From positions 124,001 through 188,000 of the IMG/VR virus record IMGVR_UViG_3300034073_003542: a stretch of 64,000 nt of DNA. The stretch is one strand, 5' to 3'. The DNA comes from a virus. Shown here in pieces: positions 1 through 64,000 of this stretch (its first letter is position 1; the number at the start of each line of letters is the position of its first letter). Below the pieces are notes generated by a model. It saw only the letters and a program-made list of their open reading frames with translations, made no database searches and was not told where the DNA came from. A program made the position numbers and the translations under genes.

Positions 1-749
1 ATGTCTTTTGGAAATCTTGTTGGGATTGTGTCTATGGGCTTTAATAGTTTTTCGTTTTTACCAAAAGCCAGAGCTACTTTCTTATAAAGATTGTATCGAT
101 TTGATGCCCATGCAGCAAGATGAATAAGTTTAATTTTATTTACATCGTCAAACATAACTCGCTCAAGCATTTCGGCAAAATTTATAACATATGTTGGGCT
201 ATTAATCACTTTTCTATAACACTCTATAATTTCACCTTTATCTAATTCATCTAATAGCCATTTTATCCACGGAGATCCACTTCCATAAAGACCAGAAGTT
301 CTAACTACAATACCATTTGAAGCATCGTTTGTTGTGATTTCTCCCAACATCTTACTAATTCCATAAAAAGTTTTGGGGTTCGCTTGACTCTTTTCTGTAT
401 AAATTCCTCCTTCATCACCAGAAAAAACATAGTCTGTTGATATATAAATAAATTTTATGTCACTAATAATTGTTTCAAGAATTGTTTTGGGTGCTTCTGT
501 ATTTATTTGTGTGGCTAATTCTTTATTTTGTTCACATAAATTAATATCTTTTATACCAGCAGCATAAATTATATGTGAATAATAGGGTTTATTTTTAGAG
601 CTAAAATATTTTCTTACATCCACATCATTGGTTAAATCAAGGTCTTTTCTTCCTATAATATGTGTGGTATACTTTTGAGAAAAAAATTTGTAAAGATTAG
701 TCCCAACAAATCCGTTTCCCACTATCAATATTTGTTTTTGTGGGTGCAT
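1..749 (-). CDS. RmlD-like NAD(P)-dependent sugar reductase (partial)
   Basis: Open reading frame running off the left edge, so the C-terminus is missing; about 249 residues are present. The start is ATG at 749, sharing one base with the upstream stop (TAATG). The N-terminus has a Rossmann glycine motif (VGNGFVG, about residues 10-16), then IYISTDYVFSG and a YxxxK motif (YGISKMLGE), the catalytic Tyr/Lys pattern of short-chain dehydrogenases of the dTDP-4-dehydrorhamnose reductase type. It would act in nucleotide-sugar synthesis in the cytoplasm. It leads a glycosyltransferase cluster, which supports that role. The substrate cannot be told from sequence; an epimerase is the main alternative. 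Confidence 0.82.
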   Translation of the reverse strand, partial: MHPQKQILIVGNGFVGTNLYKFFSQKYTTHIIGRKDLDLTNDVDVRKYFSSKNKPYYSHIIYAAGIKDINLCEQNKELATQINTEAPKTILETIISDIKFIYISTDYVFSGDEGGIYTEKSQANPKTFYGISKMLGEITTNDASNGIVVRTSGLYGSGSPWIKWLLDELDKGEIIECYRKVINSPTYVINFAEMLERVMFDDVNKIKLIHLAAWASNRYNLYKKVALAFGKNEKLLKPIDTIPTRFPKD

Positions 750-1552
750 TATGTTTCTGTTTCTTGTGCCGCTTTTTTAATTCGATTAATCCAATAGCTT
801 TGACTAGTTATAGATAATTGATAAGTTTTACCAATAGTGATATTATACAAATCTTCCATATGTTGTTTATCTCTTAGTTCATCAATATCGTTTATAATAA
901 TAATAGGCAATTTTTCATACATTTCATAAATTTTGTAGTCGCCTATCTTTACAGTAATTGGAATCCTGCCAGCATACAGAGTTTCCCATAGACGATGCGT
1001 GTCAACCCCGTTTCCCGCTGGACACAGGTTCATTTTATATTTCTTGACCTCTGACACCCACTCTTTAATGGAAAGCGTAGGGGATTCGCAAACGATATGA
1101 GAGCAATTAGAAGCAATATTCCAAACCTTGTTTCTGTGTTCAGTATTTGTTTTGATGTTAAAGTTACAGTAAATAAATTCACTAATTGATTCTGGCTGCA
1201 TATAATTTAAACAGTCCATTTTTTCTTGTACGCGATTTCCCCAGCCAACTCCGTGTCCGTTTCTTATGCACTCGTCACGGTTTTCAATTCCTATTGGAAT
1301 TGGCTCTATGATTGGATTTTTAGATACTGCGTTTTGACAAAACCATTTTGTAATATTTTTGGGCGCTAAATCTAGAATATGATCAGTGATCGGATAATCA
1401 GAGTTACCTGTAATTAAAATAACATCATGATCAAGCAAGCTTATTTGTCCAAAATCTTCTTGTAAAAAATCAGTTTTACAAAACCACACCTTATCTCCAT
1501 CATGAAGATTGGCGAAATTATTAAGTTGTATAAAATCAAGATTTCTGTTCAT
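749..1552 (-). CDS. exostosin-like glycosyltransferase
   Basis: 267 residues. The C-terminal half carries CPAGNGVDTHRLWETLYAG followed by IPITV, the pattern seen in exostosin-type (GT47-like) and phage or bacterial glycosyltransferases, where it forms part of the nucleotide-sugar site. The start at 1552 has GGAAG upstream; an in-frame ATG at 1570 also exists but lies deeper in the preceding gene. It overlaps the DUF6165-like gene by 17 nt and is coupled to the RmlD-like gene. It probably adds a sugar to a phage or host glycan; donor and acceptor are unknown. Confidence 0.68.
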   Translation of the reverse strand: MNRNLDFIQLNNFANLHDGDKVWFCKTDFLQEDFGQISLLDHDVILITGNSDYPITDHILDLAPKNITKWFCQNAVSKNPIIEPIPIGIENRDECIRNGHGVGWGNRVQEKMDCLNYMQPESISEFIYCNFNIKTNTEHRNKVWNIASNCSHIVCESPTLSIKEWVSEVKKYKMNLCPAGNGVDTHRLWETLYAGRIPITVKIGDYKIYEMYEKLPIIIINDIDELRDKQHMEDLYNITIGKTYQLSITSQSYWINRIKKAAQETET

Positions 1553-1916
1553 AAGATTTTTCTTCCACAAAGTCTGATCCAGTTAAGTCGTTAAGCTTAC
1601 GTTTTAGTTCAGCTCTCTTATCATTAAATGTATATACATCACGAGCAAGCTGGATAAACTCGTCATCAAATTCTTTTAATCTTTCTTTGACACGAATTTT
1701 GTCTTCAGTTTCCCACAAAATATGATTTACTTCACTTAACGTCACATAATATTGAATAATTTCTGGACGCACCATCCAAATCGAACAAATCTCATATAAA
1801 TAATGATATTCTTTTTTAACATTAGCTAGTTTTTGTGGATCTTTTACTTTATCTAATTTAATACTTAGAATGTTCAATTTATCCAAAATCTCGCCGCTAG
1901 AAACCTCGATCTGCAT
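1536..1916 (-). CDS. DUF6165-like protein of glycan clusters
   Basis: 126 residues. The N-terminal VSSGEILDKLNILSIKL, then KLANVKKEYHYL, matches a small helical family (DUF6165) usually found beside glycosyltransferases in capsule or LPS loci; its biochemical role is not established. It is mostly alpha-helical with many charged residues. ATG at 1916 shares a base with the stop of the gene upstream (TAATG) and has GGAAG four bases before it. The location inside a sugar cluster fits the family. Confidence 0.6.
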   Translation of the reverse strand: MQIEVSSGEILDKLNILSIKLDKVKDPQKLANVKKEYHYLYEICSIWMVRPEIIQYYVTLSEVNHILWETEDKIRVKERLKEFDDEFIQLARDVYTFNDKRAELKRKLNDLTGSDFVEEKSYEQKS

Positions 1917-2590
1917 TATACTTCCTCCCAAATTTTGGTTGTTGTCATGTCGCTATAAGGCAATAGATGTTTATTTTTGTGATAGAATAGCTTTCCAGAA
2001 GTAGGAATTCTTTCTACAAGATGTTTAAATGATGAATTGACGCAATGAATCTCACTAGCATTCTGTATAATAAGTCCATAATTAAAAAAGTCAACACTAG
2101 GAACAGTGTAAATAGTTTTTATGTTTGGAGTAATTTTAGAGTAATCGATACCATCAATACCAAGAGAACTTGCGCTATGAATAAATGCGTAAGGCTCGTT
2201 ATTATTAACAAAATATTTGTATGTTTTATATTCTGAAGTATAATCCCTGCGATAATAAAATAGATCTCTATCAAGTGTTTCCATAGGAATGTTTGTTCCA
2301 TTAAGATAGAAATTTCTGTCCCATAAACAATTAGCTATTTTTTGACCTCCTACAGCAAAACCTAATCTATATCCTCCCATATTAGATATCTTAATAAAGT
2401 TTTCTGCGTCTTTATCATCTTCAACCCCAATAATATTGATTCTTGGATCATCTCTATACATAAATATTACATTTTTTAGATTTTTATGTTTACATATCAG
2501 ATATGATTCCCCGTGTTTCTCAGTTAGGTGTCTAACTAGTGCATTACAAATAATGTGATCACCTAATCCTAGGTGGTGATAAATAATCAA
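1916..2590 (-). CDS. GT9-like (heptosyltransferase-like) protein
   Basis: 224 residues. The start HHLGLGDHIICNALVRHL resembles the G-x-GD-x(3)-NALVR opening of ADP-heptose:LPS heptosyltransferases and related GT-B proteins, where the GD loop sits near the acceptor. The later segment FIHSASSLGIDGID could be the donor-binding region. It is short for GT9 (normally above 300 residues), so it may be a minimal or degraded member. It sits between two GT-A genes and the DUF6165-like gene. Function beyond glycan-linked is inference. Confidence 0.55.
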   Translation of the reverse strand: MIIYHHLGLGDHIICNALVRHLTEKHGESYLICKHKNLKNVIFMYRDDPRINIIGVEDDKDAENFIKISNMGGYRLGFAVGGQKIANCLWDRNFYLNGTNIPMETLDRDLFYYRRDYTSEYKTYKYFVNNNEPYAFIHSASSLGIDGIDYSKITPNIKTIYTVPSVDFFNYGLIIQNASEIHCVNSSFKHLVERIPTSGKLFYHKNKHLLPYSDMTTTKIWEEV

Positions 2591-2600
2591 TTTAGTTATC

Positions 2601-3218
2601 CTATTTGATATAGTTAATAAGCTTCTCTGGACAATACATTATACTTGCATCTGGCACTTTTGTCAATATAGACCTACAAAACAACCCATCTTCGCCCGAC
2701 GAACTATCTTTGTACCATAGGTTACTTTTTTTAATTGTATCAAGTTTGATAGATATTGGACCGTGACACATATTCTCTTCGAGCGGACATTGTAGATTTG
2801 TACTATTGTATCTGGCTTTTTTTGTTATTTTGTGTACAGTAATTTTTTCCATATCAATATTATTAAATTTTTGTGAACCACTATTATAACTATGTATCAT
2901 CATATCAACACTGAAGTTATTAAAAATATGTTTAACTATTTCGCATTTTTGTGGATGTACTTCATCATCAATATCACAAAAACATAATATCCCTTCCTTA
3001 CACTCTTTTATTAATTCATTTCTAGCATTTCCAGCAGATAGTCTATTTGCAAATATCATTAAGTCTGGCCCGCGTAAAATATCTACATAGGGGCTTGATA
3101 TATCGCTGACTACTATAAAAATTCTGTCTGGTCTAACTGTTTGATTTTTAATAGAAGATAAACACCTATGTATATGGTGTGCATCAACGCTATAGCTAGT
3201 GATGCCAAAGTTAATCAT
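2601..3218 (-). CDS. GT-A family 2-like glycosyltransferase
   Basis: 205 residues. It has the GT2 layout: an N-terminal beta strand (FGITSYSVD), SSIKNQTVRPDRIFIV, the AGNARNELIKE segment that contacts the nucleotide, then a CFCDIDDEVHPQK acid motif corresponding to DxD. It is probably a cytoplasmic sugar transferase. It is a clear paralogue of the next gene (3215-3844), sharing the DxDD-x-HPQK block, and overlaps its start by 4 nt (ATGA). The pair looks like a tandem duplication that diverged. Confidence 0.72.
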   Translation of the reverse strand: MINFGITSYSVDAHHIHRCLSSIKNQTVRPDRIFIVVSDISSPYVDILRGPDLMIFANRLSAGNARNELIKECKEGILCFCDIDDEVHPQKCEIVKHIFNNFSVDMMIHSYNSGSQKFNNIDMEKITVHKITKKARYNSTNLQCPLEENMCHGPISIKLDTIKKSNLWYKDSSSGEDGLFCRSILTKVPDASIMYCPEKLINYIK

Positions 3219-3844
3219 TGTCGATATAAAATTAGTGGAAAATCTGCAAATATTCCTTTATAATTTCCTTTTACTAAAGATTGACAAAATAAGCTATCTT
3301 CTGATCTTTCTCTAGATTTGTCTTCGTCAAATTTAATTATGTTAAATATGTTGCGTTTAACTGCTATATGAGCATGATGTATTTTTTTGTCTCTACATTT
3401 TACATTAGTGCTATGTTTTCTTCCTGTTGGCAATTCTATATCTGTAAATGTGTTTATTTTATTTATATCGGTTAGATTTAGAGACGGATATTTATTTGAT
3501 TTGAATTTGTTGTAAGAGTGTAGCATATAGTCATAATCACCCAATATTTTCTTAGTTGTCTCTATTTTTTGTGGATGTGGAATATCGTCAACATCGAAAA
3601 ACACAATTACTTCATTCTGAGCTAACTCTGCTCCTTTATTTCTTGCCCACGCGGCATTTTGTCTGTGTTTATTGTAATGTATAAGAAATTTTGGAAGGGT
3701 CGTATTGATATCCAGATGAGTTGCTTCGCTACATACGATTAAAGTTTCATCTGGTAACTGAGTTTGTCCCTCAAATAAAGGCAAGAGAGAATGTAAATAG
3801 TGATGATCACCACTATAACACGTAATACATAAAGTTATTTTCAT
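3215..3844 (-). CDS. GT-A family 2-like glycosyltransferase (paralogue)
   Basis: 209 residues. The N-terminal ITLCITCYSGDHHYLHSLL, PLFEGQTQLPDETLIV, AAWARNKGAELAQ and VIVFFDVDDIPHPQK are the successive blocks of a GT2 fold; DVDD is the metal/nucleotide acid motif. It ends with ERSEDSLFCQSL, matching SGEDGLFCRSIL in its neighbour, the likely catalytic-base region. The two genes are coupled by ATGA. A 48 bp gap separates it from the gene upstream, with no promoter seen, so it probably belongs to the transcript starting near 5400. Confidence 0.72.
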   Translation of the reverse strand: MKITLCITCYSGDHHYLHSLLPLFEGQTQLPDETLIVCSEATHLDINTTLPKFLIHYNKHRQNAAWARNKGAELAQNEVIVFFDVDDIPHPQKIETTKKILGDYDYMLHSYNKFKSNKYPSLNLTDINKINTFTDIELPTGRKHSTNVKCRDKKIHHAHIAVKRNIFNIIKFDEDKSRERSEDSLFCQSLVKGNYKGIFADFPLILYRQ

Positions 3845-3892
3845 TAGTTTTACCCTGGTATTTTGATAATACTCAGGATAATTTACACCTTT

Positions 3893-4171
3893 TTAATAGC
3901 TTTTATATTTTTCCTCTAATTCTTTTAAAGCCTCCATTACAGATAATTTCTGCATATCTGTATACACCTGATAGCTCTTAAGATTGTTCTTCATTCCTTC
4001 CAAAAAATAAATTGATGTTGTTATATCTTTGTTTTTTTGTTCTTCAAAATATCTTGTTATTGGATTACTAATACATTTTGTGTTGTTTAGGTGGCTTTTT
4101 AAGATGATGATCAGGTCACATATTCTTGTTTCTGGTGTTTTATGACTTATTTTCCATAAATGATCACTCAT
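3893..4171 (-). CDS. hypothetical protein, 92 aa
   Basis: I do not recognise this protein. It is predicted helical and charged, with no membrane segment in the chosen frame. The start ATG at 4171 sits inside the last codons of the GT-like gene (8 nt overlap), the tight coupling usual here; a longer in-frame version from 4237 would read 74 nt through that gene and is unlikely. It lies between glycosyltransferases and may be an accessory of that cluster, but this is context only. Confidence 0.5.
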   Translation of the reverse strand: MSDHLWKISHKTPETRICDLIIILKSHLNNTKCISNPITRYFEEQKNKDITTSIYFLEGMKNNLKSYQVYTDMQKLSVMEALKELEEKYKSY

Positions 4172-4829
4172 TGTCAGGTATATATAAATAATGTTGTGGA
4201 TGACGTATATCATATTCGTCAAATACTTCGCCCACAAATCCTCTGTTTACCCTTTTTGTAGGAAATGGCTTTTTTTCAAAAAATGGATCATGAACTACTT
4301 TGTCGTTACCTATAATGGGATAAAGTACTTGCGAGAAAAAATCATAGTCTGTTCCATATTTATCTTGTTTATTAAAACCATTTAATAATTTCTTCATATC
4401 GTATAAGTAATTTTTACGATACCCCCACATTCCCCCAAGAATAGGGAATCCATGATAAGGATGATCACGCATAATATGAAAAGATTTATCGGTATTGAGC
4501 CATTCGTCAACAGCCGCCTTTTCTCTTAAAGATAAGCGACTATCGGTATCTCGAAATATAGAAATATCGATATTGGGGTAATATGATGTTTCAAATCTCC
4601 AAAACATTCCTCGCCAATCAGCAGGACCGCTCTTAATATAAAGATACGTATTTGGAAGAGAAGATAGGGTCTCTAATATATCGTCTGGAACATCTGACGC
4701 TACATGATAATGACACTCCCAATCTGGATAAAGATCAAGAGCTATTTCAGCGTTACGAATAGCCCCAACGGTATATTTTGGATTACTTCCCCATAAACTA
4801 AAACTAATTACTTTAAGTTGTTCTGGCAT
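4164..4829 (-). CDS. glycosyltransferase-like protein with DxD motif
   Basis: 221 residues. ISFSLWGSNPKYTVGAIRNAEIA, WRGMFWRFE, ISIFRDTDSRLSLREK (DxD at about residue 115) and HIMRDHPYHGFPILGGMWG follow the pattern of virus- and bacterium-encoded small glycosyltransferases that act on nucleotide sugars through a DxD-bound metal. ATG at 4829 shares a base with the stop of the macro-domain gene. It is downstream of the 5403-5431 promoter. The acceptor is unknown. Confidence 0.62.
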   Translation of the reverse strand: MPEQLKVISFSLWGSNPKYTVGAIRNAEIALDLYPDWECHYHVASDVPDDILETLSSLPNTYLYIKSGPADWRGMFWRFETSYYPNIDISIFRDTDSRLSLREKAAVDEWLNTDKSFHIMRDHPYHGFPILGGMWGYRKNYLYDMKKLLNGFNKQDKYGTDYDFFSQVLYPIIGNDKVVHDPFFEKKPFPTKRVNRGFVGEVFDEYDIRHPQHYLYIPDNE

Positions 4830-5365
4830 TATACTCTTTGTGTTCTATTTTTAGCAGGAGAATAATTGTAGATGACTACTGGTATATTCTTCCAGATATC
4901 ATCAATAAGGTCAGAAATGAAGGCCCAGTCGCCGCCTGCGAGTTGACTACCGAATTTATTGCAGTGCAGTTCTACTTTATCAAATCCACTATTCTTGATA
5001 TAATTGCGAACATTAACCATACAATTGACTAATGCTTCGTAGTTTAGTGGGCGAGGATTGGTTTTTGGATTAATGATTCCATTTTGGGCGACCATATTCG
5101 CAAAAATTAAACGGTGGTTATGAAGGGGACTTTTAACTGTCTCTACATATTGTACATAACCTAGAGGTGGTTTTGTAAGCAAATCAAAGTTTGCTGCCAC
5201 TTCTGGAAATGCGTTACGAACAGCTAGAGCAAATCCACTACCAAATCCTCTAACGTTATTACAAACGTGTGGAATGATTACAGAACTACCCAAATTACCG
5301 CTTAAAACAAGCTTTTTTGCTGTGCTGAAAATTTCGCTATTAACAACACGTACATATGGATTCAT
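4829..5365 (-). CDS. macro-domain (ADP-ribose-binding) protein
   Basis: 178 residues. SSVIIPHVCNNVRGFGSGFALAV is a macro-domain binding loop (IPHxxNxxGxxGxGxA), and the C-terminal LHCNKFGSQLAGGDWAFI has the GxxxAGGDW ending typical of phage and bacterial macro domains. Relatives remove or bind ADP-ribose, or hydrolyse ADP-ribose-1-phosphate made during tRNA splicing or repair. It is the first gene after the 5403-5431 promoter; GGAGAAATATC precedes the ATG. Either countering host ADP-ribosylation or supporting RNA repair would fit; neither is shown. Confidence 0.82.
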   Translation of the reverse strand: MNPYVRVVNSEIFSTAKKLVLSGNLGSSVIIPHVCNNVRGFGSGFALAVRNAFPEVAANFDLLTKPPLGYVQYVETVKSPLHNHRLIFANMVAQNGIINPKTNPRPLNYEALVNCMVNVRNYIKNSGFDKVELHCNKFGSQLAGGDWAFISDLIDDIWKNIPVVIYNYSPAKNRTQRV

Positions 5366-5402
5366 GATATTTCTCCTTACTTAGAATGTCCTCACACCCT
5401 TC

Positions 5403-5431
5403 ATTATATCAGACGCAAGAGTACTTGTCAA
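5403..5431 (-). promoter_or_regulatory. sigma70-like promoter for macro-domain/glycan operon
   Basis: TTGACA at 5431-5426 and TATAAT at 5408-5403 with a 17 nt spacer, both perfect hexamers. It reads into the macro-domain gene and probably the whole left cluster to position 1. Confidence 0.85.
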
Positions 5432-5517
5432 GCACCAGACTACTGAGAGTCTAGTGTCTTACCCATATTTATATATAAGGTGAATGTATAATAGTGAATT
5501 ACTAAAATTATAAATAT

Positions 5518-5545
5518 TTGCGTTCCAAAATTTTGGGTGTATTAT
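5518..5545 (+). promoter_or_regulatory. candidate promoter of the prepilin gene with internal palindrome
   Basis: TTGCGT at 5518-5523 and TATTAT at 5540-5545, 16 nt apart, lie 46 nt before the prepilin ATG. The spacer holds a perfect 12-bp palindrome, CCAAAATTTTGG (5525-5536), which could be an operator. The boxes are weaker than those on the minus strand, so this is a proposal. Confidence 0.45.
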
Positions 5546-5591
5546 TAAGGTAGATTATAGCTAGTAATATATCCCACCTATGGAGAAAAAT

Positions 5592-6776
5592 ATGAATATC
5601 AAAACTCGCCGCTCTGCATTTACCCTTGTCGAACTTCTAGTTGTAATTGCTATTATTGGTTTATTAGTAGCAATTTTACTCCCAGCCCTTTCTTCTGCTA
5701 GAAATTCTGCTCAGGCAGCAGCAAGCGGATCAAATTTAAGCACATTTGGTCGTGGTTTCATGATTTTCTCCACAGAAGATAAGCGATCACGCATGAGTAG
5801 CGGCGCTTTTGATCATTTAAGAGATGGAGATGTTAGAAAAGTTGGATGGGTTGCTGATATTATTAGGATTAAGGTGTCAAATCCAGGTAAGGCGCTTGAT
5901 CCAGCTAATACTTATCAGGTAAATGAAAAGGTTGCCGACTATATTGGAGCTACCAATACAACTAAAGCTAATCCTGTTCGCTGGAATAATAAAACAGCAG
6001 ATGTTCATTTTGGTGGAGCTAATGGCCCCACAGATTTTGCTGGATCACCAACACAAGCACAAAAGAATAAATTATGGGAAGACGGATATAACACAAACTA
6101 TGCAACAACATGGCAGTTTAGTCGTGGCGATGTTGTTCCTGGGTCTGACGGAAAGATTAATTCTAATGGAGCTATGAATCCTGTAACATCTGATCCTTCT
6201 AAATGTCCTCTAGATGGTGACGGCCCATTAACAGAAAAGAAATTAACTGGTGGAGGAGTAAGTCGTGATAGAGTTGCTGTAATGGGTGCGGCTCGTCCAG
6301 GCGACGGTTCTGATGCTCTTGTTACTGATGCAATGTTTACCACCTTTAATAATTTCTTTGGAACAGATCAAACAATGATTACAACTGGAGGTATTTTAGT
6401 TGAATCATTTACTGATGGAATGAATTGTCCTTTTACTGATGTTACTCTTGGTGGTGGCACAGATCAAAAAATTCATGAAATTAATGATATTTTCCCTATT
6501 CATGGTTCTCGTAAAACAACTGTTGGAGCAAATACTCTTCTTACAGGAGGATATGCCCAAGTTTTATTTGCGGACGGTCACGTTGCCAAAATTGAGGATG
6601 TGGGCGGTTATCAAGATAATCCTGACAGTTGGCTAGGCCCATATAAAACTGGTGGTGTTCCAACAGCCTCTTCGTTTGAAATTAATAAGAGTGGCTATGA
6701 TGAAGTTAGAGAACTGATCTGGCTCCATCAAATAGGTAACTCGTCAGGTGGTGTTGGCGGAGGTTCTGTAGAGTAA
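5592..6776 (+). CDS. prepilin-type (type IV pilin/pseudopilin-like) protein
   Basis: 394 residues, one of only three plus-strand genes. After a short basic leader (MNIKTRRSA) comes FTLVELLVVIAIIGLLVAIL, the prepilin cleavage and methylation segment with Glu5, then a long extracytoplasmic part. The C-terminal region has VLFADGHVAKI near residue 326, a motif common in the many pilin-like proteins of Planctomycetes and Verrucomicrobia. A host prepilin peptidase (PilD) and an assembly machine would be needed. The start at 5592 is preferred over 5580 because GGAGAAAAAT lies just upstream. It has its own promoter region. It may have been acquired from the host; a phage surface or pilus-decoy role is speculation. 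Confidence 0.85.
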   Translation: MNIKTRRSAFTLVELLVVIAIIGLLVAILLPALSSARNSAQAAASGSNLSTFGRGFMIFSTEDKRSRMSSGAFDHLRDGDVRKVGWVADIIRIKVSNPGKALDPANTYQVNEKVADYIGATNTTKANPVRWNNKTADVHFGGANGPTDFAGSPTQAQKNKLWEDGYNTNYATTWQFSRGDVVPGSDGKINSNGAMNPVTSDPSKCPLDGDGPLTEKKLTGGGVSRDRVAVMGAARPGDGSDALVTDAMFTTFNNFFGTDQTMITTGGILVESFTDGMNCPFTDVTLGGGTDQKIHEINDIFPIHGSRKTTVGANTLLTGGYAQVLFADGHVAKIEDVGGYQDNPDSWLGPYKTGGVPTASSFEINKSGYDEVRELIWLHQIGNSSGGVGGGSVE

Positions 6777-6811
6777 TTTTATAAGGGACTTACAAAAATC
6801 CTTGACTACTC

Positions 6812-7060
6812 TTATTTAACCTTTGTCCACTTGGGCGTGGGTAACGGACACTCCTGATCTCTCCACGCAAGTTTATTCATAAGAATTTCTTTGTCGTTAA
6901 TGTTACAGCCGCAATGGTCGCATCGCTCTAGTTGAGCATCATAATATTCGCAGCTTTTGCAAATAGCTAGACGTTGTAAGATTAATTCTTTGGAGCTTTT
7001 TGGTGAGCCATTTTTAATATGTGTCCAAAGAGCTTTTATAAATCTAAGTATTCTTTTCAT
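6812..7060 (-). CDS. small cysteine-rich (zinc) protein, 82 aa
   Basis: Contains CKSCEYYDAQLERCDHCGC, a four-to-five cysteine cluster probably binding zinc, and a later ECPLPTPKW. The N-terminus is basic (MKRILRFIKALW). Similar short Cys-cluster proteins (DUF6171-like) occur in phages. Its 3' end faces the prepilin gene 35 bp away with no clear terminator. It overlaps the gene upstream by 17 nt. Molecular role unknown. Confidence 0.6.
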   Translation of the reverse strand: MKRILRFIKALWTHIKNGSPKSSKELILQRLAICKSCEYYDAQLERCDHCGCNINDKEILMNKLAWRDQECPLPTPKWTKVK

Positions 7061-7328
7061 TTTCTTTCTTTCCTATTTTTTGAATTGTAGAATCAGCTCC
7101 AACTATCTCATACAGATCAACTTTATTGACTATCTCATTATCTTTAATCCAGCGTATTTCTCCGGTATTTAGACACACGCACATCCTTGTGCCACTTTTC
7201 TTAAAGTCTGTAGTTAATATATACCGTAAATGATTGGTTTTACAATCACACGAACATATAGAAACCTCAAAACTATCTCCTGGAGATAATTCTTCGAGAT
7301 AAAATTCACCTATGGCTTTATCGCTCAT
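7044..7328 (-). CDS. hypothetical protein, 94 aa
   Basis: I do not recognise it. It reads as a small beta-rich domain (GEFYLEELSPGDSFEVSICSC, then RMCVCLNTGEIRWI) with several cysteines, and ends in a basic tail. It may be an SH3-like or zinc-linked fold, but no catalytic motif is seen. It is overlapped at both ends by neighbouring small genes, so it is translated in the same unit. Confidence 0.5.
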   Translation of the reverse strand: MSDKAIGEFYLEELSPGDSFEVSICSCDCKTNHLRYILTTDFKKSGTRMCVCLNTGEIRWIKDNEIVNKVDLYEIVGADSTIQKIGKKENEKNT

Positions 7329-7518
7329 CTTCTTGCCATCTGCTAAAATACTCAGAATATTTTTCTTCTTCGTATTCTTGCTCTTTCTCCTTTTTATTTA
7401 GTTTATCAACTCGATGTTCTCTGTTGATATCTTTGATGAATTTTTTATCTTTGCGCTTTTTCCCATAATTATTCTTGCGGGAAAATGCTTTGCCTTCAAA
7501 CTCGTCGTTGTGTGACAT
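7318..7518 (-). CDS. highly charged small protein, 66 aa
   Basis: Almost entirely charged: a basic first half (GKAFSRKNNYGKKRKDKKF) and an acidic, glutamate-rich second half. Probably helical or disordered; it could bind nucleic acid, but nothing specific is visible. It overlaps the next gene by 11 nt and lies 2 nt after the protease gene. Confidence 0.5.
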   Translation of the reverse strand: MSHNDEFEGKAFSRKNNYGKKRKDKKFIKDINREHRVDKLNKKEKEQEYEEEKYSEYFSRWQEDER

Positions 7519-7520
7519 AA

Positions 7521-8270
7521 TTAGTCTTTTACCTTATTCTCCTCTATCCACTTAATATACGAACTCACCCTGGTGTGACCAGACTCTTTATTATAGCGTC
7601 TACGTGTCTTTGTGTCAATCGTTTCCGATACAAAACTATTTACACCAGCTAATTTGCCGTCGATAAATAAACCGCCCCCACTATCACCGCTCTGTATAAA
7701 AAATCCAAGCTCTTTTTGTTGGCGTGTCCCAACAGGAAACGGACAAAAAATCATTTCTGGTTTTGATCTATAGATATAGTTTAATCCAGCCCTCTTATTT
7801 CCGTCATTATATAGTTTTTCGTCATGAAATCTCCCAGTAAATCCATAGCCAGCAACTTCCACCTTCTTACCTGTTTCGTTGCGATCAGTAAATAGTTCTG
7901 GATATTTATCTAATTCAAAGCTTTTCTGAGAATATCCTAGAGCTAAATCTACAGTCGCAAATGTTTTTGAGTTATAGTCTTTATGTATAAACACTTTTTC
8001 TAAAAGAAACTTTTTGGTCCCATGAACCACAACACAAATTTCTCTGTCATCAACAACATGAGCAGCCGATAAAACGTGGTGATCGTCAATCATTATACAA
8101 GAACCACAATAAACTCCACCCTTGTCATCAGAAGCAATCAATAAACACACAAAAGGAAACTCGTTACCTTTTTCTATGTATTTTTCGTCTTTAGTATTTG
8201 GGTCAGTAACGCCCCCATAAGATATGGCTGTTAGAAATATAGCTAACAATAGTTGTTTTAAATATGTCAT
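7521..8270 (-). CDS. secreted trypsin-like serine protease
   Basis: 249 residues with a signal peptide (MTYLKQLLLAIFLTAISYGG) and the full S1 triad: His71 in LSAAHVV, Asp108 in TVDLALG, Ser197 in SGDSGGGLF. The region around CGSCIMIDD matches the segment before the catalytic His in chymotrypsin-fold enzymes. It should be exported to the periplasm or beyond. The neighbour at 8334-8711 is also exported. Secreted S1 proteases are unusual in phages; possible roles are host envelope remodelling, superinfection control or processing of phage surface proteins, all inference. Confidence 0.85.
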   Translation of the reverse strand: MTYLKQLLLAIFLTAISYGGVTDPNTKDEKYIEKGNEFPFVCLLIASDDKGGVYCGSCIMIDDHHVLSAAHVVDDREICVVVHGTKKFLLEKVFIHKDYNSKTFATVDLALGYSQKSFELDKYPELFTDRNETGKKVEVAGYGFTGRFHDEKLYNDGNKRAGLNYIYRSKPEMIFCPFPVGTRQQKELGFFIQSGDSGGGLFIDGKLAGVNSFVSETIDTKTRRRYNKESGHTRVSSYIKWIEENKVKD

Positions 8271-8333
8271 ATTATATATCCTCCAGATGAGAAATTAACA
8301 TATTCTTATACACCTATTGAATTATGTGGGGAA

Positions 8334-8711
8334 TTATTCTATAGATTTTAGCCATTCCCTATATCTTTTGGGCATATATCCTATTATTTTTCCTTTTTCT
8401 TTATCTTTATCAAATATCCTTGATTCTGGTATAGTCTTTATTCTATATTTCTTTTTAATCTCTTCGTCTTTTTCAATATCGATATAACACACGATATATT
8501 TATCTGATTCTGGAATACCGCCCAACAAAATGTCTCTTTTAAGTTTATGACAATAGGTACAGTATTCTGCCCCGAATATCACAAGGATCGGCCTGTTGGT
8601 TTTTTCGGCCAATTTTTGCGCTTCTGGTAACGACTCAATTATAAATCCTTCTGCTAAACTTGATGAACTAATGACTAGACCCAGAAATATCGCAATTAAT
8701 ATTTTTCGCAT
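8334..8711 (-). CDS. exported thioredoxin-fold protein
   Basis: 125 residues: a signal peptide (IAIFLGLVISSSSLA), then PILVIFGAEYCTYCHKLK with a redox CxxC at residues 51-54, and KTIPESRIFDKDG-type strands including the cis-Pro site (TIPE). It resembles the DsbD-gamma/thioredoxin_7 group that moves electrons or shapes disulfides in the periplasm. Its start lies 44 nt inside the end of ruvB. It may serve cysteine-containing exported phage proteins such as the protease next to it. Confidence 0.8.
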   Translation of the reverse strand: MRKILIAIFLGLVISSSSLAEGFIIESLPEAQKLAEKTNRPILVIFGAEYCTYCHKLKRDILLGGIPESDKYIVCYIDIEKDEEIKKKYRIKTIPESRIFDKDKEKGKIIGYMPKRYREWLKSIE

Positions 8712-9600
8712 GTTTACCTAGAATCCTTCCTTTTTGAGTTCTTTGAACCATCCCGGTTCTTAATAGATACGGCTCAATACTGTTTTCAATAGTGTCGATG
8801 GCAATACCTGTCATCGAACTAATTGCTTTCAGCCCTAATGGATTACCAATATTCTGTTGCAGAACTTGGATGTATATTCTATCATACACATCTAGCCCAT
8901 TTTCGTCTATCCCCTGTGTAGAAAATACTTCATCGACAGACAATTTGTTGTTATCTCCTGATGCTGTATACATTTGAAACCATTGAATACGGGCGTTTAA
9001 GATTCGGGGCGTTCCTTTACTACGCTTTGCAATCTCGCTCAGAGCTTCATTATCAAGATTTAATCCAAGACGCTCGGTATTAGCTTTTGCTAATTGTACA
9101 AGCTCTGGGGTATTATAAAATCTCAGATGTTCTTTGATTTGAAAACGATCATAAAACGGCTGACTAAGACTTCCTCCACTAGTTGTGGCCCCAATAAGAG
9201 TAAAGGCTGGAATAGCAATTTCCTCTGGTTCTTTTTCCAAAACGATATTGATTTTGAAATCTTCCATTACTGGATAAAGAAATTCTTCTACCAAAGTTGG
9301 CAAACGATGAATTTCGTCAATAAAAAGAACAGAGCGTTTAGTCATTCTCAATAGGTATGGAAGTATATTTTTGACCTTCCGAAGATTGGCGGCGTTTGTG
9401 ATATGGAGGTCAACCCCTAGCTCATGGGCAATAGCACCCGCCAACGTCGTTTTACCGAGGCCAGGAGGCCCGTCAATTAAAACATGGGGGTGGACGACCC
9501 CTGCGTTTTTACAGCCATCAGTAGTTACCCTAAGACGCTCTACCGTTTCGGTTTGACCAATAATATCACCAAAAGTTGTGGGACGAAAAGCAAGTGTCAT
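8668..9600 (-). CDS. ruvB: RuvB-like Holliday-junction branch-migration ATPase
   Basis: 310 residues, near RuvB length. AAA+ motifs in order: Walker A GPPGLGKTT (44-52), Walker B VLFIDEIHRL (91-100), sensor 1 LIGATTSGGSLSQPFYDRF, sensor 2 near KGTPRILNARI, then the RuvB winged helix (TIENSIEPYLL then TGMVQRTQKGRIL). RuvB hexamers drive branch migration with RuvA. No standard RuvA is present, but the adjacent gene (9597-10037) has a RuvA domain III-like tail and may be the partner. ATG at 9600 overlaps that gene's stop by 4 nt. Confidence 0.93.
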   Translation of the reverse strand: MTLAFRPTTFGDIIGQTETVERLRVTTDGCKNAGVVHPHVLIDGPPGLGKTTLAGAIAHELGVDLHITNAANLRKVKNILPYLLRMTKRSVLFIDEIHRLPTLVEEFLYPVMEDFKINIVLEKEPEEIAIPAFTLIGATTSGGSLSQPFYDRFQIKEHLRFYNTPELVQLAKANTERLGLNLDNEALSEIAKRSKGTPRILNARIQWFQMYTASGDNNKLSVDEVFSTQGIDENGLDVYDRIYIQVLQQNIGNPLGLKAISSMTGIAIDTIENSIEPYLLRTGMVQRTQKGRILGKHAKNINCDISGSSH

Positions 9601-10037
9601 TTTAGACTCTCCAAGTTACTCAAGATATATTTCAACAAAGCGCCAACTTCATCTATTGGATTTTTAGCAAACCCCTTATCAATTAAGAGTTTTGCTTCTT
9701 TTTCCGTAAAGCCGTAGCCAACCAAAATTTTAGCACACTGGTTTTGCTTGTCAAGCGATAGGATTGGCTTAGACACTTCCTCAATTTCAATTGGTTCTAT
9801 AGGTTTAGTCGCTGGTGTTGGAGCCTCTTTTGGTTTCTTCTCTTTATAGAGAATCTTGAGCTTGTTGATTTGTTTGGGTTTAAAAATCTCCCCACAATCA
9901 CAAACAACCATAAAATTCTTAGTCTGACATTCCTTCAAAGAAAGCCAATGAGTATATCCACAAGTTTTTTGTGGACATACATATTTTAGGTGAACATCAA
10001 GTTCAATCGGTTTCTGGTAGCTCTTCTTCTTTTTCAT
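9597..10037 (-). CDS. zinc-finger protein with RuvA domain III-like tail
   Basis: 146 residues. The N-terminal half has CPQKTCGYTH and CDCGEIF (probable zinc site), a proline-rich linker (APTPATKPIEPIEI) follows, and the last 50 residues read CAKILVGYGFTEKEAKLLID with DEVGALLKYIL after it, similar to RuvA domain III, the flexible RuvB-binding module. It sits directly before ruvB and is coupled to it. I infer a phage-specific RuvB loader in which the RuvA DNA-binding core is replaced by a zinc domain. The start at 10037 is preferred to 10097, which lies far inside the upstream gene. Confidence 0.6.
   Translation of the reverse strand: MKKKKSYQKPIELDVHLKYVCPQKTCGYTHWLSLKECQTKNFMVVCDCGEIFKPKQINKLKILYKEKKPKEAPTPATKPIEPIEIEEVSKPILSLDKQNQCAKILVGYGFTEKEAKLLIDKGFAKNPIDEVGALLKYILSNLESLK
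9727..9754 (-). promoter_or_regulatory. internal sigma70-like promoter before ruvB
   Basis: TTGACA at 9754-9749 and TAAAAT at 9732-9727, 16 nt spacer, inside the 3' part of the zinc/RuvA-tail gene. It would give ruvB and the thioredoxin gene their own transcript. Coding sequence overlaps it, so chance occurrence is possible. Confidence 0.5.
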
Positions 10038-10422
10038 TGTCTTGGTCTGCAATATAAAACACCCAATCATCTTTAGTGTCGTCAAAACAAGTTTCAATCA
10101 ATCCCCTATTAGCAAGACTGTTTAAGATATTACTAACCAATCTTGAATTTAGGTTCTGCAAAAATTCACTGTATATTTCAGATGTCATAAAATATCGCAA
10201 CTCTTTTGTTTTCTTATTGCGTTCTTGTTTGAGAACCTGTTTAGCAATAAGCAGTGATTCATTGTATGACAACAAATGATCTAGTCTTTTTTGTTCTTCT
10301 TCTGTAGGATCTTCTATATCTTCTATGTCGATAGAGTTGGGCCTGCCAAAACTTTGAAAAACCATAGTTCTAGCAAAATTGATAAACTGATCTAGGTTTT
10401 CAATAACATATGTTTCCTGCAT
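10003..10422 (-). CDS. hypothetical protein, 139 aa
   Basis: Unrecognised. Mostly alpha-helical with a possible winged-helix-like central part (SRLVSNILNSLANRGLIETCF, then WVFYIADQ) and an acidic C-terminus (NEKEEELPETD). A small DNA-binding role near the RuvB module is possible but unsupported by a specific motif. The start has AGGAACTATAATG, the usual context in this genome. It overlaps the downstream gene by 35 nt. Confidence 0.5.
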   Translation of the reverse strand: MQETYVIENLDQFINFARTMVFQSFGRPNSIDIEDIEDPTEEEQKRLDHLLSYNESLLIAKQVLKQERNKKTKELRYFMTSEIYSEFLQNLNSRLVSNILNSLANRGLIETCFDDTKDDWVFYIADQDNEKEEELPETD

Positions 10423-10430
10423 TATAGTTC

Positions 10431-10829
10431 CTAATTAAGAATGTCAAATAAATTTTTGTAATATGGCGGCTCCTTGATTAGATATTCGGCATTACTAATT
10501 TTGTAGTTTTTATACTGAACACCTAATTTATCGCAAATAAATATGTAATCTTTCCAATATTGTGCTTTTTGTGGACCAAAAATAGAATTAACTATATCTT
10601 TGGCTAGTTTTTGAATATCGTAACTGTCTTCTTTGTTAATTTTACTAGCTGGAAAATCACCAAAAGAGAAAAAGAAACAGTCAGCTAAATGATTGCCAAA
10701 ACCTATACTAAATATATCAGAATAGTTAGTTGGAGGAGTAGAAAATATCCCTGATCCAAATAAACCAAATGGATCATAAGGATTTATGTCTTCGGATTCT
10801 TCCTCGTTGTCTTGATAGTCGTCGTACAT
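10431..10829 (-). CDS. hypothetical protein, 132 aa
   Basis: Unrecognised. The N-terminus is acidic and low-complexity (DDYQDNEEESEDINPYDPFG), followed by a more globular, aromatic-rich domain (QYWKDYIFICDKLGVQYKNYK). The start at 10829 follows the upstream stop by two bases, with GGATAAAA before it; the in-frame 10844 start would read through that gene. It lies between the primase-like gene and the RuvB block, so a replication link is possible by context only. Confidence 0.5.
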   Translation of the reverse strand: MYDDYQDNEEESEDINPYDPFGLFGSGIFSTPPTNYSDIFSIGFGNHLADCFFFSFGDFPASKINKEDSYDIQKLAKDIVNSIFGPQKAQYWKDYIFICDKLGVQYKNYKISNAEYLIKEPPYYKNLFDILN

Positions 10830-10831
10830 TT

Positions 10832-11800
10832 TTATCCAATACAAAATTTGTTAGCTATTTTTTCGGCCAGCTTATAGCCCTGACTACTCAAATATTTGTT
10901 ACCAGAGTAGTATAGAGTTTTGCTGGTGTGCTTGATAAACTCAACAACCTCTACTAGCAATTGATTCTTTGAATCATCTTCTTCTAGATTTTCATCTATC
11001 AATTCAGCTACGTATGTATATATGGGATCATTATTAGTAGTAACTGTTTTACAACCCTTTGCTACATCATTCAATGTATGCGTATGCCATTGAGTGCTGC
11101 ATTTTTTATAGTTGTGTTTTACAGTAGTAGAAACTCCCTCTAAAGCCTTTTGAAGTTCTTCGATTGTATAACGACCATTACCAACTCCCTTATAGTCTAA
11201 CAAACTAGTAAAGAATGGAGCTTTACTTTCCCAAGGCTTTCTCCACCAACTAAAAGGAACACGCAAAAGTTGGTTGGGTTTAATAGCTAAAGTATCGCCC
11301 CCAAAACGGTTTGCTAGTTTCTTCTGTAGACCATTCCATACAATACGCGAGACACGCCTAGCAGATTCTTTAAGAACCCAATAGACTTGATAGCCGTTGC
11401 GAGTCTCTACGATCCATGTAGGGACGAGAGGGAACGCCCCAATTTGTTTAAGAAAACCAGCCTTCGCCGTGTTTACTTGACGAGCAGGAAGATACTTGCC
11501 GTCTGCACCACGACCAGCATCTAAATCAACAAAACAAGTTTTATGAGAACGAACTTCGTTGAGAGTTGCATAGCCATTAACATAGAAATACAAATCTCGA
11601 TCAGTATTTTCTGTTTCCTTAATAGCCTTATCTATAGTCCCACATTTAAGCATAGGACTGGTTTTCTTTTTGGGGTTTTGATTATAGGCAAAAAGAGTTG
11701 TTGCTTTTAGACTCTTTAGAAACTTATCAATTTTTACCTTATGATTTTTGGAATGATTTGTTTTATCGAACGGATTCTTAATTGTTGAATTAACTTGCAT
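10832..11800 (-). CDS. RepB-like primase (archaeo-eukaryotic primase superfamily)
   Basis: 322 residues. CFVDLDAGRG (acid pair for metal), WIVETRNGYQVYWVL, then NRFGGDTLAIKPNQLLRVPFS follow the catalytic signature of RepB-type primases (PF16793-like) on plasmids and phages, where the Asp pair and a later histidine or basic patch synthesise primers. A C-terminal helical part of about 110 residues may be the accessory domain. No helicase is seen next to it. It is followed by the strong rIIB terminator region upstream and so starts its own unit, or is read from within it. Confidence 0.7.
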   Translation of the reverse strand: MQVNSTIKNPFDKTNHSKNHKVKIDKFLKSLKATTLFAYNQNPKKKTSPMLKCGTIDKAIKETENTDRDLYFYVNGYATLNEVRSHKTCFVDLDAGRGADGKYLPARQVNTAKAGFLKQIGAFPLVPTWIVETRNGYQVYWVLKESARRVSRIVWNGLQKKLANRFGGDTLAIKPNQLLRVPFSWWRKPWESKAPFFTSLLDYKGVGNGRYTIEELQKALEGVSTTVKHNYKKCSTQWHTHTLNDVAKGCKTVTTNNDPIYTYVAELIDENLEEDDSKNQLLVEVVEFIKHTSKTLYYSGNKYLSSQGYKLAEKIANKFCIG

Positions 11801-11830
11801 ATTTTTTCCTTTGTTTTCCTAAAAGTCCAA

Positions 11831-11870
11831 ATAAAAATGAGCGAGTTAGTTTTTTACGCTAACCCGCCCA
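11831..11870 (-). terminator. rho-independent terminator after rIIB-like gene
   Basis: On the minus strand a 12-bp stem (arms 11870-11859 and 11849-11838, two G-U pairs, 9 nt loop) is followed by TTTTTATTT. It lies just after the stop at 11880 and before the primase gene. Confidence 0.85.
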
Positions 11871-11879
11871 TCTTATTTA

Positions 11880-12761
11880 TCAGCGACACCAACTGCATCC
11901 ATTAGGGCCACACATTCCATCATCCTCATCTTCATAATCTTCGTCGTCAGCATATTCCTCTTCGTCATACTGACTCCAATCATAATCCTCTTCATCGTAT
12001 TCTTCCTCGTCTACATCATCGTAAGAGTAGTCAGAAGCATAAAGAGGCTTTTTCAATTCGCCTTCATACTCTCCGACCACTTCATACTTACAAGTACGCA
12101 GCTTTTCACAATTGCAATCTGTTGGTACAGAAACAACGTCTGCTGGATTAACCTTGCAAATCATCAAATGATCGCCATGATCAACAGAACCAAATCCGGC
12201 AGCATAATTCAATGCTCCAACATGGTATCCATTAGAACAACCACGAGAACGATCATCGTCAACCTTTGCTCGTGGCATTTCAGGCTTATCTCCTACCATA
12301 TTTCTAGTCTTACCAGTATGCTTATCTGTATAATCTGGACGCACACACTTATACGCTAGGAAACATCCATCTTCGGTAATTGGCAGATGTTCATGATCAA
12401 GAAAATCATACAATTCCTTTTGACTTGTCATGGAAGGATTTTGCATGAGATTCTCAAGAAACTTAACAAGTCCATCGAAAGGAATTGATTCTTCCATAAA
12501 CTTGATGATTCTCTTCGCAATAGAAGAGTGAACAACTTCTCCGTCGAAATATACCTGACCATCCTTAACTTCGACACGACCTCCGCTAACGGCTGGTAGA
12601 GCTTTCTTGACATCAACAATCTCTAGCAACTGTTCAACAGTAGCAGTTGGAAGATTTTCCAAAATCATCTTACGATTAGGATGATCTTGTAGCACAGTAA
12701 AAGTCTTGTTACCAAGAACAAGGGTTAAAACACCATCAGTATAAATAAACGGAACGCTCAT
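11880..12761 (-). CDS. rIIB: rIIB-like protein
   Basis: 293 residues. The central part (LDHEHLPITEDGCFLAYK, then DRSRGCSNGYHVGALNYAAGF and VNPADVVSVPTD) is the conserved core of T4 rIIB-like proteins, followed by KLRTCKYEVVGEYEG. The C-terminal 50 residues are strongly acidic (repeats of YDEEEY) and end CGPNGCSWCR. In T4, rIIA and rIIB act together at the membrane in lysis control and exclusion of other phages; the biochemical mechanism is unclear. It lies 17 bp after rIIA-like, with a possible internal promoter in rIIA (12908-12936) and a terminator behind it. Confidence 0.85.
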   Translation of the reverse strand: MSVPFIYTDGVLTLVLGNKTFTVLQDHPNRKMILENLPTATVEQLLEIVDVKKALPAVSGGRVEVKDGQVYFDGEVVHSSIAKRIIKFMEESIPFDGLVKFLENLMQNPSMTSQKELYDFLDHEHLPITEDGCFLAYKCVRPDYTDKHTGKTRNMVGDKPEMPRAKVDDDRSRGCSNGYHVGALNYAAGFGSVDHGDHLMICKVNPADVVSVPTDCNCEKLRTCKYEVVGEYEGELKKPLYASDYSYDDVDEEEYDEEDYDWSQYDEEEYADDEDYEDEDDGMCGPNGCSWCR

Positions 12762-12778
12762 CTTTTCTTTCTCCTAAA

Positions 12779-15334
12779 TTAAGAATTAATCAAACCACCA
12801 ATAGCTACTTTAAACGCCTCATCTTTTTTAACCGCAGAAAACCACTTATTGCGATAATCTCGATTATTATCAATCTCTGTGAGACTGCCAGGATTGCTTG
12901 TTCTCATAGTATACTTGAAAGCTGGTGACTTGTCAAGCTCACTCTTTAGCTCTTGTCGTAGTGTTTTAATGTCTAGAGGAGCAAAGCTAGTAGAACTGCT
13001 TGCAAAATCAATCTTAGTAGCTTCGTCTGTAATAGTTCTTTGTTGCATATCCATTAGTCTCTTCATTTTCTGAATACCGCTATAAATAGATCGACTACTA
13101 ATTTGATCTAGGCCATATACCTTTAGAATACTATCAATATGAGCATAGTATTCGTCTAGCTTTAGTTCACAAGCACCAATCCTGATTTTATCTGTTTGGT
13201 TAGTAAAGAAGTCGCCCATAATCAAGTAATCAATATGGTCTACAATTTTCTTGTTCTTAACATACTTCTTATAATCAAACCCAAAAACACTAATCATATG
13301 GTACAGAATTTGACCGACAGAGGAATGATTGGCTCCATAACCCCACTGACTATCATCAATATTATCCATTGACACACGGATTTTATCAGCAATAGACATA
13401 TAATCCAAGTACTTGTCTAGCTTTTTGGCTGACTTTTTGATTTCACGGATCATCCATGTATTAAAGTCGATCAACTCATAATCTTCTTTCAGTTTTTCCA
13501 CAGACTTTTCTTTGATAGCATAGATATTTCCAGAAACACCCAAAATGTCTTTCATTTCAAGATAATAATTATGGATTGTATTGAGTCCCACAAATCCTTC
13601 ACAAGAAATATATCTGGTGATAGGAATGTATACAATCTCTTCCATATCTTCAAGAGACTCCAAATGATCTTCATTAAGAGTTTTTAGATAAGGAGCGTGA
13701 CCATAGTTAGTATCCAGAGCAACTGTGTTAGAATCATCGCCACACAAGAAGAATAGATCATCACTACTTACAGAACCCGTCTTAGCTCTTGCCTTGCGGG
13801 TTTGAGCGATAAGGTATTTGTAGTCTGAAACCTTCTTGAAGTTTTCAAGACCAACATCATTGATAAGATCATCAACACCCACAAGACTTTCGGTATGATC
13901 CTTGGTATCTACAATAAGATAACAATAACAGTTATTCTGCTTGTAATACGCACTAAGAATCTTTTTAGCTTGATTGAGACTCTTTATATCGCAATAGAAA
14001 AACTCAACATTAGACTCTGTATAACCTCCACCCCAACTACTAGTTCCTAGAGTTCCAGAGTAGATTTGCGTGGTAAGAGCAATCTTAGTACGAGAACGTC
14101 TGGCAGCATAATAGTAGCCGAAAACATACAAAGCTTTATCGGCACTGAGATTATATGATAGGTCTGCTCTATCACTAAGATTATAGGTCTTTTGTGTTGT
14201 TGGACAAGTCCAAGACGCACCAACTCCCCAATCATTAATACTGCGGAGCTTATTAAAGGTCTGGATTGCTTCTACACGAGTTTTGCAGGTAGAAATCTTG
14301 TCGGAAAATTCCTTTTTGAGAGAATCGTAGATTTCTTGTGTCTTAGCTCTAAGAGTCTTGATAACAGCTTTAGTGTACTGCAATCCCTCGCGGCTTATAT
14401 CCATGTCGAGTTCACCAATTCCAAACTCGATTTCTAGATAAAGATTCTTGCTATTAATGTTAGACAAAAAGGACTTGTAATTAGTGGCGTTTTCTTTTGC
14501 TTTTTGATTCCATTGAGCAATGTGGGCTTGTTCCTCTTTTTCTACATCACCAATAAGATGTGTAGTATCTACTGGATAAGCAATATTTCCCATAATAGCG
14601 ATAACATTAGAGCCAACATTATGATACGCATTAGGAAATAGATTGTTGGAATTAGTATTACAAACATTCCAATTATCTCCAGAAAGAAGAATATTACGAT
14701 TGGAATAATCCTTCTTGAAGTCAATACCATATCCACCAAAAATGGTAGGCTTTTGCTTTAGGTAGTGAAATACTCTGACTGCTTTTTGAGAGAACTCAGA
14801 ATAATCGTATCGCTTAACGGCAAAACTGATTTCCAAACCATTTGGTTCAGTTGTATCGCAAGAGTGCATCAAATTAAGTGTTGGGATTCCATCATCACCA
14901 ATACTGGCGATATATGTATATTGCTTACCATTAAAAAAGCTTGTTGAAGTAAAGCTCTTAGTATAAGCAAAAGGACTCTTACTTCCTAGACCAAGACATC
15001 CAACAAAATCATTGCTGGTATTTTTGGTTGAAGCTCCATAAGTTGTATAAAGCTTCTCCATATCGGTCTGACTAAGACCTGTGCCAAAATCCCGAACCTT
15101 AAAATTAGGGTCGGTATCACTTGGAAGATAAACATGAAAAGGATTGGTATTTTTTGCAGCAATATGTGCGTCGTTTGCATTGGTGCAAAGTTCACGAATT
15201 ACGGCCCCAATTTTATCTGAATATAAAGAATTGCTCAAGACGTTAAACATCTTGGCGGATTGCTGAATAGTGAACTGATTTTCGCTCTTAACACCACGGG
15301 AATGAACTTCAACTGTCTTATCTGCCAATTTCAT
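12779..15334 (-). CDS. rIIA: rIIA-like GHKL ATPase
   Basis: 851 residues, larger than T4 rIIA. The N-terminal GHKL/Hsp90-type ATP site is clear: N-box RELCTNANDAH (48-58), G1 RDFGTGLS (81-88), G2 CLGLGSKSPFAYTKSF (113-128). The rest is a long phage-specific region. Family knowledge: T4 rIIA is a membrane-associated protein needed with rIIB to withstand lambda RexAB and to keep lysis inhibition. Here the pair is arranged rIIA then rIIB under the 15385-15412 promoter, supporting a conserved functional unit. Confidence 0.9.
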   Translation of the reverse strand: MKLADKTVEVHSRGVKSENQFTIQQSAKMFNVLSNSLYSDKIGAVIRELCTNANDAHIAAKNTNPFHVYLPSDTDPNFKVRDFGTGLSQTDMEKLYTTYGASTKNTSNDFVGCLGLGSKSPFAYTKSFTSTSFFNGKQYTYIASIGDDGIPTLNLMHSCDTTEPNGLEISFAVKRYDYSEFSQKAVRVFHYLKQKPTIFGGYGIDFKKDYSNRNILLSGDNWNVCNTNSNNLFPNAYHNVGSNVIAIMGNIAYPVDTTHLIGDVEKEEQAHIAQWNQKAKENATNYKSFLSNINSKNLYLEIEFGIGELDMDISREGLQYTKAVIKTLRAKTQEIYDSLKKEFSDKISTCKTRVEAIQTFNKLRSINDWGVGASWTCPTTQKTYNLSDRADLSYNLSADKALYVFGYYYAARRSRTKIALTTQIYSGTLGTSSWGGGYTESNVEFFYCDIKSLNQAKKILSAYYKQNNCYCYLIVDTKDHTESLVGVDDLINDVGLENFKKVSDYKYLIAQTRKARAKTGSVSSDDLFFLCGDDSNTVALDTNYGHAPYLKTLNEDHLESLEDMEEIVYIPITRYISCEGFVGLNTIHNYYLEMKDILGVSGNIYAIKEKSVEKLKEDYELIDFNTWMIREIKKSAKKLDKYLDYMSIADKIRVSMDNIDDSQWGYGANHSSVGQILYHMISVFGFDYKKYVKNKKIVDHIDYLIMGDFFTNQTDKIRIGACELKLDEYYAHIDSILKVYGLDQISSRSIYSGIQKMKRLMDMQQRTITDEATKIDFASSSTSFAPLDIKTLRQELKSELDKSPAFKYTMRTSNPGSLTEIDNNRDYRNKWFSAVKKDEAFKVAIGGLINS
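12908..12936 (-). promoter_or_regulatory. internal sigma70-like promoter in rIIA for rIIB
   Basis: TTGACA (12936-12931), 17 nt spacer, TATACT (12913-12908), inside the last codons of rIIA and about 150 nt before rIIB. It would allow extra rIIB expression. Confidence 0.55.
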
Positions 15335-15384
15335 CTTATCTGCTCCAAGTTAGGTTTACTGCTCCAATCGTTACTGATACGTCA

Positions 15385-15412
15385 ATTGTATCACACTACT
15401 AAGGTCTGTCAA
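15385..15412 (-). promoter_or_regulatory. sigma70-like promoter of rIIA-rIIB
   Basis: TTGACA (15412-15407), 16 nt spacer, TACAAT (15390-15385), 50 nt before the rIIA ATG. GGAGCAG precedes the start codon. Confidence 0.82.
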
Positions 15413-15415
15413 GCG

Positions 15416-15733
15416 TCAGTCATCATCACTATCTTTTTCCCAAAAGTCTTTTTCCTCGGGAACCCATGTCGAATCATTATCGTAACCTTCTTCGTCGTCA
15501 TAATCGCCATAATCTTCTATTTCGTCATCGTCTTCATCATAATCTTCTTCGTCGTCTTCGCTGACCATAATAGAAAAAGTGTTAAGAATCTCTAGAACAA
15601 TATTTAGTTTCTCATTCATTTCTGATAAACTTTTTGCCATCATAGAAAAAGCTTCGCTAGATTTTGCTTGAAAAAGCTCGATTTTGGCAATTTTTTCGGT
15701 AATAGATTCTTCATTTGGATTAGATTCTGACAT
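15416..15733 (-). CDS. coiled-coil protein with acidic tail, 105 aa
   Basis: The first 60 residues form a likely coiled coil (IAKIELFQAKSSEAFSMMAK, then LSEMNEKLNIVLEILNTF). The remainder is extremely Asp/Glu/Tyr rich, resembling the acidic tail of the rIIB-like protein nearby. Possible oligomer with a nucleic-acid-mimic tail, but no function can be assigned. It ends 4 nt before the rIIA promoter. GGAG precedes the start. Confidence 0.6.
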   Translation of the reverse strand: MSESNPNEESITEKIAKIELFQAKSSEAFSMMAKSLSEMNEKLNIVLEILNTFSIMVSEDDEEDYDEDDDEIEDYGDYDDEEGYDNDSTWVPEEKDFWEKDSDDD

Positions 15734-15783
15734 TAAAAACTCCTATTTAATAATATCTTTATTAGACCAATAAAATATACACC

Positions 15784-15832
15784 AACAAAAATAAGAATAA
15801 GCCGGGACTAAAGCTAACCATAGTCCCGACTT
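15784..15832 (-). terminator. rho-independent terminator after HTH gene
   Basis: A 12-bp stem (15832-15821 with 15810-15799, one G-U pair) and a 10 nt loop, followed on the minus strand by ATTCTTATTTTTG. It ends the transcript of the gene at 15856-16143. Confidence 0.88.
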
Positions 15833-15855
15833 AATCTCAATTCTTGTTAAATTAC

Positions 15856-16143
15856 TCACGAACCAGCGTGAGCGGCCTGTAAACGACGAACAATGTCGGC
15901 CATAGCCTCAACATTATCCACAGTCTTAACAGGCTTACGACGCTCCATAGCAGGCAATTCAATACCCTTTGCCTCAAGAGCCTTCTTTACTCGGGCATAA
16001 CGAGCCATTGTGGACGGAATCTTCTGTCCCGTCTTTTCAGCAATTTCGGCATAATTCTTACTGCTATAAACAGCCTCAAGAAAAACCTCGTCACTGCAAT
16101 GAACACGCTTCTGAACACCGCTTTCCACAACTACATCAGCCAT
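15856..16143 (-). CDS. small HTH-like protein, 95 aa
   Basis: FLEAVYSSKNYAEIAEKTGQ followed by KIPSTMARYARVKKALEAKG fits a helix-turn-helix in which SSKNYAEIAEKTG is the turn region. It may be a transcription regulator. It is a monocistronic unit: its own promoter (16227-16254), an 80 nt leader with TTGGAGG before the ATG, and a strong terminator behind it. GC and codon use appear somewhat higher than its neighbours, consistent with high expression. Confidence 0.62.
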   Translation of the reverse strand: MADVVVESGVQKRVHCSDEVFLEAVYSSKNYAEIAEKTGQKIPSTMARYARVKKALEAKGIELPAMERRKPVKTVDNVEAMADIVRRLQAAHAGS

Positions 16144-16226
16144 AATAGAACCTCCAATTAAAAGTTACAAACCAACCAAATTTGTGTGTCTTTGCCACGC
16201 TGGCATCGCTCACACGCTACTACCTT

Positions 16227-16254
16227 ATTGTATCACGCCTTGATTCTTTGTCAA
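16227..16254 (-). promoter_or_regulatory. sigma70-like promoter of the HTH gene
   Basis: TTGACA (16254-16249), 16 nt, TACAAT (16232-16227). The 80 nt leader to 16143 contains a GTGTG/CACAC pairing and a good Shine-Dalgarno site. Confidence 0.82.
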
Positions 16255-16274
16255 GCACCCCTTCTTCGATTTTC

Positions 16275-16595
16275 TCAATCCTTCAATCCAAGGATTTCGC
16301 CCACATTGAGATTTTCAAAAGTGTCTGTATGAAACCGCCCCAATATTTCTTTTTGATTTTGCTTTATTTCAACGGGAATCTCATCCAACACTTGTATCAT
16401 ATGATTAAGTTTAGTAATAGCATCTTTTACTGGTGTCTTTAATTGCTTCGACAAATTAGCAAAAGTTAAAGATTCCGCCTCAATTTTACTAATGATTTCA
16501 TTAACAAAACTAATAATTGCAGGATCTTCGTTGTATTTGTGAACCAGTCTTTTAGCTATCCATTTAAGCTTATCAATATCTTTACTGTTGACCAT
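16275..16595 (-). CDS. hypothetical helical protein, 106 aa
   Basis: Unrecognised; nearly all alpha-helical with heptad-like leucines (ITKLNHMIQVLDEIPVEIK). The start at 16595 lies in the end of the upstream gene (14 nt overlap) after GAAGATG. It is immediately upstream of the HTH promoter. No motif suggests an activity. Confidence 0.5.
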   Translation of the reverse strand: MVNSKDIDKLKWIAKRLVHKYNEDPAIISFVNEIISKIEAESLTFANLSKQLKTPVKDAITKLNHMIQVLDEIPVEIKQNQKEILGRFHTDTFENLNVGEILGLKD

Positions 16596-16881
16596 TATTA
16601 TCATCTTCACAGATTGTATTGAAAAAGTCTCTAATTTCTTTAATTTTTTCCATACGGATACTTGTCATACCCTCATAAACCTTATATCCAAATAGAATCC
16701 TTACTGCCAATTTAATTTTTTCCCATAATGTATTTGGGTTTGTAGGATAGTATGAAAATAGACCAATAGAAAGATCGCAATCGTTTTCATTGCCATATTC
16801 GCCCCAATAATAATAATCGAACGTAACTACTTCTGAATGACAATCACAGCGAACGATTAATTCTTGATCTGATTTTTTCAT
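16582..16881 (-). CDS. hypothetical protein, 99 aa
   Basis: Unrecognised. Starts with a beta-rich segment (ELIVRCDCHSEVVTFDYYYW) and has a hydrophobic centre (WEKIKLAVRILFGYKVYEG) that could be an amphipathic or membrane-associated helix. The ATGATG start is preceded by GGAGTGT, the context repeated at many starts here; the second ATG is chosen. Confidence 0.5.
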   Translation of the reverse strand: MKKSDQELIVRCDCHSEVVTFDYYYWGEYGNENDCDLSIGLFSYYPTNPNTLWEKIKLAVRILFGYKVYEGMTSIRMEKIKEIRDFFNTICEDDNNGQQ

Positions 16882-16897
16882 CATACACTCCTAGTTA

Positions 16898-17062
16898 CTA
16901 GTCGTCTATTATAAAACTAGCAACAAAATACACGAGGATGCCTGGAACAACGCCAGTCATTATAATACCAACAAGAGTTGCTAGTCTAAGTAATGTAACA
17001 TCAACATTGTATTTGTTAGCTAAAAAACTACAAACACCCATAAATTTTGGTTTAGCGTTCAT
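16898..17062 (-). CDS. PspC-domain membrane microprotein, 54 aa
   Basis: MNAKPKFMGVCSFLANKYNV, then VTLLRLATLVGII and a second hydrophobic stretch: this is a minimal PspC domain (GVCxGLAxxxxxxxxxVRLxxxL), normally found in phage-shock protein C, a membrane partner of the envelope-stress PspA system. The ATG overlaps the DNA-ligase stop (ATGA). It may temper or exploit the host envelope-stress response during infection; that is inference. It is too short to contain other domains. Confidence 0.72.
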   Translation of the reverse strand: MNAKPKFMGVCSFLANKYNVDVTLLRLATLVGIIMTGVVPGILVYFVASFIIDD

Positions 17063-18186
17063 CTATCCTCCTTTAAACAATTATTAATATCAACTCTTGC
17101 AAAATTAGGTGTTCCTAATCCTGTTAATCCATTATAAAGGAATTCTACCTTTTTGCCAATCCACTTCTTTTTATCGGCCAGAAATTGGACAGCCTGTTCA
17201 TACGAACCTTTGAATGTTGCGTCAAACTTCAAGCCGTTCCAATCAAGACTGATTCTTTTTCCCGTTCCACTCCAATTTCCTTCGCCTTCTGTGATATCGG
17301 TAATAATAGCATCGTCAGAATCTTCGGGCTTAATTTTCAAGAGATTCTTACTTCGCTTGTTTTCATATCCCATATCTTTTAGTCGTAGCATAGCTCCTTC
17401 ATGTCCCATATCAATTAACTGTAGATAATAATCATTTAGATCATTTTCTGAATTAATATCAAATGAAGGAACTTCAATTATATAGTCTAACGGAACTACG
17501 TAAGTATCAATAAACCTCTTACGTTCTGTATAACAGCAAGTTTTATCTATTCCGAATCCATATCCATCATAAACATAATAGCGAACCATTTTTTCACCTT
17601 GTTCTAAATGGTCATCAGTAATATGTACTGTTCTTCTAATTAGTTTCATTAACTCATTTAGTTGTTGCTTCAAATCTTCATTAAATAGCTCTCCGTCCAA
17701 AACTGCATCTGGATATTTTTCAAAGAATGGAGCTAGAGATTTCTCGATATGAGGACAAGTCAAATACTTTTCTCCCTTACGAGTCCATAATCCATCCTTA
17801 GTTGCAACACATCTTCCACCATTGTACTTTGTTTGTAGTAAATATTCTCCCTTAGTTAAATCAATTTTGTGTTTGTAATCCTTATATTGTTTGGCAAGCA
17901 TAGGCTCAACATAAGCCATGTTGTCGATTTCATTTTTGTTCTCAAAATAGCCTGTTTTTTGCTGCTTTTTGTACTTATTTTCCACTTCTTTTTGAGCTTG
18001 TTCGCTACCAGTAGTTTCGTTCTTTTTGCCTACATTTTTTGGTTGGGCAATTGTCCACTCAGAAGTAACTAGCTCACCCGCTTCAAGTCCACTAACAGTT
18101 CGATATTTATCTCCCTGTTGTTCCATTCGCCAAATACGAACGCGGCCCATAGAATCTCGTGAATATAGTGTTGGGTATGATTTCAT
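17059..18186 (-). CDS. ATP-dependent DNA ligase with N-terminal WGR-like domain
   Basis: 375 residues. Residues 1-80 (YSRDSMGRVRIWRME to a YFEN end) resemble the WGR domain that binds nicked DNA in PARPs and some ligases. The catalytic core follows: motif I TKYNGGRC with adenylated Lys120 (KxxG), DGELFNE (motif III), HEGAMLRLK (motif IV), KSKN-LLKIKP (motif V), then an OB-fold ending near VEFLYNGLTGLGTPNFARVD. It seals nicks using ATP. It is first in a unit with the PspC microprotein behind it; ligase-WGR fusion is a known but uncommon architecture. Confidence 0.88.
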   Translation of the reverse strand: MKSYPTLYSRDSMGRVRIWRMEQQGDKYRTVSGLEAGELVTSEWTIAQPKNVGKKNETTGSEQAQKEVENKYKKQQKTGYFENKNEIDNMAYVEPMLAKQYKDYKHKIDLTKGEYLLQTKYNGGRCVATKDGLWTRKGEKYLTCPHIEKSLAPFFEKYPDAVLDGELFNEDLKQQLNELMKLIRRTVHITDDHLEQGEKMVRYYVYDGYGFGIDKTCCYTERKRFIDTYVVPLDYIIEVPSFDINSENDLNDYYLQLIDMGHEGAMLRLKDMGYENKRSKNLLKIKPEDSDDAIITDITEGEGNWSGTGKRISLDWNGLKFDATFKGSYEQAVQFLADKKKWIGKKVEFLYNGLTGLGTPNFARVDINNCLKEDR

Positions 18187-18193
18187 TTTTTCC

Positions 18194-18418
18194 TCAATAA
18201 TTAGAAGTGTTATATTCGTCCAAATTAAATATCTGACTCATTGTATCATGCAGCTTATTGATATTTAAACCCAATAAAGCTTTTGTGCCGAGTAAAATAT
18301 TAACTGTTTCATCTTCAGTTAAATTATCTTCTAGTACATTTTCGGCCAAAATATGAAGATTCTCATAAATAGCCCACAAGCTATTAATATCTGTTTCTAA
18401 ATCAAACCGATCTTTCAT
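18194..18418 (-). CDS. hypothetical helical protein, 74 aa
   Basis: Unrecognised, acidic, helical (SLWAIYENLHILAENVLEDN). It is the first gene after the 18453-18480 promoter and lies 7 nt before the ligase gene, so it is probably cotranscribed with the ligase. Confidence 0.5.
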   Translation of the reverse strand: MKDRFDLETDINSLWAIYENLHILAENVLEDNLTEDETVNILLGTKALLGLNINKLHDTMSQIFNLDEYNTSNY

Positions 18419-18452
18419 TGTTGTTCTCCAAGATGTTAGTGTCGATAGCTCG

Positions 18453-18480
18453 ATTATATCCTACTGTTGGGGTTTGTCAA
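18453..18480 (-). promoter_or_regulatory. sigma70-like promoter of the DNA ligase unit
   Basis: TTGACA (18480-18475), 16 nt, TATAAT (18458-18453), overlapping the last codons of the endonuclease VII-like gene. Confidence 0.82.
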
Positions 18481-18835
18481 GCTGATTTCTGTTTCTAACC
18501 TTTATAAGATAATTCAGGGCATTAATGAGAGAAGGAATATCATCACCCAATTTGCCAAGTCCTTCGTTACACCGACTGCAAACGTGACCACGAAAAGTAT
18601 CGTCTGTATGATCGTGATCTATTACCCATTTCCAAGGAACCTTACCACAAATTTCACACACTTCGGGTCTAGGTGGTGCTTCCTTCTTTAATTTCTTTCT
18701 GACTTTTGCGTGATGCTTGATGCACTCTCTACATCTTGTATCAAGACGATCTTTATAAAGACGATGTTTCGGAAACTCAGAAAGTTTCTTAGTTTCTTTA
18801 CAGTATTGACAAGGTTTTTCTTTTTTGTTTTTCAT
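18461..18835 (-). CDS. endonuclease VII-like HNH protein
   Basis: 124 residues. CQYCKETKKLSEFPKH with a second CREC forms an N-terminal zinc knuckle; the C-terminal CEICGKVPWKWVIDHDHTDD, RGHVCSRCNEGLGKLGDD is the recombination endonuclease VII (T4 gp49) His-Me/HNH signature with the DHDH catalytic pair. Family members resolve branched DNA or nick it. A longer frame from 18862 would use the tmRNA 3' end as coding sequence, so the start at 18835 is preferred. It lies 10 bp after the tmRNA and shares its transcript. Confidence 0.8.
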   Translation of the reverse strand: MKNKKEKPCQYCKETKKLSEFPKHRLYKDRLDTRCRECIKHHAKVRKKLKKEAPPRPEVCEICGKVPWKWVIDHDHTDDTFRGHVCSRCNEGLGKLGDDIPSLINALNYLIKVRNRNQLDKPQQ

Positions 18836-18844
18836 TTTTTGTAT

Positions 18845-19194
18845 TGGTGGAGATGTTGGCATACGATAGCCAAGTCCTAAAAATATTTCAGATAGCTTTT
18901 CTACAAGTTTATTTTGTTCTTTTTAAGAGAAATTATAGAACAAACAACATTCTTTTCTCTTTGCTTGTTTATCTTAGTTTGTTGATACAAGCTTCAACAA
19001 AAGCAAAAGGATTTTACATCAACTTTTTGGACGCCTCCTTTTAGCTTCCTAAAGTTGTCGTAGCCGTTATTAGGCTGCGAGAGCTAATTGATTTACGTCA
19101 ATTAAACGTTTTTATCGACTTGTTAAAGTGGCCTGTCGATAAACCACTACTTGCTTTACTAACCTCTTTATTCTAGTCGAAACCTTTCATCCCC
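18845..19194 (-). ncRNA. ssrA: tmRNA
   Basis: About 350 nt. The 5' end GGGGATG pairs with CATCTCC at the 3' end (seven pairs, one G-U), followed by A and an encoded CCA (18847-18845). The GGTTTCGAC element near the 5' end matches the conserved tmRNA sequence. The tag frame at 19108-19073 reads RLIDVNQLALAA and is followed by TAA TAA; the resume codon may be AAA just before it. The ending LALAA is the usual protease-recognition tail. The T-arm (18873-18856) has an 8-nt loop, slightly unusual. It rescues stalled ribosomes with SmpB, not seen here and presumably from the host. Confidence 0.93.
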
Positions 19195-19204
19195 GTATGT
19201 TCTT

Positions 19205-19232
19205 ATTATACACCATCAGTTTGGTTTGTCAA
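19205..19232 (-). promoter_or_regulatory. sigma70-like promoter of the tmRNA
   Basis: TTGACA (19232-19227), 16 nt, TATAAT (19210-19205), ending 10 nt before the tmRNA 5' end. The TGA in the -35 box is also the stop of the gene at 19229. Confidence 0.88.
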
Positions 19233-19657
19233 GAAAGAGCTAATTCTATGAGTTTTTGCGCTCTTTTGCTGGGTTTCTTATATCCGTTCTGAAATCCCTT
19301 ACAAATACCATTTTTATACATTTCTTTGATATCAATATCTTTTTTGATCTGATCTATTGTTGGATCTAAAATTTTCCCTTCTTTGTTTACTAACCACCAA
19401 TGAGTTTCAATAACTGGATCGTTAGGTCTATTGACATAAAAATCTATTGGAAAAGATATACATACTGGTTTATATCCAGAATTTTTCCCTCCCAACATAT
19501 GAAATAAGGCTTCTGTAGCAATATAGCAAAAACCAACCGAATGAACATTTTTGTTTTTATTTTGCTCTCTCCAATATGGAGTCAATAACTTTTTTGCTTC
19601 CGGTGTCTTGAATGTTTTTCTAATTAATTTAATGGTCTTTTGTTCTTTTTTATTCAT
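19229..19657 (-). CDS. hypothetical protein, 142 aa
   Basis: Unrecognised by name. HSVGFCYIATEALFHMLGGK, ETHWWLVNKEGKILDPT resembles small phage proteins with a Cys...His...Asp arrangement reminiscent of papain-like or transglutaminase-type folds (Cys in GFCYIA, His in ETHWW, Asp in LDPT). This suggests a thiol hydrolase or its inactive relative, as inference. Its TGA stop is part of the tmRNA promoter. Confidence 0.52.
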   Translation of the reverse strand: MNKKEQKTIKLIRKTFKTPEAKKLLTPYWREQNKNKNVHSVGFCYIATEALFHMLGGKNSGYKPVCISFPIDFYVNRPNDPVIETHWWLVNKEGKILDPTIDQIKKDIDIKEMYKNGICKGFQNGYKKPSKRAQKLIELALS

Positions 19658-19988
19658 TTCTGAAATCCCAAATTTTTAAGCCATATTTTTTTGCTGTCTC
19701 ATACATATTCTTGGTTCCTTTTCCTCCAGGAAACAAAATAACAGCATCAGCATAGTCAGCCATTTCTGCATTACGAATTGGACCAGCGGCCTTTTTGTGC
19801 TTTATCCATTCTGCTGGAAACATTTTTATGGGAATTTGATTTTCTCTCGCCCATCTTTCTCCACAAGCATCAGCACCCTTAGCTCCACCAGAAACAACTT
19901 CGGTAATTTGATCCCTAAGTTGATCTAGTTTAAGTTCATCTGCGTCAGTAAAATAGTAGTCACGACCACCCGCAATAATTACTCGCAT
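19650..19988 (-). CDS. SLOG/DUF2493-like nucleotide-binding protein
   Basis: 112 residues. MRVIIAGGRDYYF, VVSGGAKGADACGERWA, AGPIRNAEMADYADAVILFP and GTKNMYETAKKYG are the successive motifs of the YspA/DUF2493 branch of the SLOG superfamily, a Rossmann-like fold that binds or senses nucleotide-derived ligands. The family is common in phages, with function poorly known. The start at 19988 is preferred because GAG precedes it and the family begins with this motif. Confidence 0.78.
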   Translation of the reverse strand: MRVIIAGGRDYYFTDADELKLDQLRDQITEVVSGGAKGADACGERWARENQIPIKMFPAEWIKHKKAAGPIRNAEMADYADAVILFPGGKGTKNMYETAKKYGLKIWDFRNE

Positions 19989-20188
19989 GGCATACTCAAA
20001 CATTCTAATTTTAATTGCAATTCATGAAGTTCTCTAGCTACTAATTTCCATCTTGGTGTTACTAGACATATATCTGGAATATAACCATTATAATCCGGCT
20101 CTACTCCATGCTTAATAATTTCTTCTGGATCTAATCCTTTTTTATTACAATATTCTCGTGCTGCTTTTTCTAGTTGTTGATCTGACAT
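19979..20188 (-). CDS. hypothetical protein, 69 aa
   Basis: Unrecognised. REYCNKKGLDPEEIIKHG suggests a small helical N-terminus; WKLVARELHELQLKLECL is an amphipathic C-terminal helix. It overlaps the SLOG-like gene by 10 nt. Confidence 0.5.
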   Translation of the reverse strand: MSDQQLEKAAREYCNKKGLDPEEIIKHGVEPDYNGYIPDICLVTPRWKLVARELHELQLKLECLSMPCE

Positions 20189-20191
20189 AAT

Positions 20192-20413
20192 TTACTCCAT
20201 TTGTTTATATGGTTCCCAACCTTGTAATTTATGATATTGTATATTTGCTTCCACCCAATTATCAGCCCAAATCTCCCATAATAACTCATACTCTCCATCT
20301 TGTACTGCGGCAGTATATTTGGGATGAAGATCTTTCCCTTTAATAAGTAAGAAGCCACCATCTTCTTTTTTGTCTTCCCAAGCGGTATAAAGAGTTTTAT
20401 TGTTATCTGTCAT
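20192..20413 (-). CDS. hypothetical protein, 73 aa
   Basis: Unrecognised, acidic and tryptophan-rich (ELLWEIWADNWVEANIQYHK). Likely a small alpha/beta domain. It overlaps the gene upstream by 11 nt and is 3 nt from the next, consistent with one translated unit. Confidence 0.5.
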   Translation of the reverse strand: MTDNNKTLYTAWEDKKEDGGFLLIKGKDLHPKYTAAVQDGEYELLWEIWADNWVEANIQYHKLQGWEPYKQME

Positions 20414-20753
20414 TTTTTATATCTTTTTTAATTTCGTTTAAAGCTTGATTTAGACTAATTAATATTTCATTGCTAGTATCTACTAGATTGTTTGCTCGTT
20501 TTGTTGCTTCTTCAGAAATTTCTTTTAGTTCTAATACGGAGTAACATAATTCTATAACTAATTTCGTTGTGTCATTATTAGTAAAATCTAGCGTCAGTAT
20601 TTCTTGGATACTTTGCTTTGATATGCTTTCGTTTTCTATTAAGGTTATAAGTTTCTTTTTTACTTCTCCATTAATCAGCTGTTTATATGGAGATTTAGTA
20701 AGCATCTTTAATATTTGGTTTATAGAAGGAATATATTTTTGATTAGTGGTCAT
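20403..20753 (-). CDS. hypothetical helical protein, 116 aa
   Basis: Unrecognised. All-helical, with a heptad pattern in the second half (ELKEISEEATKRANNLVDTS), so possibly a coiled coil. No catalytic motif. Confidence 0.5.
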   Translation of the reverse strand: MTTNQKYIPSINQILKMLTKSPYKQLINGEVKKKLITLIENESISKQSIQEILTLDFTNNDTTKLVIELCYSVLELKEISEEATKRANNLVDTSNEILISLNQALNEIKKDIKNDR

Positions 20754-20755
20754 TT

Positions 20756-20836
20756 TTAGTCCTTATGGTCTGGGACACAAAGTTTTATGCTCTTCTTTGG
20801 AAAAACAGTGAAATTTGTTTCAAAGGTTAGATTCAT
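20756..20836 (-). CDS. possible microprotein, 26 aa
   Basis: A short frame filling the gap between the CAP-domain gene and the helical protein. GGTGGATAAA, formed by the end of the CAP gene, is a fair ribosome site two bases after that stop. It has no recognisable motif. Kept because genes here rarely leave gaps. Confidence 0.35.
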   Translation of the reverse strand: MNLTFETNFTVFPKKSIKLCVPDHKD

Positions 20837-20837
20837 T

Positions 20838-21218
20838 TTATCCACCAAAAACCACACACCAATATAGTCGCCCATTTCTATTAGGGCTGAAAGAATATCC
20901 CATATATTTGTATGAGGCACTTAGAATATTCTTCTTATGTCCCCAACTATTCATCCATACTTTCATAACTTCGTTTGTATTTTTTTGACCCCACGCAATA
21001 TTTTCGCCCGCCCTATCAAAACCCAAGTCCATAATATCTCTCATTGAACTATGTTTTAGTTGGTCATTTTCTGCCATCCAATCACAATGCTCAAACGCAT
21101 ATTTCATTAATTTGTCATTCAGAACCAAAAGATTGAGTGGTTTTGGTTTGCGCCAAATACTCCAAGGTTTATATTCAGAACGATATTGATTATGTAGAGT
21201 TAATAGACTCTCACTCAT
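20838..21218 (-). CDS. CAP/SCP-domain protein
   Basis: 126 residues. LLTLHNQYRSEYKPW, YAFEHCDWMAENDQLKHSSM, RAGENIAWG and VMKVWMNSWGHKKNIL are the ordered CAP motifs (N-terminal HN.R, HS, GENI, W..S..H..NI) of the CRISP/SCP family. The conserved His and Glu cluster is present, with the tail YWCVVFGG. No signal peptide is visible, which is unusual because CAP proteins normally act outside the cell; it could be exported by lysis or be a virion part. Confidence 0.8.
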   Translation of the reverse strand: MSESLLTLHNQYRSEYKPWSIWRKPKPLNLLVLNDKLMKYAFEHCDWMAENDQLKHSSMRDIMDLGFDRAGENIAWGQKNTNEVMKVWMNSWGHKKNILSASYKYMGYSFSPNRNGRLYWCVVFGG

Positions 21219-21408
21219 TATTTTCTCCGTTTCTAAAATCTTTTATTTTTTCGTCCGCGACCAACTTCTTTTTCTTATACTTATGTTGTCGCCCACTTTT
21301 ACAATAAGGGCAATCTCCACCAGGGCGACATGAGGGATCAAAAGCCTTACTCTTATAATAAGGCTTCCTGTGTTCTTTGCCGTGATTTATTCCTTTGTCA
21401 AGGCTCAT
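21211..21408 (-). CDS. small basic zinc-like protein, 65 aa
   Basis: SCRPGGDCPYCKSGRQHKYK suggests a compact Cys-based metal site in a basic sequence. It overlaps both neighbours (8 and 11 nt). RNA or DNA binding is possible; function unknown. Confidence 0.5.
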   Translation of the reverse strand: MSLDKGINHGKEHRKPYYKSKAFDPSCRPGGDCPYCKSGRQHKYKKKKLVADEKIKDFRNGENNE

Positions 21409-21979
21409 ACGATTTCGCCCCGGAGTTTTTTGTTTCGATATATTTTCTGTATTCGCTCATTATAATACCGCTTACAGTACCAACATTTAGAGAACGAACA
21501 CTTCCCCAATCCTTAATAGTATAAATCTTATCACAAGCTCCCAAAACATAATCGGAAAGCCCATGATTTTCTGACCCAAATACGAACAGGGGACTAATTA
21601 GATTTTTAAAATCCGCCCCATAAAGATCCTCTGTCTTATGAGAATACTTAGGGATATTGTTTTCGATAGCCACAATAGTACGATGTTGTTGACTATTAAT
21701 CAAGACTTCTTCTGTTTCGTAGTAATAAAGGGGCGTATAATTATATGTACCTACAGCACCCCTCTTATCCCACTTCTTTTTTCCAGCATAATGAACAGAA
21801 CTAAAACCAAAGAAATTGGCATTACGAACCAATGTGGAAAGATTAAAATCCCCCTCAACATTAATCATACATACAGACGCATCAATAGTATTATTGCGAC
21901 AATATTGTGCGATTTCTTCTACAGAAAGATTCTTTAGTGTGTCTTTTACGTTGAATGAATTAAATGAGTCTGGTGACAT
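21398..21979 (-). CDS. SpoU-type (TrmH-like) RNA 2'-O-methyltransferase
   Basis: 193 residues. Motif 1 LSTLVRNANFFGF, motif 2 LFVFGSENHGLSDYVL and motif 3 SVRSLNVGTVSGIIMSEY are the SPOUT signature that makes the knotted S-adenosylmethionine site. N and C termini are short, as in TrmL/TrmH-type tRNA methylases. The probable substrate is a tRNA or rRNA ribose. It fits the translation-linked gene set here (tmRNA, PTH2, tRNA-Cys). Confidence 0.82.
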   Translation of the reverse strand: MSPDSFNSFNVKDTLKNLSVEEIAQYCRNNTIDASVCMINVEGDFNLSTLVRNANFFGFSSVHYAGKKKWDKRGAVGTYNYTPLYYYETEEVLINSQQHRTIVAIENNIPKYSHKTEDLYGADFKNLISPLFVFGSENHGLSDYVLGACDKIYTIKDWGSVRSLNVGTVSGIIMSEYRKYIETKNSGAKSYEP

Positions 21980-21981
21980 GA

Positions 21982-22188
21982 TTATGTATTGAGGTTTTCT
22001 AATATTTTTAGTTGCGATTTAATATTTTCTATTTCTTCTTCTGTCTTTTTTATTTCTCTATATATTAGTTTATGTTCCTCGATTGTCTTGATAAAATCTG
22101 TATGAGAATAATCTCGTAACTCGATCAATTTATTTTCTAGATGTACGAGTTCATCCTTTTTCTTTTGAATTATTTGTTGCGGACTCAT
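21982..22188 (-). CDS. coiled-coil protein, 68 aa
   Basis: Nearly all one coiled coil (IQKKKDELVHLENKLIELRD and onward). The start at 22188 is supported by GGAGG seven bases upstream; it lies in the end of the preceding gene (38 nt overlap). Unknown role. Confidence 0.58.
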   Translation of the reverse strand: MSPQQIIQKKKDELVHLENKLIELRDYSHTDFIKTIEEHKLIYREIKKTEEEIENIKSQLKILENLNT

Positions 22189-22516
22189 TATTGGGCCTCC
22201 AAAAGACCATTTCGTTTTTCTCATCATCCCACGCACACTCAAGCTCACCTTTTGCTGCCAAGCTTATTTGTGCTGAATTATGAATCCAAAGCACAGCTTC
22301 TTCAAATAGTTTTTGGTTTGTGTTCTCGTCAATTACTGGATTATCGTTCACAAAATTAAGGGCATTACTATGGACTAGCTTTTTGACTTGATCAAGAGTT
22401 ATATACTTATCAAGATCATCCATATAGTAATCTTCTGTAATAGCTTTTGCTGCTTCTGTTCTAATGCGATTGCAATAACCAACAATGTCTGTAATTATGA
22501 ATGATTTGTTTGACAT
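22151..22516 (-). CDS. hypothetical protein, 121 aa
   Basis: Unrecognised helical phage protein (KSFIITDIVGYCNRIRTEAA; LFEEAVLWIHNSAQISLAAK). AGGAAGTTGTATAATG gives a good start, one base after the zinc-ribbon stop. No catalytic residues stand out. Confidence 0.5.
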   Translation of the reverse strand: MSNKSFIITDIVGYCNRIRTEAAKAITEDYYMDDLDKYITLDQVKKLVHSNALNFVNDNPVIDENTNQKLFEEAVLWIHNSAQISLAAKGELECAWDDEKNEMVFWRPNNESATNNSKEKG

Positions 22517-22956
22517 TATACAACTTCCTTAGTAACGGTTTCAACTGGCTCACGACGCTTGAGTTTGAGAATCTTGTGCGGAACCTTAGTTACACCAGTC
22601 TCCTTATTATAGTATTCTGGCCCCATATAGATATGGGCGATTCCGCCACTCTTATCAATGCCCCACGCTAAAATTCCTTTATCGTCAATCGATTCAACAG
22701 AAAACTTGCCACGATAACCCATAGGAATGAGTTCACCTTCTTTTAGATAATACGGGCCTTGGGCTACCTTGATTTTATCGCCTTTCTGTAAAGATCGCCA
22801 ATCAAAGTTCTTGATACCTTTATGAGTACGCTTTTCTTGGGCGGATACGGTTGTATCTTTCTTACTAATAAAGACATGGTTACAGTTTGAACACACATAA
22901 GTTCTCGGCCCTGTTTCACCCAAACAATCCGGGCAGACCTTTTTGCCTCTCGCCAT
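22516..22956 (-). CDS. zinc-ribbon protein, 146 aa
   Basis: Begins VCPDCLGETGPRTYVCSNCN, a four-cysteine zinc ribbon, then a linker and a beta-rich domain (LQKGDKIKVAQGPYYLKEGE; MGYRGKFSVESID) of SH3/KOW-like character. The combination suggests a nucleic-acid or translation-linked role, as in small ribosome-associated or transcription proteins, but this is inference. The upstream region contains the 22993-23020 promoter. Confidence 0.6.
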   Translation of the reverse strand: MARGKKVCPDCLGETGPRTYVCSNCNHVFISKKDTTVSAQEKRTHKGIKNFDWRSLQKGDKIKVAQGPYYLKEGELIPMGYRGKFSVESIDDKGILAWGIDKSGGIAHIYMGPEYYNKETGVTKVPHKILKLKRREPVETVTKEVV

Positions 22957-22982
22957 GAAAATTCTCCAAAGTGTTATCGTTC

Positions 22983-23237
22983 TTATGCTGCTAGTATACC
23001 AGAAGAAGCTGGTGTGTCAACAGACTTAGGTAAACCGTCTACGATAGTCAAGTTTCCTGCTGAATAATGACAAAAATAACTTTGGGCAATTTTTCTCTTC
23101 ATCAAACCTTCTTGCTCAATTTCAATATAGACATTAATACGATAACGATTATCCCATAGATTAATAACCTTAGTCATATAGTGATGCTTAGGTTTTTTAA
23201 CTTGCTTGTATAGAAGAGATTCAATTTCTAGACTCAT
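22983..23237 (-). CDS. hypothetical protein, 84 aa
   Basis: Unrecognised. Beta-rich (YMTKVINLWDNRYRINVYIEI). Its 3' end overlaps a promoter, so the last codons (TPASSGILAA) may be shaped by that element. Confidence 0.48.
   Translation of the reverse strand: MSLEIESLLYKQVKKPKHHYMTKVINLWDNRYRINVYIEIEQEGLMKRKIAQSYFCHYSAGNLTIVDGLPKSVDTPASSGILAA
22993..23020 (-). promoter_or_regulatory. sigma70-like promoter of the zinc-ribbon gene
   Basis: TTGACA (23020-23015), 16 nt, TATACT (22998-22993), inside the end of the gene at 22983. Confidence 0.78.
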
Positions 23238-23251
23238 GTTATACTCCGTTT

Positions 23252-23440
23252 CTATTCAAAAATTGTATCAGAATTGATAGTTAGAACAGTTTTGTCTCCA
23301 AGCCGAAATATATCTACACCTTTTTCTTCGCCCGTGTTGGCGTCGTGTAAGACTATTTCTTCTTGCCAATTAAATTCGCCCATTTTCTCCATATCATGAG
23401 CTTGATCGTACAGATAATTATAGAGGTCTAACCAGTTCAA
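23252..23440 (-). CDS. hypothetical acidic protein, 62 aa
   Basis: Unrecognised. A helix (LYNYLYDQAHDMEKMGEF) then strands (GVDIFRLGDKTVLTINSD). The 15-base gap before it contains GGAGTATAACATG for the next gene. Confidence 0.48.
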   Translation of the reverse strand: MNWLDLYNYLYDQAHDMEKMGEFNWQEEIVLHDANTGEEKGVDIFRLGDKTVLTINSDTIFE

Positions 23441-23455
23441 AATATTCTCCTTTAT

Positions 23456-23773
23456 TTAGTCTATTCTAATCATACTGCCTTTTAACCAACCGGACGTAAC
23501 TGCTCCAGTAATAATTTGTCCAGATGGTGATTTTGCTCGGAAACCTGTAGAAAACGTATCTTCTTTTCCTGCCATAAATGGTCGCCAACCCGTAATTTCT
23601 ATTTCGCTATATCCTTGCGATTCTAGAACCCGTGTTGCATCATCTGGTCTAATTAGTCCTTGTGGTAGTGCTATAGAAAAAAGTGTTACAAGTAAGATCA
23701 CTCCAACTGATACAGCAATAATTTTTAGAACACCAGACATCATAGCTTTATTTTCATAATAAGCTCTGTTCAA
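23456..23773 (-). CDS. single-pass membrane protein, 105 aa
   Basis: One transmembrane helix at about 15-36 (MSGVLKIIAVSVGVILLVTL), then an external domain with AKSPSGQIITGAVTSGWLKG. Similar short phage membrane proteins with a conserved sequence after the helix exist; function unknown. It overlaps the cysteine-rich gene upstream by 4 nt (ATGA). Confidence 0.58.
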   Translation of the reverse strand: MNRAYYENKAMMSGVLKIIAVSVGVILLVTLFSIALPQGLIRPDDATRVLESQGYSEIEITGWRPFMAGKEDTFSTGFRAKSPSGQIITGAVTSGWLKGSMIRID

Positions 23774-24015
23774 AATACTTTCTCCTTATTCATATGACAC
23801 TCTAAGCAATGTTGACAATGTTTACATATTGTGATTTCGACATTATTATATTCCTCAAAATTACTACATATTTCAGGAATATTATCTGGATCAAACCAAT
23901 CATCAATATCACAAATACATCCAGTAGGAATATATGACTCATCCATTAGAATAAGTTCAGATTTTGAAACTCTTTCCATACAATGAGGACAAACATGATA
24001 TTGCTTTGGTGTCAT
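23770..24015 (-). CDS. cysteine-rich zinc protein, 81 aa
   Basis: CPHCMER at the N-terminus, CICDIDDW in the middle and CKHCQHCLECH at the end: at least two metal sites. The ATG lies exactly 6 nt after the -10 box of the 24022-24049 promoter, so its mRNA may be leaderless. Unknown role. Confidence 0.6.
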   Translation of the reverse strand: MTPKQYHVCPHCMERVSKSELILMDESYIPTGCICDIDDWFDPDNIPEICSNFEEYNNVEITICKHCQHCLECHMNKEKVF

Positions 24016-24194
24016 TTTTGTATTGTACCAGCGATCTTGGTTTTGTCAAGTCGAGCAGGGTCGTTTGGCTGAAACTCCACATCTATTTCTGGTTGAGGTA
24101 ATGTTGGAGCTATTGTCACATCTTCCTCATTAACATCAGCAACAGAGAATAATCTAATACGTTTTGGTTCTGGTTTGTTTAGTTTTTCATCCAT
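24012..24194 (-). CDS. hypothetical protein, 60 aa
   Basis: Unrecognised. Proline-rich and probably disordered (TIAPTLPQPEIDVEFQPNDP). GGAG precedes the ATGATG start; the second ATG is chosen. The last third overlaps the 24022-24049 promoter, so part of its sequence is constrained by that element. Confidence 0.45.
   Translation of the reverse strand: MDEKLNKPEPKRIRLFSVADVNEEDVTIAPTLPQPEIDVEFQPNDPARLDKTKIAGTIQK
24022..24049 (-). promoter_or_regulatory. sigma70-like promoter with 6-nt spacing to ATG
   Basis: TTGACA (24049-24044), 16 nt, TACAAT (24027-24022); ATG at 24015, predicting a leaderless transcript of the cysteine-rich gene. Confidence 0.8.
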
Positions 24195-24378
24195 CATTAA
24201 TCTCCTCTATACTATAAACCTTAACGATATTATATATAAGCCCGCAAGTTCCCTCAAAAGCTAATTGTGCCTCTTTTTCTGTATTTGCATTAATTACGTC
24301 ATTATAAAGAATTGTTTGTTTATATGGATCGGCCTTCTTATAAACTTGTGCTGTTACATTAAACTGTTTCGACTGCAT
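24187..24378 (-). CDS. hypothetical protein, 63 aa
   Basis: Unrecognised. It looks like a small alpha/beta domain of the kind that helps other phage proteins (FNVTAQVYKKADPYKQTIL; AFEGTCGLIYNIVKVYS). The start at 24378 has GGAG upstream and lies in the end of the UV-endonuclease gene. Confidence 0.48.
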   Translation of the reverse strand: MQSKQFNVTAQVYKKADPYKQTILYNDVINANTEKEAQLAFEGTCGLIYNIVKVYSIEEINDG

Positions 24379-25297
24379 TATATTTTTCTCCATAATCTTT
24401 TAGGAATTGAGATATAGCCACGTTTTTTTGCTTGAACTCATAGTCTATGGTTGCTGGTAACAAAAATAGCTCTTCGTGAAGCTCATAAACATAATCTGAA
24501 TGAGCTTTGTCTGTAGGAGATGCTTTGCCATTACTAAAGTGCATAACTGGCGTAATATCTCGCCATGTTTCATAACACATTACCATAGCAGTCTCAGGAT
24601 CAATACCAACATTATTTAGTCGATGATGGTGAGAATCGTATGTTATGGGAATTTGTGTAGCAGGATGGAAAATCTCTACTAATTCTTGTACATTCCAACA
24701 ATTAGGTTTGTCGTCAATTTCGATAGTAATGCGCGATTTACAATTATCGTGCAATTGGTCAAAAGATTTGAGAAATCGCCCAATAATTTCTTCGTGGGAG
24801 CCTTGCTTGTTATTGATATGAAAGTTAATGGGCGAATTATGATTAGTTGGAAGTCCGATGCGGTCGAAAAACCAACTATAGAAATTTAGTTCTTGAATAG
24901 AGTTCTTGACGGCATTTTCATTAGTAGATGCTAATACCACATAAGGACTCGGGTGGTTTGAAATTCTAACACTAGATTGCTCGATTGTTGATTTGATATT
25001 AGTAAATTCATTATCAATATCGTTATAATTAGGCAAATCTTCTAGCTTAACATTAGCTTCGTCCATTGTGATAAGGGGAAACAGAGAAGAAGAACAACGA
25101 TAATCCCAACCTAATTGATCGCACGTTTGAATAATTTTGGTAGTTACTTTGAGATTATTAAGAATTCGCCCACCTAATATTGCTAGGGCATCTTGTCTAG
25201 GTAAAGCTGAAAATCTAGAAAATGTCATTGTCTGGAACTCGTATCCAGATTTCTTTTTATCTGCCAAATAAATACAGCATAGAGAAGGTTTGTTCAT
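24359..25297 (-). CDS. uvsE: UV damage endonuclease (UvsE/UvdE)
   Basis: 312 residues, the usual length. LKVTTKIIQTCDQLGWDYRC, the SSLFPLIT strand, RISNHPSPYVVLAS, ITIEIDDKPNCWNV and ITYDSHHHRLNNVG follow the TIM-barrel UVDE order, with metal-binding His and Glu/Asp residues present (ISNHP, EIDDK, YDSHHH, HFSNGK). It nicks DNA 5' of pyrimidine dimers and other lesions. Only 6 nt separate the -10 box from the ATG, so the mRNA may be leaderless. Useful to a phage in sunlit water. Confidence 0.9.
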   Translation of the reverse strand: MNKPSLCCIYLADKKKSGYEFQTMTFSRFSALPRQDALAILGGRILNNLKVTTKIIQTCDQLGWDYRCSSSLFPLITMDEANVKLEDLPNYNDIDNEFTNIKSTIEQSSVRISNHPSPYVVLASTNENAVKNSIQELNFYSWFFDRIGLPTNHNSPINFHINNKQGSHEEIIGRFLKSFDQLHDNCKSRITIEIDDKPNCWNVQELVEIFHPATQIPITYDSHHHRLNNVGIDPETAMVMCYETWRDITPVMHFSNGKASPTDKAHSDYVYELHEELFLLPATIDYEFKQKNVAISQFLKDYGEKYNAVETV

Positions 25298-25303
25298 AAC
25301 CCT

Positions 25304-25331
25304 ATTATACCCTAGTCCGTGGATTTGTCAA
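25304..25331 (-). promoter_or_regulatory. sigma70-like promoter of uvsE
   Basis: TTGACA (25331-25326), 16 nt, TATAAT (25309-25304), ATG at 25297. The TGA in the -35 box is the stop of the gene at 25328. Confidence 0.86.
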
Positions 25332-25945
25332 GCTTCGGTTGCGTCTTGATATTCTGTGAGTAAGGCTTGTCTCATTTGTGGATTAATATTTATTGGATCA
25401 AAATAATAATTAACATCTTCAACAAATCTATCTGGCATCACTTCCATGATTTTGGGTGTATAGATTGTATTTTTAGATTTTAGTCTTAGTTCTTTGGCGA
25501 TATGGTACGACCACAAATAAGCATTTACCGCCCTAATATATTTTGGGCGATCAAAATCTTCGATTCCAAGTTGTTCAGCTAAATTAAGAACCCTTGATTC
25601 GCAATCATGTTCAAATCGGATTATTGTTTCGAGACTTTTTTGGAGTTGTTCTTCGCTGTATTCTTTATCTAAGTGCATGATCCAAGTAAATAAAAGATCA
25701 TAGTCTGGTGTTTGTTCTTCCCACCCCTCTTTATTCTCTCGCCATTGTAGGTAATGACAATATTCATGAATAAAAATTTCGAAGCTTAATTTGTGTTTCA
25801 TAGCGACAACAAGCTCCATTTTATCTCCAGCTTCAAACCATCCTCCATATCCTCCTGCCAGTTGTTCTTTGTTGTGAAGAAAAACAGAGATATTGTCTCC
25901 AAGAAGTTCTTGGATAGCTTTTGCTAAGAATTCAGATTTGGTCAT
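25328..25945 (-). CDS. putative HExxH zinc metallopeptidase-like protein
   Basis: 205 residues with FEIFIHEYCHYLQWRE, a zincin-type HExxH at about residue 80, preceded by a strand (MELVVAMKHKLSFEIF). The third ligand is uncertain (a later DxxSR or E). Similar phage and plasmid proteins are annotated as putative metallopeptidases. No signal peptide, so it would act in the cytoplasm. Confidence 0.6.
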   Translation of the reverse strand: MTKSEFLAKAIQELLGDNISVFLHNKEQLAGGYGGWFEAGDKMELVVAMKHKLSFEIFIHEYCHYLQWRENKEGWEEQTPDYDLLFTWIMHLDKEYSEEQLQKSLETIIRFEHDCESRVLNLAEQLGIEDFDRPKYIRAVNAYLWSYHIAKELRLKSKNTIYTPKIMEVMPDRFVEDVNYYFDPININPQMRQALLTEYQDATEA

Positions 25946-26312
25946 TTTCGCTTGTTCCTTGTGCTAACCCACATAAATACGCTAGTTTCATCAATTCTTT
26001 TGGAGAAGTATTAGCTAGATCTATCTTGTTTTGAATAAATGGTTTATTGAACCACTTTTCGAATTTCCACTCTCTTACTTTATCGTGCGTTATACAATAT
26101 TTGTAGTTTAGTAGAAATACTCCAGAATGATATTCATTCGTTATTGTCACATGAAAATTAATATCATTATCAGTATTGATAATTTTACTAACATAACCTA
26201 AATGTACATAATTTCTCTCTGGAGTATGATGATCTAGAGGCATCATATCCCACTCTTCTCCAACATATAAAGAATCTCCCGGTTGTACTTTTTGTGCTTC
26301 TTCTAGTGTCAT
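25932..26312 (-). CDS. hypothetical protein, 126 aa
   Basis: Unrecognised. The N-terminal MTLEEAQKVQPGDSLYVG then DMMPLDHHTP looks like a small beta barrel. The start at 26312 shares a base with the thyX stop (TAATG), preferred over 26324. Confidence 0.48.
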   Translation of the reverse strand: MTLEEAQKVQPGDSLYVGEEWDMMPLDHHTPERNYVHLGYVSKIINTDNDINFHVTITNEYHSGVFLLNYKYCITHDKVREWKFEKWFNKPFIQNKIDLANTSPKELMKLAYLCGLAQGTSENDQI

Positions 26313-26971
26313 TAGATAATCCACTCCTGTTCTAGTCCGCCCAAAGCTTCACTCACTATCGGTAATTGTTCGCAGAATATCTTCTTACATCCTTTTGCTA
26401 TCTCTTGATGTTCTTTTTGAGTGCCGTTCTTTTCTCTTAAAGCTATATAGGTAATCCATGAACGAATTGTTCCATTGGCATATAGTCGCGTTGGAGTACA
26501 AAGAGGTAATACATTTCTAGCACACTCTTTAGCAACTCCGTCTTGTAACATACCTTCATAAATAGCTTGAGATTTAGCTATATTTTCTCTTAGCTTCATA
26601 TTCCACTTAAAAACAATTTCTTGATCTAAGTCATTAGTGCTGTTTTGTCTATTTTTTGTGTCTTGTTTACGAAGCTCAAATAGTGGAATTTCTTCTGCTA
26701 ACAATTTTGTATTCGAATATCTTTGAGAAAATTCCTGAAATGAAAAACTTCTATGTCTCAATATTTGTGCAGCAATAGCTCTAGTGGTATTCAGCTCTAG
26801 TATTAGGTTAGCCATTTCAAATATAGACCAGTGTTTCTTCTTTATGCAATATCTAATAAGTTTTGCTATATCGTCTGAATCTTGATTTTCTGGATTTGAT
26901 ACTCTCGCACAATAAGCTATTAAACTCTCTGCTTCTGGAGTTATTGCTACTAATTTTACTTTATCTGACAT
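26312..26971 (-). CDS. thyX: flavin-dependent thymidylate synthase
   Basis: 219 residues. It has the ThyX motif as RHRSFSFQEFSQRYSN (residues 72-87, pattern RHRxxSxxxxSxRY), with SIFEMANLILELNTTRAIA before it and the catalytic-site region LPLCTPTRLYANGTIRSW later. It makes dTMP from dUMP using FAD, NADPH and methylene-THF. The start at 26971 has GGAG upstream and lies just after the previous stop. It supplies phage DNA synthesis together with the thymidine kinase at 39558. Confidence 0.93.
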   Translation of the reverse strand: MSDKVKLVAITPEAESLIAYCARVSNPENQDSDDIAKLIRYCIKKKHWSIFEMANLILELNTTRAIAAQILRHRSFSFQEFSQRYSNTKLLAEEIPLFELRKQDTKNRQNSTNDLDQEIVFKWNMKLRENIAKSQAIYEGMLQDGVAKECARNVLPLCTPTRLYANGTIRSWITYIALREKNGTQKEHQEIAKGCKKIFCEQLPIVSEALGGLEQEWII

Positions 26972-26972
26972 A

Positions 26973-27395
26973 TTATTTTTCTCCATATTGTTTATTTGTG
27001 TAAGATATATCAAATTCATCAATACTACACATTTCTTCGTCCCAATTTCCATTACGCAAACCTAATCCTAGAAATGATTCTCCATCTCCATACAACATTG
27101 ATCCACTTTTCCATGTTTTATCAAAATACTCTTGAGTTATCCTTATTGGTTTGTCTCTATTTATGTATGCTGTGGCATCAAATACTTCGGTTCCTTTGTC
27201 AAACCATTCTCCTTTAGATATAAATACCATATATTTTTTGGATGGTTTCCAAAACTTTGTGATTTGATTCCAAATTGGTCTAAATATATATGCACCAATA
27301 ACGCTTGCCGCCCCACTAATCAAACCGTTAGTTACTGGAACTAAAATTGGGGCGCAAGTATATTGGATTTCTTTTTCTTCTGATTTATCGGTCAT
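26973..27395 (-). CDS. hypothetical membrane-associated protein, 140 aa
   Basis: An N-terminal hydrophobic segment (LVPVTNGLISGAASVIGAYI) may be a membrane helix, followed by a soluble domain with YMVFISKGEWFDKG. Unknown family. The start at 27395 sits in the end of the small zinc gene (11 nt overlap). Confidence 0.48.
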   Translation of the reverse strand: MTDKSEEKEIQYTCAPILVPVTNGLISGAASVIGAYIFRPIWNQITKFWKPSKKYMVFISKGEWFDKGTEVFDATAYINRDKPIRITQEYFDKTWKSGSMLYGDGESFLGLGLRNGNWDEEMCSIDEFDISYTNKQYGEK

Positions 27396-27579
27396 CTTTT
27401 TCCCATCCATCACAATGCCCCCATTTGTCAATTAGTAATCTTTCTGGTAAGCCTTCTGGTGGTGGTTCTCTACCGCACCACATTTCGTCATGAAATGAAT
27501 CATACTGACGGTATTTACAGTACATACATGGTTGTTCTGCATTTGGTTCAGAATACCATAAAAAATTATTTTCAGTCAT
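27385..27579 (-). CDS. small zinc-like protein, 64 aa
   Basis: CMYCKYRQYDSFHDEMWCG followed by HCDGWE suggests a zinc knuckle or rubredoxin-like site. Common style of small phage protein; function unknown. Confidence 0.5.
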   Translation of the reverse strand: MTENNFLWYSEPNAEQPCMYCKYRQYDSFHDEMWCGREPPPEGLPERLLIDKWGHCDGWEKDDR

Positions 27580-27581
27580 TA

Positions 27582-27851
27582 TTAATATATTCCGTTGTCA
27601 TAATCTATTTCGCCCTTATCTATTCGTTCTTTATATTCTTTTTGGTATTGAACCCACTTATAGTCTGTCATATGATTATACATTTGTAAATAAGCCTCAC
27701 GAAGATTAGTGTGGCTATCAGTAACAAGAGGATCAGTCCCAGGCTTTGTCCATCTATAAATACTTGGCTCAGTATCTTTTCCTTTAATCTTTTCAAAAGA
27801 GTACCCAAATTTTTGACACCAGTTTTTAACTTCTTTTTGTGTAAGTGGCAT
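27582..27851 (-). CDS. hypothetical protein, 89 aa
   Basis: Unrecognised. It reads as two helices around a beta hairpin (KKFGYSFEKIKG-type opening). It lies 2 nt from each neighbour, in a fully packed stretch. Confidence 0.45.
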   Translation of the reverse strand: MPLTQKEVKNWCQKFGYSFEKIKGKDTEPSIYRWTKPGTDPLVTDSHTNLREAYLQMYNHMTDYKWVQYQKEYKERIDKGEIDYDNGIY

Positions 27852-27853
27852 AA

Positions 27854-28450
27854 TTATTTGTTTAGTTTATCTTTCTTATATACTTTTAATATATCAACTA
27901 CATACGACCTAAATTGAATCCAACCCTCTCCAGTATAAGGATAATATGATTCTATTCCACTAAGATAACTAATCGCAACATCTATATTTTTATGAACTAT
28001 TCGCCCAAAAACAAAATTAATTAACGAATTTACTGGTGGATTTCCCCCAAAATCTTTAACGGTATCTATACCAAGATAAGATTCTGCTAAACATCGCCCA
28101 CAGCTATTATAGTGATACTCACAATCTCCGCAATGAGGATTTTGTAGGTCTTCGATTAGATCTTTTATCTCTTCTTCGTTATATTCTATCTTATCAAATT
28201 TTTTCCATAAATTATCGATATTGTCTATTAGATATTTATTGGGCGATTTACGAATGCGCGAATAGTTTTCTTCTATCCATTCATTTTCGTGTTGAGTTGT
28301 TCTAGTGGTGGCTTGATCGACATTATATTGGATATCAAAAAGATTGTTACATAATTTGTCTAATTTCACCCTATAAAACAATAGCTTCTTTTCTGTGTCG
28401 TTTAGAAAAACTTTTGTTTCAAGAGGATTTTGGGCGTATTGTATAATCAT
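27854..28450 (-). CDS. hypothetical protein with Cys/His cluster, 198 aa
   Basis: Helical N-terminal half, then CGDCEYHYNSCGRCLAESYL, a probable zinc or iron-sulfur site, and a C-terminal helical part. No family recognised. Confidence 0.5.
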   Translation of the reverse strand: MIIQYAQNPLETKVFLNDTEKKLLFYRVKLDKLCNNLFDIQYNVDQATTRTTQHENEWIEENYSRIRKSPNKYLIDNIDNLWKKFDKIEYNEEEIKDLIEDLQNPHCGDCEYHYNSCGRCLAESYLGIDTVKDFGGNPPVNSLINFVFGRIVHKNIDVAISYLSGIESYYPYTGEGWIQFRSYVVDILKVYKKDKLNK

Positions 28451-28456
28451 ACTGTT

Positions 28457-29026
28457 TTAGACACTCATTTCGCCCGTTCTTGTTTCCATCACAGCTTTAA
28501 TTTCATCGAAACTCCACGGCTCACCAAAGATTTTACCATAGTTTACACAATTGTCAACTCCAACATCTAGAGTTTTTCTTTTAAGGATTCTATCTTCCCT
28601 ATCTAGATTTCCATGAACATGACCAAAAAGATGCCAACTTCCATGAAAACTCTTTGCCCAGCTACGCATTGGGTAGTGCATCATAAATATCCATTGTCCT
28701 CGATGATTAATCTCTATATACTTATCAACTAGTTTTACTTTGCCGTAAGTCTTTTGTAGTTCATAAAGATCTTTTGCTCGGTCATGGTTCCCAATTGAAA
28801 TATAGATATTATTACAGTTAAGAGTCTTAAGGTAATCTCTAACTGGACTTCCTCTATAGCTCACATCGCCCAAAAGGTAGAGATGATCATTTTGTTTGAC
28901 TACTTTATTTATTTGATCAGTCATGAATTGATTCATATCGTGTATATTGTCAAATCCACGATTACAATGTCTATTGATATTTCCGTGGCCCCAATGCTGA
29001 TCCGAACTTATATATATATCGCCCAT
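28457..29026 (-). CDS. calcineurin-like metallophosphoesterase
   Basis: 189 residues with all core motifs: SSDQHWGHGN (DxH), LYLLGDVSYRG (GDxx), ISIGNHDRA (GNHD), a later MHYP and LFGHVHGN (GHxH). This group of phage and bacterial phosphodiesterases usually acts on small nucleotide or nucleic-acid phosphoesters; the substrate is unknown. A second, different member lies at 37485-38150. Confidence 0.86.
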   Translation of the reverse strand: MGDIYISSDQHWGHGNINRHCNRGFDNIHDMNQFMTDQINKVVKQNDHLYLLGDVSYRGSPVRDYLKTLNCNNIYISIGNHDRAKDLYELQKTYGKVKLVDKYIEINHRGQWIFMMHYPMRSWAKSFHGSWHLFGHVHGNLDREDRILKRKTLDVGVDNCVNYGKIFGEPWSFDEIKAVMETRTGEMSV

Positions 29027-29268
29027 TATCTTGCCCTCGGAGGCATATCTCCTGTTCTTTGAATTTTATCAAGACGATCTTCTACTATATCAAGCCTATC
29101 TCTCATTTTTAGAAGTTGTTCAGTATCCTTACAGCTTTCTTTGGTAAAATAAAGCACATGCTCTACAAAACAATTAGTTTCATATTTATTGAGTTCTGCA
29201 CGAACAATAGCTACTATAGAAAGCAATATAGCGCCAACAGAAACAATCCATACGGAATAAGACTTCAT
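29026..29268 (-). CDS. membrane protein with coiled coil, 80 aa
   Basis: A transmembrane helix at 5-25 (YSVWIVSVGAILLSIVAIV) then a helical segment (TEQLLKMRDRLDIVEDRLDK). Possibly a membrane anchor for another phage protein. The 3' end is joined to the phosphoesterase gene. Confidence 0.55.
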   Translation of the reverse strand: MKSYSVWIVSVGAILLSIVAIVRAELNKYETNCFVEHVLYFTKESCKDTEQLLKMRDRLDIVEDRLDKIQRTGDMPPRAR

Positions 29269-29282
29269 AATATATTTCTCCT

Positions 29283-29474
29283 TTATTTATCTGTTCTAAT
29301 ATTTTTTACGCTATCTACTAATTCATCATTGATATAAACATCTATATAACAATCGCAGTTTGTGCCTTCTTCATACGTTTCTACATCAATTCCGCTCTGT
29401 AGTCTAGCATTATATTTATTTAAGAGCGACTTTAATTCTTGATAAAACGGTCCTGTTTTTTCATCAATCCACAT
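29283..29474 (-). CDS. hypothetical protein, 63 aa
   Basis: Unrecognised; a short alpha/beta protein (LLNKYNARLQSGIDVETYEE; CYIDVYINDELVDSVKNI). It is the first coding gene after the structured RNA at 29495-29684, so that RNA may be its leader. Confidence 0.48.
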   Translation of the reverse strand: MWIDEKTGPFYQELKSLLNKYNARLQSGIDVETYEEGTNCDCYIDVYINDELVDSVKNIRTDK

Positions 29475-29494
29475 AATATACCTCGATTAAAAAT

Positions 29495-29684
29495 ATTGAT
29501 GGACGTTTTGCGTGAGCTTTTCAGGCTCCACCAGAAGTGCCTGCTAGTTGTTGTAGCGTTACACACCCAAGTATACCCCTGATTAACAACCGTATACTTG
29601 CTCTATCTCTGTCGCAATTAGTCTCCCGAAGGTCAGAATACGTCTGATCATGGCGGAATCTGCCGCCCCATCCCGTCCATCAAT
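29495..29684 (-). ncRNA. structured RNA of unknown family (or 5' leader)
   Basis: About 190 nt without a gene, starting right after the 29693-29720 promoter. A perfect 11-bp stem closes it (29684-29674 with 29505-29495). Inside are a GGCGG/CCGCC hairpin (29665-29650), a UCAGA/UCUGA hairpin, and a perfect 9-bp stem (29600-29592 with 29576-29568) whose loop has AACAAC/GUUGUU complementarity to 29552-29547, a likely pseudoknot, then a GAGC/GCUC hairpin. I do not recognise the fold; it is not a tRNA, tmRNA, RNase P or SRP RNA. Confidence 0.75.
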
Positions 29685-29692
29685 ACATACTT

Positions 29693-29720
29693 ATTATAGC
29701 ACAGGGATGGGGTTTGTCAA
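29693..29720 (-). promoter_or_regulatory. sigma70-like promoter of the structured RNA
   Basis: TTGACA (29720-29715), 16 nt, TATAAT (29698-29693). The predicted start near 29686 coincides with the 5' end of the closing stem. Confidence 0.86.
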
Positions 29721-29740
29721 GTGAGCAGATTGACACAATT

Positions 29741-30073
29741 TTAGTATCTCCATCCAGTTGTTTCACCAAAAGCATTATAAGAATTATCTCTATAAAGAGC
29801 TATTGACACTTTACCTTTTTCTCTCGCCTTATTCATTTCTCGCTCTACTATTTTTCTGTATTTTGGTTGAAGTCTATATTGATCTGAAATATTATCGAAA
29901 TAACACTCAACAAATTGGGCTAAAACTTCCGGTGGCCCCTGAATCCTCACCATAAATCCTTCTTCATCTAATTCAATATGAAGTTGATCTAATTTATCAA
30001 ATTCACCTACAACCCAATCGTCCGCAGCGAGTAGTATACCACAACTCAAAATAAGTGTCAATAAGGCGCGCAT
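29741..30073 (-). CDS. exported hypothetical protein, 110 aa
   Basis: Signal peptide MRALLTLILSCGILLAADDW, then a soluble domain (FDKLDQLHIELDEEGFMVRI). The cysteine in LSCGILL is not at a convincing lipobox. It ends about 20 bp before the RNA promoter. Unknown role outside the cytoplasm. Confidence 0.58.
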   Translation of the reverse strand: MRALLTLILSCGILLAADDWVVGEFDKLDQLHIELDEEGFMVRIQGPPEVLAQFVECYFDNISDQYRLQPKYRKIVEREMNKAREKGKVSIALYRDNSYNAFGETTGWRY

Positions 30074-30370
30074 TTATCTTTTTGTTTTGTAGTTTTTAAG
30101 TTTCTTTCCATTCAATTTCGTGCTATCTAATTTTGATTCTAATTGATCTAATTCTTTAAGGGCTTCACCCAATTGTTTGTGAAGTTTTCTAATTTCTTTT
30201 ACTCTGAGTTTGTGAGTGGCATCTTCTTGCCAAATATTGTAAATGTTGGACTTTACTTCTAGTTCGCCAGAACCATCCTCAAAAATATTCCCCTTAATCT
30301 GCTTACCCTCAAAATCAACCCTATAAGCAATCTTATCAGAAGGTGGCTCTGATATATAGACCTTAATCAT
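30074..30370 (-). CDS. hypothetical protein, 98 aa
   Basis: Beta-rich N-terminal half (IAYRVDFEGKQIKGNIFEDG) and a coiled-coil C-terminal half with Leu repeats (LHKQLGEALKELDQLESKLD), ending basic. Unrecognised. Confidence 0.48.
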   Translation of the reverse strand: MIKVYISEPPSDKIAYRVDFEGKQIKGNIFEDGSGELEVKSNIYNIWQEDATHKLRVKEIRKLHKQLGEALKELDQLESKLDSTKLNGKKLKNYKTKR

Positions 30371-30622
30371 TTATTTCTCCTTATCATATATTTCCTGTAA
30401 CTTCTTTCCAAATTCTCCAAGAACAATAAGTTCTCCCAGCGTATCTGTAATATAATCATGAACCTCGTCATAAATTATATCTATAAATTCTTGTCTAAGT
30501 TTAGGTTGTGCGTTGAATAGGTCTAATACTTTTTTCTTATCTTGTCTCCATAGAAGATGTTCTACTAATTCAGATATAAGGAAATGAAACTTGAACTCAA
30601 ATCCGTCTGTTTTTTTATTCAT
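30371..30622 (-). CDS. hypothetical helical protein, 83 aa
   Basis: Unrecognised, all-helical (LISELVEHLLWRQDKKKVLD). The start at 30622 sits in the end of the upstream gene with GGATAAAA before it; 30646 is an unlikely longer form. Confidence 0.45.
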   Translation of the reverse strand: MNKKTDGFEFKFHFLISELVEHLLWRQDKKKVLDLFNAQPKLRQEFIDIIYDEVHDYITDTLGELIVLGEFGKKLQEIYDKEK

Positions 30623-30959
30623 TTTTATCCTTCTTAAACCCATCATTTATCATTAGTGGTCCCGTATGAAACACAGACAGCTTTTCATTATATAGAGGTA
30701 AATGAACTCCTACAACCCTATTTGTCTCTTGACATCTAAGTAAACAAATATCTGCCCCTTCACCCTTAATCCACTCTCCATAATGAGAAACAGTTGGATC
30801 AACTATTAATTCTACGGAATGACCATCCATATCGACATAAATAGACATTGATGGCTCATAGTTCTTAGCTTCTTCAATCAGTTTTGACATCATATAATTA
30901 AATCTGTCTACGTCATATTTTTGTCTCTCTTTAAAATCTTCATCATTTTGATCGGTCAT
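30615..30959 (-). CDS. hypothetical protein, 114 aa
   Basis: Unrecognised. Helical start then a beta-rich domain (SMSIYVDMDGHSVELIVDP; ADICLLRCQETNRVVGVHLP). The start overlaps the lipoprotein gene end by 17 nt. Confidence 0.45.
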   Translation of the reverse strand: MTDQNDEDFKERQKYDVDRFNYMMSKLIEEAKNYEPSMSIYVDMDGHSVELIVDPTVSHYGEWIKGEGADICLLRCQETNRVVGVHLPLYNEKLSVFHTGPLMINDGFKKDKNE

Positions 30960-31164
30960 TTTCTGGTTCCTTCTCTATTGTTAGAACATTAAGTGGGCCA
31001 GACAAATACCAGAATCCTCCCGATCCTTTTGTAGCAAGCCATTCTTTGCCCTCAATTACAACGATAGTATATTTTATATCACTGTTTGGGTTATGTACTT
31101 TAGTAATACCTCTTTCACAACCACAAAATATCAATAATAGCATCAATATTAGAGAATATTTCAT
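30943..31164 (-). CDS. small lipoprotein, 73 aa
   Basis: MKYSLILMLLLIFCGCERG is a typical short lipoprotein signal with the cysteine at residue 16 following CG. The remainder is a small beta domain (SDIKYTIVVIEGKEWLATKG). Probably anchored in the envelope. ATG overlaps the stop of the basic microprotein (ATGA). Confidence 0.62.
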   Translation of the reverse strand: MKYSLILMLLLIFCGCERGITKVHNPNSDIKYTIVVIEGKEWLATKGSGGFWYLSGPLNVLTIEKEPENDRSK

Positions 31165-31325
31165 TTTTCGTCCTTCTTTTTCTTTTTCTTCTTTTCGCTT
31201 CCTTGTTTTAGTTCTGCATACTTCTTGACGTTTTTCTCAAGACGTTTTATATATTCTTCTTGTTCTTCGGCTTTTTTACAAACTTTTTTAATTCGCTTTT
31301 TTGTCCAGTAGTCCCAAAATCCCAT
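31161..31325 (-). CDS. small basic coiled-coil protein, 54 aa
   Basis: MGFWDYWTKKRIKKVCKKAE then a helical, lysine-rich tail ending KKKKKDEK. It lies between the HD hydrolase and the lipoprotein with an ATGA join to the latter. Function unknown. Confidence 0.55.
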   Translation of the reverse strand: MGFWDYWTKKRIKKVCKKAEEQEEYIKRLEKNVKKYAELKQGSEKKKKKKKDEK

Positions 31326-31328
31326 GTC

Positions 31329-31889
31329 TCAAAATGGCGACAGCCTATCCTCCTTGGTATTATCTGATAGTAATTTTAGATTTTCATATTTAGTAATAAT
31401 TTCAGAAAGCTCATTAACTAAATCTGGATCTGAATTTCGTAAAGCTCCTAGTAACAGTTTTGTTTCTTCAAAATATAATTTTGCAAATGATTCATTCCAA
31501 GGAATATCGAGACAGTTATCAATACGATCTATAAGTTTGATTGAGCGACATTCTCGCGGAATTAAAGCTAGATGTTCTCTGTCCATCCTTTTTCTTTGTT
31601 CTCTATTATATTCTGGATGTTTTTTGGATACATTTGTCAAGCACGAAACGTAATGACCTACTGTGCTTCCAAAAATATAATCTATTTCATTTTGAGTAAC
31701 TCCACAATCTTCTATAACGTCATGTAAATATGCCGCACACACAAGTTCCTCTGTGCTATAGTAAAGCATCATGGTCTTGGAGGCAACCCTCATTGGATGA
31801 AAGATATATGGATCGCCCGAATATTTACGAGTTTGATTTTTATGGGCTTCTCTAGCAAAATGGGCGGCTTGAATTATTCGGTTTTGCAT
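31329..31889 (-). CDS. MESH1/RelA-SpoT-type HD hydrolase
   Basis: 186 residues. AAHFAREAHKNQTRKYSGDP, IFHPMRVASK, VCAAYLHDVIEDCG (HD pair) and RSIKLIDRIDN are the HD-domain motifs of the SpoT/MESH1 hydrolase group, which removes pyrophosphate from (p)ppGpp or related alarmones. No synthetase domain follows. A phage alarmone hydrolase could keep host translation and DNA synthesis running under starvation; this is inference. Confidence 0.82.
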   Translation of the reverse strand: MQNRIIQAAHFAREAHKNQTRKYSGDPYIFHPMRVASKTMMLYYSTEELVCAAYLHDVIEDCGVTQNEIDYIFGSTVGHYVSCLTNVSKKHPEYNREQRKRMDREHLALIPRECRSIKLIDRIDNCLDIPWNESFAKLYFEETKLLLGALRNSDPDLVNELSEIITKYENLKLLSDNTKEDRLSPF

Positions 31890-32038
31890 TTTTTAAGTTC
31901 CTGTTCTAGTTTTACGATATACTCTTGAAATTTTGCTAGTTTTGATCGGGTTTCTTCTAGTCTTTTCCATATTGATTGTACGCGAATATCTTCGTGATTT
32001 TGGGCAAATTCACGCATTTCTGTAATGCCAAATTTCAT
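31874..32038 (-). CDS. hypothetical coiled-coil protein, 54 aa
   Basis: MKFGITEMREFAQNHEDIRV then a coiled coil (SKLAKFQEYIVKLEQELKKC). The start at 32038, next to the preceding stop, is preferred to 32062. Unknown role. Confidence 0.45.
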   Translation of the reverse strand: MKFGITEMREFAQNHEDIRVQSIWKRLEETRSKLAKFQEYIVKLEQELKKCKTE

Positions 32039-32040
32039 GT

Positions 32041-32310
32041 TTAAGTATGATCTTGTTTCCATTTTTTAATTGCTGTTACAGCCTCCAACAAATAATACAT
32101 ACGTTCATCATCATCAAACATTCCATCTCCATTTGGTGCTGCACTATAAATAGTTTCGCCACCACAATGAGGAACATCTACTGTAAAACGCCCATGTCTG
32201 AGTCGTAAATATCCAACCAGTTTTCCTCGACCATCAAACGCATCGTATTGTTCAGGACAAGCAAAGCAAGTTAGTATAAGTTTTAGTCCGTCAATAATTA
32301 TTTCGTTCAT
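32041..32310 (-). CDS. hypothetical protein, 89 aa
   Basis: ILTCFACPEQYDAFDGRGKL then RLRHGRFTVDVPHCGGETIY: a small beta-rich domain with two cysteines, found in similar form in other phages and plasmids. No known activity. Confidence 0.52.
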   Translation of the reverse strand: MNEIIIDGLKLILTCFACPEQYDAFDGRGKLVGYLRLRHGRFTVDVPHCGGETIYSAAPNGDGMFDDDERMYYLLEAVTAIKKWKQDHT

Positions 32311-32471
32311 ATTTTTACTTTTCTAATACAAAGTATGTTATCAATATCAATATCGTTGAATATATCTGAATTACATTCTATAATATCAATAACTTCTCTA
32401 ATACTATCGGCATATAATTCTTGAACTTTTATTGTTGTTCCATAGTAATATAATATTTCAAATAATATCAT
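32307..32471 (-). CDS. hypothetical protein, 54 aa
   Basis: MILFEILYYYGTTIKVQELY then acidic strands. Its ATG overlaps the stop of the PTH2 gene (ATGA), so a start at 32492 is less likely. Unrecognised. Confidence 0.45.
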   Translation of the reverse strand: MILFEILYYYGTTIKVQELYADSIREVIDIIECNSDIFNDIDIDNILCIRKVKI

Positions 32472-32863
32472 AACAACTTTAGATGTCCGCACAATTTATC
32501 TAATTCCTCAGAAAGATACGGCCCAAAAGCCGCACAAGTATTTGTGGGAACTCCATGAAATTCTGTAGCTCCATTATCTGTAATTAGGTGTGTTTCAATT
32601 CCTAACTCTTTTCCCTTTTCTACAAGTGCTAGTAATTCTTCTTCGGAGTCTACTGAGACACAAATTTTGGTGAAACTATTTTCGAGCCAGTGTTTTTCAA
32701 CTTCTGTTAGAAGAGTAGTATATTCATACAAAAGTCCACACTCTAAAGCTTGTTGCATACGTCTAGTTATAAAAGACATTGAGGCGTGAGAAACTTGTGC
32801 TGCGATTTTTCCTTTGCGCATATTGAGCTTTTTATTTACGACAATAACTTGTTTAGTGTTCAT
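32468..32863 (-). CDS. peptidyl-tRNA hydrolase 2 (PTH2) family
   Basis: 131 residues. VNKKLNMRKGKIAAQVSHAS, ICVSVDSEEELLALVEKGKE, THLITDNGATEF and TCAAFGP correspond to the PTH2 core, with the catalytic Lys/Asp and Gln-Val-x-His region. PTH2 frees peptides from tRNA dropped by ribosomes. This fits the nearby tmRNA, RtcB and tRNA-linked genes. Most bacteria use the unrelated Pth, so this archaeal/eukaryotic-type enzyme in a phage is notable. Confidence 0.82.
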   Translation of the reverse strand: MNTKQVIVVNKKLNMRKGKIAAQVSHASMSFITRRMQQALECGLLYEYTTLLTEVEKHWLENSFTKICVSVDSEEELLALVEKGKELGIETHLITDNGATEFHGVPTNTCAAFGPYLSEELDKLCGHLKLL

Positions 32864-33072
32864 TTAATCAATCCGTTAAGTTCTCTAAGATGTTCACACG
32901 TTAATTTCCATTCTTCCCCATTTTGGGGAGGATATCTTTCTTTCAAATACGCAATATATCTATCCCATGCCGCTTCTATCTTTGTTAAAATATCGGCAGC
33001 TTCGTCAATCTCTCCGTCATGACAATAATCATAGTTCATTAATCTACTAACTAGATTTTTGGTCTTTGACAT
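32860..33072 (-). CDS. hypothetical helical protein, 70 aa
   Basis: Helical (ADILTKIEAAWDRYIAYLKE) with a C-terminal EHLRELNGLIK. GAGAGAGG precedes the start at 33072. It overlaps the PTH2 gene by 4 nt (ATGA). Unrecognised. Confidence 0.48.
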   Translation of the reverse strand: MSKTKNLVSRLMNYDYCHDGEIDEAADILTKIEAAWDRYIAYLKERYPPQNGEEWKLTCEHLRELNGLIK

Positions 33073-33074
33073 GA

Positions 33075-33395
33075 CTATACCTCTCTCCAATACTTTACAA
33101 CCTTTTCGGCCTGCTGAACTTCAACAAAACCCAAATAGTTATCAAAGCGTGTAGTTTCATAGGAAGAATACCAACCATCCAATTTGAAGTATTTGGTTTC
33201 TCCATTCTTTTTTGCTGAAAAAATTACCCAATAATCTGATCCTTCATAAGAAGTAGAACTTGCTTCAATAAAATCAAGGGTAAATCCGTGGATAATTGCG
33301 GATCGCTTATTTCCGTTATCAATAAGTGTCTTAAATCTAAGAAAATCGTTATGATTTTGCTTACCGCTAAGTGCTGCTTTTAGCTCATTGATCAT
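33075..33395 (-). CDS. tandem paralogue, 106 aa (copy 2)
   Basis: Shares DYWVIFSAKKNGETKYFKLD, GWYSSYETTRFDNYLGF and a KVVKYWREV end with the gene just upstream. Looks like a small phage domain with a beta sheet followed by a helix. ATG shares a base with the preceding stop; GGAAGGA precedes it. Similar acidic proteins are common in T4-like phages, role unknown. Confidence 0.6.
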   Translation of the reverse strand: MINELKAALSGKQNHNDFLRFKTLIDNGNKRSAIIHGFTLDFIEASSTSYEGSDYWVIFSAKKNGETKYFKLDGWYSSYETTRFDNYLGFVEVQQAEKVVKYWREV

Positions 33396-33703
33396 TATAC
33401 ATCCTTCCAATAGTCAATCATTTTTTGAGCCTTTTCTACTTCATTAAACGCAAAATAATCATCGAAAGTTGAACCTTCATAAGAAGCATACCAACCTTCT
33501 AGCTTAAAGTATCGTGTTTGACCATCCTTAGTGGCTGAAAATACTACCCAATATTCAGATCCCATATCTTCGCCGCCATATCCGTCCTCATGCTTGAGAG
33601 TAAAATCACCGAAAGTCTCTTCGCCGTAACCATCATTGATAAAATCTTGAAAATTATCGTAGTTTTCATCCTTTTCGAGCGTATTTTTCAATTCTTCCAA
33701 CAT
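33395..33703 (-). CDS. tandem paralogue, 102 aa (copy 1)
   Basis: SEYWVVFSATKDGQTRYFKL, GWYASYEGSTFDDYFAF and AQKMIDYWKDV match the downstream copy, so the two arose by tandem duplication. AAGGAGGCTTATAATG is an excellent start, located inside the last 38 nt of the nucleotidyltransferase gene. Confidence 0.62.
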   Translation of the reverse strand: MLEELKNTLEKDENYDNFQDFINDGYGEETFGDFTLKHEDGYGGEDMGSEYWVVFSATKDGQTRYFKLEGWYASYEGSTFDDYFAFNEVEKAQKMIDYWKDV

Positions 33704-34568
33704 TATAAGCCTCCTTAAAATCTTTGACAAAATCTTTCTGTGTAGTACGAATTTCCCACCAATTATCTATTGCAAAATCTCTAAACCATCCACTCGTGAG
33801 CGTGGTACAAATTTTCTCTTGCGCTGCGCTGAACGCTATTCTACCAGGCATTTGTGGTTTGTCAAGCACTAGCTTTGGAATAATAAATCTTTCCAGAGCA
33901 ATAACATACGCTTCTTCTTGCACACATCGTATTTTATCTTCATGAGATAATTCATCCCACAAATCTCGTTCGCACTTAGCGAGTTCTGGATTTCTCTTGA
34001 GTCGTTCATAAATCGGTTCCGCATAATAAGCAACTATACGATGAAGAGAATCATGGTCGAATACTTTGTCTACAAAATCATCAAAAAACTCTTCATTAGT
34101 TTTATTAAGAGAAGGAACACGATCTTTGAATTGTTCTTTGGTAAGCTTAATTCGCTCTTTTAGAATAGGATGATCCAATGAAGTAATATCACTCCCCAAA
34201 AGCTCCTTAATTTTTTGTAGTTCAGAGATATGTCTCATGAATTTGATAGGACGCCAAACATGACTTCTTTTTTGAATATAGAGTTCTTGAGGAGTACAGA
34301 CTACAAATCTAAAAATCTCCTTATCGTCAACTTTGTAAGAAGCTTCTGTGTTAGAATCGCCCACAAATTTATTATTGTTTAGAGAATCTCTATTGATAAA
34401 CTCAATATTGTTATCGTATGAGACAGCAGACTTCCCCTCAAAACTTAGACCGATTTTATTTAAGTCGGCTTCTGAGGCAATAAAGTCCCAATCTGAACTA
34501 TTGGAGTTAGATTCATACGAAGTGCCTTGCCAGTATCTCAAAGCTCTTGAACCAGTTAATAGAATCAT
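33666..34568 (-). CDS. nucleotidyltransferase-like protein (DUF7275-like)
   Basis: 300 residues. LTGSRALRYW then SSDWDFIASEAD is a nucleotidyltransferase GS...DxD start (pattern GSRA...DWDF), followed by a later Asp-containing strand and a helical domain (LHRIVAYYAEPIYERL). The family is widespread in phages; substrate unknown, possibly tRNA or protein nucleotidylation. An internal promoter lies at 33838-33865. The start ATG overlaps the preceding stop. Confidence 0.7.
   Translation of the reverse strand: MILLTGSRALRYWQGTSYESNSNSSDWDFIASEADLNKIGLSFEGKSAVSYDNNIEFINRDSLNNNKFVGDSNTEASYKVDDKEIFRFVVCTPQELYIQKRSHVWRPIKFMRHISELQKIKELLGSDITSLDHPILKERIKLTKEQFKDRVPSLNKTNEEFFDDFVDKVFDHDSLHRIVAYYAEPIYERLKRNPELAKCERDLWDELSHEDKIRCVQEEAYVIALERFIIPKLVLDKPQMPGRIAFSAAQEKICTTLTSGWFRDFAIDNWWEIRTTQKDFVKDFKEAYNVGRIEKYARKG
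33838..33865 (-). promoter_or_regulatory. internal sigma70-like promoter
   Basis: TTGACA (33865-33860), 16 nt, TAGAAT (33843-33838), inside the nucleotidyltransferase gene; it would drive the tandem paralogues and PTH2. Confidence 0.6.
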
Positions 34569-34777
34569 TATGCTCCACCCCCAATAGCTTCTGCTCGTCC
34601 AGCTTCAATCCTGTGTTTTCTTAACTTTCCCCAATTAGTAATGGGCCATTTCCGTCTTTTTTGTACAGCGGCTTTTGCTTCTGTAAGATTATAGGCAATC
34701 GCAAAAGCTAATCCGCCCGACCAATCCGGCTCAAAACCGTGCCATACATACAATTTCAGTTTTGGTTTCTTTTCCAT
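34568..34777 (-). CDS. conserved phage protein, 69 aa
   Basis: LKLYVWHGFEPDWSGGLAFA followed by LTEAKAAVQKRRK matches a family of very short phage proteins that begin with YVWH. Function unknown. The start is uncertain: 34777 is used, and 34804 is possible, since no good ribosome site precedes either; GGAGGGGG lies near 34820. Confidence 0.55.
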   Translation of the reverse strand: MEKKPKLKLYVWHGFEPDWSGGLAFAIAYNLTEAKAAVQKRRKWPITNWGKLRKHRIEAGRAEAIGGGA

Positions 34778-34840
34778 AAGAAAATTTGGCCGGTGTGGAC
34801 ACATTGGGGCATCACCCCCTCCCGCCACTCCGTTTAACAA

Positions 34841-34962
34841 TCGGGTGAAATTATACCGTGTAGTGATGTTCTTAGGTATTCACTTAACCCCTGCTCCCGC
34901 TTCCCACTACGGTCTGCTCCTGCCAATATCTCCTGTTTGTTTTGATTCTTGTCGATACACCT
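34841..34962 (-). other. non-coding leader, about 120 nt
   Basis: Between the 34963-34990 promoter and the gene at 34777 there is no credible ORF. The minus-strand RNA is purine-rich with several GGAG-like runs; GTAGTG and CACTAC (about 45 nt apart) and GGGG/CCCC near the gene can pair. It may be an untranslated regulatory leader; no known riboswitch is recognised. Confidence 0.45.
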
Positions 34963-34990
34963 ATTATAGCATAGAAGTCGATACTGTCAA
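34963..34990 (-). promoter_or_regulatory. sigma70-like promoter
   Basis: TTGACA (34990-34985), 16 nt, TATAAT (34968-34963), drives the nucleotidyltransferase region through a 150-190 nt leader. Confidence 0.83.
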
Positions 34991-34993
34991 GCC

Positions 34994-35200
34994 TCAGACG
35001 ATCCCAAAATGCCGCATGATCTTTTCAACTATTGCATAAATTGCGTATGGAGGAAAAAATATAGCAAGTAATTTCCACCAACCTTGGGCAACAACCATTC
35101 CTGCAAAATACATAAACATTAACCAAACAGACGCCATATTTAAGGTTGGATATTTTTTAGCCTGCTTTTTTTTCTTTTTGGAGATTGGGGCGGGATTCAT
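34994..35200 (-). CDS. small two-helix membrane protein, 68 aa
   Basis: A basic N-terminus (SKKKKKQAKK) and two hydrophobic helices (VWLMFMYFAGMVVAQ; LLAIFFPPYAIYAIV). Orientation with the N-terminus inside is likely. It overlaps the next membrane gene by 44 nt. Confidence 0.55.
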   Translation of the reverse strand: MNPAPISKKKKKQAKKYPTLNMASVWLMFMYFAGMVVAQGWWKLLAIFFPPYAIYAIVEKIMRHFGIV

Positions 35201-35483
35201 CGGATACTCCTTTTTCGGTAGGATTATATAGGGTCTTAATTTTAATCATGAAGAATGTTCCGCAAAATGCTCCTGATGCTAATGGAATTAAATAGTAAAC
35301 ATTCTCCGAATAAGATATTACACCATAAGCAAGTAAAGAATAAATAACGCTTGTTGTTACTGCTCCCCTTAAAGCTTTGCCTTCATTGACGCATATTATA
35401 TAGTATGAATAAAGAGCATCTATAATAAAATAACATATGAAGATTTGTAGGGCTGTTATATATGAGAAGTCTGTACTATTCAT
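35157..35483 (-). CDS. multi-pass membrane protein, 108 aa
   Basis: Two to three hydrophobic segments (ALQIFICYFIIDALYSYYII; VYYLIPLASGAFCGTFFMI) and a charged C-terminus. Similar proteins in some phages have unknown function. The start gap (35484-35513) has no other element. Confidence 0.55.
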   Translation of the reverse strand: MNSTDFSYITALQIFICYFIIDALYSYYIICVNEGKALRGAVTTSVIYSLLAYGVISYSENVYYLIPLASGAFCGTFFMIKIKTLYNPTEKGVSDESRPNLQKEKKAG

Positions 35484-35513
35484 GTTCGACCTTGGTACTT
35501 TAGATTAGACATA

Positions 35514-35798
35514 TCAATCTGATATATCAAATATTTTCCGCCCAATAGCTCTTATTTCTTCTATGCTAATATCTTCAACAGTAGTCCAACTAACTTGGGG
35601 CAATTTTCTCCAGCCAGGAGGTTGCCAGATGCGATAAACCTGAAATAGTATTCCCCCTATTGCTCTAATTTCACCCTTTTTTAAGCCCTTTTCACTGCTT
35701 GTTAGAATTGCCCCAAATCCTCCCACCCATTCATATTCGATATGGTCAATAATAGCCGTAAAATGAGACGCTCTAAATCTTGCTTTTGTTAAGTCCAC
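35514..35798 (-). CDS. hypothetical protein with internal repeat, 94 aa
   Basis: Unrecognised. GEIRAIGGILFQV in the first half and EEIRAIGRKIFDI at the end are similar, so the protein may contain a duplicated small unit. A PPGWRK loop lies between. Confidence 0.48.
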   Translation of the reverse strand: MDLTKARFRASHFTAIIDHIEYEWVGGFGAILTSSEKGLKKGEIRAIGGILFQVYRIWQPPGWRKLPQVSWTTVEDISIEEIRAIGRKIFDISD

Positions 35799-36493
35799 AT
35801 TGACCCCCTTAATTCTATGAGTTTGATTAATTTTTCTGTATCTTCTTTTTCGTATTGTTCTTCTAATTCTTCCGCTTGTTTGTATCTTTGTTTTTTGTCT
35901 AAGTAGTGAGATATTGGATTTTTGTTTTCTTTTTCTTCGTAGAAGTCCATCGGATCTTTTCTATTAGGGCGATGGATTGTCCACCATTCATAAAGTTCTC
36001 GAAATTGTTTCGCTGCTTCTATTTGGTGATCGGGACAAGGATATTCTTCATTCACACTGTTTTCGGCCCAAGCGACATATCTATAAAATCCTTCCTTACC
36101 TTTTTCGTTCTTTTTTCCAGATCGCCCACCTATTTCGCCCTCACAAAATTCATAACAGAAAGCATCAAACAAACAATGTAAGATACGAGTATCCATGTCG
36201 TACCATTCACCACGAGGAAGTTTACTTACAAGAGCGTGTGTATGATTAACGAAACGATTTCTATATTCGCACTGGATACTCCACCATAAATCACCTGGGA
36301 AGTATACAATATTTTGTAGTGTATCTAGGAATTCTTCAGCAAACCAATATCTCCAAGAATGTTTGGCTTTTAATTCTTTTCTCCAATTATCCCATCCTTC
36401 AAAAGAAAGATAGTGTGGTTTTTTCTCACCTCTGATCCAGTTCGCAAATTTAGAACATGACCAGTAATTGATTCGTGTGCGTTTTCTTAGCAT
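35789..36493 (-). CDS. hypothetical conserved phage protein, 234 aa
   Basis: Tryptophan-rich and charged (YWSCSKFANWIRGEKKPHYL; HALVSKLPRGEWYDMDTRIL), helical C-terminal half. Long proteins of this kind with an RGEWxDxDxRxL motif occur in other phages; activity unknown. The ATGATG start follows a 130 nt leader with a hairpin at 36519-36549. Confidence 0.5.
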   Translation of the reverse strand: MLRKRTRINYWSCSKFANWIRGEKKPHYLSFEGWDNWRKELKAKHSWRYWFAEEFLDTLQNIVYFPGDLWWSIQCEYRNRFVNHTHALVSKLPRGEWYDMDTRILHCLFDAFCYEFCEGEIGGRSGKKNEKGKEGFYRYVAWAENSVNEEYPCPDHQIEAAKQFRELYEWWTIHRPNRKDPMDFYEEKENKNPISHYLDKKQRYKQAEELEEQYEKEDTEKLIKLIELRGSMWT

Positions 36494-36510
36494 CATACAA
36501 TTCGTGTTTA

Positions 36511-36549
36511 TAAAAAAAGATAGCGTTTAGTCTTACAAAAGCAGCTATC
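36511..36549 (-). terminator. possible attenuator/terminator in leader
   Basis: Minus-strand GATAGC (36549-36544), a 19 nt loop, GCTATC (36524-36519), then seven T residues (36518-36512). The stem is short and the loop long, so it may be an attenuator that pauses or ends transcription before the gene at 36493. Confidence 0.4.
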
Positions 36550-36630
36550 AGTAAATCTACGGTTTTGCCTCGGACTTTTATATCCTATCGGGATACCCGC
36601 GACCCGAAACTTGTGTTTGGCAATATTACT
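36550..36630 (-). other. leader RNA upstream of 36493 gene
   Basis: The rest of the 130 nt leader holds a CGGG/CCCG mini-hairpin (36599-36589) and pyrimidine/purine stretches, no ORF. Together with the hairpin at 36511-36549 it may be a regulatory leader, but no known riboswitch fits. Confidence 0.35.
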
Positions 36631-36658
36631 ATCATAGCACAACAAACCAGTTTGTCAA
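36631..36658 (-). promoter_or_regulatory. sigma70-like promoter
   Basis: TTGACA (36658-36653), 16 nt, TATGAT (36636-36631), reads through a leader into the gene at 36493 and the block down to 34994. Confidence 0.78.
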
Positions 36659-36694
36659 GCTCAAATCCACAGATTGCCACAATCACAATTTGGG

Positions 36695-37510
36695 TTACTT
36701 GTTTACTTTAATTAAATTTTTAACTTTGTTATATTTTCTTTTTAATCCAATATCTAAACGATCTTGATATAAATAGTTAGCTATTTTAACTACAGCATCC
36801 AAACTAGAAACACGTATTCTTGAATCTTTATGTCCTTTTTTTGATATATTTTTTTGAATTTTGTATTTTTTGATTTTGATCTTATTAAATAAAGATACTA
36901 TACTGGACCAATCTTGCTCGTATGTAGAACCAAGAATAAACTGTTTTGCTTTATTTGTAATATAAAAACATCCGTCTCCATCAAAATATCCTCTATAAAA
37001 TAGATAGTGCTTATTTTTAGGTATCAGTTTTAATAATTTATTTGGAGGAGTATAGTTTTTTTTGTTAAAGTCAAAAGATATTAATTTAGAAACAAGGGCT
37101 ATATCATTAATTGCAAGTGTAATATTTTTTTGTCTTTTAACTCCTTTTTTATCCACCCTCTCTTTTCTAATAAATAAACTCCACTTTCCTACTTTAGTAA
37201 AACAGTTTTTTAGGATCTTATAGTCAGTAAATAAAATTTGACACTGTAAACTACAATATTTATGATTTTTTGATGATTTATAAAGGAATCCATCAGCCCA
37301 TAAAAACCCTAAAATATAAATTTCTTCATCTGTTAAGTCTTTAAAAGATTTATTGTACCAATCTGTTTTTCTAGGAGCATATCTTCTAATATCATATTTA
37401 GAAAGTTGACCATAAACGTGATTGGTTGTACATCCTAATTTTTTAGCTATTAGAGAAGCGGGATTATTTTCTTTAATAAATAATCTATATAATAATTTCT
37501 TTGCTATCAT
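36695..37510 (-). CDS. LAGLIDADG-type homing endonuclease
   Basis: 271 residues. The N-terminus has an HTH-like region (NPASLIAKKLGCTTNHVYGQ), then two LAGLIDADG helices ending ILGFLWADGF and YRGYFDGDGC; the acidic residues at each helix end are the metal/cleavage sites. It lies free-standing after the phosphoesterase gene, overlapping it by 26 nt, not inside an intron or intein as far as I can see. It probably cleaves a locus in related phages. Confidence 0.82.
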   Translation of the reverse strand: MIAKKLLYRLFIKENNPASLIAKKLGCTTNHVYGQLSKYDIRRYAPRKTDWYNKSFKDLTDEEIYILGFLWADGFLYKSSKNHKYCSLQCQILFTDYKILKNCFTKVGKWSLFIRKERVDKKGVKRQKNITLAINDIALVSKLISFDFNKKNYTPPNKLLKLIPKNKHYLFYRGYFDGDGCFYITNKAKQFILGSTYEQDWSSIVSLFNKIKIKKYKIQKNISKKGHKDSRIRVSSLDAVVKIANYLYQDRLDIGLKRKYNKVKNLIKVNK

Positions 37511-38150
37511 GATTGTATTTTAGTCTATAAATTTCTAGCTCATTTAGGCATTTAAAAAAGGTATTGTTGTAATAAATTTCTTTTGAGATATGGTAATGAC
37601 AGAAAAACCAAGCTTTAGGAGCATGAATATTCCATACTTCTTCTAGTCCCCAACCAGTTCTATTATTAAATAGTGGAGCGTTTGGAGGTATAAGTTGTGG
37701 TGTCAAAAACCTTGGACAATCATGTGTTAGAACAATATCTGGTTTAATTTGTTTATATAGTTTAAAACATTCTTCCCATTTATCTATAGTCATTTCCTCT
37801 GTCTCAAACCAGTCCAAATTAGGAGTTCTATACATCCTATCAATAGAATACGCTCCTCCTATTTGGAAAAATTTAACACCATTTAATTCTTCATAACTAA
37901 AATAATCTTGGTAATAATGAGGAGTAAGATGTATTAAGTCGTGCCGACAATGATTGCCTCTAATGATGCGCACTTTATCACTATCAACATTCTTTAGAGT
38001 ATCTCTTGGGTCACACATACAAAAATCGCCCAACTGAACTATAAATTTATTGCGATCCTTCTCTCTTACTATTTCGTGAAACAAACGTAGCTTCTGATGA
38101 ACGTCTCCACAAAGTAAAATTTCACCAAATTGTTGTTTTTTTATAGTCAT
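37485..38150 (-). CDS. metallophosphoesterase (second type)
   Basis: 221 residues: LCGDVHQKL (DxH), VQLGDFCMCD (GD), IIRGNHCRHD (GNHxxxD), IVLTHDCPR and FCHYHIS (GHxH-like). The fold is calcineurin-like, the motif spacing differs from the copy at 28457. Substrate unknown. The C-terminus YRLKYNHDSKEIII overlaps the homing endonuclease start. Confidence 0.82.
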   Translation of the reverse strand: MTIKKQQFGEILLCGDVHQKLRLFHEIVREKDRNKFIVQLGDFCMCDPRDTLKNVDSDKVRIIRGNHCRHDLIHLTPHYYQDYFSYEELNGVKFFQIGGAYSIDRMYRTPNLDWFETEEMTIDKWEECFKLYKQIKPDIVLTHDCPRFLTPQLIPPNAPLFNNRTGWGLEEVWNIHAPKAWFFCHYHISKEIYYNNTFFKCLNELEIYRLKYNHDSKEIII

Positions 38151-38164
38151 TTTATTGCCTTAAA

Positions 38165-38386
38165 TTATGCTTTATCTTGTCTGTCTTGATAGTCTCTTCC
38201 TTCTCTAAATCCAATACAATATGCGTTTTTAATCCAAAAATGAATCATATCCCATTGTTTATCTTTATCTTCATTGCGTGGAACCATGATATCATTGTAT
38301 ATTCGCTCACCACGAATACTAAATCCTTCAATGTCTTGATACCAATTTTTGAAATGTTCTTCTGTGTCGATATCTTCTTTAGACAC
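38165..38386 (-). CDS. hypothetical protein, 73 aa (GTG start)
   Basis: A GTG at 38386 preceded by AGAGGCAAGAA is proposed as the start, overlapping the upstream gene by 8 nt; the ATG at 38419 would overlap it by 41 nt and translate the other gene's codons. The product begins VSKEDIDTEEHFKNWYQDIE and ends FREGRDYQDRQDKA; unknown. Confidence 0.45.
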   Translation of the reverse strand: MSKEDIDTEEHFKNWYQDIEGFSIRGERIYNDIMVPRNEDKDKQWDMIHFWIKNAYCIGFREGRDYQDRQDKA

Positions 38387-38606
38387 TTTCTTGCCTCTTC
38401 TCCAATTCGTCCTGTACAATCAATGCCATAACATAATGTGCAGTAAATGGCACTTCTCTACCCTCAAGCAAATAACCTCCAATAAAATCATAAAACCGCC
38501 CAGGATTCTTCTGAAATTCCTCATAAACAGAAGGATATTCCCATGCCAAATATCGCCCAACAGAAATCATATAATCATCAATTTGATGTCGCAGTTTCTT
38601 AGACAT
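38379..38606 (-). CDS. hypothetical helical protein, 75 aa
   Basis: Helical (YPSVYEEFQKNPGRFYDFIG; AHYVMALIVQDELEKRQESV). Its leader is 45 nt from the 38652-38679 promoter; GGAGCAATATAATG is the start. Unrecognised. Confidence 0.48.
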   Translation of the reverse strand: MSKKLRHQIDDYMISVGRYLAWEYPSVYEEFQKNPGRFYDFIGGYLLEGREVPFTAHYVMALIVQDELEKRQESV

Positions 38607-38651
38607 TATATTGCTCCAAAGTTGTGTTTGTTTCTCAACTACTGTGTATCG

Positions 38652-38679
38652 AGTATACCATACATCTAACCTTTGTCAA
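38652..38679 (-). promoter_or_regulatory. sigma70-like promoter
   Basis: TTGACA (38679-38674), 16 nt, TATACT (38657-38652); its -35 TGA is the stop codon of the gene at 38676. Reads towards 38606 and the metallophosphoesterase. Confidence 0.83.
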
Positions 38680-38924
38680 GCGTCACTTATGGGAATAGAT
38701 TTGATCTTTTTTATTTTATTTTGTTTGTCTTCGTTTATAAGTTCAGCTATTTTTGCTCTCGCCATTTTTTCAAGAGGGTATTTTTCAATTTCTTTATAAT
38801 ATCCAACGACAGCACTTGCATATGTCTCTTTATAATACCAACTAAAAATAAACCAATGTTTCTTTATCTGAAACCAAGATTCTCCAGTACCGTCTTCAAA
38901 TTGTACGATAGAATATCGAGTCAT
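38676..38924 (-). CDS. hypothetical protein, 82 aa
   Basis: Tryptophan-rich strands (ESWFQIKKHWFIFSWYYKET), then a helix (ARAKIAELINEDKQNKIK). Unknown. Its stop is the TGA of the promoter. Confidence 0.48.
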   Translation of the reverse strand: MTRYSIVQFEDGTGESWFQIKKHWFIFSWYYKETYASAVVGYYKEIEKYPLEKMARAKIAELINEDKQNKIKKIKSIPISDA

Positions 38925-39148
38925 TCATAGCCTCCAGACTTATATTGATTTGTTTTGAATCTTGATTCTTTCTTTTTCTTGGTTTTATGTCTATATCCAC
39001 AAACTTTACATATTTCTCCATCCCCTATAATATTCCGATCACAACCACAGCACCAACTTTCTCCTAATTTTGCTATACGGCTTTTTTGTCTATTAGACAG
39101 AATTTCTTCTTCGTTATAGTCTAAATCGAAATCTTTTGAGCTTGACAT
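38921..39148 (-). CDS. zinc-ribbon-like protein, 75 aa
   Basis: WCCGCDRNIIGDGEICKVCG forms a Cys4 site; basic C-terminus (HKTKKKKESRFK). The ATG is 6 nt after the -10 box, predicting a leaderless mRNA. Possible nucleic-acid binding. Confidence 0.58.
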   Translation of the reverse strand: MSSSKDFDLDYNEEEILSNRQKSRIAKLGESWCCGCDRNIIGDGEICKVCGYRHKTKKKKESRFKTNQYKSGGYE

Positions 39149-39154
39149 ACTTAT

Positions 39155-39183
39155 ATTTTATCACACAGTCTGAGATTTGTCAA
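39155..39183 (-). promoter_or_regulatory. sigma70-like promoter with 6-nt spacing to ATG
   Basis: TTGACA (39183-39178), 17 nt, TAAAAT (39160-39155); ATG at 39148. Confidence 0.75.
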
Positions 39184-39561
39184 CTAAAGCTCTATATTGG
39201 GTGGAGAAATTTCTACTCGCCATCCATTTGGAATATGTTCTTTATTGCTTCCTAATCCTTTTGGATAAGTTTTTAAGAAAGATACTCCTTCGTCTGCTTC
39301 TACTTCTGGTATATTTCTACTTTGAACTTGATATGTTCTATAAACTTCTCCATCTGGTTTAACTAAGGCTATATTATATGTTAGAATAGGTTTTGCTTTT
39401 TCTGCTTGGATACCTAAATATACTATAGTAGGAGTACCTATAAACAGTAATACAAACACAAAATGTAATAGAACTGCTAAAAATCTATCCAATAAAAAAT
39501 CAATATCAAACCAACGCATAAATCTTTCCCATCTTTTTTGTCTAAGGTATTCTCGTATCAT
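39184..39561 (-). CDS. single-pass membrane protein, 125 aa
   Basis: A transmembrane helix at about 20-45 (FLLDRFLAVLLHFVFVLLFI), then an external domain (ILTYNIALVKPDGEVYRTYQ). Unknown family. Overlaps the thymidine kinase gene end by 4 nt (ATGA). Confidence 0.52.
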   Translation of the reverse strand: MIREYLRQKRWERFMRWFDIDFLLDRFLAVLLHFVFVLLFIGTPTIVYLGIQAEKAKPILTYNIALVKPDGEVYRTYQVQSRNIPEVEADEGVSFLKTYPKGLGSNKEHIPNGWRVEISPPNIEL

Positions 39562-40118
39562 TTAAAAGCTAACTCCCAATGACTTGCACAAACAGGCAAA
39601 TATTTTTCTTCGCATCCTAATTCCACAGAATTACCTTCGATGGTAGGAATCCCATCTATCATTTTCAGATTGAATACAGCCTTTTGTCTACAATAAAAAC
39701 ACGTAGTCTTAATTTCATCAATAACATCAGCTATAGATAATAATAAAGCAGAAGCAGGAAATGGTTCTTTTCTAAAATCAGTTCTTAAACCATAACAAAT
39801 AATAGGTGGACTACCTGTATATGTAGCTCTCCTCATACATTTAATGATTTCGGTTGATAAAAATTGTACTTCATCAACTAAAATAATATCAGCATCTTCA
39901 TGCCAGCCAAACATAGTTTGGTCTTGTTGAATAATAAAATCCGCCTCGGTTTCTAATCCGGCTCTAGATTTTACCGTTCTTTCTCCAAAACGAGTATCAA
40001 TAGCTGGCTTAACTACATCTACTTTCTTACCTTGTTGACGATAAGAATGAGCGGTTGCTAATAAATCAAGCGTTTTGGCACTTCCTACAACCCCATACTT
40101 AAAATAGAGTTTAGCCAT
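39558..40118 (-). CDS. tdk: thymidine kinase (type II)
   Basis: 186 residues. P-loop region FKYGVVGSAKT, then the ILVDEVQFLS Walker B/acid motif, and the lasso-like DFRKEPFPAS region; a zinc site is formed by CFYCRQKA and the later CASHWEL. It makes dTMP from thymidine. Paired with ThyX for thymidylate supply. The P-loop here (GVVGSAKT) differs from the usual GxMxSGKS. The stop shares a base with the second LAGLIDADG gene start upstream. Confidence 0.88.
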   Translation of the reverse strand: MAKLYFKYGVVGSAKTLDLLATAHSYRQQGKKVDVVKPAIDTRFGERTVKSRAGLETEADFIIQQDQTMFGWHEDADIILVDEVQFLSTEIIKCMRRATYTGSPPIICYGLRTDFRKEPFPASALLLSIADVIDEIKTTCFYCRQKAVFNLKMIDGIPTIEGNSVELGCEEKYLPVCASHWELAFK

Positions 40119-40987
40119 TATTTATATTCCTTATAACATTTATTGTTAGCTATTGAATTAATTATTCCATGACTGATATTATAGTCCTTAGCTATATGTC
40201 TATGTGTTTCTTTTCCTTTAGATAGTCTTTTTCTTATTTCTTTAACTTGTGTAAGATTTAATTTTCTTTGACTTAATAAATATTGTTCATATTTTATTCT
40301 TTGTTTTATTATCTTATCAAAATTTTTCTTTTTTCTTTTTAGGAATATTGTTGCGTCCTTATACATAAAATCCATTAGTTTTTTAATTTCTTTGTACCCA
40401 TATAATCTAATATCGCAAGTATAAGTGTTTTGTTTGGTTTTTTTATATTTTACCATAAAAGAAGATATATTTAATTTTCTTTTAAAGAACCTTAATAAAT
40501 ATTCACTAAAGTCACTATTAGAAATAATCATAAAGGTATATTTATTTTGATTTTTACTCTTCGTAACAGATATACCTCCATCACCATCAAAATATCCTCT
40601 TATAAAGTGATGAATTAAATTTTTAGGTATGTGTCTGTATGGAAATTTTAAGGTATAACTTTTTTGATTATCTAATCCCTTATTAATTAAGTGATTAGTA
40701 AAAATTTCTCCGTATATTTTGATATATTTATATTTACTTTGTTTATTTTTGTTGTTTGGAGTATAATGTTTCGAATCTCCTATTTTCCCAGAATATTTTG
40801 TGTACTTTTTAAAGTAACGCAATATCTCTATATCTCTAGCCTGTAATTCAATTTGAACGTACTTATTACTTTTCTTAGTAGAGATATGACCATCTGCACA
40901 TATAAATCCAAATAAATACGCTTTATCTTCTGTATCTATGACTTTAAAATAATCGTGATCTTTATTATGTATATGTTTATTATTCAT
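40118..40987 (-). CDS. LAGLIDADG-type homing endonuclease (second)
   Basis: 289 residues. The first LAGLIDADG helix YLFGFICADGH and the second FIRGYFDGDGG frame the core; the C-terminal LTQVKEIRKRLSKGKETHRH looks like a NUMOD-type DNA-binding helix with an HTH (YNISHGIINSIANNK). Free-standing between thymidine kinase and RNA ligase, overlapping the ligase gene by 8 nt. It may target one of those genes in related phages. Confidence 0.82.
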   Translation of the reverse strand: MNNKHIHNKDHDYFKVIDTEDKAYLFGFICADGHISTKKSNKYVQIELQARDIEILRYFKKYTKYSGKIGDSKHYTPNNKNKQSKYKYIKIYGEIFTNHLINKGLDNQKSYTLKFPYRHIPKNLIHHFIRGYFDGDGGISVTKSKNQNKYTFMIISNSDFSEYLLRFFKRKLNISSFMVKYKKTKQNTYTCDIRLYGYKEIKKLMDFMYKDATIFLKRKKKNFDKIIKQRIKYEQYLLSQRKLNLTQVKEIRKRLSKGKETHRHIAKDYNISHGIINSIANNKCYKEYK

Positions 40988-42005
40988 TTTCTTTTAGCAG
41001 AAAGTTATTGTTGATGACTTTAAAACTTATATCTGAATCTTTACTTCTAACAACTATCCCCTCTGCTTGTTGTTGTGGAGAAGCGTTTGGAAAGAAGTCT
41101 TTATATTTTATGTCGGATAAAGTAAATAGCTCATTAATTGTATATTTAAAATTATCTCCTTGTTCGATAATTGGAACAAATTTAAGTTCTATTCTCTTTA
41201 TAATATCTAACGCATCGTCAATTGGTAGCTTTTTATTTGTTTCAATATCTACAACGTTGAATATATAGATGTCTGGTTCTGTTACCTTCATCTTATTTCC
41301 TTGTATATTTCCAATTACCTCTCCCTGAATAGCTACTTTAAATCCATCTTGATGTAATTTTCTAAGCTTATTTTCTATGTCATACTTCTCGCTTAGTTTC
41401 CAGAACATATGGTCGGGTTTTTCTTTGTATGAATAATTTCGCCCACAAACATGATAATCTCCCGCTGCATCAATTAAAAATGTGGATGATGTACCATCCA
41501 GCTTTAATGATATATAGTATGGGCGACCCCAAAGAGCCTCGATAAAACGATACTTGTCGTTATTCTGAACTCTTTCTTCGTCTGTCTTAGAAATAGGCCA
41601 ACTAAATCCGCCCTTAACATCTCCTTGAATAGCTGTTGGTACTGGTGGTTCATATTTTTCTATTCCTAGAAACTCTGTAACATCAGCACCTTCAACCGCT
41701 AAACCTATTTCTGGGAATTTATCTATAGGCATAGCAACGCCTTGGGATAAGACTTTTTTTAATTTTATGCTCTTGAGTCTATACTTGTTGATACCATCAC
41801 GCCAGCAGGATTTTTTAAGAAATTCGTAGCGAGGCTCGTCTGGCAATAGGCTGTCTATCTCAAAAAACAAACAGAGGTCGTCTACATTAAATTCATCTTT
41901 CTTGACAACGCATTGCCAATCAAGAATCTTAGCAAGAACAATCTGATCTGCCACCTCAATAGGAAGAATTTCTTTGATTTTTTGTATTGATGCTAGCTGA
42001 CGCAT
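40980..42005 (-). CDS. RNA ligase (DRB0094/Rnl5-like)
   Basis: 341 residues. The N-terminal OB-like domain (QIVLAKILDWQCVVKKDEFN; FFEIDSLLPDE), then the adenylyltransferase core with lysine 168 in ISLKLDGTSSTF (KxDG) and QGEVIGNIQGNKM, and motifs IV/V such as AEGIVVRSK, ISFKVINN. This is the Deinococcus DRB0094 group that joins 3'-OH and 5'-phosphate ends, chiefly in RNA. With RtcB and PTH2 it suggests RNA repair. It has no promoter of its own seen immediately upstream. Confidence 0.85.
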   Translation of the reverse strand: MRQLASIQKIKEILPIEVADQIVLAKILDWQCVVKKDEFNVDDLCLFFEIDSLLPDEPRYEFLKKSCWRDGINKYRLKSIKLKKVLSQGVAMPIDKFPEIGLAVEGADVTEFLGIEKYEPPVPTAIQGDVKGGFSWPISKTDEERVQNNDKYRFIEALWGRPYYISLKLDGTSSTFLIDAAGDYHVCGRNYSYKEKPDHMFWKLSEKYDIENKLRKLHQDGFKVAIQGEVIGNIQGNKMKVTEPDIYIFNVVDIETNKKLPIDDALDIIKRIELKFVPIIEQGDNFKYTINELFTLSDIKYKDFFPNASPQQQAEGIVVRSKDSDISFKVINNNFLLKENE

Positions 42006-42006
42006 T

Positions 42007-42192
42007 TTATTTCTTTCTTGTAAAATCCACCCAAAGCTCTTTTCCGACAGTAATTAGTAGAGCTAATGTAGTGAATAGATGAACTATTATAGCAAAAGCT
42101 ATTCTGTTTTTGTTTTCTAGAGTTTGTGGGATAGCTAAAAGAATTTGTCCAACGATATAGTTTATCAACAACAAATACGTTAGATATGACAT
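42007..42192 (-). CDS. small two-helix membrane protein, 61 aa
   Basis: Two hydrophobic segments (YLLLINYIVGQILLAIPQTL; AFAIIVHLFTTLALLITVG) and a short charged end (FTRKK). Unknown. It lies 2 nt before the ligase gene. Confidence 0.52.
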   Translation of the reverse strand: MSYLTYLLLINYIVGQILLAIPQTLENKNRIAFAIIVHLFTTLALLITVGKELWVDFTRKK

Positions 42193-42194
42193 TA

Positions 42195-42503
42195 TTAAAC
42201 TTCTACCTTATCTATAAAATCGCCCAATTCTCTCTTAAAAGCATTCCCAATATTCCTATTATAGTTGATAAGACGGATGTTCGCCCCAAAAAATTCTTCC
42301 CCCTGTTCCTTTAAAATCCGCCCAAGGCAATTCTCAATCCAAGATTTAGATACAGAATCAACATCCTTAAAATCAAGCTCAATATGCAATTCTGTGTCAA
42401 TTTCTTCCATCATAGACAGATAAAGCTCTTTACTCTGCTTAACGGATTTCAAAGTTTTTCCCTGTATTTCTTCCAATGGATAGTAAATTACTGGACCCTT
42501 CAT
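42195..42503 (-). CDS. STAS-like/DUF4325-type protein
   Basis: 102 residues. LHIELDFKDVDSVSKSWIEN then CLGRILKEQGEEF has the DxVDSVSxSW pattern of small STAS-like DUF4325 proteins, found near sensor ATPases and phage genes. Probably a regulatory or structural module; no enzymatic residues. Confidence 0.6.
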   Translation of the reverse strand: MKGPVIYYPLEEIQGKTLKSVKQSKELYLSMMEEIDTELHIELDFKDVDSVSKSWIENCLGRILKEQGEEFFGANIRLINYNRNIGNAFKRELGDFIDKVEV

Positions 42504-42712
42504 TTTAGCTCCTGTTCTGCTTTGTTATATATAGGCTGGATTAATACCCATACTCCGTTCTCGTCTGATTTAACTTGTATATTATTTTTAGTATTTTGTA
42601 GTATTGCTAGTTTTTGACATTCGTATGAATATCCACACCAAATAGCAAATAAGATAACAGCAAATATCCCACTAATAATTACTGTTAGACAAATATTATC
42701 ATAATCTCTCAT
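42500..42712 (-). CDS. single-pass membrane protein, 70 aa
   Basis: A transmembrane helix (LTVIISGIFAVILFAIWCGY) near the N-terminus followed by a short soluble region (VKSDENGVWVLIQPIYNKA). Unknown role. ATGA overlaps with both neighbours. Confidence 0.5.
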   Translation of the reverse strand: MRDYDNICLTVIISGIFAVILFAIWCGYSYECQKLAILQNTKNNIQVKSDENGVWVLIQPIYNKAEQELK

Positions 42713-42969
42713 CTTCGATTAACCTTTCTTGCTGGATCGCGTATAGGAGTTTTTGCAATTTGTGGATTAGGAAGTTCTGTTGTAAATTTTGTAAAATGCC
42801 ATTGATTAATAGGATTATGATATTCTCCCCATCCTTGTTTATCGTATAAGTCTTGTATCTTTTCGTCAATTTCTTTTGATAGTTCTTTATATGATTTTGA
42901 TGGAAGTATCCAGCTAAAAATTGAACACATTCCTTCTCCAATACTTTGAAATCCCTTCATTATAGACAT
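42709..42969 (-). CDS. hypothetical protein, 86 aa
   Basis: Starts MSIMKGFQSIGEGMCSIFSW, a partly hydrophobic amphipathic N-terminus, then helical and basic (IAKTPIRDPARKVNRR). ATG shares a base with the preceding stop. Unrecognised. Confidence 0.45.
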   Translation of the reverse strand: MSIMKGFQSIGEGMCSIFSWILPSKSYKELSKEIDEKIQDLYDKQGWGEYHNPINQWHFTKFTTELPNPQIAKTPIRDPARKVNRR

Positions 42970-43199
42970 TATGATACTTCCTTCTCTGTTACATTAGTAA
43001 GTTTGGTTAAATAAACCTCAAAGATGTTAATATGGGAGTATTTAAAAATATGATTATCTAAAAGTTCAATTATAACACCTTCTCCTATACAATCTTTAGC
43101 AGATGAGAATTTTCCGCAAACTCTTGCTTTGCCCTCATAAATACATGGATGATTAACTTGTACAATATCTCCAAACTGTAGATTCAATAAACTATCCAT
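42969..43199 (-). CDS. hypothetical SH3-like protein, 76 aa
   Basis: LNLQFGDIVQVNHPCIYEGK, ARVCGKFSSAKDCIGEG then IIELLDNHIF look like a small beta barrel. The start at 43199 (GAGGAGAAG just upstream) is chosen over 43220. Confidence 0.5.
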   Translation of the reverse strand: MDSLLNLQFGDIVQVNHPCIYEGKARVCGKFSSAKDCIGEGVIIELLDNHIFKYSHINIFEVYLTKLTNVTEKEVS

Positions 43200-43235
43200 C
43201 AAACACTTCTCCTCATACACAGGGTCTTTGTCTCG

Positions 43236-43263
43236 ATTGTACCATAATCTTTGTGTTTGTCAA
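43236..43263 (-). promoter_or_regulatory. sigma70-like promoter
   Basis: TTGACA (43263-43258), 16 nt, TACAAT (43241-43236); reads to 43199 and the RNA-ligase/thymidine-kinase block. Confidence 0.83.
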
Positions 43264-43265
43264 GC

Positions 43266-43967
43266 TTAGTCGAAAACGCCCCCAAAAACTATTTTTCTAA
43301 ATCCTCTTTCATCAAATGTATTTAAGTCCTCAAGATTTCTCTTAGCAAATAGACCATCCTCTTTGTCGATTTGTTCGCTCAATTCTTTTCGATATTGATT
43401 AATGTCGAAATCGCAATAATCTATAACGGTACATACAATTGACTGAGGTTTCTTTTCTTTCATTAGAACCATAATAACAGTCATTCTCTTAACTACTTTT
43501 CCTTCTTCGTATTCGCTTTCTTCTGTTTCTTTTATGATTTGTATATCGGAATTGTTATCATAATACGCTTGAGGAAAATGGCTATAATAATCTTTTCTAG
43601 GTTTACCATCTAGTATCGGATCATCTGTTTTTACTCCTACATCTATCCACGGTTCTATAATATGTTCTTTATTTGCTGAACACCCTCCACCTCCAATAGA
43701 AATTACTTCTCTATCTGCTTTGATATTAACCCACGCTTCTTTTACTGGCATTATAGTTGTGCGACCCCATATATGACCTATTTCGCACTCTCCTGTCACA
43801 TTTTGTGTACGATATACTTGTCCTATATGTTTGCCTCCAACTTTAATTTGACCGTAGGCTACATCTATATATCCAATTAGATATCCAAATAACAAAACTC
43901 CGACTGTTATTGTTAATATGAATAATAGAGTTTGCCAACGAGTTAATTCTTTTGGTTGTTTGATCAT
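43266..43967 (-). CDS. membrane-anchored protein, 233 aa
   Basis: An N-terminal transmembrane helix (TLLFILTITVGVLLFGYLIG), then an external domain with Cys residues (ISIGGGGCSANKEHII; IVCTVIDYCDFDINQYRKEL). Unknown family; may sit in the inner membrane facing the periplasm. Confidence 0.52.
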   Translation of the reverse strand: MIKQPKELTRWQTLLFILTITVGVLLFGYLIGYIDVAYGQIKVGGKHIGQVYRTQNVTGECEIGHIWGRTTIMPVKEAWVNIKADREVISIGGGGCSANKEHIIEPWIDVGVKTDDPILDGKPRKDYYSHFPQAYYDNNSDIQIIKETEESEYEEGKVVKRMTVIMVLMKEKKPQSIVCTVIDYCDFDINQYRKELSEQIDKEDGLFAKRNLEDLNTFDERGFRKIVFGGVFD

Positions 43968-43972
43968 GATTT

Positions 43973-44074
43973 TTATAGTTTGTTAATTGTTCCTATAATA
44001 TGTAAATACATGATAACAAAAGGAAGTAGTATAAAAACTATTTGACCTATTATATCTAATATTTTGTAGATCAT
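43973..44074 (-). CDS. possible membrane microprotein, 33 aa
   Basis: ATG at 44074 to TAA at 43973. The product is one hydrophobic helix (IVFILLPFVIMYLHIIG). It lies between the 44157 promoter and the membrane gene at 43967. No strong ribosome site; included because similar microproteins recur. Confidence 0.38.
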   Translation of the reverse strand: MIYKILDIIGQIVFILLPFVIMYLHIIGTINKL

Positions 44075-44082
44075 TTCTTTTC

Positions 44083-44110
44083 TTGACAAGTCTTAATTTG
44101 GTTTTATAAT
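44083..44110 (+). promoter_or_regulatory. plus-strand sigma70-like promoter of HNH gene
   Basis: TTGACA (44083-44088), 16 nt, TATAAT (44105-44110). It reads rightwards into the HNH gene at 44231; one of very few plus-strand promoters here. Confidence 0.75.
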
Positions 44111-44156
44111 AAGGTGCCGCGATGTATGAGCAGATACTTCACGAATACTACCATAT

Positions 44157-44185
44157 ATTCTACCAGACACCCAGGGTTTTGTCAA
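44157..44185 (-). promoter_or_regulatory. sigma70-like promoter (minus)
   Basis: TTGACA (44185-44180), 17 nt, TAGAAT (44162-44157); drives the microprotein and the genes to 43266. It lies inside the leader of the opposing HNH gene. Confidence 0.75.
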
Positions 44186-44230
44186 CTGCTCTTGACATTA
44201 TCTTGGGTTGTTTGTTTTTGGGATGTTAGG

Positions 44231-45076
44231 ATGAAAAAAACAAAGAAATGTAAACAGTGTGGAAAAAGAAAATCTATAGACAAATACTATAAACACAAGA
44301 CTTGTAAAGATGGATATAGAGATATTTGTAAGATATGTATTAATAAATTATCTAAAGAATATGTAGAGAAAAATAAAGAAAAAATTGCCCAACGACAAAA
44401 AAAATATAGAGAAAAAAATAAAGAAAAGCTTTCTCAACAAAGAAAAGACTATAGAGAGAAAAATAAAGAAAAGGTCAAAAAACAAAAACAGGCCAACTAT
44501 TTAAAACACAAAAATAAGACATTACAAAAAAGTAAAGAATATAAAGAAAAACTTAAAAAAGAAAATCCAGAAAAATTAAAATTATGGCGAAAAAATTATT
44601 GTATTAGACATAAAAATAAATTAAAAGAATATAAGCGAAACTATCACCAAAAAAACAAAGTAAAAATAAGAAATATAAGGAATAAATATAGAAAATATAA
44701 ATACGATTCAGATATTGGATATAGAATGCAAGAGAATATTAGGAGTAGAATGAGATATCTCTTGAAAGGATATTATAAAAGTAAAGCCACACTAGAATTA
44801 TTAGGATGTTCGGACGATCAACTTAAAAAACATCTAGAAAAACAATTTGAGCCAAGTATGACTTGGGATAATTACGGATATTATGGGTGGCATATTGACC
44901 ATATCAGACCATGTTCTAGTTTTGATTTATCTGATCTAGAACAACAAAAACAGTGCTTTCATTATACGAATTTACAGCCATTATGGGCAAAAGACAATTA
45001 TATTAAAGGTAATAAGATACCTATTTCTTCCAGTGATGATCTTCATGGCCTGCCATTAAACACCCATACGGAATAA
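44231..45076 (+). CDS. HNH homing-type endonuclease
   Basis: 281 residues on the plus strand. CKQCGKRKSIDKYYKHKTC with a later CKICINKL forms a zinc finger; a long Lys/Glu-rich coiled helix follows; the C-terminal WHIDHIRPCSSFDL and LQPLWAKDNYIKGNK is the HNH (His-Asp...Asn) site. Many free phage HNH proteins have this layout. The start at 44231 is chosen over 44114 because the family begins with the Cys finger. It is inserted next to rtcB and overlaps its 3' end by 56 nt on the opposite strand. Confidence 0.82.
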   Translation: MKKTKKCKQCGKRKSIDKYYKHKTCKDGYRDICKICINKLSKEYVEKNKEKIAQRQKKYREKNKEKLSQQRKDYREKNKEKVKKQKQANYLKHKNKTLQKSKEYKEKLKKENPEKLKLWRKNYCIRHKNKLKEYKRNYHQKNKVKIRNIRNKYRKYKYDSDIGYRMQENIRSRMRYLLKGYYKSKATLELLGCSDDQLKKHLEKQFEPSMTWDNYGYYGWHIDHIRPCSSFDLSDLEQQKQCFHYTNLQPLWAKDNYIKGNKIPISSSDDLHGLPLNTHTE

Positions 45077-46397
45077 TTTCATCCACTATATTTCCAAGAT
45101 TAAATTTTTGGATTTGGTTCTTTACTTTTTCAGCATTTTTATAAGCAGATGGAAGTTCTGTTATATCCATTTTTCCTGTGTAGAATCTTACATCTAGACC
45201 CCTAGTATCTTCATCAAACAATTCATATCCTGTTTTGTTTTGTAGAGATATTTTAGTGTATTCAGTTCTACTCATTTCGCGGCCAGCACCATGACTTGTA
45301 AAACCTAAATTAGTTTCGGTTTCTTCTCCATTAACAATAAGAATACCATCTCTCATATTAAGAGGTATTAATCTTAGACCATTAGTTGAGTCAGGAACAA
45401 ATTCATTTAATAATGGTGTTGCTCCTTTGGCATGGATGTAAGTATTATCTTTTTTAAACACAAAATTATGTTCATTCCAATAATTGTCATGTATATTTAC
45501 ATTAATTTTACTAGCAATTTCCGTATGAATAAGCGTATGATTTAGCTTTGTCCATTCTCTAACTACTTGTAAAGCGTTCCAATATGTAACACCTTCTTCT
45601 GTGTCCATTGGAATCCAGCCTAAATTATCATTAACGTTTGGAGCTATTTCTTTACGAAACTTCTCAGCTATGTCATTTCCCTTCTTGAATAATAAAGCTC
45701 CGAAAGAGCGACTGCCATGATGAGTAACTAATACTGTTTCTCCAGAGCTTTTTAAGTAGCCTACAAATAGGAAATGGTTGCCGTTTCCTTGAGTTCTTAA
45801 ATCTTTTTGGGCTTTATCTAGACTTTTTTCTCCAGATAAATATAGATTGTTAAGAATATCGTTCTTTAAAGGTTCTGGTATAATATCTTTTGGATTTTGT
45901 CTTCCACCAGCACCAAAATGTGTTATTTTTTCTGCTTTATCTAGGACAATTTTTGGATCTATTTTTCCTAGATTAGAAAACATAACTGAACAACATACGT
46001 CGGCACTGTGAAATTTTGGGTGGATTGCATTTAAAGTTTGTATGACTCCACCCACAGGAATATCAAACTCGCCCGTAGGGCAAGCGTCAGGCATCACAGC
46101 AGCATTTATAGCGGTTGGAGCCACCAAAATATTGTGCATAGCCCGCGTGACCGAAAACATATTGTTAACTTCGGCCTCATTTTTTGGGTCGATTTCTATA
46201 TTGCAATGAAAATTGATTGGTTCATCCCTTGGTTCCATTGTTTTTGGTGGAAGAGGAACAAAACGTGTCTGAATTTCGTTATACAGATTTTCTTCGCTGT
46301 ACTTGTCTCGATTTTGATTTGCCCACTCAATAGCTGACTTAAACCATTTCCCAGGGGTAAAACCCATACTGATTAAAGATTGACCAGTAATTGACAT
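45021..46397 (-). CDS. rtcB: RtcB-type RNA ligase
   Basis: 458 residues. FHSADVCCSVMF (Mn site), QGNGNHFLFVG, LVTHHGSRSFGALLF, IHAKGATPLLN and SHGAGREMSRTEY are the RtcB hallmarks, the last with the guanylated His segment. RtcB joins 2',3'-cyclic phosphate or 3'-phosphate ends to 5'-OH, reversing many tRNA anticodon nuclease cuts. The start at 46397 follows GAGGTGTATG; the promoter is at 46447-46474. The C-terminal HEDHHWKK overlaps the opposing HNH gene. Confidence 0.92.
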   Translation of the reverse strand: MSITGQSLISMGFTPGKWFKSAIEWANQNRDKYSEENLYNEIQTRFVPLPPKTMEPRDEPINFHCNIEIDPKNEAEVNNMFSVTRAMHNILVAPTAINAAVMPDACPTGEFDIPVGGVIQTLNAIHPKFHSADVCCSVMFSNLGKIDPKIVLDKAEKITHFGAGGRQNPKDIIPEPLKNDILNNLYLSGEKSLDKAQKDLRTQGNGNHFLFVGYLKSSGETVLVTHHGSRSFGALLFKKGNDIAEKFRKEIAPNVNDNLGWIPMDTEEGVTYWNALQVVREWTKLNHTLIHTEIASKINVNIHDNYWNEHNFVFKKDNTYIHAKGATPLLNEFVPDSTNGLRLIPLNMRDGILIVNGEETETNLGFTSHGAGREMSRTEYTKISLQNKTGYELFDEDTRGLDVRFYTGKMDITELPSAYKNAEKVKNQIQKFNLGNIVDEIIPYGCLMAGHEDHHWKK

Positions 46398-46446
46398 CAT
46401 ACACCTCACTTAAACACAACCGAGCCAGGATTCGACACGATATCCT

Positions 46447-46474
46447 ATTATATCGGAATGGATGTGTCTGTCAA
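46447..46474 (-). promoter_or_regulatory. sigma70-like promoter of rtcB
   Basis: TTGACA (46474-46469), 16 nt, TATAAT (46452-46447); the -35 TGA is the stop of the gene at 46471. Confidence 0.86.
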
Positions 46475-46692
46475 TCTACGAGTTTTTTCTCGGTGATTAT
46501 TACTCGTATGGGTGCTGGCCTATATTGTATAACAGTTGGTACTTCAAACATACCTGGCCTATATGCGTTCATATCGTAAACTTCAACTTCTCCAGTTTCA
46601 GTATTACAATAAGTGCAGTAATTTATAGGAACACCTTCTGCATCAAACAATATAGTTGGTTGACCAACCGTATTTTCAAGTGTTAGAATCAT
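46471..46692 (-). CDS. hypothetical protein, 73 aa
   Basis: Beta-rich (LFDAEGVPINYCTYCNTETG; YRPGMFEVPTVIQYRPAPIR) with CTYC that may bind metal. Unrecognised. Overlaps the gene upstream by 17 nt. Confidence 0.48.
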   Translation of the reverse strand: MILTLENTVGQPTILFDAEGVPINYCTYCNTETGEVEVYDMNAYRPGMFEVPTVIQYRPAPIRVIITEKKLVD

Positions 46693-47617
46693 GATTATTT
46701 TCTAAATATGATTCCATAATCTTAGAAAACTCTTCTGGTTCTTCCTTAAATAGCCACATTAGCCAATCGGGCAATCTTTGGTCTTTTGGTTTATGTCGTA
46801 GCATACGACGCCACAATTCTGCTCCAATTTGGATCAAACGAGGTTCATCCTCTACCCTATCTGCAAATGAATAAATCGTGGCGAGTTCTTCTTCATCAAA
46901 ACATTCTAGGGAATGGAATGAAATTACTTCAAGAACCCCCTTAGCAATCTCCTGGCATAAAACAGGGAATGTCAAAGCATGAGCCGATACTTTTGGTTGA
47001 TCTTCTTCGTATTCTACTTTTTCGCTACCAACAGCAGGAATAATTCCCATCATGCTCATCATTGCAGAATAATCTGTTACATAATAAGAAAGAAGCGACT
47101 CTAAGGTAAGATGAGAATATATAGTAGGTAAATCCTTATTAAGCTCTTTTAGTTCCTCACTAACCAAATGGTGCATACTGATATAAATATGCGTGGATGC
47201 ACCTTGAAGGATTGCATTTATCAAAATTCGTTTGTGAATTTCGTCTTTTATATACTGAGGAAGTTCTTCATAAGACTTAGTTGGCTCAGGAGTATTATTC
47301 AATTCTACTTGAGCGTTTTCATTAAGCTGTGCTTCGATATTGATTTCATCTAAATCAAACTCAAGACATTCGCTCACAGCTTTTTTGGCTAATTCTTGTA
47401 ACGCTTGAGTGTGCGGGCGTTCTGCTCTTGGTAATTTGTCTCTCAACCCTCCTCCACCAAGATAATCTAGTTTTTGGTATCTCTCTACTAGATATTCGTA
47501 TCCATCACAAAACAAATCTTTTCCAAAAAATACCATATGAGGATTGTAACAATATACATGATCCTTATGGGATTTTAACTGACTCCAGAAATTTAGCAGA
47601 CTATTGTTCATCGTCAT
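46676..47617 (-). CDS. hypothetical phage protein, 313 aa
   Basis: Long acidic and helical protein: an N-terminal region with YLGGGGLRDKLPRAERPHTQ, a central helical domain (YIKDEIHKRILINAILQGAS) and a C-terminal region (LPDWLMWLFKEEPEEFSKIM). Similar large conserved hypotheticals are seen in other large phages; no enzymatic motif. The ATG follows GAAGTGT. Confidence 0.52.
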   Translation of the reverse strand: MTMNNSLLNFWSQLKSHKDHVYCYNPHMVFFGKDLFCDGYEYLVERYQKLDYLGGGGLRDKLPRAERPHTQALQELAKKAVSECLEFDLDEINIEAQLNENAQVELNNTPEPTKSYEELPQYIKDEIHKRILINAILQGASTHIYISMHHLVSEELKELNKDLPTIYSHLTLESLLSYYVTDYSAMMSMMGIIPAVGSEKVEYEEDQPKVSAHALTFPVLCQEIAKGVLEVISFHSLECFDEEELATIYSFADRVEDEPRLIQIGAELWRRMLRHKPKDQRLPDWLMWLFKEEPEEFSKIMESYLENNHDSNT

Positions 47618-47651
47618 ACACTTCGTACAGTTTGGATTAGTGATTTGAGTA

Positions 47652-48158
47652 TCATTCTACTACAGCTTCTTCTTTTGTCAATGCTTGTGCGTTAGCATGA
47701 GGATATTCTAGCTGAAACTTTCTATAGTATTTCTTTAGTTCATAATCATCAGAACTATCTTTAGCTACATTCTGTTTAGCCCAATATTCTTCGGCATCCA
47801 TCCATCTTTCCTTCAAAACGTCACACACATAACAATACATAGTTTTAGGATCAGTCATTATGATTGGTTCTGCTTCCGGCCAACGTCCCCCAATAATGAA
47901 TGTCGCATATACAGCCAAGTTGTATGGCTTAGTATTATTGTAAAGAATAGTTTGTTCGGCTTCTTCCCATCTTGATTCAATATAAAAGATAGAATAAGCA
48001 AGTAGAAGATCGGCTCGGCCAGATGCTAAAATCTTTTTGCGTAATTCTGGAGAGTCTTGCGTAGAATAATATTCGAGACACTTCAAAAATTCTTTGTGTG
48101 TAGCTTCTTTAATAGCGAGATCAATGTCAGTAAACTTTGGTACGTATTTCTCAAACAT
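47652..48158 (-). CDS. RWxEAE-repeat protein, 168 aa
   Basis: Helical with a repeat of about 35 residues: ESRWEEAEQTI, GGRWPEAEPII and KERWMDAEEYW. Such repeats form alpha-solenoid-like folds common in phages, likely protein-protein scaffolds. The start ATGATG follows AAGGTGT; the second ATG is chosen. A repeated 25-nt hairpin element (48171-48195) lies upstream. Confidence 0.62.
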   Translation of the reverse strand: MFEKYVPKFTDIDLAIKEATHKEFLKCLEYYSTQDSPELRKKILASGRADLLLAYSIFYIESRWEEAEQTILYNNTKPYNLAVYATFIIGGRWPEAEPIIMTDPKTMYCYVCDVLKERWMDAEEYWAKQNVAKDSSDDYELKKYYRKFQLEYPHANAQALTKEEAVVE

Positions 48159-48170
48159 CATACACCTTTC

Positions 48171-48195
48171 TTTTGCGATACTTTTCTAAAGTATC
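48171..48195 (-). repeat. repeated intergenic hairpin (copy 1)
   Basis: A 25-nt sequence identical to 61966-61990 and containing a perfect 8-bp stem GATACTTT/AAAGTATC with a 3 nt loop (48177-48195). It lies between two genes. It is not followed by a T-run, so it is probably not a simple terminator. Confidence 0.6.
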
Positions 48196-48307
48196 AGTTC
48201 TTTGGTTCTGGAAGTTTTGCTGGTTGCGGTGGATTAAATGGCGACTCTGTTTTATCTGGAGATTTAGTAGGAGTAGTTGTAGGTGTTGTTGTTGGAGCAG
48301 TTGTCAT
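48194..48307 (-). CDS. Thr/Pro-rich microprotein, 37 aa
   Basis: ATG at 48307 after AAGGAATAAC, product MTTAPTTTPTTTPTKSPDKT then NPPQPAKLPEPKN. Low-complexity, proline-threonine rich, linker-like. It fills the gap after the gene ending at 48310. Confidence 0.5.
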   Translation of the reverse strand: MTTAPTTTPTTTPTKSPDKTESPFNPPQPAKLPEPKN

Positions 48308-48309
48308 TG

Positions 48310-49095
48310 TTATTCCTTAAAAAGAGATTCTAAAATTTCGATCAGTTCAGCCTTGAGAGTATCAACTGAGCGGTCATCAGTATCCATGAATTGTCCCACA
48401 CTATTATTCTTAATAGAGAATTGATAGAGAGGCTTACCTTCTTTCCAAACGGCATAGATATCATCATGAATATAGTATGAGTAGTATGTTCCTACTGGAT
48501 TTGCCGTACACCACTTAGTATCCTTACCAATAACGCAATACTTTAGGTGCTGCAATTCCTTTTCTTCTTCTGTTGGATTTGGTTGAAGTTTGGCTACTTT
48601 GAAAACCTTATATATTTTATCTTCATAAGCAACATCAATTTTGGTTCCCTTTGGGAGAGTACCATCGGTCTTCATTTTAATCCACTGATTTTTGCTGGTT
48701 TGCTTAATTTCCAGCATAGTTGCTTGCAATTGATCATGTGATAATCCTAATTGAGTAGGAGTAGCTTCGTTAAGCTTATCGTAGCCCTTTTCTTCATAGA
48801 GATGTTTATTTTCTCGGAAAAATTTTGCTGTATCAATAGCAGCTTCAATATCTTCGATATAAGCATTGGGTTTAGTAGTAAGATAACCCAAAACATAGTC
48901 GATATAATATTGCTGATGCTTTTCGTTAGAGACTTTGCTCTCAATTGAGCAAATAATATCCTTCTTTAATTTTTCTAGTTGTGGATGAAATTCACGATTT
49001 CCTGCGACCATTCCCAAATAAGATTCTTGGGTGAATTCTTCTTTTTTACCTTTGAGTCGCTTAATTGTTTCTGCAAACTTTTCTTCAAGATTCAT
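48310..49095 (-). CDS. hypothetical protein with KWCTA motif, 261 aa
   Basis: Helical N-terminus, then KGTKIDVAYEDKIYKVFKVA and the block KYCVIGKDTKWCTANPVGTY which appears in a widely spread phage/plasmid family of unknown function; a C-terminal KPLYQFSIKNN follows. GGAGTGT precedes the ATGATG start; the promoter is at 49136-49163. Confidence 0.58.
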   Translation of the reverse strand: MNLEEKFAETIKRLKGKKEEFTQESYLGMVAGNREFHPQLEKLKKDIICSIESKVSNEKHQQYYIDYVLGYLTTKPNAYIEDIEAAIDTAKFFRENKHLYEEKGYDKLNEATPTQLGLSHDQLQATMLEIKQTSKNQWIKMKTDGTLPKGTKIDVAYEDKIYKVFKVAKLQPNPTEEEKELQHLKYCVIGKDTKWCTANPVGTYYSYYIHDDIYAVWKEGKPLYQFSIKNNSVGQFMDTDDRSVDTLKAELIEILESLFKE

Positions 49096-49135
49096 CATAC
49101 ACTCCGTTTGAGTTGGCTTCCCGTGCTTTGTCTCA

Positions 49136-49163
49136 ATTGTACCACAACCAAACTATCTGTCAA
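49136..49163 (-). promoter_or_regulatory. sigma70-like promoter
   Basis: TTGACA (49163-49158), 16 nt, TACAAT (49141-49136); its -35 TGA is the stop of the gene at 49160. Confidence 0.83.
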
Positions 49164-49426
49164 TCGCCCAATTCATTTTCTTGAATAGGCCCAAAAACAT
49201 CAGCAAAAGTAAATCCTTCTAAATGGGTAAATAGTGATGGAATGTTATACATAGGTATTTTAATAGTAAATGACAGATCCATTCCGTCTGGTGGATCATT
49301 TGTTGTCCAGCTAATATTTGTTACTTGTTGATCTAAAATAAACTTTTTTAGAGCTATTCGTTTTTTCTTACGGTCCTTAAAATATCTACGAATCATTGGA
49401 ACAAGTTGTGGGCTTTTTGGGTCCAA
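49160..49426 (-). CDS. hypothetical protein, 88 aa
   Basis: Unrecognised. A beta-rich part (DGMDLSFTIKIPMYNIPSLF) similar in style to the gene upstream, which has LRISRDCFSFSIAW. The two overlap by 34 nt and may be related, or one gene split by a frameshift; I see no decisive similarity. Confidence 0.45.
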   Translation of the reverse strand: MDPKSPQLVPMIRRYFKDRKKKRIALKKFILDQQVTNISWTTNDPPDGMDLSFTIKIPMYNIPSLFTHLEGFTFADVFGPIQENELGD

Positions 49427-49614
49427 GCAATACTAAAAGAAAAACAATCTCTACTAATTCTTAAATCTATAAGATTCATTTCTATCGCTAGTCCTGCTTT
49501 TTTCTGGTTACAAAATTTTGTTAAAAGGTCTTGATGATTTATTTCTGGAGATTTATATATCTCGCGTAATATTTCTATTACATATTTCTTTTCATTAAAA
49601 TATTCTTCAATCAT
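49393..49614 (-). CDS. hypothetical protein, 73 aa
   Basis: Begins MIEEYFNEKKYVIEILREIY, like several short proteins here that start MI-x-x-YF (59717, 59986). A helical N-terminus and beta-rich end. The promoter at 49998-50025 lies upstream across the plus-strand gene. Confidence 0.45.
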   Translation of the reverse strand: MIEEYFNEKKYVIEILREIYKSPEINHQDLLTKFCNQKKAGLAIEMNLIDLRISRDCFSFSIAWTQKAHNLFQ

Positions 49615-49660
49615 ATTATCTCTATTATAATGTGGTGTATTTATAACAAAGGAGAAAATT

Positions 49661-49993
49661 ATGTGTGATAATAGTTACCCAATATGTTCTACTATTTTAC
49701 CTATTCCACCTATAGAGGTGTTTGAAAAAGCTATTGATCCTTCTGATCGGCACTTTTTAACCAGTTATCCTCATGCTACATTTTTTAGAGACATTGGTCA
49801 ATTTAATCACTGGTTTTATGAATACAAAATAGATTCCCTAGAAATTTATCAACCTATGATTATGCCACCCTTTGTTATTCCTGTTGTTTTATCTCCGCAT
49901 CCTGTTCCAGAACCTTCTTTATTTATGGTGGCTCCTATTGTCTTTCTAAGTATTTTTGGGGGCAGATTTCTACTAAAATCCATACGGATATAA
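49661..49993 (+). CDS. PEP-CTERM-tailed protein without signal peptide
   Basis: 110 residues, plus strand, with AAAGGAGAAAATT before the ATG. The C-terminus is PVPEPSLFMVAPIVFLSIF plus a basic end (RFLLKSIRI), the PEP-CTERM tripartite tail (VPEP, hydrophobic helix, basic cluster) recognised by exosortase. There is no clear N-terminal signal, so export is uncertain; it may be degraded or need an upstream partner. It faces a second PEP-CTERM gene 28 bp away. Host exosortase would be required. Confidence 0.68.
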   Translation: MCDNSYPICSTILPIPPIEVFEKAIDPSDRHFLTSYPHATFFRDIGQFNHWFYEYKIDSLEIYQPMIMPPFVIPVVLSPHPVPEPSLFMVAPIVFLSIFGGRFLLKSIRI

Positions 49994-49997
49994 CCGT

Positions 49998-50025
49998 ATT
50001 GTATCAGACCTGGGCGATCTGTCAA
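49998..50025 (-). promoter_or_regulatory. sigma70-like promoter antisense to PEP-CTERM gene
   Basis: TTGACA (50025-50020), 16 nt, TACAAT (50003-49998). The -35 TGA is the stop of the second PEP-CTERM gene. It reads through the opposite strand of 49661-49993 towards 49614. Confidence 0.8.
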
Positions 50026-50714
50026 GTTCTATTCTTTGTCTTATAATATAGAATAAGACCCAATGGTATAATTCCATAGATTAAAATATTTAACGATGGC
50101 TCTGGAACTATAACCCAAGATATAGTTGATGCAATATTGCTGCTAATATTTAATCCATTACTTCCTTGTCTTATATCGTTAATAATGAAACTAAATGTAT
50201 AGTTTGTTCCTCCTAATAGGGGAAATACGATATTGCTATTGTTGTTTAATGTTTGAGAATCTCCATAGTTATTTTGAACTGTTAGACCATTAATTCCGGT
50301 ATTACTTCCAGATATTTCTCTTGCGTATGATACCAAAAATTCTCCATCATAAATAGGAATAAAAGAATATGACCATACTAAATTATTAGATACTCTAGCT
50401 AATGTACCTGACCCGTTTGTATTGCTACTCCAACCATATTCAATATTGATATTTCCAGTAATTTCGTTTATAATATCTGACTCAAGATTAATATATGACG
50501 TAGTTGTTCTAGCTCCAGAAGTTAGTTGAGCAAATGTTGCAATATCTGTAGGATTTGATAGGGAGGAATTATTGCTAACAAAAGTATTTGATAATTGAGT
50601 AACCGATGAAGATATTGTTGAATTAGAAGTCGATCCAGGCAAAAGAATAGAAGAATAGCCATATTGAGATAGGGCTAGAAAAATAGACAAAAAAAGAATC
50701 GTTGTTTTTAGCAT
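50022..50714 (-). CDS. PEP-CTERM exported protein
   Basis: 230 residues. N-terminal signal peptide (LKTTILFLSIFLALSQYGYS), a serine/asparagine-rich extracellular domain of beta strands (SSVTQLSNTFVSNNSSLSNP), then the sorting tail VIVPEPSLNILIYGIIPLGL and a basic end KTKNRT. PEP-CTERM proteins are handled by exosortase, associated with exopolysaccharide in Gram-negatives and common in Planctomycetes/Verrucomicrobia. No good ribosome site precedes the ATG. In a phage this would be a host-surface protein gene acquired from the host. Confidence 0.78.
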   Translation of the reverse strand: MLKTTILFLSIFLALSQYGYSSILLPGSTSNSTISSSVTQLSNTFVSNNSSLSNPTDIATFAQLTSGARTTTSYINLESDIINEITGNINIEYGWSSNTNGSGTLARVSNNLVWSYSFIPIYDGEFLVSYAREISGSNTGINGLTVQNNYGDSQTLNNNSNIVFPLLGGTNYTFSFIINDIRQGSNGLNISSNIASTISWVIVPEPSLNILIYGIIPLGLILYYKTKNRT

Positions 50715-50756
50715 TTTAGGTAGGATTTTGTTAAAGGTAGGAAGCGTATAATTAAC

Positions 50757-50951
50757 TTATACACCAATTTGTTTATATTCCAGCTTTGGAATCAGTTCAT
50801 TGGTTTCCGAGGCAATTGTCTCGATTGATATTTTTAAGACTTTGTTAGTGTTTGGATTTTCTGTGTTAGCTATATTTACGATCTTTTGAATTGCTTCTAT
50901 AATCTTATTGCCGTCAAGATTTTTATTAAGAGAGAAATAAGTAGTAGTCAA
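50757..50951 (-). CDS. hypothetical protein, 64 aa (TTG start proposed)
   Basis: MTTTYFSLNKNLDGNKIIEA; helical. A TTG at 50951 overlaps the upstream stop (TTGA) and has GGAGAAGAGGA before it, better than the ATG at 50999, which would overlap the upstream gene by 52 nt. Confidence 0.45.
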   Translation of the reverse strand: MTTTYFSLNKNLDGNKIIEAIQKIVNIANTENPNTNKVLKISIETIASETNELIPKLEYKQIGV

Positions 50952-51295
50952 TCCTCTTCTCCTAAATCTCGTAGTCTTTCTCCTGTTTCTGGATGACAAT
51001 ATAGGTTTCCTATATATTCACCATAAATTTTTTCTGATCCAGAAATATGTTTTCCCATCCATAATGATCCCTCAATTTCGCCACCTAGTGATCTGATAAA
51101 TTCCGCAACTTTATCGTAACAGCTTTCACATAAATCGCATGAGTGTGTTTGACAATCTTTGTTAGATGAAAATCCCCAAGAAGCAAACATTGAACAATAT
51201 TCAACATTTCCAAATTCGTCTACGCAACTATTTTTGCAGACATTACAGATAACGTCTGTGACTGTTTCTATTTGTTTTTGTCCGAAGGTTTTCAT
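50948..51295 (-). CDS. zinc-rich protein, 115 aa
   Basis: Contains CNVCKNSC, CSMFASWG, CQTHSCDLCESC: about eight cysteines forming a zinc cluster, then a beta part (GGEIEGSLWMGKHISGSEKI). Several phage/bacterial hypotheticals have this cluster. The ATG overlaps the stop of a 19-aa ORF upstream (ATGA). Confidence 0.58.
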   Translation of the reverse strand: MKTFGQKQIETVTDVICNVCKNSCVDEFGNVEYCSMFASWGFSSNKDCQTHSCDLCESCYDKVAEFIRSLGGEIEGSLWMGKHISGSEKIYGEYIGNLYCHPETGERLRDLGEED

Positions 51296-51351
51296 TTGCC
51301 CTTTGTTCTAATTGCTATGAACAAATCTAGTAGTTTCGATAAAAATTTCAT
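51292..51351 (-). CDS. microprotein, 19 aa
   Basis: ATG (51351) to TGA (51292). Product MKFLSKLLDLFIAIRTKGK, an amphipathic basic helix. It is joined by ATGA overlaps to the microprotein upstream and the zinc-rich gene downstream, which supports translation. Confidence 0.45.
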   Translation of the reverse strand: MKFLSKLLDLFIAIRTKGK

Positions 51352-51416
51352 GGTGAGCTAAATATAACGAATAATAGGAGAGCTATCACGAATGTTATTA
51401 TTTGGGCTTCTTGCAT
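51348..51416 (-). CDS. membrane microprotein, 22 aa
   Basis: ATG (51416) to TGA (51348). The product is nearly one hydrophobic helix (IITFVIALLLFVIFSSP). Its ATG shares a base with the stop of the gene at 51416 (TAATG). Confidence 0.45.
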   Translation of the reverse strand: MQEAQIITFVIALLLFVIFSSP

Positions 51417-51754
51417 TATTTTGTCTCGGGCGGTTTATATCCGCATGTCCAGTTTTCTACTCCTGCATCAATTAAAGATTGTGTTTCTTTGTCTTTTTCT
51501 GAGATAGTATAACCCTTAGTTTCTTTAGAAGTTCTGACAAATTCTTCATCCCATGATCCAACGGGACCATCACCAATCAAAGATTTCCATTCATCTATTT
51601 TTTTTTGTGAAAGAGGCGGGACATAATGAAATCTCTTATCTTTTAGTTCTAATTCCGTTAGAGTTTCCAATAGCTTTTTTTCTATAGTTGGCTCTACTTT
51701 TTCAAAAGATTCCATATATCCTTTTAGCCAATAACAGAAATTTTCCGGCGTCAT
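51416..51754 (-). CDS. hypothetical helical protein, 112 aa
   Basis: Unrecognised. N-terminus FCYWLKGYMESFEKVEPTIE is helical, then charged; the C-terminus ends with CGYKPPETK. It starts about 30 nt after the tRNA-Cys 3' end and probably shares its transcript. Confidence 0.48.
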   Translation of the reverse strand: MTPENFCYWLKGYMESFEKVEPTIEKKLLETLTELELKDKRFHYVPPLSQKKIDEWKSLIGDGPVGSWDEEFVRTSKETKGYTISEKDKETQSLIDAGVENWTCGYKPPETK

Positions 51755-51783
51755 CTAATATGTCCTTTTATAAAGTAAAAATA

Positions 51784-51855
51784 AGACCGCAGTTGGAATC
51801 GAACCAACAAATGCTGTTTTGCAGACAGCCACCAACGCCAATTGATTTTGCGGCC
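51784..51855 (-). tRNA. tRNA-Cys (GCA)
   Basis: 72 nt cloverleaf on the minus strand: acceptor stem GGCCGCA/TGCGGTC (one G-U), D-stem ATCA/TGGT, anticodon stem GCTGT/ACAGC with loop CTGCAAA (anticodon GCA), T-arm GTTGG TTCGATT CCAAC. The CCA is not encoded. Its own promoter (51882-51909) lies 27 nt upstream. Confidence 0.93.
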
Positions 51856-51881
51856 AGACCGGCGAACGTCCTAGCAATTCT

Positions 51882-51909
51882 ATATTACACCAATTTGCCG
51901 GTTTGTCAA
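51882..51909 (-). promoter_or_regulatory. promoter of tRNA-Cys
   Basis: TTGACA (51909-51904), 16 nt, TAATAT (51887-51882), about 20 nt before the likely start of the tRNA precursor. Confidence 0.78.
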
Positions 51910-51913
51910 TGGT

Positions 51914-52561
51914 TTAATTTTGACCTCCCATTGCACTAAGTTCTTCTGGAGTATAAGAGCAATTAACTTCTGCTCCCCTACTTTTAGCCGTTCTCATTCT
52001 CTTGACGTTAGAAGCCGCAGAACTAAATGCTGCAAAAGAATTTGCCGCCGCATAATTTGCCACTCCAAGAGCATTAATTCCCATAGAAGTAGCATTAGAG
52101 AAAGCGTCTTGATTAGCTCCAAGGAATGTAAATTTCCAACTATAAACATTAGTCTGATGTTCAATCATTTGTTTAATTTGGTCTAATTTAAATTCATGGC
52201 TAGAATTTTCTCCTCCATCAGTAACTATAACAAAAGTTACCAATCCTGGGCGGTCTTTTTCTTCCATATTACTTAATCTTGCACCAGCTTCATTAATAGA
52301 ACGTCCTACTGCATCTAGAAGTGCCGTCATTCCGCGAGGAACAAGATTATATTCTTTTACATTTTGAATAGATTCACCCTTATATACAAAATTATATTCA
52401 TTATCAAACTCTACAAGAGTAAGCAAACATTCTCCAGGTTCCTTTTTTTGTTCAGAAATAAAGTGGTTGATACCGTTTTGTGCTTCTATTTTTGTAGCCT
52501 CCATTGAACCACTTCTGTCAACAATTAATGTTACGTCTGTTAAATCGTTTCTCATTTTCAT
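51914..52561 (-). CDS. VWA-domain protein
   Basis: 215 residues. TLIVDRSGSMEATKIEAQN is the MIDAS DxSxS motif near residue 12; LVPRGMTALLDAVGRSI gives the Thr and FVIVTDGGENSSHEF the Asp (DGGE) of the metal site. A helical Ala-rich segment (GVANYAAANSFAAFSSAA) follows. VWA proteins with a MIDAS often work with MoxR ATPases or in adhesion; no ATPase partner is seen nearby. Confidence 0.82.
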   Translation of the reverse strand: MKMRNDLTDVTLIVDRSGSMEATKIEAQNGINHFISEQKKEPGECLLTLVEFDNEYNFVYKGESIQNVKEYNLVPRGMTALLDAVGRSINEAGARLSNMEEKDRPGLVTFVIVTDGGENSSHEFKLDQIKQMIEHQTNVYSWKFTFLGANQDAFSNATSMGINALGVANYAAANSFAAFSSAASNVKRMRTAKSRGAEVNCSYTPEELSAMGGQN

Positions 52562-52572
52562 ACTCCTTTTGT

Positions 52573-52848
52573 TTAATATCTAATTGCTAGATTGTTAATT
52601 CTTTTTTCTGTTTCTTCTAGTTTCGCTTCTATCTTCTTAAGTTTTTTAAGTACGGCTTCCAATACTTCATCTTCACCTATAGGATAATTTTCATCCTCGT
52701 ATATTTCGATTGCGTCTATTATATCGTAAAATAGATCATTACCACTATCCTCTGATGTAAGAGTTGTGTCATCCATATATCTCATACATAAATCAATAAA
52801 AGATGTTGCTCTTTCCAAATCTTCATCGTTTTCAATTACAAATTTCAT
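52573..52848 (-). CDS. hypothetical coiled-coil protein, 91 aa
   Basis: MKFVIENDEDLERATSFIDL then a coiled-coil end (AVLKKLKKIEAKLEETEKRI). The start at 52848 shares a base with the upstream stop and has GAGGAGG before it; a longer frame from 52938 lies wholly inside the upstream gene. Confidence 0.55.
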   Translation of the reverse strand: MKFVIENDEDLERATSFIDLCMRYMDDTTLTSEDSGNDLFYDIIDAIEIYEDENYPIGEDEVLEAVLKKLKKIEAKLEETEKRINNLAIRY

Positions 52849-53054
52849 CATACCTCCTCGTCTGGCTCGTGCGATAAATATAAAGCTGCTGATATTTGAC
52901 GAATAGCATTGCGTTCGTTTTCTGTCATAGCATACCAAGGGGCGTCTAATATGTCGCGCAAATCATCTGCTTCTGGATGGTCGCCTTTTCCTGCCACTAT
53001 TAATTTATGTAACTCTATACATCCATAGAGTGACTTGAGAAAGTTTTCGCTCAT
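52848..53054 (-). CDS. hypothetical helical protein, 68 aa
   Basis: Helical (LKSLYGCIELHKLIVAGKGD; NAIRQISAALYLSHEPDEEV), unknown. Joined by ATGA to the gene upstream. Confidence 0.48.
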   Translation of the reverse strand: MSENFLKSLYGCIELHKLIVAGKGDHPEADDLRDILDAPWYAMTENERNAIRQISAALYLSHEPDEEV

Positions 53055-53302
53055 ATTTTAAAGTCCTTGAAATCATCCCAAGCGGCAAACCCACACAAAT
53101 ATCTTCTACTACATTCCCAATCTAAAGTCCACAAACAAGTTCCCACAGCACCCCAATGGTCGCTTAATCTAATTACTCCGTTTTCTAAATGCCAGTAAGA
53201 AGAACCAGAAAAAGACCAATAATCTGGATTAGTTCTTGGCGTTTTACACGATTGATAATTTGCCCATGTTCTAAAAAAGAAGTTTGTTTTGTCGTACCCC
53301 AT
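53051..53302 (-). CDS. hypothetical tryptophan-rich protein, 83 aa
   Basis: MGYDKTNFFFRTWANYQSCK then strands with Trp (SYWHLENGVIRLSDHWGAV; LWTLDWECSRRYLCGF). Similar proteins with LSDHWG occur in phages and plasmids. The ATG at 53302 is exactly 6 nt after the -10 box; a TTG one codon earlier is also possible. Confidence 0.55.
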   Translation of the reverse strand: MGYDKTNFFFRTWANYQSCKTPRTNPDYWSFSGSSYWHLENGVIRLSDHWGAVGTCLWTLDWECSRRYLCGFAAWDDFKDFKI

Positions 53303-53308
53303 CAATAT

Positions 53309-53336
53309 ATTATAGGTTTGGTTTGGTGTTTGTCAA
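53309..53336 (-). promoter_or_regulatory. sigma70-like promoter with 6-nt spacing to ATG
   Basis: TTGACA (53336-53331), 16 nt, TATAAT (53314-53309), ATG at 53302. The -10 box overlaps the TAA stop of the gene at 53310. Confidence 0.82.
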
Positions 53337-53762
53337 GTAGTTCCATAGACAATTTGGTGTAATTTGATCCGTCTTGGATTGGATTAAATTTTCCATTATC
53401 AAAGATCGCCCGCAAATTTCCGAACAAAACCATTTTGATCTTGTATTTGTTTGTTTTTTGATGGAAAATCTGCTTCCAGCAATTATTGCTCCAAACCAAT
53501 CATAGGGTTTTCCGACTTGAGATTCGCACCAGACATACATCCTAAATTCTTGTGAGTCTGAAACTTCAATTGTTGTATAATCCCAATGTTCAGGATTGGG
53601 CATAATTTTTTTGAATCTTACTCCTCCATCTCTTGTTGATGAAGAAAACCATTCGCCAGTTTTGAAAATTAGTTCAACATGAGAATATTTACCTCCTGTA
53701 GCCCACGCTATCAATTTATCTTGATAGTCTCCATATTTAGCTAGATAAAAAGCTAACTGCAT
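53310..53762 (-). CDS. permuted NlpC/P60-like (YiiX-type) protein
   Basis: 150 residues. LAKYGDYQDKLIAWATGGKY then SHVELIFKTGEWFSSST (catalytic-type His) and WFCSEICGRSL (Cys) is the permuted papain-like order of YiiX/DUF830 hydrolases found in phages and bacteria. Substrates may be peptides or acyl groups in the envelope. No signal peptide. Confidence 0.72.
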   Translation of the reverse strand: MQLAFYLAKYGDYQDKLIAWATGGKYSHVELIFKTGEWFSSSTRDGGVRFKKIMPNPEHWDYTTIEVSDSQEFRMYVWCESQVGKPYDWFGAIIAGSRFSIKKQTNTRSKWFCSEICGRSLIMENLIQSKTDQITPNCLWNYLTNTKPNL

Positions 53763-54274
53763 ATAATTTCCTCTAATTCCTTAAGCTCCTTTTGTTCAGC
53801 TATATAGGTTTTTCCATAACCTAGTGACCCTAATCTTTTGGGTGTTAGCAATTCTCCTGCCCTCATAAATCCCTTAAATGTATAGCTTGGAAAAACTCCC
53901 ACCATTAAAGCAAATAAGTCTATATGACGAGATTTCCACGGCACAGCCAAAAGTTTACCTGTAGCATATTTGGTAGTTTTTACATCAACTGATTTTCCAC
54001 ACGGTAATAGGGCATCGCCCTTATCTTCTTGAGAAGTTCTAGTATAAATAGAAAAGTCTAGAAAAACATTGAATAGTTTACAGAAAGCCCACTCTGCTCC
54101 AATTCCTTCTATATCGGTTTCTTCGTTTGATTGATTGCCTATTTTAGAGTTTTTAATTTCTTCTAATCTATTGTTGTCATATCTCATTTTAGCTAGAAGT
54201 AGACATATATCTTGTTCTATTTTAGAGAGATAAACTTTGGAATTAATAGGAACTCGCATTGACATAACTATCAT
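53753..54274 (-). CDS. PD-(D/E)XK-like nuclease candidate
   Basis: 173 residues. GIGAEWAFCKLFN (Glu), EDKGDALLPCGKSVDVKTTK (Asp then DxK) with YATGKLL following fits the PD-(D/E)XK core E...D...VDVKTT. A nuclease or a structurally related DNA-binding protein is possible. It overlaps the HAD gene by 4 nt (ATGA). Confidence 0.55.
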   Translation of the reverse strand: MIVMSMRVPINSKVYLSKIEQDICLLLAKMRYDNNRLEEIKNSKIGNQSNEETDIEGIGAEWAFCKLFNVFLDFSIYTRTSQEDKGDALLPCGKSVDVKTTKYATGKLLAVPWKSRHIDLFALMVGVFPSYTFKGFMRAGELLTPKRLGSLGYGKTYIAEQKELKELEEIICS

Positions 54275-54702
54275 CCGTTTAAGTGATTAATGACTTTCTC
54301 TGCAATCCTAGCTGTTAATCCTTCATCCATATATGTTTGAAAATAACTATCCTCTCGGCTAACACCAGCATAAATATCATCATCCAAAATAGCATATTTA
54401 TTAACTGGTAAACAAGCTTTTTCTTCAAGCCATAAACCTATTTCATGTCCTCTATGTCCACCAAAAGTTTGTGGTGTAACATCATATATTTCCATTCCGT
54501 GAGATAGTAATACAGCTTTTACCATATCAAAATCTTCTTTACGGATTCTCCATGTGCTACTTAATACTATTTTTGCGTCAGTAGCATAAACTATTGCTTT
54601 CAATAAGGAGACTCTATCCGCATCTATATAATGGATTCCATATTGGGAAAGACCTTCCCAGGTATTCAAAACTCCGTCAATATCGAGCATCAGTACCTTC
54701 AT
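54271..54702 (-). CDS. HAD-type phosphatase (RNA-repair-like)
   Basis: 143 residues. MLDIDGVLNTW (DxD), KIVLSSTWRIRKEDF (motif 2) and YAILDDDIYAG (motif 4) define a small HAD of the kind named in Swiss Army Knife RNA-repair proteins. Its acid motif is complete, so it should be active on a phosphorylated substrate. The promoter is at 54738-54765. It may supply end-processing for RtcB or the RNA ligase. Confidence 0.75.
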   Translation of the reverse strand: MKVLMLDIDGVLNTWEGLSQYGIHYIDADRVSLLKAIVYATDAKIVLSSTWRIRKEDFDMVKAVLLSHGMEIYDVTPQTFGGHRGHEIGLWLEEKACLPVNKYAILDDDIYAGVSREDSYFQTYMDEGLTARIAEKVINHLNG

Positions 54703-54737
54703 CATTCACTTCCTTAGTTTTTTTAGTATATCTATGT

Positions 54738-54765
54738 ATTATAGCATACTGATGGAGTCTGTCAA
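54738..54765 (-). promoter_or_regulatory. sigma70-like promoter of HAD operon
   Basis: TTGACA (54765-54760), 16 nt, TATAAT (54743-54738); the -35 TGA is the stop of the gene at 54762. Confidence 0.86.
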
Positions 54766-55040
54766 TAGTGATAAATATTTCCTGGCATCCTTGGCTCACA
54801 AGGATATGTACTTGGTGGTTGTTGTAGTGGATAATATGTGGGCGTCAATTTTTGATTTTGTGTTGTAAATAGCATTAAATTAGTTTCTAGAATATTAATT
54901 CTTCCTATTAGGTCTTTAGTTACTAATTCTAGGTTTAGCAGGGAGGATAAGATAACATCTAATTTTTGGTCAGTTGTTGGTGGTTTGATAGCTTTCTTTT
55001 TGGGCGATTTTGTTTTAGTTTGTTTTGTTTTCTTTTTCAT
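54762..55040 (-). CDS. Lys-rich protein with coiled coil, 92 aa
   Basis: Basic low-complexity N-terminus (KTKQTKTKSPKKKAIKPPTT), coiled-coil centre (DQKLDVILSSLLNLELVTKD) and a proline/tyrosine tail (PTYYPLQQPPSTYPCEP). Could be a nucleic-acid-binding adaptor; unknown. Confidence 0.52.
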   Translation of the reverse strand: MKKKTKQTKTKSPKKKAIKPPTTDQKLDVILSSLLNLELVTKDLIGRINILETNLMLFTTQNQKLTPTYYPLQQPPSTYPCEPRMPGNIYHY

Positions 55041-55233
55041 TAGACCACTCTCGTTTAGTTAATTGACTAATTAAATCCATTAAAAGTACTGGAACTATAA
55101 AAATTGCTCCAATAAAAAATACTGAAAACCAATATAGTCTTTCATATCCTTCTTCAATCATTCCTTCTCTATTCCAAGATAGAAAAATAATAATTGTTGT
55201 ATAGACTAATAAATAATTTAATAGTTTTGTCAT
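55015..55233 (-). CDS. two-helix membrane protein, 72 aa
   Basis: Two hydrophobic segments (LLNYLLVYTTIIIFLSWN; YWFSVFFIGAIFIVPVLLMD). Overlaps the gene downstream by 26 nt. Part of a run of five tiny membrane genes to 55689. Confidence 0.5.
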   Translation of the reverse strand: MTKLLNYLLVYTTIIIFLSWNREGMIEEGYERLYWFSVFFIGAIFIVPVLLMDLISQLTKREWSNEKENKTN

Positions 55234-55238
55234 ATTAT

Positions 55239-55316
55239 TTATAGATAAATTCCTATCATATATCCAACTATATAAGCAAAAAAAGCTATCATAGCCAGTG
55301 TCATGAATTCTTTCAT
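55239..55316 (-). CDS. membrane microprotein, 25 aa
   Basis: ATG (55316) to TAA (55239). Product MKEFMTLAMIAFFAYIVGYM plus IGIYL, a single hydrophobic helix. The ATG overlaps the stop of the next gene (ATGA). Confidence 0.5.
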   Translation of the reverse strand: MKEFMTLAMIAFFAYIVGYMIGIYL

Positions 55317-55531
55317 CTCATTATATTCCTAACAAACATCCCAAACCCAATTAAAACGTGTAGCACGAATACATACCATAAAACAGGAAATAAAAACGCT
55401 CCACAAAATAATCCGGCAAAAAGTACCTGAAATGTTAGATTAAAAAAACTGGCTGTTTTATCTGTAATTTTCATTATAGATAGAAACGGATTAAAATATA
55501 TCATTAATAGAGTTGAGATTAACGATATCAT
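55313..55531 (-). CDS. membrane protein, 72 aa
   Basis: Two hydrophobic segments (FFNLTFQVLFAGLFCGAFLF; LWYVFVLHVLIGFGMFV). Unknown. ATG shares a base with the upstream stop. Confidence 0.5.
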   Translation of the reverse strand: MISLISTLLMIYFNPFLSIMKITDKTASFFNLTFQVLFAGLFCGAFLFPVLWYVFVLHVLIGFGMFVRNIMR

Positions 55532-55689
55532 TATTTTGGCTCAAATTTAAGAGATAAAATTAGTAATGTTGGAACCCATATACCAATAAAAATTCCTGTT
55601 TCATGATTAATAGAGTACCATGCAGATATACTTGTAGCTATACTAACAAGTCCACACACAAAACATATATCGCTAAGAAGTTTATTCAT
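55531..55689 (-). CDS. membrane protein, 52 aa
   Basis: ATG (55689) to TAA (55531). Two hydrophobic parts (ICFVCGLVSIATSISAWYS; IFIGIWVPTLLILSL). It lies 2 nt after the MYG1-like gene. Confidence 0.5.
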   Translation of the reverse strand: MNKLLSDICFVCGLVSIATSISAWYSINHETGIFIGIWVPTLLILSLKFEPK

Positions 55690-55691
55690 TA

Positions 55692-56543
55692 TTATATTGT
55701 AACCTTTTGTTTAGATGAAATAGTGTAACTTTTAATAATATCTTGAAATCGCCAAAAATCTTTAAAACAGCACAAAAATCCAGACGCATGAGTAAAATGA
55801 GAGTAAGGATTTGGTTGAATCTTGATGTTGTCAGTATTGATTGAGATTAAACGATATCCTGAATCTTCTCTACTATCTTGAGTTAAAATTAAAGAAATGT
55901 CAAGTTTCTTCATTTTACAGAAATATTGCGTAGGTAGCTTATCAAAATCGTTACGGTTAACACCAACGCATCCTGTTACATCTAATATATTGTGTCCGCT
56001 AACTTCACCAAGAACATAGCCGTCCTCGATTATATCAATTAGATTTTTCTGTTCTTCTATTGTACGACAGATATTTTCTCCGATCTTAGCCATCAAAATT
56101 AAGATTGGGCCATTAACTCTACAATCTTGAAATTCGCTGAATATTTCAAGTACACCCTCAACAATGGGTGATCTTGTCATCTTAACAGACTCAATATCAG
56201 TTTTGATTAACTTAGCTGCGGCAGTAGGACCGAATGAATCACAAACTTCAATAAATCTTAGCTCTGGCATGAAATCTCTAAATTCAATATCTCCATAAAA
56301 ATATTCCAGAATTTGTGTAAAAGAACAAATTTCTTGCTTGAATTGGTGATGGTCAAAATTCTTTAAGTTAGGATTAAACTGTAGACCTTGATCTATTACC
56401 CAAATATTAGGATCGCCCAAATCTTCTTGGGTGAAATCACGCCGATAGATTTCACATTGAGGTAATTTATAGAGAAGCACACAAGCCGCCAAAAAATCGT
56501 CGGAATGAGCCGAATACTTGTGAACTATAACTTTTTCAATCAT
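55692..56543 (-). CDS. MYG1-like DHH-type hydrolase
   Basis: 283 residues. IVHKYSAHSDDFLAACVLLY then IWVIDQGLQFNPNLKNFDHH corresponds to the MYG1/UPF0160 opening (THxGxFHxDE...VVDxGG...FDHHQ), a DHH-phosphoesterase-like family; in eukaryotes MYG1 is reported as an exonuclease. A second part (ASGFLCCFKDFWRF) matches the family end with HxxGF. Likely a nuclease or phosphoesterase acting on RNA or DNA. Confidence 0.68.
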   Translation of the reverse strand: MIEKVIVHKYSAHSDDFLAACVLLYKLPQCEIYRRDFTQEDLGDPNIWVIDQGLQFNPNLKNFDHHQFKQEICSFTQILEYFYGDIEFRDFMPELRFIEVCDSFGPTAAAKLIKTDIESVKMTRSPIVEGVLEIFSEFQDCRVNGPILILMAKIGENICRTIEEQKNLIDIIEDGYVLGEVSGHNILDVTGCVGVNRNDFDKLPTQYFCKMKKLDISLILTQDSREDSGYRLISINTDNIKIQPNPYSHFTHASGFLCCFKDFWRFQDIIKSYTISSKQKVTI

Positions 56544-56961
56544 TTGATCCCAATAAAACTAATGCCTGCTCAACAAAGTCTTTCGTTTCTTGTTCATGCC
56601 ACGAGTATTGTAAATCCCAATCCCTGTCTCTGATAAAAGCATGAAGTTCTTCCTTAGAATCATACCATAATATAGAATTAAAAAGAGATTCTCGTAACTC
56701 TTCAATTTCCTTGAATGATTCACACGCTTGTAAAGCATCACAACCCGAACAACTTCCCCATCCAAAAATCAACATACCATAACGGTTTCCGTCACGCAAA
56801 ATTAAACGAGAATCACCCTGATAATCACTATCATCAACCTGTAAAAGTGTTTCAAAACCCATAGAGTTAATTAAAGCCCCATAATCTCCTGGGCCATAAA
56901 ATCGCCCATATTTCTCTTCATCCTCTGCTAAACAAGGATAAACTTCTCTAATAGGTTGCAT
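56536..56961 (-). CDS. hypothetical conserved phage protein, 141 aa
   Basis: GDYGALINSMGFETLLQVDD and MLIFGWGSCSGCDALQACES match a small phage family of unknown function with a GWGSCSGCD loop. The start at 56961 shares a base with the upstream stop (TGATG). Confidence 0.55.
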   Translation of the reverse strand: MQPIREVYPCLAEDEEKYGRFYGPGDYGALINSMGFETLLQVDDSDYQGDSRLILRDGNRYGMLIFGWGSCSGCDALQACESFKEIEELRESLFNSILWYDSKEELHAFIRDRDWDLQYSWHEQETKDFVEQALVLLGSND

Positions 56962-57173
56962 CATTCACTCCATTTTTCCTCAATGTAAAACATTGTCTCT
57001 TCTGCTTTCATTGTGTCGTAAAAACAATCAATATCTGTCTCGTATGTAATTTCGTCATACAGTTTTCTATCAACCGTATGTAGAGTATCCATAAGAGCTT
57101 GCCCAAATCTTAGGTCAGGATTATTGCAATACTTTTCGTCAACAAGCTCCATAAAATCAGAAAATTTACTCAT
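56961..57173 (-). CDS. hypothetical protein, 70 aa
   Basis: Acidic, helical (FSDFMELVDEKYCNNPDLRF), similar in style to small phage DUF proteins with FGQALMDTL. Unknown. Confidence 0.48.
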   Translation of the reverse strand: MSKFSDFMELVDEKYCNNPDLRFGQALMDTLHTVDRKLYDEITYETDIDCFYDTMKAEETMFYIEEKWSE

Positions 57174-57590
57174 TCAATCGCCCTTATTATCCATCCTGCA
57201 CCAGTATTCAAATGAACTAACTGGTGGTGATATATGTGTCGTTCTTTCATGGTCATTTTTTGTCATATACATAATATTAGGCGGAAGTTTACCGGGTGGC
57301 GAAACCCAAGGTTTGTTATCTTCTGGATCAGGAATATACGGCCATGTTTTCTTTTTAGGATATTCTGGGAGAGGAATAGCTGGAGGAATAATCTTGATTG
57401 GTTCACTATTAGCTAATATAAATCTTCCATTACTTTCAATGGTTGCATGAATCTCAACAGATTGTATCGGACTATCAACGAGTTGCTCTAGTTCTGCTAA
57501 ATCTCTAGCTACATAGAATGATGTATGATTTACTTTATATACATATTGAATAGTAACAGATACTTCTTTATTTACTTGTTTTCTAGCCAT
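57174..57590 (-). CDS. hypothetical protein, 138 aa
   Basis: A beta-rich N-terminus (VSVTIQYVYKVNHTSFYVA) and a proline-rich middle (IIPPAIPLPEYPKKKTWPYI) then GKLPPNIMYMTKND. It could be a small structural adaptor; unrecognised. The promoter lies 17 nt upstream. Confidence 0.48.
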   Translation of the reverse strand: MARKQVNKEVSVTIQYVYKVNHTSFYVARDLAELEQLVDSPIQSVEIHATIESNGRFILANSEPIKIIPPAIPLPEYPKKKTWPYIPDPEDNKPWVSPPGKLPPNIMYMTKNDHERTTHISPPVSSFEYWCRMDNKGD

Positions 57591-57607
57591 TGCTTGCCTT
57601 TCTTTCT

Positions 57608-57635
57608 ATTATACGGGAGTTCCTGTGTTTGTCAA
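57608..57635 (-). promoter_or_regulatory. sigma70-like promoter
   Basis: TTGACA (57635-57630), 16 nt, TATAAT (57613-57608); ATG at 57590. It starts the unit towards MYG1-like. Confidence 0.86.
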
Positions 57636-58025
57636 CTACCTAGTTAAGTTCATGCACTCTTTTTGGGCGGATTTATAATATCTGGGGTTTTCTGTTTTGA
57701 GATATGTTATATATAGATCGAATATTCCTTTTGTTACTTGTTTGTATGTATTTGTCGATCCACAAATCCTGTCAACAAAACTCTTTTTATCAGTATTGAT
57801 TGTATAAAGAGGAAATGGATCGTGTGGTTTCTTGCCATCAAATCTGATATAATATTTAGTGTTAGTTGGATTAACTTCTCTAACATCTCTATTTAATCCT
57901 GCAACCAATTCTTTAGCGAATACTTTATCGTCATCCTTATTTCGTAGAGAATTTTCATATTCATCTTCCAATTCTTGATATTGTAGAGTAGTATAGAATT
58001 TATTTTGTTTTGGTACTTTACTCAT
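57636..58025 (-). CDS. hypothetical protein, 129 aa
   Basis: Charged alpha/beta protein (YQELEDEYENSLRNKDDDKV; YYIRFDGKKPHDPFPLYTIN) with C-terminal YYKSAQKECMNL. Unrecognised. Overlaps the next gene upstream by 8 nt. Confidence 0.48.
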   Translation of the reverse strand: MSKVPKQNKFYTTLQYQELEDEYENSLRNKDDDKVFAKELVAGLNRDVREVNPTNTKYYIRFDGKKPHDPFPLYTINTDKKSFVDRICGSTNTYKQVTKGIFDLYITYLKTENPRYYKSAQKECMNLTR

Positions 58026-58191
58026 TTGCCTTAATTTCTTCTTGAGTGGAAGTGGTTCGATCTTGAGTGATTGGGTGATACAAACTCACCACATATTTCG
58101 TTGAGAACACACCAAAGACCGTTAAAAATAGGGCCACTAATAAAGTTCTTGTGAAACTTTCAGTATAATCAACATCATGTTCGCTGCTCAT
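58018..58191 (-). CDS. membrane protein, 57 aa
   Basis: ATG (58191) to TAA (58018). One transmembrane helix (TLLVALFLTVFGVFSTKYVV) then a short soluble tail. It is the first gene after the 58225-58252 promoter. Confidence 0.52.
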   Translation of the reverse strand: MSSEHDVDYTESFTRTLLVALFLTVFGVFSTKYVVSLYHPITQDRTTSTQEEIKANE

Positions 58192-58224
58192 ATTTTCATC
58201 CTATAAGTAAAGGTATTCTGTCTT

Positions 58225-58252
58225 ATTATAACAGAAGTAGAGAGATTGTCAA
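58225..58252 (-). promoter_or_regulatory. sigma70-like promoter
   Basis: TTGACA (58252-58247), 16 nt, TATAAT (58230-58225); the -35 TGA is the stop of the gene at 58249. Confidence 0.87.
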
Positions 58253-58416
58253 CCTTCCTTGATAGTTTTTTCTGTTATTTTCCCCGTTTTTTCTAGTCTC
58301 TCTTGTTCTTCATACTCCATTAATCCAACTACAAGTAAAGATATTTTATCAGCTATTGTTTGTCTTTCTTCTTCCGTCCAACTATCAAAAAAATGATCTA
58401 TACTATCTTCAGCCAT
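58249..58416 (-). CDS. hypothetical protein, 55 aa
   Basis: ATG (58416) to TGA (58249). MAEDSIDHFFDSWTEEERQT then helical with RLEKTGKITEKTIKEG. It resembles the tail of the gene upstream (LEKGEKITKKIIETE), so they may be related. Confidence 0.5.
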   Translation of the reverse strand: MAEDSIDHFFDSWTEEERQTIADKISLLVVGLMEYEEQERLEKTGKITEKTIKEG

Positions 58417-58580
58417 TGTAATTCAGTTTCTATGATTTTCTTTGTTATTTTTTCGCCTTTTTCTAATTGAGTTAATTCTGTTTGGTCAACAATTCGTCTC
58501 ATAAATTTAGTCCAATAGTCCATAACATTAGTGGTGTTTTCTTGATTGCTTGGAAATTTGTCGAAATATTCTTCGTTCAT
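58398..58580 (-). CDS. hypothetical protein, 60 aa
   Basis: NEEYFDKFPSNQENTTNVMD then helical LEKGEKITKKIIETELQWLK. The ATG overlaps the upstream stop (ATGA). Related in its middle to 58249-58416. Confidence 0.5.
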   Translation of the reverse strand: MNEEYFDKFPSNQENTTNVMDYWTKFMRRIVDQTELTQLEKGEKITKKIIETELQWLKIV

Positions 58581-58771
58581 TGTATTGTTTTTCTTGTCTG
58601 ATATCCTTCTTGATATCCTTCTGGACTAAAACTGTGAGATATACATTCAGGAACAAATTGCCAATCCCTACTAACGTATTTTACATATAGCCCAGTATTA
58701 TTGTCAATATATCCTCCATCTACAATTACTGTAACTTTATCTGGCGACGATTTTTCTGGTTTCAAAGCCAT
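58577..58771 (-). CDS. GYxxGYxTRK-tail family, member 5 (64 aa)
   Basis: N-terminal MALKPEKSSPDKV; ends GYQEGYQTRKTIQ, the shared tail motif. Its ATG and the codons for MALKPEKS are out-of-frame readings of the tail-coding DNA of member 4, whose Glu-Gly codons supply a GAAGGA ribosome site. Middle (VIVDGGYIDNNTGLYVKYVS) is beta-rich. Function unknown. Confidence 0.7.
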   Translation of the reverse strand: MALKPEKSSPDKVTVIVDGGYIDNNTGLYVKYVSRDWQFVPECISHSFSPEGYQEGYQTRKTIQ

Positions 58772-59015
58772 GTTGATATCCTTCTTCGTAAATATTATGT
58801 GGATCTCTATATTCTATACTTCTAGTTGTTCCATCTAAGTATGTGATATCAATATTGTGTGTCATTCTACCAGCAATATCAGCAATGTTTGGAGCAAATC
58901 CATCCCATATTTGGTCTATTTCTCTTGTACTAGAAATAGTTAGACCTGAAATATTTACAGCTTCTTCTCTTGATATACCAAATGACGCTAATATTGATAT
59001 GGTTGCTTCATCCAT
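58737..59015 (-). CDS. GYxxGYxTRK-tail family, member 4 (92 aa)
   Basis: MDEATISILASFGISREEAV is a helical start; a beta part (IDITYLDGTTRSIEYRDPHN) follows, then the tail EEGYQHGFETRKIVAR. The final 35 nt encode the start of member 5 in another frame. It begins 3 nt after member 3 stops. Confidence 0.7.
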   Translation of the reverse strand: MDEATISILASFGISREEAVNISGLTISSTREIDQIWDGFAPNIADIAGRMTHNIDITYLDGTTRSIEYRDPHNIYEEGYQHGFETRKIVAR

Positions 59016-59018
59016 TGA

Positions 59019-59249
59019 TTATTCTTGTATAATAAGTCTTGTCTGGTATCCTTTTCGATATCCCATTTTATATCTGTCAAGAAAAACATTTTCAAAACAA
59101 CCAGAACCCATAAAAGCAAAATCGCCCAATAAATATTCAAAATTAACAACTCCAGATGAAAAAGGTAGAGGTTCTTCTATTTGCATCTCTGGTATCCCTG
59201 GTATTGTTACGCTTTCAGGTTGCAATAATTTTTCTTGTTTCATAGCCAT
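59019..59249 (-). CDS. GYxxGYxTRK-tail family, member 3 (76 aa)
   Basis: MAMKQEKLLQPESVTIPGIP, then a beta-rich centre (GVVNFEYLLGDFAFMGSGCF) and the tail MGYRKGYQTRLIIQE. Its ATG is within the tail-coding DNA of member 2 (AGGATATACTC before it). Confidence 0.7.
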   Translation of the reverse strand: MAMKQEKLLQPESVTIPGIPEMQIEEPLPFSSGVVNFEYLLGDFAFMGSGCFENVFLDRYKMGYRKGYQTRLIIQE

Positions 59250-59382
59250 GAGTATATCCTGCTTCTAATTTTTGTAGAGAACCAAATAGAAAATCCATTA
59301 ATCGTTTAGTATATGGCTTCTCTTCGTTAGCTTCACAGTAACGATATATTGATTCAATATTGTAAGATTTTTCTTGTTTCAT
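59215..59382 (-). CDS. GYxxGYxTRK-tail family, member 2 (55 aa)
   Basis: MKQEKSYNIESIYRYCEANE then LMDFLFGSLQKLEAGYTHGY and the tail ending ETRKIIAT. Its ATG lies inside the tail DNA of member 1: TATGAAACAAGAAAAATC reads YETRKI in that gene and MKQEKS here. The start at 59382 is chosen because the longer frame from 59478 is the wrong reading of member 1. Confidence 0.68.
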   Translation of the reverse strand: MKQEKSYNIESIYRYCEANEEKPYTKRLMDFLFGSLQKLEAGYTHGYETRKIIAT

Positions 59383-59545
59383 AACCTTCCTCGTAACCTT
59401 CTGGATTACCCAATTCATAATTAATGAATTGAAGACTTCTTCTATCCATAATAATTGGACCCATTGTTTGGTAAGCAAAAAAGGGCATTCTATAACGATC
59501 TTCGTTTTCTGGTATTTCTGGTTTGACTAATCCTCCTGTTGCCAT
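59354..59545 (-). CDS. GYxxGYxTRK-tail family, member 1 (63 aa)
   Basis: MATGGLVKPEIPENEDRYRM then FFAYQTMGPIIMDRRSLQFI and the tail EGYEEGYETRKILQY. The tail DNA includes GAGGAAGG, which acts as ribosome site for member 2. It lies 2 nt from the gene at 59548. Confidence 0.68.
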   Translation of the reverse strand: MATGGLVKPEIPENEDRYRMPFFAYQTMGPIIMDRRSLQFINYELGNPEGYEEGYETRKILQY

Positions 59546-59547
59546 TA

Positions 59548-59724
59548 TTATTCACTCTCGATCTTTTTTAGTGTTTCTTTTCCTGGGATATATCCTTCCC
59601 AATCAGTCATGTCATCCAAAATTATAGTAGCGGCTGATCTTTCAAAAGCCAACTCCAGTTCTCTGAACAAAATAGCTGTAAGGTCTATATGACACGCCCA
59701 AAAATTGTCGATTTCATCAGGCAT
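59548..59724 (-). CDS. hypothetical protein, 58 aa
   Basis: MPDEIDNFWACHIDLTAILF then helical AFERSAATIILDDMTDWEGY with a Lys-rich end. ATGATG start inside the end of the gene at 59717. It has an EGY near the tail but not the full family motif. Confidence 0.52.
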   Translation of the reverse strand: MPDEIDNFWACHIDLTAILFRELELAFERSAATIILDDMTDWEGYIPGKETLKKIESE

Positions 59725-59989
59725 CATTTCCGCCCCAAAACTCTTTTAACACTATCTTTAAGTTTATATTATTTTTTCTGTTATATATACGAGCCATTAA
59801 TCTTTTATCAGATGGATCAGACGGCCTCCAAAATTCAACAACATTATCATTAGGAAATCTATAACTATGTGGTGGATCATATTGTCGTATATAAGATATT
59901 TCTCTACTATATCTTTCATAAACATAATATAGTTGCTCTTTAGCTTCATCAAGTAATTGTTTTCTGTTTTCGAAATATTGTTTGATCAT
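59717..59989 (-). CDS. hypothetical protein, 90 aa
   Basis: MIKQYFENRKQLLDEAKEQL, YVYERYSREISYIRQYDPPH and a basic beta part (RLMARIYNRKNNINLKIVLK). Shares the MIxQYFxxR start with the gene at 59986, suggesting a common origin or a repeated start signal. Confidence 0.48.
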   Translation of the reverse strand: MIKQYFENRKQLLDEAKEQLYYVYERYSREISYIRQYDPPHSYRFPNDNVVEFWRPSDPSDKRLMARIYNRKNNINLKIVLKEFWGGNDA

Positions 59990-60153
59990 ATATTATTTAT
60001 AGCAACGATTGTTGAAGCTATTTCTATAATTAGAAAAGATATCAATAAAGCCATTGATCCTAATATAAAACCCGTTGCACTTATAATAATAGTCTGTAAG
60101 GCTATATAACCATATTTTTCTCTTCGTTTTCGTTTAAAGTATTGTCGAATCAT
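59986..60153 (-). CDS. membrane protein, 55 aa
   Basis: MIRQYFKRKRREKYGYIALQ, then two hydrophobic parts (IIISATGFILGSMALLISFL; IIEIASTIVAI). ATG shares a base with the preceding stop; ATGA with the gene downstream. Confidence 0.52.
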   Translation of the reverse strand: MIRQYFKRKRREKYGYIALQTIIISATGFILGSMALLISFLIIEIASTIVAINNI

Positions 60154-60617
60154 TATACGGTAGCACCAATTATTTCTATCAAAGTAGTTTGTTTTGATTC
60201 TATTTCAGATAGGTCTTTCTCTATAAGATCAAGAATGTTTGATTTGAAATAGACTTCTTGTAGATGAGCATAAAGAGTTCCGTGATATTCTGACTCAAAA
60301 CCTGACTCACACATAAGAGGAGAGGTTGAATATGGATCTTTTTCCCATACATAAAGATATCCTCTTCTGTCATATTCGCCCAATCTAAGAAGATTTGAAT
60401 ATTTTCCCAGTTCTTTATATCCATATTTTATTACTGCTACATATAAATCTTCTATAAAGGTTAGTTTTTCTATTATATTATTGAGAATCTTAAAACCAAA
60501 ATGTCTTTTAATAGCTCCGTATTCTGGTAATTTTAACTCACTAATAGTAGTATAGATTTGATTTATTCTATTTCTTATTGAATCAATCTGTGAAGATTTA
60601 GTTTCTAGTTGTAACAT
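60153..60617 (-). CDS. tandem paralogue, 154 aa (member C)
   Basis: MLQLETKSSQIDSIRNRINQ, then IKRHFGFKILNNIIEKLTFI, a variable centre, and VYFKSNILDLIEKDLSEIES, shared with members A and B. All helical with a small beta insertion. Unknown function. Confidence 0.58.
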   Translation of the reverse strand: MLQLETKSSQIDSIRNRINQIYTTISELKLPEYGAIKRHFGFKILNNIIEKLTFIEDLYVAVIKYGYKELGKYSNLLRLGEYDRRGYLYVWEKDPYSTSPLMCESGFESEYHGTLYAHLQEVYFKSNILDLIEKDLSEIESKQTTLIEIIGATV

Positions 60618-60903
60618 ATAGCTGGACTTCTTGTTTGATTTGTTTTAGGTCTTGATTCAAAAGATCAATAAGATTATCTTTAAAAGAGCATATAATATCT
60701 CCATTTGGATCTATTCTTAGAACCTCAAGATATTTTTTGTATTCATGATATACACTCTCATGTACAGGAAATGTATTAAGCATAGAATAATTTATACTAT
60801 TATTAATCATATCTAACTTTCTTTCAAAGAAGTATCTCTTAATAAGACTCATATCTTTGATTAGATATTTAAGTTCGGTGATCTTATCGTATATTGCTAT
60901 CAT
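60598..60903 (-). CDS. tandem paralogue, 101 aa (member B)
   Basis: MIAIYDKITELKYLIKDMSL, IKRYFFERKLDMINNSINYS and a terminal FKDNLIDLLNQDLKQIKQ match the other members, but the central part is shorter. Overlaps member C by 20 nt and member A by 4 nt. Confidence 0.56.
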   Translation of the reverse strand: MIAIYDKITELKYLIKDMSLIKRYFFERKLDMINNSINYSMLNTFPVHESVYHEYKKYLEVLRIDPNGDIICSFKDNLIDLLNQDLKQIKQEVQLYVTTRN

Positions 60904-61325
60904 ATCATTTTATCTAGTTCTTTCTCGATAAGGTCTAATACATTTGGCTTAAAGTACATATCTGGAAGTAACGATTGACCAAATTGATTGCAATAATGTC
61001 CTATGTCAATATATTTATCTGATATAATCATATTAAATGTTTCGTATGTATCGTAATTATATATTACGAAACTAAGTTCTGTAGTTACGCCACATTCTTC
61101 ATAAGAACAATATTGAGATATAGTAGTACAATATCTATTAAGATTTTCTTCTCCATACATATCAAAAAGAGTTAATACGGATTTAAACTCATTTAGTTTA
61201 TCAAATACACTTCTTCTTTTTATTGTCTCGAAATGTTTTTTAATCATTCCAAGCTTAGAATAATCACCACCAACAAGAGAATTTCTAGTTTGATGAATTT
61301 TATGGAGAAGCTCTTTGATAGTCAT
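60900..61325 (-). CDS. tandem paralogue, 141 aa (member A)
   Basis: MTIKELLHKIHQTRNSLVGG, MIKKHFETIKRRSVFDKLNE, ending MYFKPNVLDLIEKELDKMI. Same layout as members B and C (IK+HF block, then FKxNxLDLIEK). The start at 61325 lies in the end of the gene upstream (26 nt overlap). Confidence 0.58.
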   Translation of the reverse strand: MTIKELLHKIHQTRNSLVGGDYSKLGMIKKHFETIKRRSVFDKLNEFKSVLTLFDMYGEENLNRYCTTISQYCSYEECGVTTELSFVIYNYDTYETFNMIISDKYIDIGHYCNQFGQSLLPDMYFKPNVLDLIEKELDKMI

Positions 61326-61527
61326 ACATTTTCTTTCTCTTGATTCTGTTAGATATAATCTGTTTGGTTTGATCTTTATTGATAACCCCAATATAATTCA
61401 AACCCAATAAATAAGACAAATCTTCTGGATCAATACCGCACTGATCTACTTTGACTCGCTCTTTTTTGCAGATTCCTAGAAAATCATTTAGAAAAAATCC
61501 CGAGACAAATTGATTAAAAGTTTTCAT
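61300..61527 (-). CDS. hypothetical protein, 75 aa
   Basis: MKTFNQFVSGFFLNDFLGIC then IDPEDLSYLLGLNYIGVINK; weakly similar to the helical tail of GatB/YqeY-type proteins (GLNYIGVINKDQTKQIIS), but too short to say so firmly. Confidence 0.45.
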   Translation of the reverse strand: MKTFNQFVSGFFLNDFLGICKKERVKVDQCGIDPEDLSYLLGLNYIGVINKDQTKQIISNRIKRKKMYDYQRASP

Positions 61528-61742
61528 CAGACACCTTCTTTTTTCCCTGAAACTAAAGTTAGCGGGCCTTTAGAAATCCATACAAAGTCATCAAAACTAT
61601 AAGGAAAGATTTCATTATGTCTGTATATTTGTACGTGTTTTCCTGGTTCTCCAGGCATCATATCTCTAACCAGAATTATCTCTGATCCAGCACACGAATG
61701 TCTTTTTGCCCAATAATATCCAGGCTTTCTAGTTTTAGTCAT
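61527..61742 (-). CDS. KPGYYWA-motif protein, 71 aa
   Basis: TKTRKPGYYWAKRHSCAGSE then IYRHNEIFPYSFDDFVWISK. The KPGYYWA start is shared with 62017-62367. A small beta domain found in phages, role unknown. The start at 61742 lies inside the end of the gene upstream. Confidence 0.55.
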   Translation of the reverse strand: MTKTRKPGYYWAKRHSCAGSEIILVRDMMPGEPGKHVQIYRHNEIFPYSFDDFVWISKGPLTLVSGKKEGV

Positions 61743-61944
61743 TATTATTGCCTTCCACAATAATTAAGTTTCTATCGCTCCCAAAATCGTAATCGTCATT
61801 ATCGGCCAGAATCTCTATCTGTTTGATTCTCCAATCCAACTCATTCGTATAGTAATCAGCTATAGCATTTAGACTTGGGCCGACTACCCAATCAGTTGTT
61901 TCTTGTTTAGTTGCGGTTGCGTGAGTAATTTTACAAAGTATCAT
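61735..61944 (-). CDS. hypothetical protein, 69 aa
   Basis: ILCKITHATATKQETTDWVV, then helical (NAIADYYTNELDWRIKQIEI). Unrecognised. The repeated hairpin region (61945-62016) precedes it. Confidence 0.45.
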   Translation of the reverse strand: MILCKITHATATKQETTDWVVGPSLNAIADYYTNELDWRIKQIEILADNDDYDFGSDRNLIIVEGNNND

Positions 61945-62016
61945 ATCTCAATTGGCGATGGCCTTTTTTGCGATACTTTTCTAAAGTATCTCTCAAACGG
62001 CGACGGCCTGCTGCTC
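61945..62016 (-). repeat. intergenic region with two repeat types
   Basis: 72 nt. It contains the 25-nt hairpin repeat (61966-61990, identical to 48171-48195) flanked by two similar arms, GGCCATCGCC..TTGAGA and GGCCGTCGCC..TTGAGA. A related arm (GGCTGTCGCC..TTGAGA) occurs at 31325-31345 just before another gene start. No ORF. Confidence 0.58.
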
Positions 62017-62367
62017 CTATTTTAGTTTCTCTATTACTTGTTCTGGAGAAAATCCTTCGCTTAAAACATCAACGATTTCAAAACTATATCTTTGATGTGA
62101 TCCTGGTGCAATAAACATATTGTCATTTTGACATTGTATGATATCTTTTGCTTTACTGGCTCGAAATTCTACGACATAATACTTCCCAGGAATCAATTTA
62201 GGCTTAGGTTCTGGAATTGGGTTTGAATCAATCCAATCAATTTCTGAAAGATAAAATCCAACACCGCAATGAAAATACCAAGTACCATCAAATCTAATAA
62301 TTACATTAGTTTTATCTCCCCTGAATCTCGCCCAATAATATCCCGGTTTACGTTCCTCTTTGCTCAC
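62017..62367 (-). CDS. KPGYYWA-motif protein, 116 aa
   Basis: EERKPGYYWARFRGDKTNVI then beta strands (IIRFDGTWYFHCGVGFYLSE) and a second part LIPGKYYVVEFRASKAKDII with a helical tail. Shares its N-terminal motif with the gene at 61527. Unknown. Confidence 0.55.
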   Translation of the reverse strand: MSKEERKPGYYWARFRGDKTNVIIRFDGTWYFHCGVGFYLSEIDWIDSNPIPEPKPKLIPGKYYVVEFRASKAKDIIQCQNDNMFIAPGSHQRYSFEIVDVLSEGFSPEQVIEKLK

Positions 62368-62702
62368 AAAGCACCTCCAAAAAGTCTCTTACGATTTCTG
62401 TTTCGCTCAACCATCCCCTTAATATCTTTTAGATTCCACTTATTAGCCCACTGAAAATGCCACGCATCACCAAGGGGAAGATGAATCAAAGTTAAAGGCT
62501 TAGACTTAAATACCATATATTGAGCGTATCCATCTGCCACTCCCTCGCGGACTATTTCTCCGCAAAGATCGCCAGAACCATTTGCGAGACACCATTCTCG
62601 CATCTTATCAAGCCATGCTTCTTCACGTTGCTTCCAATTTTCGATTGGAAAAAGGTCGGGCGTTTCTCTTAGTTCTTGCGGCGGCGAATAAATCTGAGCC
62701 AT
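62364..62702 (-). CDS. hypothetical protein, 112 aa
   Basis: WKQREEAWLDKMREWCLANG, DLCGEIVREGVADGYAQYMV and a tail (HFQWANKWNLKDIKGMVERN) seen in phage proteins with GDAWHFQWAN. Unknown function. Overlaps the gene downstream by 4 nt. Confidence 0.52.
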   Translation of the reverse strand: MAQIYSPPQELRETPDLFPIENWKQREEAWLDKMREWCLANGSGDLCGEIVREGVADGYAQYMVFKSKPLTLIHLPLGDAWHFQWANKWNLKDIKGMVERNRNRKRLFGGAL

Positions 62703-62729
62703 TATTTTCTCCTGTGTTTCTTGAACGAT

Positions 62730-63071
62730 TCAGTTTTCTACAACAACTTCTTTTGTATTGTTCAATATTCTCAGAAATTTATTACCATCAGTATGAGGAT
62801 CACAACAAACCATAGTAAAATCTTCTCCTCTATAAACCCATTTTGGTAGGAATCGTTGTGTATAAATGCTATCACTATAGTAATCGCCTGTTTCGTTTAC
62901 TAATTCTTCTTTGGTTTTAGCGTAATGTAATTCTCCTCCTCGACCCTCTCCGTCCAATCTCCAATACATTTCGCGGCAATCATCCAAAGGAATAACTACC
63001 CAATCTTCTACATATCCAAAATACTCGTAAATTTTTTGTTGAATTTCAAAGTATTGATCTAACAGCTTCAT
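62730..63071 (-). CDS. hypothetical protein, 113 aa
   Basis: YFEIQQKIYEYFGYVEDWVV then CREMYWRLDGEGRGGELHYA and IYTQRFLPKWVYRGEDFTMV: an alpha/beta protein present in similar form in other large phages. It is the first gene after the 63094-63121 promoter. Confidence 0.52.
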   Translation of the reverse strand: MKLLDQYFEIQQKIYEYFGYVEDWVVIPLDDCREMYWRLDGEGRGGELHYAKTKEELVNETGDYYSDSIYTQRFLPKWVYRGEDFTMVCCDPHTDGNKFLRILNNTKEVVVEN

Positions 63072-63093
63072 AGTTGTCTCCGTTGTTCCCTCT

Positions 63094-63121
63094 ATCGTAC
63101 CACACCTTATTGGTTTGTCAA
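63094..63121 (-). promoter_or_regulatory. sigma70-like promoter
   Basis: TTGACA (63121-63116), 16 nt, TACGAT (63099-63094); lies in the end of the gene at 63107. Confidence 0.78.
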
Positions 63122-63391
63122 ACGCTCACGAAAATCAAGTAATTTATCTAAATGTTTTTGTTCTATATCTGTTCTTTTTCTTTGCCATTTTATTCTATTA
63201 TCCAAATCTTCTTGAGTTGCTAAACGGATATATTTGCATGGTCGTAATCCATAGTACCAATCTTTTGATCCAAACCAACCCTCTGCATAAACGGGATCAT
63301 GTTCTGCCTCAGAAATACATACAACATTACCAGTATAATCATGCAAAGAAGCAATTATATCTCCCTTTTTCCAGTTTGGTTCATTTGTCAT
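63107..63391 (-). CDS. hypothetical SH3-like protein, 94 aa
   Basis: WKKGDIIASLHDYTGNVVCI then EGWFGSKDWYYGLRPCKYIR and a helical tail (WQRKRTDIEQKHLDKLLDFR). The first half looks like a beta barrel. The last codons carry a promoter. Confidence 0.5.
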   Translation of the reverse strand: MTNEPNWKKGDIIASLHDYTGNVVCISEAEHDPVYAEGWFGSKDWYYGLRPCKYIRLATQEDLDNRIKWQRKRTDIEQKHLDKLLDFRERLTNQ

Positions 63392-63743
63392 TTAAAATAT
63401 CTCCTCGTAATTTACCACGATTCCAACTAATAGGTGAATCTTTCTCCATTTTATCCCAATTAGCATAAATTTCTCGTACCTTCTTCATAGCCTCTTCTTT
63501 GGCTAGTTCGGCGTGTAGTAATTCCATACGAGCATAATACATAGCTTTATGTCTACCTTGTTTGAGAAAAAGAGGTTCTGTTTCTCTTGTTGGAATAGAT
63601 ACTTCTTCATCTTCAAGATCGTATTCCCAAGAAATTAAGTTCATATGCGACATAATAGCCATAAAACTTTCTTGTGGCAACCCTTGAATTTGATCCACAA
63701 TTTTTTGTTCCGCTTCGTTTAGTTTTGGTAAAGGTGCTGTCAT
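63381..63743 (-). CDS. hypothetical helical protein, 120 aa
   Basis: KLNEAEQKIVDQIQGLPQES then MEKVREIYANWDKME-like helices in the second half (EAMKKVREIYANWDKMEKDS). Unknown. Stop overlaps the next gene by 11 nt. Confidence 0.48.
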   Translation of the reverse strand: MTAPLPKLNEAEQKIVDQIQGLPQESFMAIMSHMNLISWEYDLEDEEVSIPTRETEPLFLKQGRHKAMYYARMELLHAELAKEEAMKKVREIYANWDKMEKDSPISWNRGKLRGDILNDK

Positions 63744-63991
63744 TAAATTGCCTCCTCAAATACGTATGACCAATAACGACTATCGGGTTTGTCTTGAATA
63801 CCATCCCAATAGATCGACCTTGCTATATAGGACGGAACCTTTAGTCGCCCACAATTTACTTGCCAATGCCGTTCTAGTTTTTTGTAAAGTTGCAATCCTG
63901 TGCCAGTTTTATACTTCAAATCTTCCGCTCCATACAATCTTAAGATATGAACATCTGAACAAAGAACTCGACACTCATTTGGATGAATCAT
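63743..63991 (-). CDS. hypothetical protein, 82 aa
   Basis: VLCSDVHILRLYGAEDLKYK then GLQLYKKLERHWQVNCGRLK and IARSIYWDGIQDKPDSRYWS. A small helical domain, similar proteins occur in phages. Its ATG is 9 nt from the window edge, so the upstream context is unknown. Confidence 0.5.
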   Translation of the reverse strand: MIHPNECRVLCSDVHILRLYGAEDLKYKTGTGLQLYKKLERHWQVNCGRLKVPSYIARSIYWDGIQDKPDSRYWSYVFEEAI

Positions 63992-64000
63992 TTCAAGACT

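Follow-up and report, generated by a model that had tools for sequence, protein, structure and literature searches.

A tandem array of small phage genes with a shared C-terminal segment conserved as protein

Introduction

The capsid targeting sequence (CTS) of phage T4 is N-terminal and is cleaved by the prohead protease. Promoter-stem-loop (PeSL) cassettes are non-coding regulatory DNA; such cassettes and modular shuffling in T4-type phages are reportedly the subject of Arbiol 2010 and Comeau 2014, both cited in PMC4503421. The small T4 proteins IPI, IPII and IPIII differ widely in their bodies and have in common one short conserved terminal tag (PMC3012670). In FliH, GYxxGFxxG patterns are over-represented and have been proposed to pack helices (PMC2674601). 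In translationally coupled overlapping gene pairs the second gene begins within the first (PMC6728339, PMC10666635), and genes for subunits of heteromeric complexes are enriched for short overlaps, with mainly 1- and 4-nt overlaps having been studied (PMC10666635). Here we describe a phage locus in which a repeated C-terminal segment, diverse small bodies and overlapping gene ends occur together. It lies in a stretch of 64,000 nt (the window), positions 124001-188000 of the 209,847-bp (209.8 kb) IMG/VR record IMGVR_UViG_3300034073_003542, whose DNA is AT-rich (34% GC).

Results

Five tandem genes on the minus strand, A to E, occupy positions 58577-59545 of the window and all carry a C-terminal tail of the form GYxxG[YF]xTR(K); the ORFs and their tails are as the first-pass annotation had described them. 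Gene A (59354-59545, 63 aa) ends in EGYEEGYETRKILQY (59354-59401), which holds the start and the ribosome site of B, and gene B (59215-59382, 55 aa, ATG at 59382) in AGYTHGYETRKIIAT (59215-59262), which holds the start of C; a second in-frame ATG for B at 59418 is without a Shine-Dalgarno sequence. The tail of gene C (59019-59249, 76 aa), MGYRKGYQTRLIIQE at 59019-59066, has no nested start, that of gene D (58737-59015, 92 aa), EGYQHGFETRKIVAR at 58737-58784, holds the start of E, and gene E (58577-58771, 64 aa), with the tail EGYQEGYQTRKTIQ at 58577-58621, overlaps the next gene, F, by only 4 nt (ATGA). One written-out form of the tail peptide is GYQEGYQTRKTIQ.

The regular expression [GA][YF]..[GA][YF].TR has exactly five matches in the window, the tails of A to E, and finds nothing in the other ~146 kb of the record. 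A PSSM built from the five tails was used to score ORF C-termini, 851 from the record and 4047 from five relatives. A to E, the training sequences, scored 34-39 bits; gene U led the 846 other ORFs of the record at 13.2 bits (runner-up 8.8), and the highest score in the relatives was 10.5 bits. By both measures the motif is, within the record, exclusive to the array, and a chance origin of the shared tail was rejected. Gene U (59548-59727, minus strand, 59 aa) lies directly upstream of A and ends in the degenerate tail EGYIPGKETLKKIESE (59548-59598). Its adjacency makes a common origin likely, and judged by its sequence U is probably a sixth member with a decayed tail. Codon usage is coding-like in A to E and in U.

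Directly downstream of the array lie genes F (58398-58580) and G (58249-58416), both on the minus strand; the two are paralogous (z=4.5) and carry another tail, LEKxxKIT[KE]KxI. G is the end of the run. A second tail, GKIT[NE]KxI, is common to F and G (58249-58580) and to an FQIGQKV family about 10 kb away (L009:4581-4784, 5095-5322), and the bodies of the two look different.

The bodies of the array proteins are about 40 to 77 aa long. With tail and overlap removed, none can be aligned; the best of 15 pairs, A-C, reached p=0.048, uncorrected. End-restricted similarity between genes of this genome involved 12 C-terminal pairs, compared with no N-terminal and one internal pair. Among the small genes of six genomes, 17 pairs were similar at the C-terminus only, 2 at the N-terminus only and 3 in mid-protein, the array contributing 10 of the 17.

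The first-pass annotation had placed the start of the next gene inside the preceding tail at three junctions, with the ribosome site in its Glu-Gly codons, and this holds, the codons being Glu/Ala-Gly. On the minus strand, A and B overlap by 29 nt (59354-59382), with the Shine-Dalgarno-like GAGGAAGG at 59385-59392; B and C overlap by 35 nt (59215-59249), with AGGA at 59257-59260, and D and E by 35 nt (58737-58771), with AAGGA at 58779-58783. The predicted Shine-Dalgarno pairing is -5.9 kcal/mol for B, -4.8 for C and -5.5 for E (gene median -4.0). The C-D junction has no overlap and the E-F junction only the four nucleotides given above; neither D nor F has a Shine-Dalgarno sequence in the preceding tail, and none was found for D, F and G. 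Like coupled overlapping genes, the array has a downstream start and ribosome site inside the upstream coding sequence, at three of its four A-E junctions. In the record as a whole, 12 of 270 neighbouring gene pairs overlap by 25 nt or more, three of the 12 in the array, so this type of overlap is not unique to it. No terminator-like sites were found inside the array. The junction is an ordinary translational overlap with putative coupling and does not lock two proteins together.

Because no homologous array was found in other phages, selection could only be judged from the five in-genome copies, which are not independent. Across these, the tail core codons have a pS of 0.55 and a pN of 0.03 (pN/pS 0.05), and the tails share 78 identical residue pairs, compared with 48.8 expected given the nucleotide differences (the maximum of 2000 simulations being 61). 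In the nested frame, which encodes the starts of B, C and E, identities are no more frequent than expected (16 against 16.2), and selection on both frames was rejected on these numbers. An ACA>ACC change, for example, is silent for the tail of D and turns Q into P in the start of E. Since, in addition, C and E keep the motif without any nested start, the selected object is the tail of the upstream protein, conserved as protein, with the downstream N-terminus as a passive passenger. That MKQEKS, MAMKQEKLL and MALKPEKSS look alike is a side effect of tail conservation, and it is chiefly the overlap that gives B, C and E their similar MKQEK-like N-termini. The earlier proposal that dual coding ties each tail to the next N-terminus is not supported, given the unconstrained nested frame, C and E and long overlaps elsewhere in the record, and the second-frame constraint that it suggested looking for at synonymous sites of the tail was not seen, substitutions there being random for the nested frame. 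A recent duplication could also leave tails alike for want of time; yet the synonymous sites have strongly diverged.

Conservation along the five related tails is most strongly periodic at 100 degrees per residue (p=0.003; p=0.008 when maximised over 95-105 degrees), with G, G and T together on one helical face, beside Y and R, and this pattern, which is similar to single GxxxG units of FliH, suggests a short GxxxG-type helix. AlphaFold models built from single sequences were not confident at the tail and did not show a helix there, the tail of D having a pLDDT below 50 and C being poor throughout. Foldseek with the D model returned no interpretable match, none reaching below E 0.04, and Pfam and PHROG contained no family below E 0.08 for the array proteins.

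Searches of IMG/VR, INPHARED, GTDB genomes and 30 records from the phage's own clade turned up no relative of the array; as records very near the window may be excluded from these collections, the absence applies to more distant phages. One of three DNA-pattern searches of viral contigs with the tail gave no matches, the second gave one, in a methyltransferase-like frame, and the third nine, mostly chance frames broken by stops. Of 25 tail matches in GTDB contigs, none was array-like, and a few look like spore-protein sequences. INPHARED gave no tblastn match, PADLOC models of known anti-phage defence proteins did not match, and no syntenic locus was found in viral contigs through three neighbouring anchors (57636-58025, the MYG1-like gene and RtcB); gene 57636-58025 does have homologs in relatives, with nothing array-like nearby. 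Tandem genes with the GYxxGYxTRK tail were thus not seen in related phages, an outcome that the first-pass annotation had listed as counting against its proposal, and its remark that no such system had been described agrees with the lack of known relatives. A different C-terminal module does occur in one relative, G003, where three near-tandem genes (L098:5681-7492) share LTDKEIEAI..TLRNLLERTK, in general form LTxxE..AI...TL[RQ][NS]LLERTK. Their N-terminal parts are variable and very different in length, making the module a useful precedent for a shared C-terminus on variable N-terminal parts.

The long structural-like ORFs of the record are consistent with a jumbo tailed phage. A portal-like protein (L002:784-2982, record 784-2982) was identified by eye, and further ORFs are, as we take them by eye alone, rIIA-like, DnaB-like and RecA-like. 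IMG/VR contains at least 593 relatives of the portal-like protein, the best at 65% identity, and INPHARED none; by these matches the clade is abundant, widespread and uncultured, with no close sequenced relative in the collections searched. The array sits in a hypervariable accessory region, surrounded by small non-structural genes and a long way from the main cluster of large structural-like ORFs. The window has 15 perfect TTGACA-(15-17)-TATAAT promoters where 0.2 would be expected (for example at 58225-58252, 57608-57635 and 54738-54765); almost all are on the minus strand, and they punctuate the minus-strand block that contains the run; the nearest, a sigma-70-type TTGACA-16-TATAAT on the minus strand at 58225-58252, follows directly after G and bounds the run. 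These promoters suggest early transcription by the host polymerase, and with so many of them of perfect host type the genes around the array are probably early.

Several other genes stand out. A type IV pilin-like N-methylation motif (FTLVELLVV...) opens two genes, at 5580-6776 (plus strand) and L009:2087-2356 (minus strand); that of 5580-6776 resembles those of Planctomycetes-type hosts. The window also encodes an RtcB RNA ligase (45021-46397), a MYG1/UPF0160-like gene (55692-56543) and a LAGLIDADG-domain gene (40118-40987); for the RtcB and MYG1-like genes the scan of viral contigs gave no relatives. Three tandem genes at 60153-61391 look like paralogs, resembling one another in stretches such as LDLIEK[DE]L close to the C-terminus. 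Five small genes with different bodies (59717-60153, 49160-49614 and L009:4091-4324), one of them apparently a membrane protein, begin with MI[KRE]xY[FL]-like sequences; these might be an N-terminal equivalent of the array's common tail but were not significant in the pair survey.

A further C-terminal pattern, T.K.[ILV], ends 16 of 70 small genes between 166 and 198 kb of the record, against 0 of 112 small genes elsewhere and 0 of 104 large genes, motif and region both having been picked after looking at the data. The excess shrinks strongly once paralogs are collapsed; counted by family it amounts to 6-7 cases compared with 0.6 expected, and to 0-1 in each of five relatives. In an unbiased motif scan the leading triplet had p=2.1e-5, at the 5% family-wise threshold (1.9e-5). 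The wider [ILV]TxKx[ILV] signature of this region is suggestive only. It occurs a few residues from the end in several unrelated body families (42969-43199, 46471-46692, 58249-59727 and L009:4324-9264), is absent elsewhere in the record and is nearly absent in the five relatives.

Discussion

We consider it somewhat more probable than not that the array arose by tandem expansion of a family of small ORFans, probably early ones, with a constant C-terminal helix as docking motif and with bodies that have diverged or been swapped. The constant part is the 12-residue segment (E)GYxxG[YF]xTR(K)(I) at the C-terminus, conserved as protein and with alpha-helical periodicity. As a GxxxG-type helix it may dock the proteins onto a single shared partner or let them bind one another, and the bodies, changed beyond recognition, would differ in activity. 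The helix packing proposed for FliH (PMC2674601) and the short overlaps enriched in heteromeric-complex genes (PMC10666635) speak for this reading as well. A single mRNA probably serves for the translation of neighbouring genes. At three junctions the tail's Glu/Ala-Gly codons double as a putative Shine-Dalgarno sequence for the next gene, and this overlap would have been copied along with the duplications. Duplication as the source is supported by the recognisable full-length tandem paralogs nearby. The first-pass annotation had likewise proposed a partner-binding or sorting tag; a motif conserved at the protein level on unalignable bodies is what such a tag would show, and only the dual-coding lock attached to that proposal falls away.

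The alternative that survives best, although we regard it as unlikely, is that these are plain tandem paralogs, homologous over the whole protein, in which the C-terminus is merely the slowest-evolving part of a common fold and no separable tag exists. Other tandem families close by (L009:4324-7686 and L009:8900-9264, record 192-197 kb) are indeed clear full-length paralogs with best-conserved C-termini, the bodies of A and C are borderline similar, and C and E start alike. The last likeness, however, lies mostly in the dual-coded stretch, the bodies differ nearly twofold in length, and A to E combine tail scores of 45-69 with body scores of only 15-33, whereas the bodies of the neighbouring families score at least 42.

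It is rather improbable that the array belongs to a wider C-terminal tagging system, in which small proteins of the 30-kb accessory region share the core [ILV]TxKx[ILV], the GYxxGYx helix is its extended form, and a phage or host receptor gathers unrelated effectors at an assembly site, the virion or a replication compartment. Also improbable, in our judgement, is a virion-targeting tag, by which internal or ejected proteins would be packaged, as T4 IPI-III are, and delivered into the next host against diverse defences. The logic of a constant terminal tag on diverse small bodies would be that of T4 (PMC3012670), and the hypervariable accessory setting would suit it; the T4 tag, however, is N-terminal, and the array lies among small, probably early, non-structural genes, remote from the main structural-like block. 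The idea that the repeat is a DNA or RNA cassette, kept because it provides the next gene with a ribosome site and a start, or as a recombination hot spot like the T4 PeSL cassettes, with the tail as by-product, draws on the three of five tails that provide both signals and on two tail classes that differ where the start is made (CAT/GAA versus other codons), but it is largely refuted and its probability slight, since C and E retain the motif although no start is nested in them, the nucleotide changes are synonymous in the tail frame and random for the nested frame, and a Shine-Dalgarno sequence accounts for EG and not for Y, T or R.

If the tail is a docking tag, a single bait could find its partner and give a handle on a whole set of unreadable phage ORFan proteins, and the array would be a C-terminal example, in a large uncultured clade, of the principle of conserved tag and variable body known from T4 internal proteins. 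The array further illustrates how gene ends that overlap and are conserved come about with no selection on the second frame.

Among described systems, coupled overlapping gene pairs resemble the array in having the downstream start within the upstream gene, but usually overlap by 1 or 4 nt at stop and start, whereas the array overlaps by 29-35 nt and brings its own Shine-Dalgarno sequence. The GxxxG repeats of FliH/YscL share the GYxxGY/F pattern, which in them lies on a predicted helix for which packing was proposed in FliH; they are long and lie inside an export protein, whereas the array has just one unit, followed by TRK, at the very end of the protein, and no homology was shown. Like PeSL cassettes, the array has a repeated element at the gene junctions of a hypervariable ORFan region, with bodies differing between copies; its element, however, is coding and constrained at the protein level rather than a non-coding promoter and stem-loop, which sets it apart from that class. 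The T4 internal proteins are the nearest analogue in logic, both systems combining a conserved tag with otherwise diverse small bodies, although there is no homology, the tag of the array is C-terminal in all members where the T4 CTS is N-terminal, and the array genes overlap through it.
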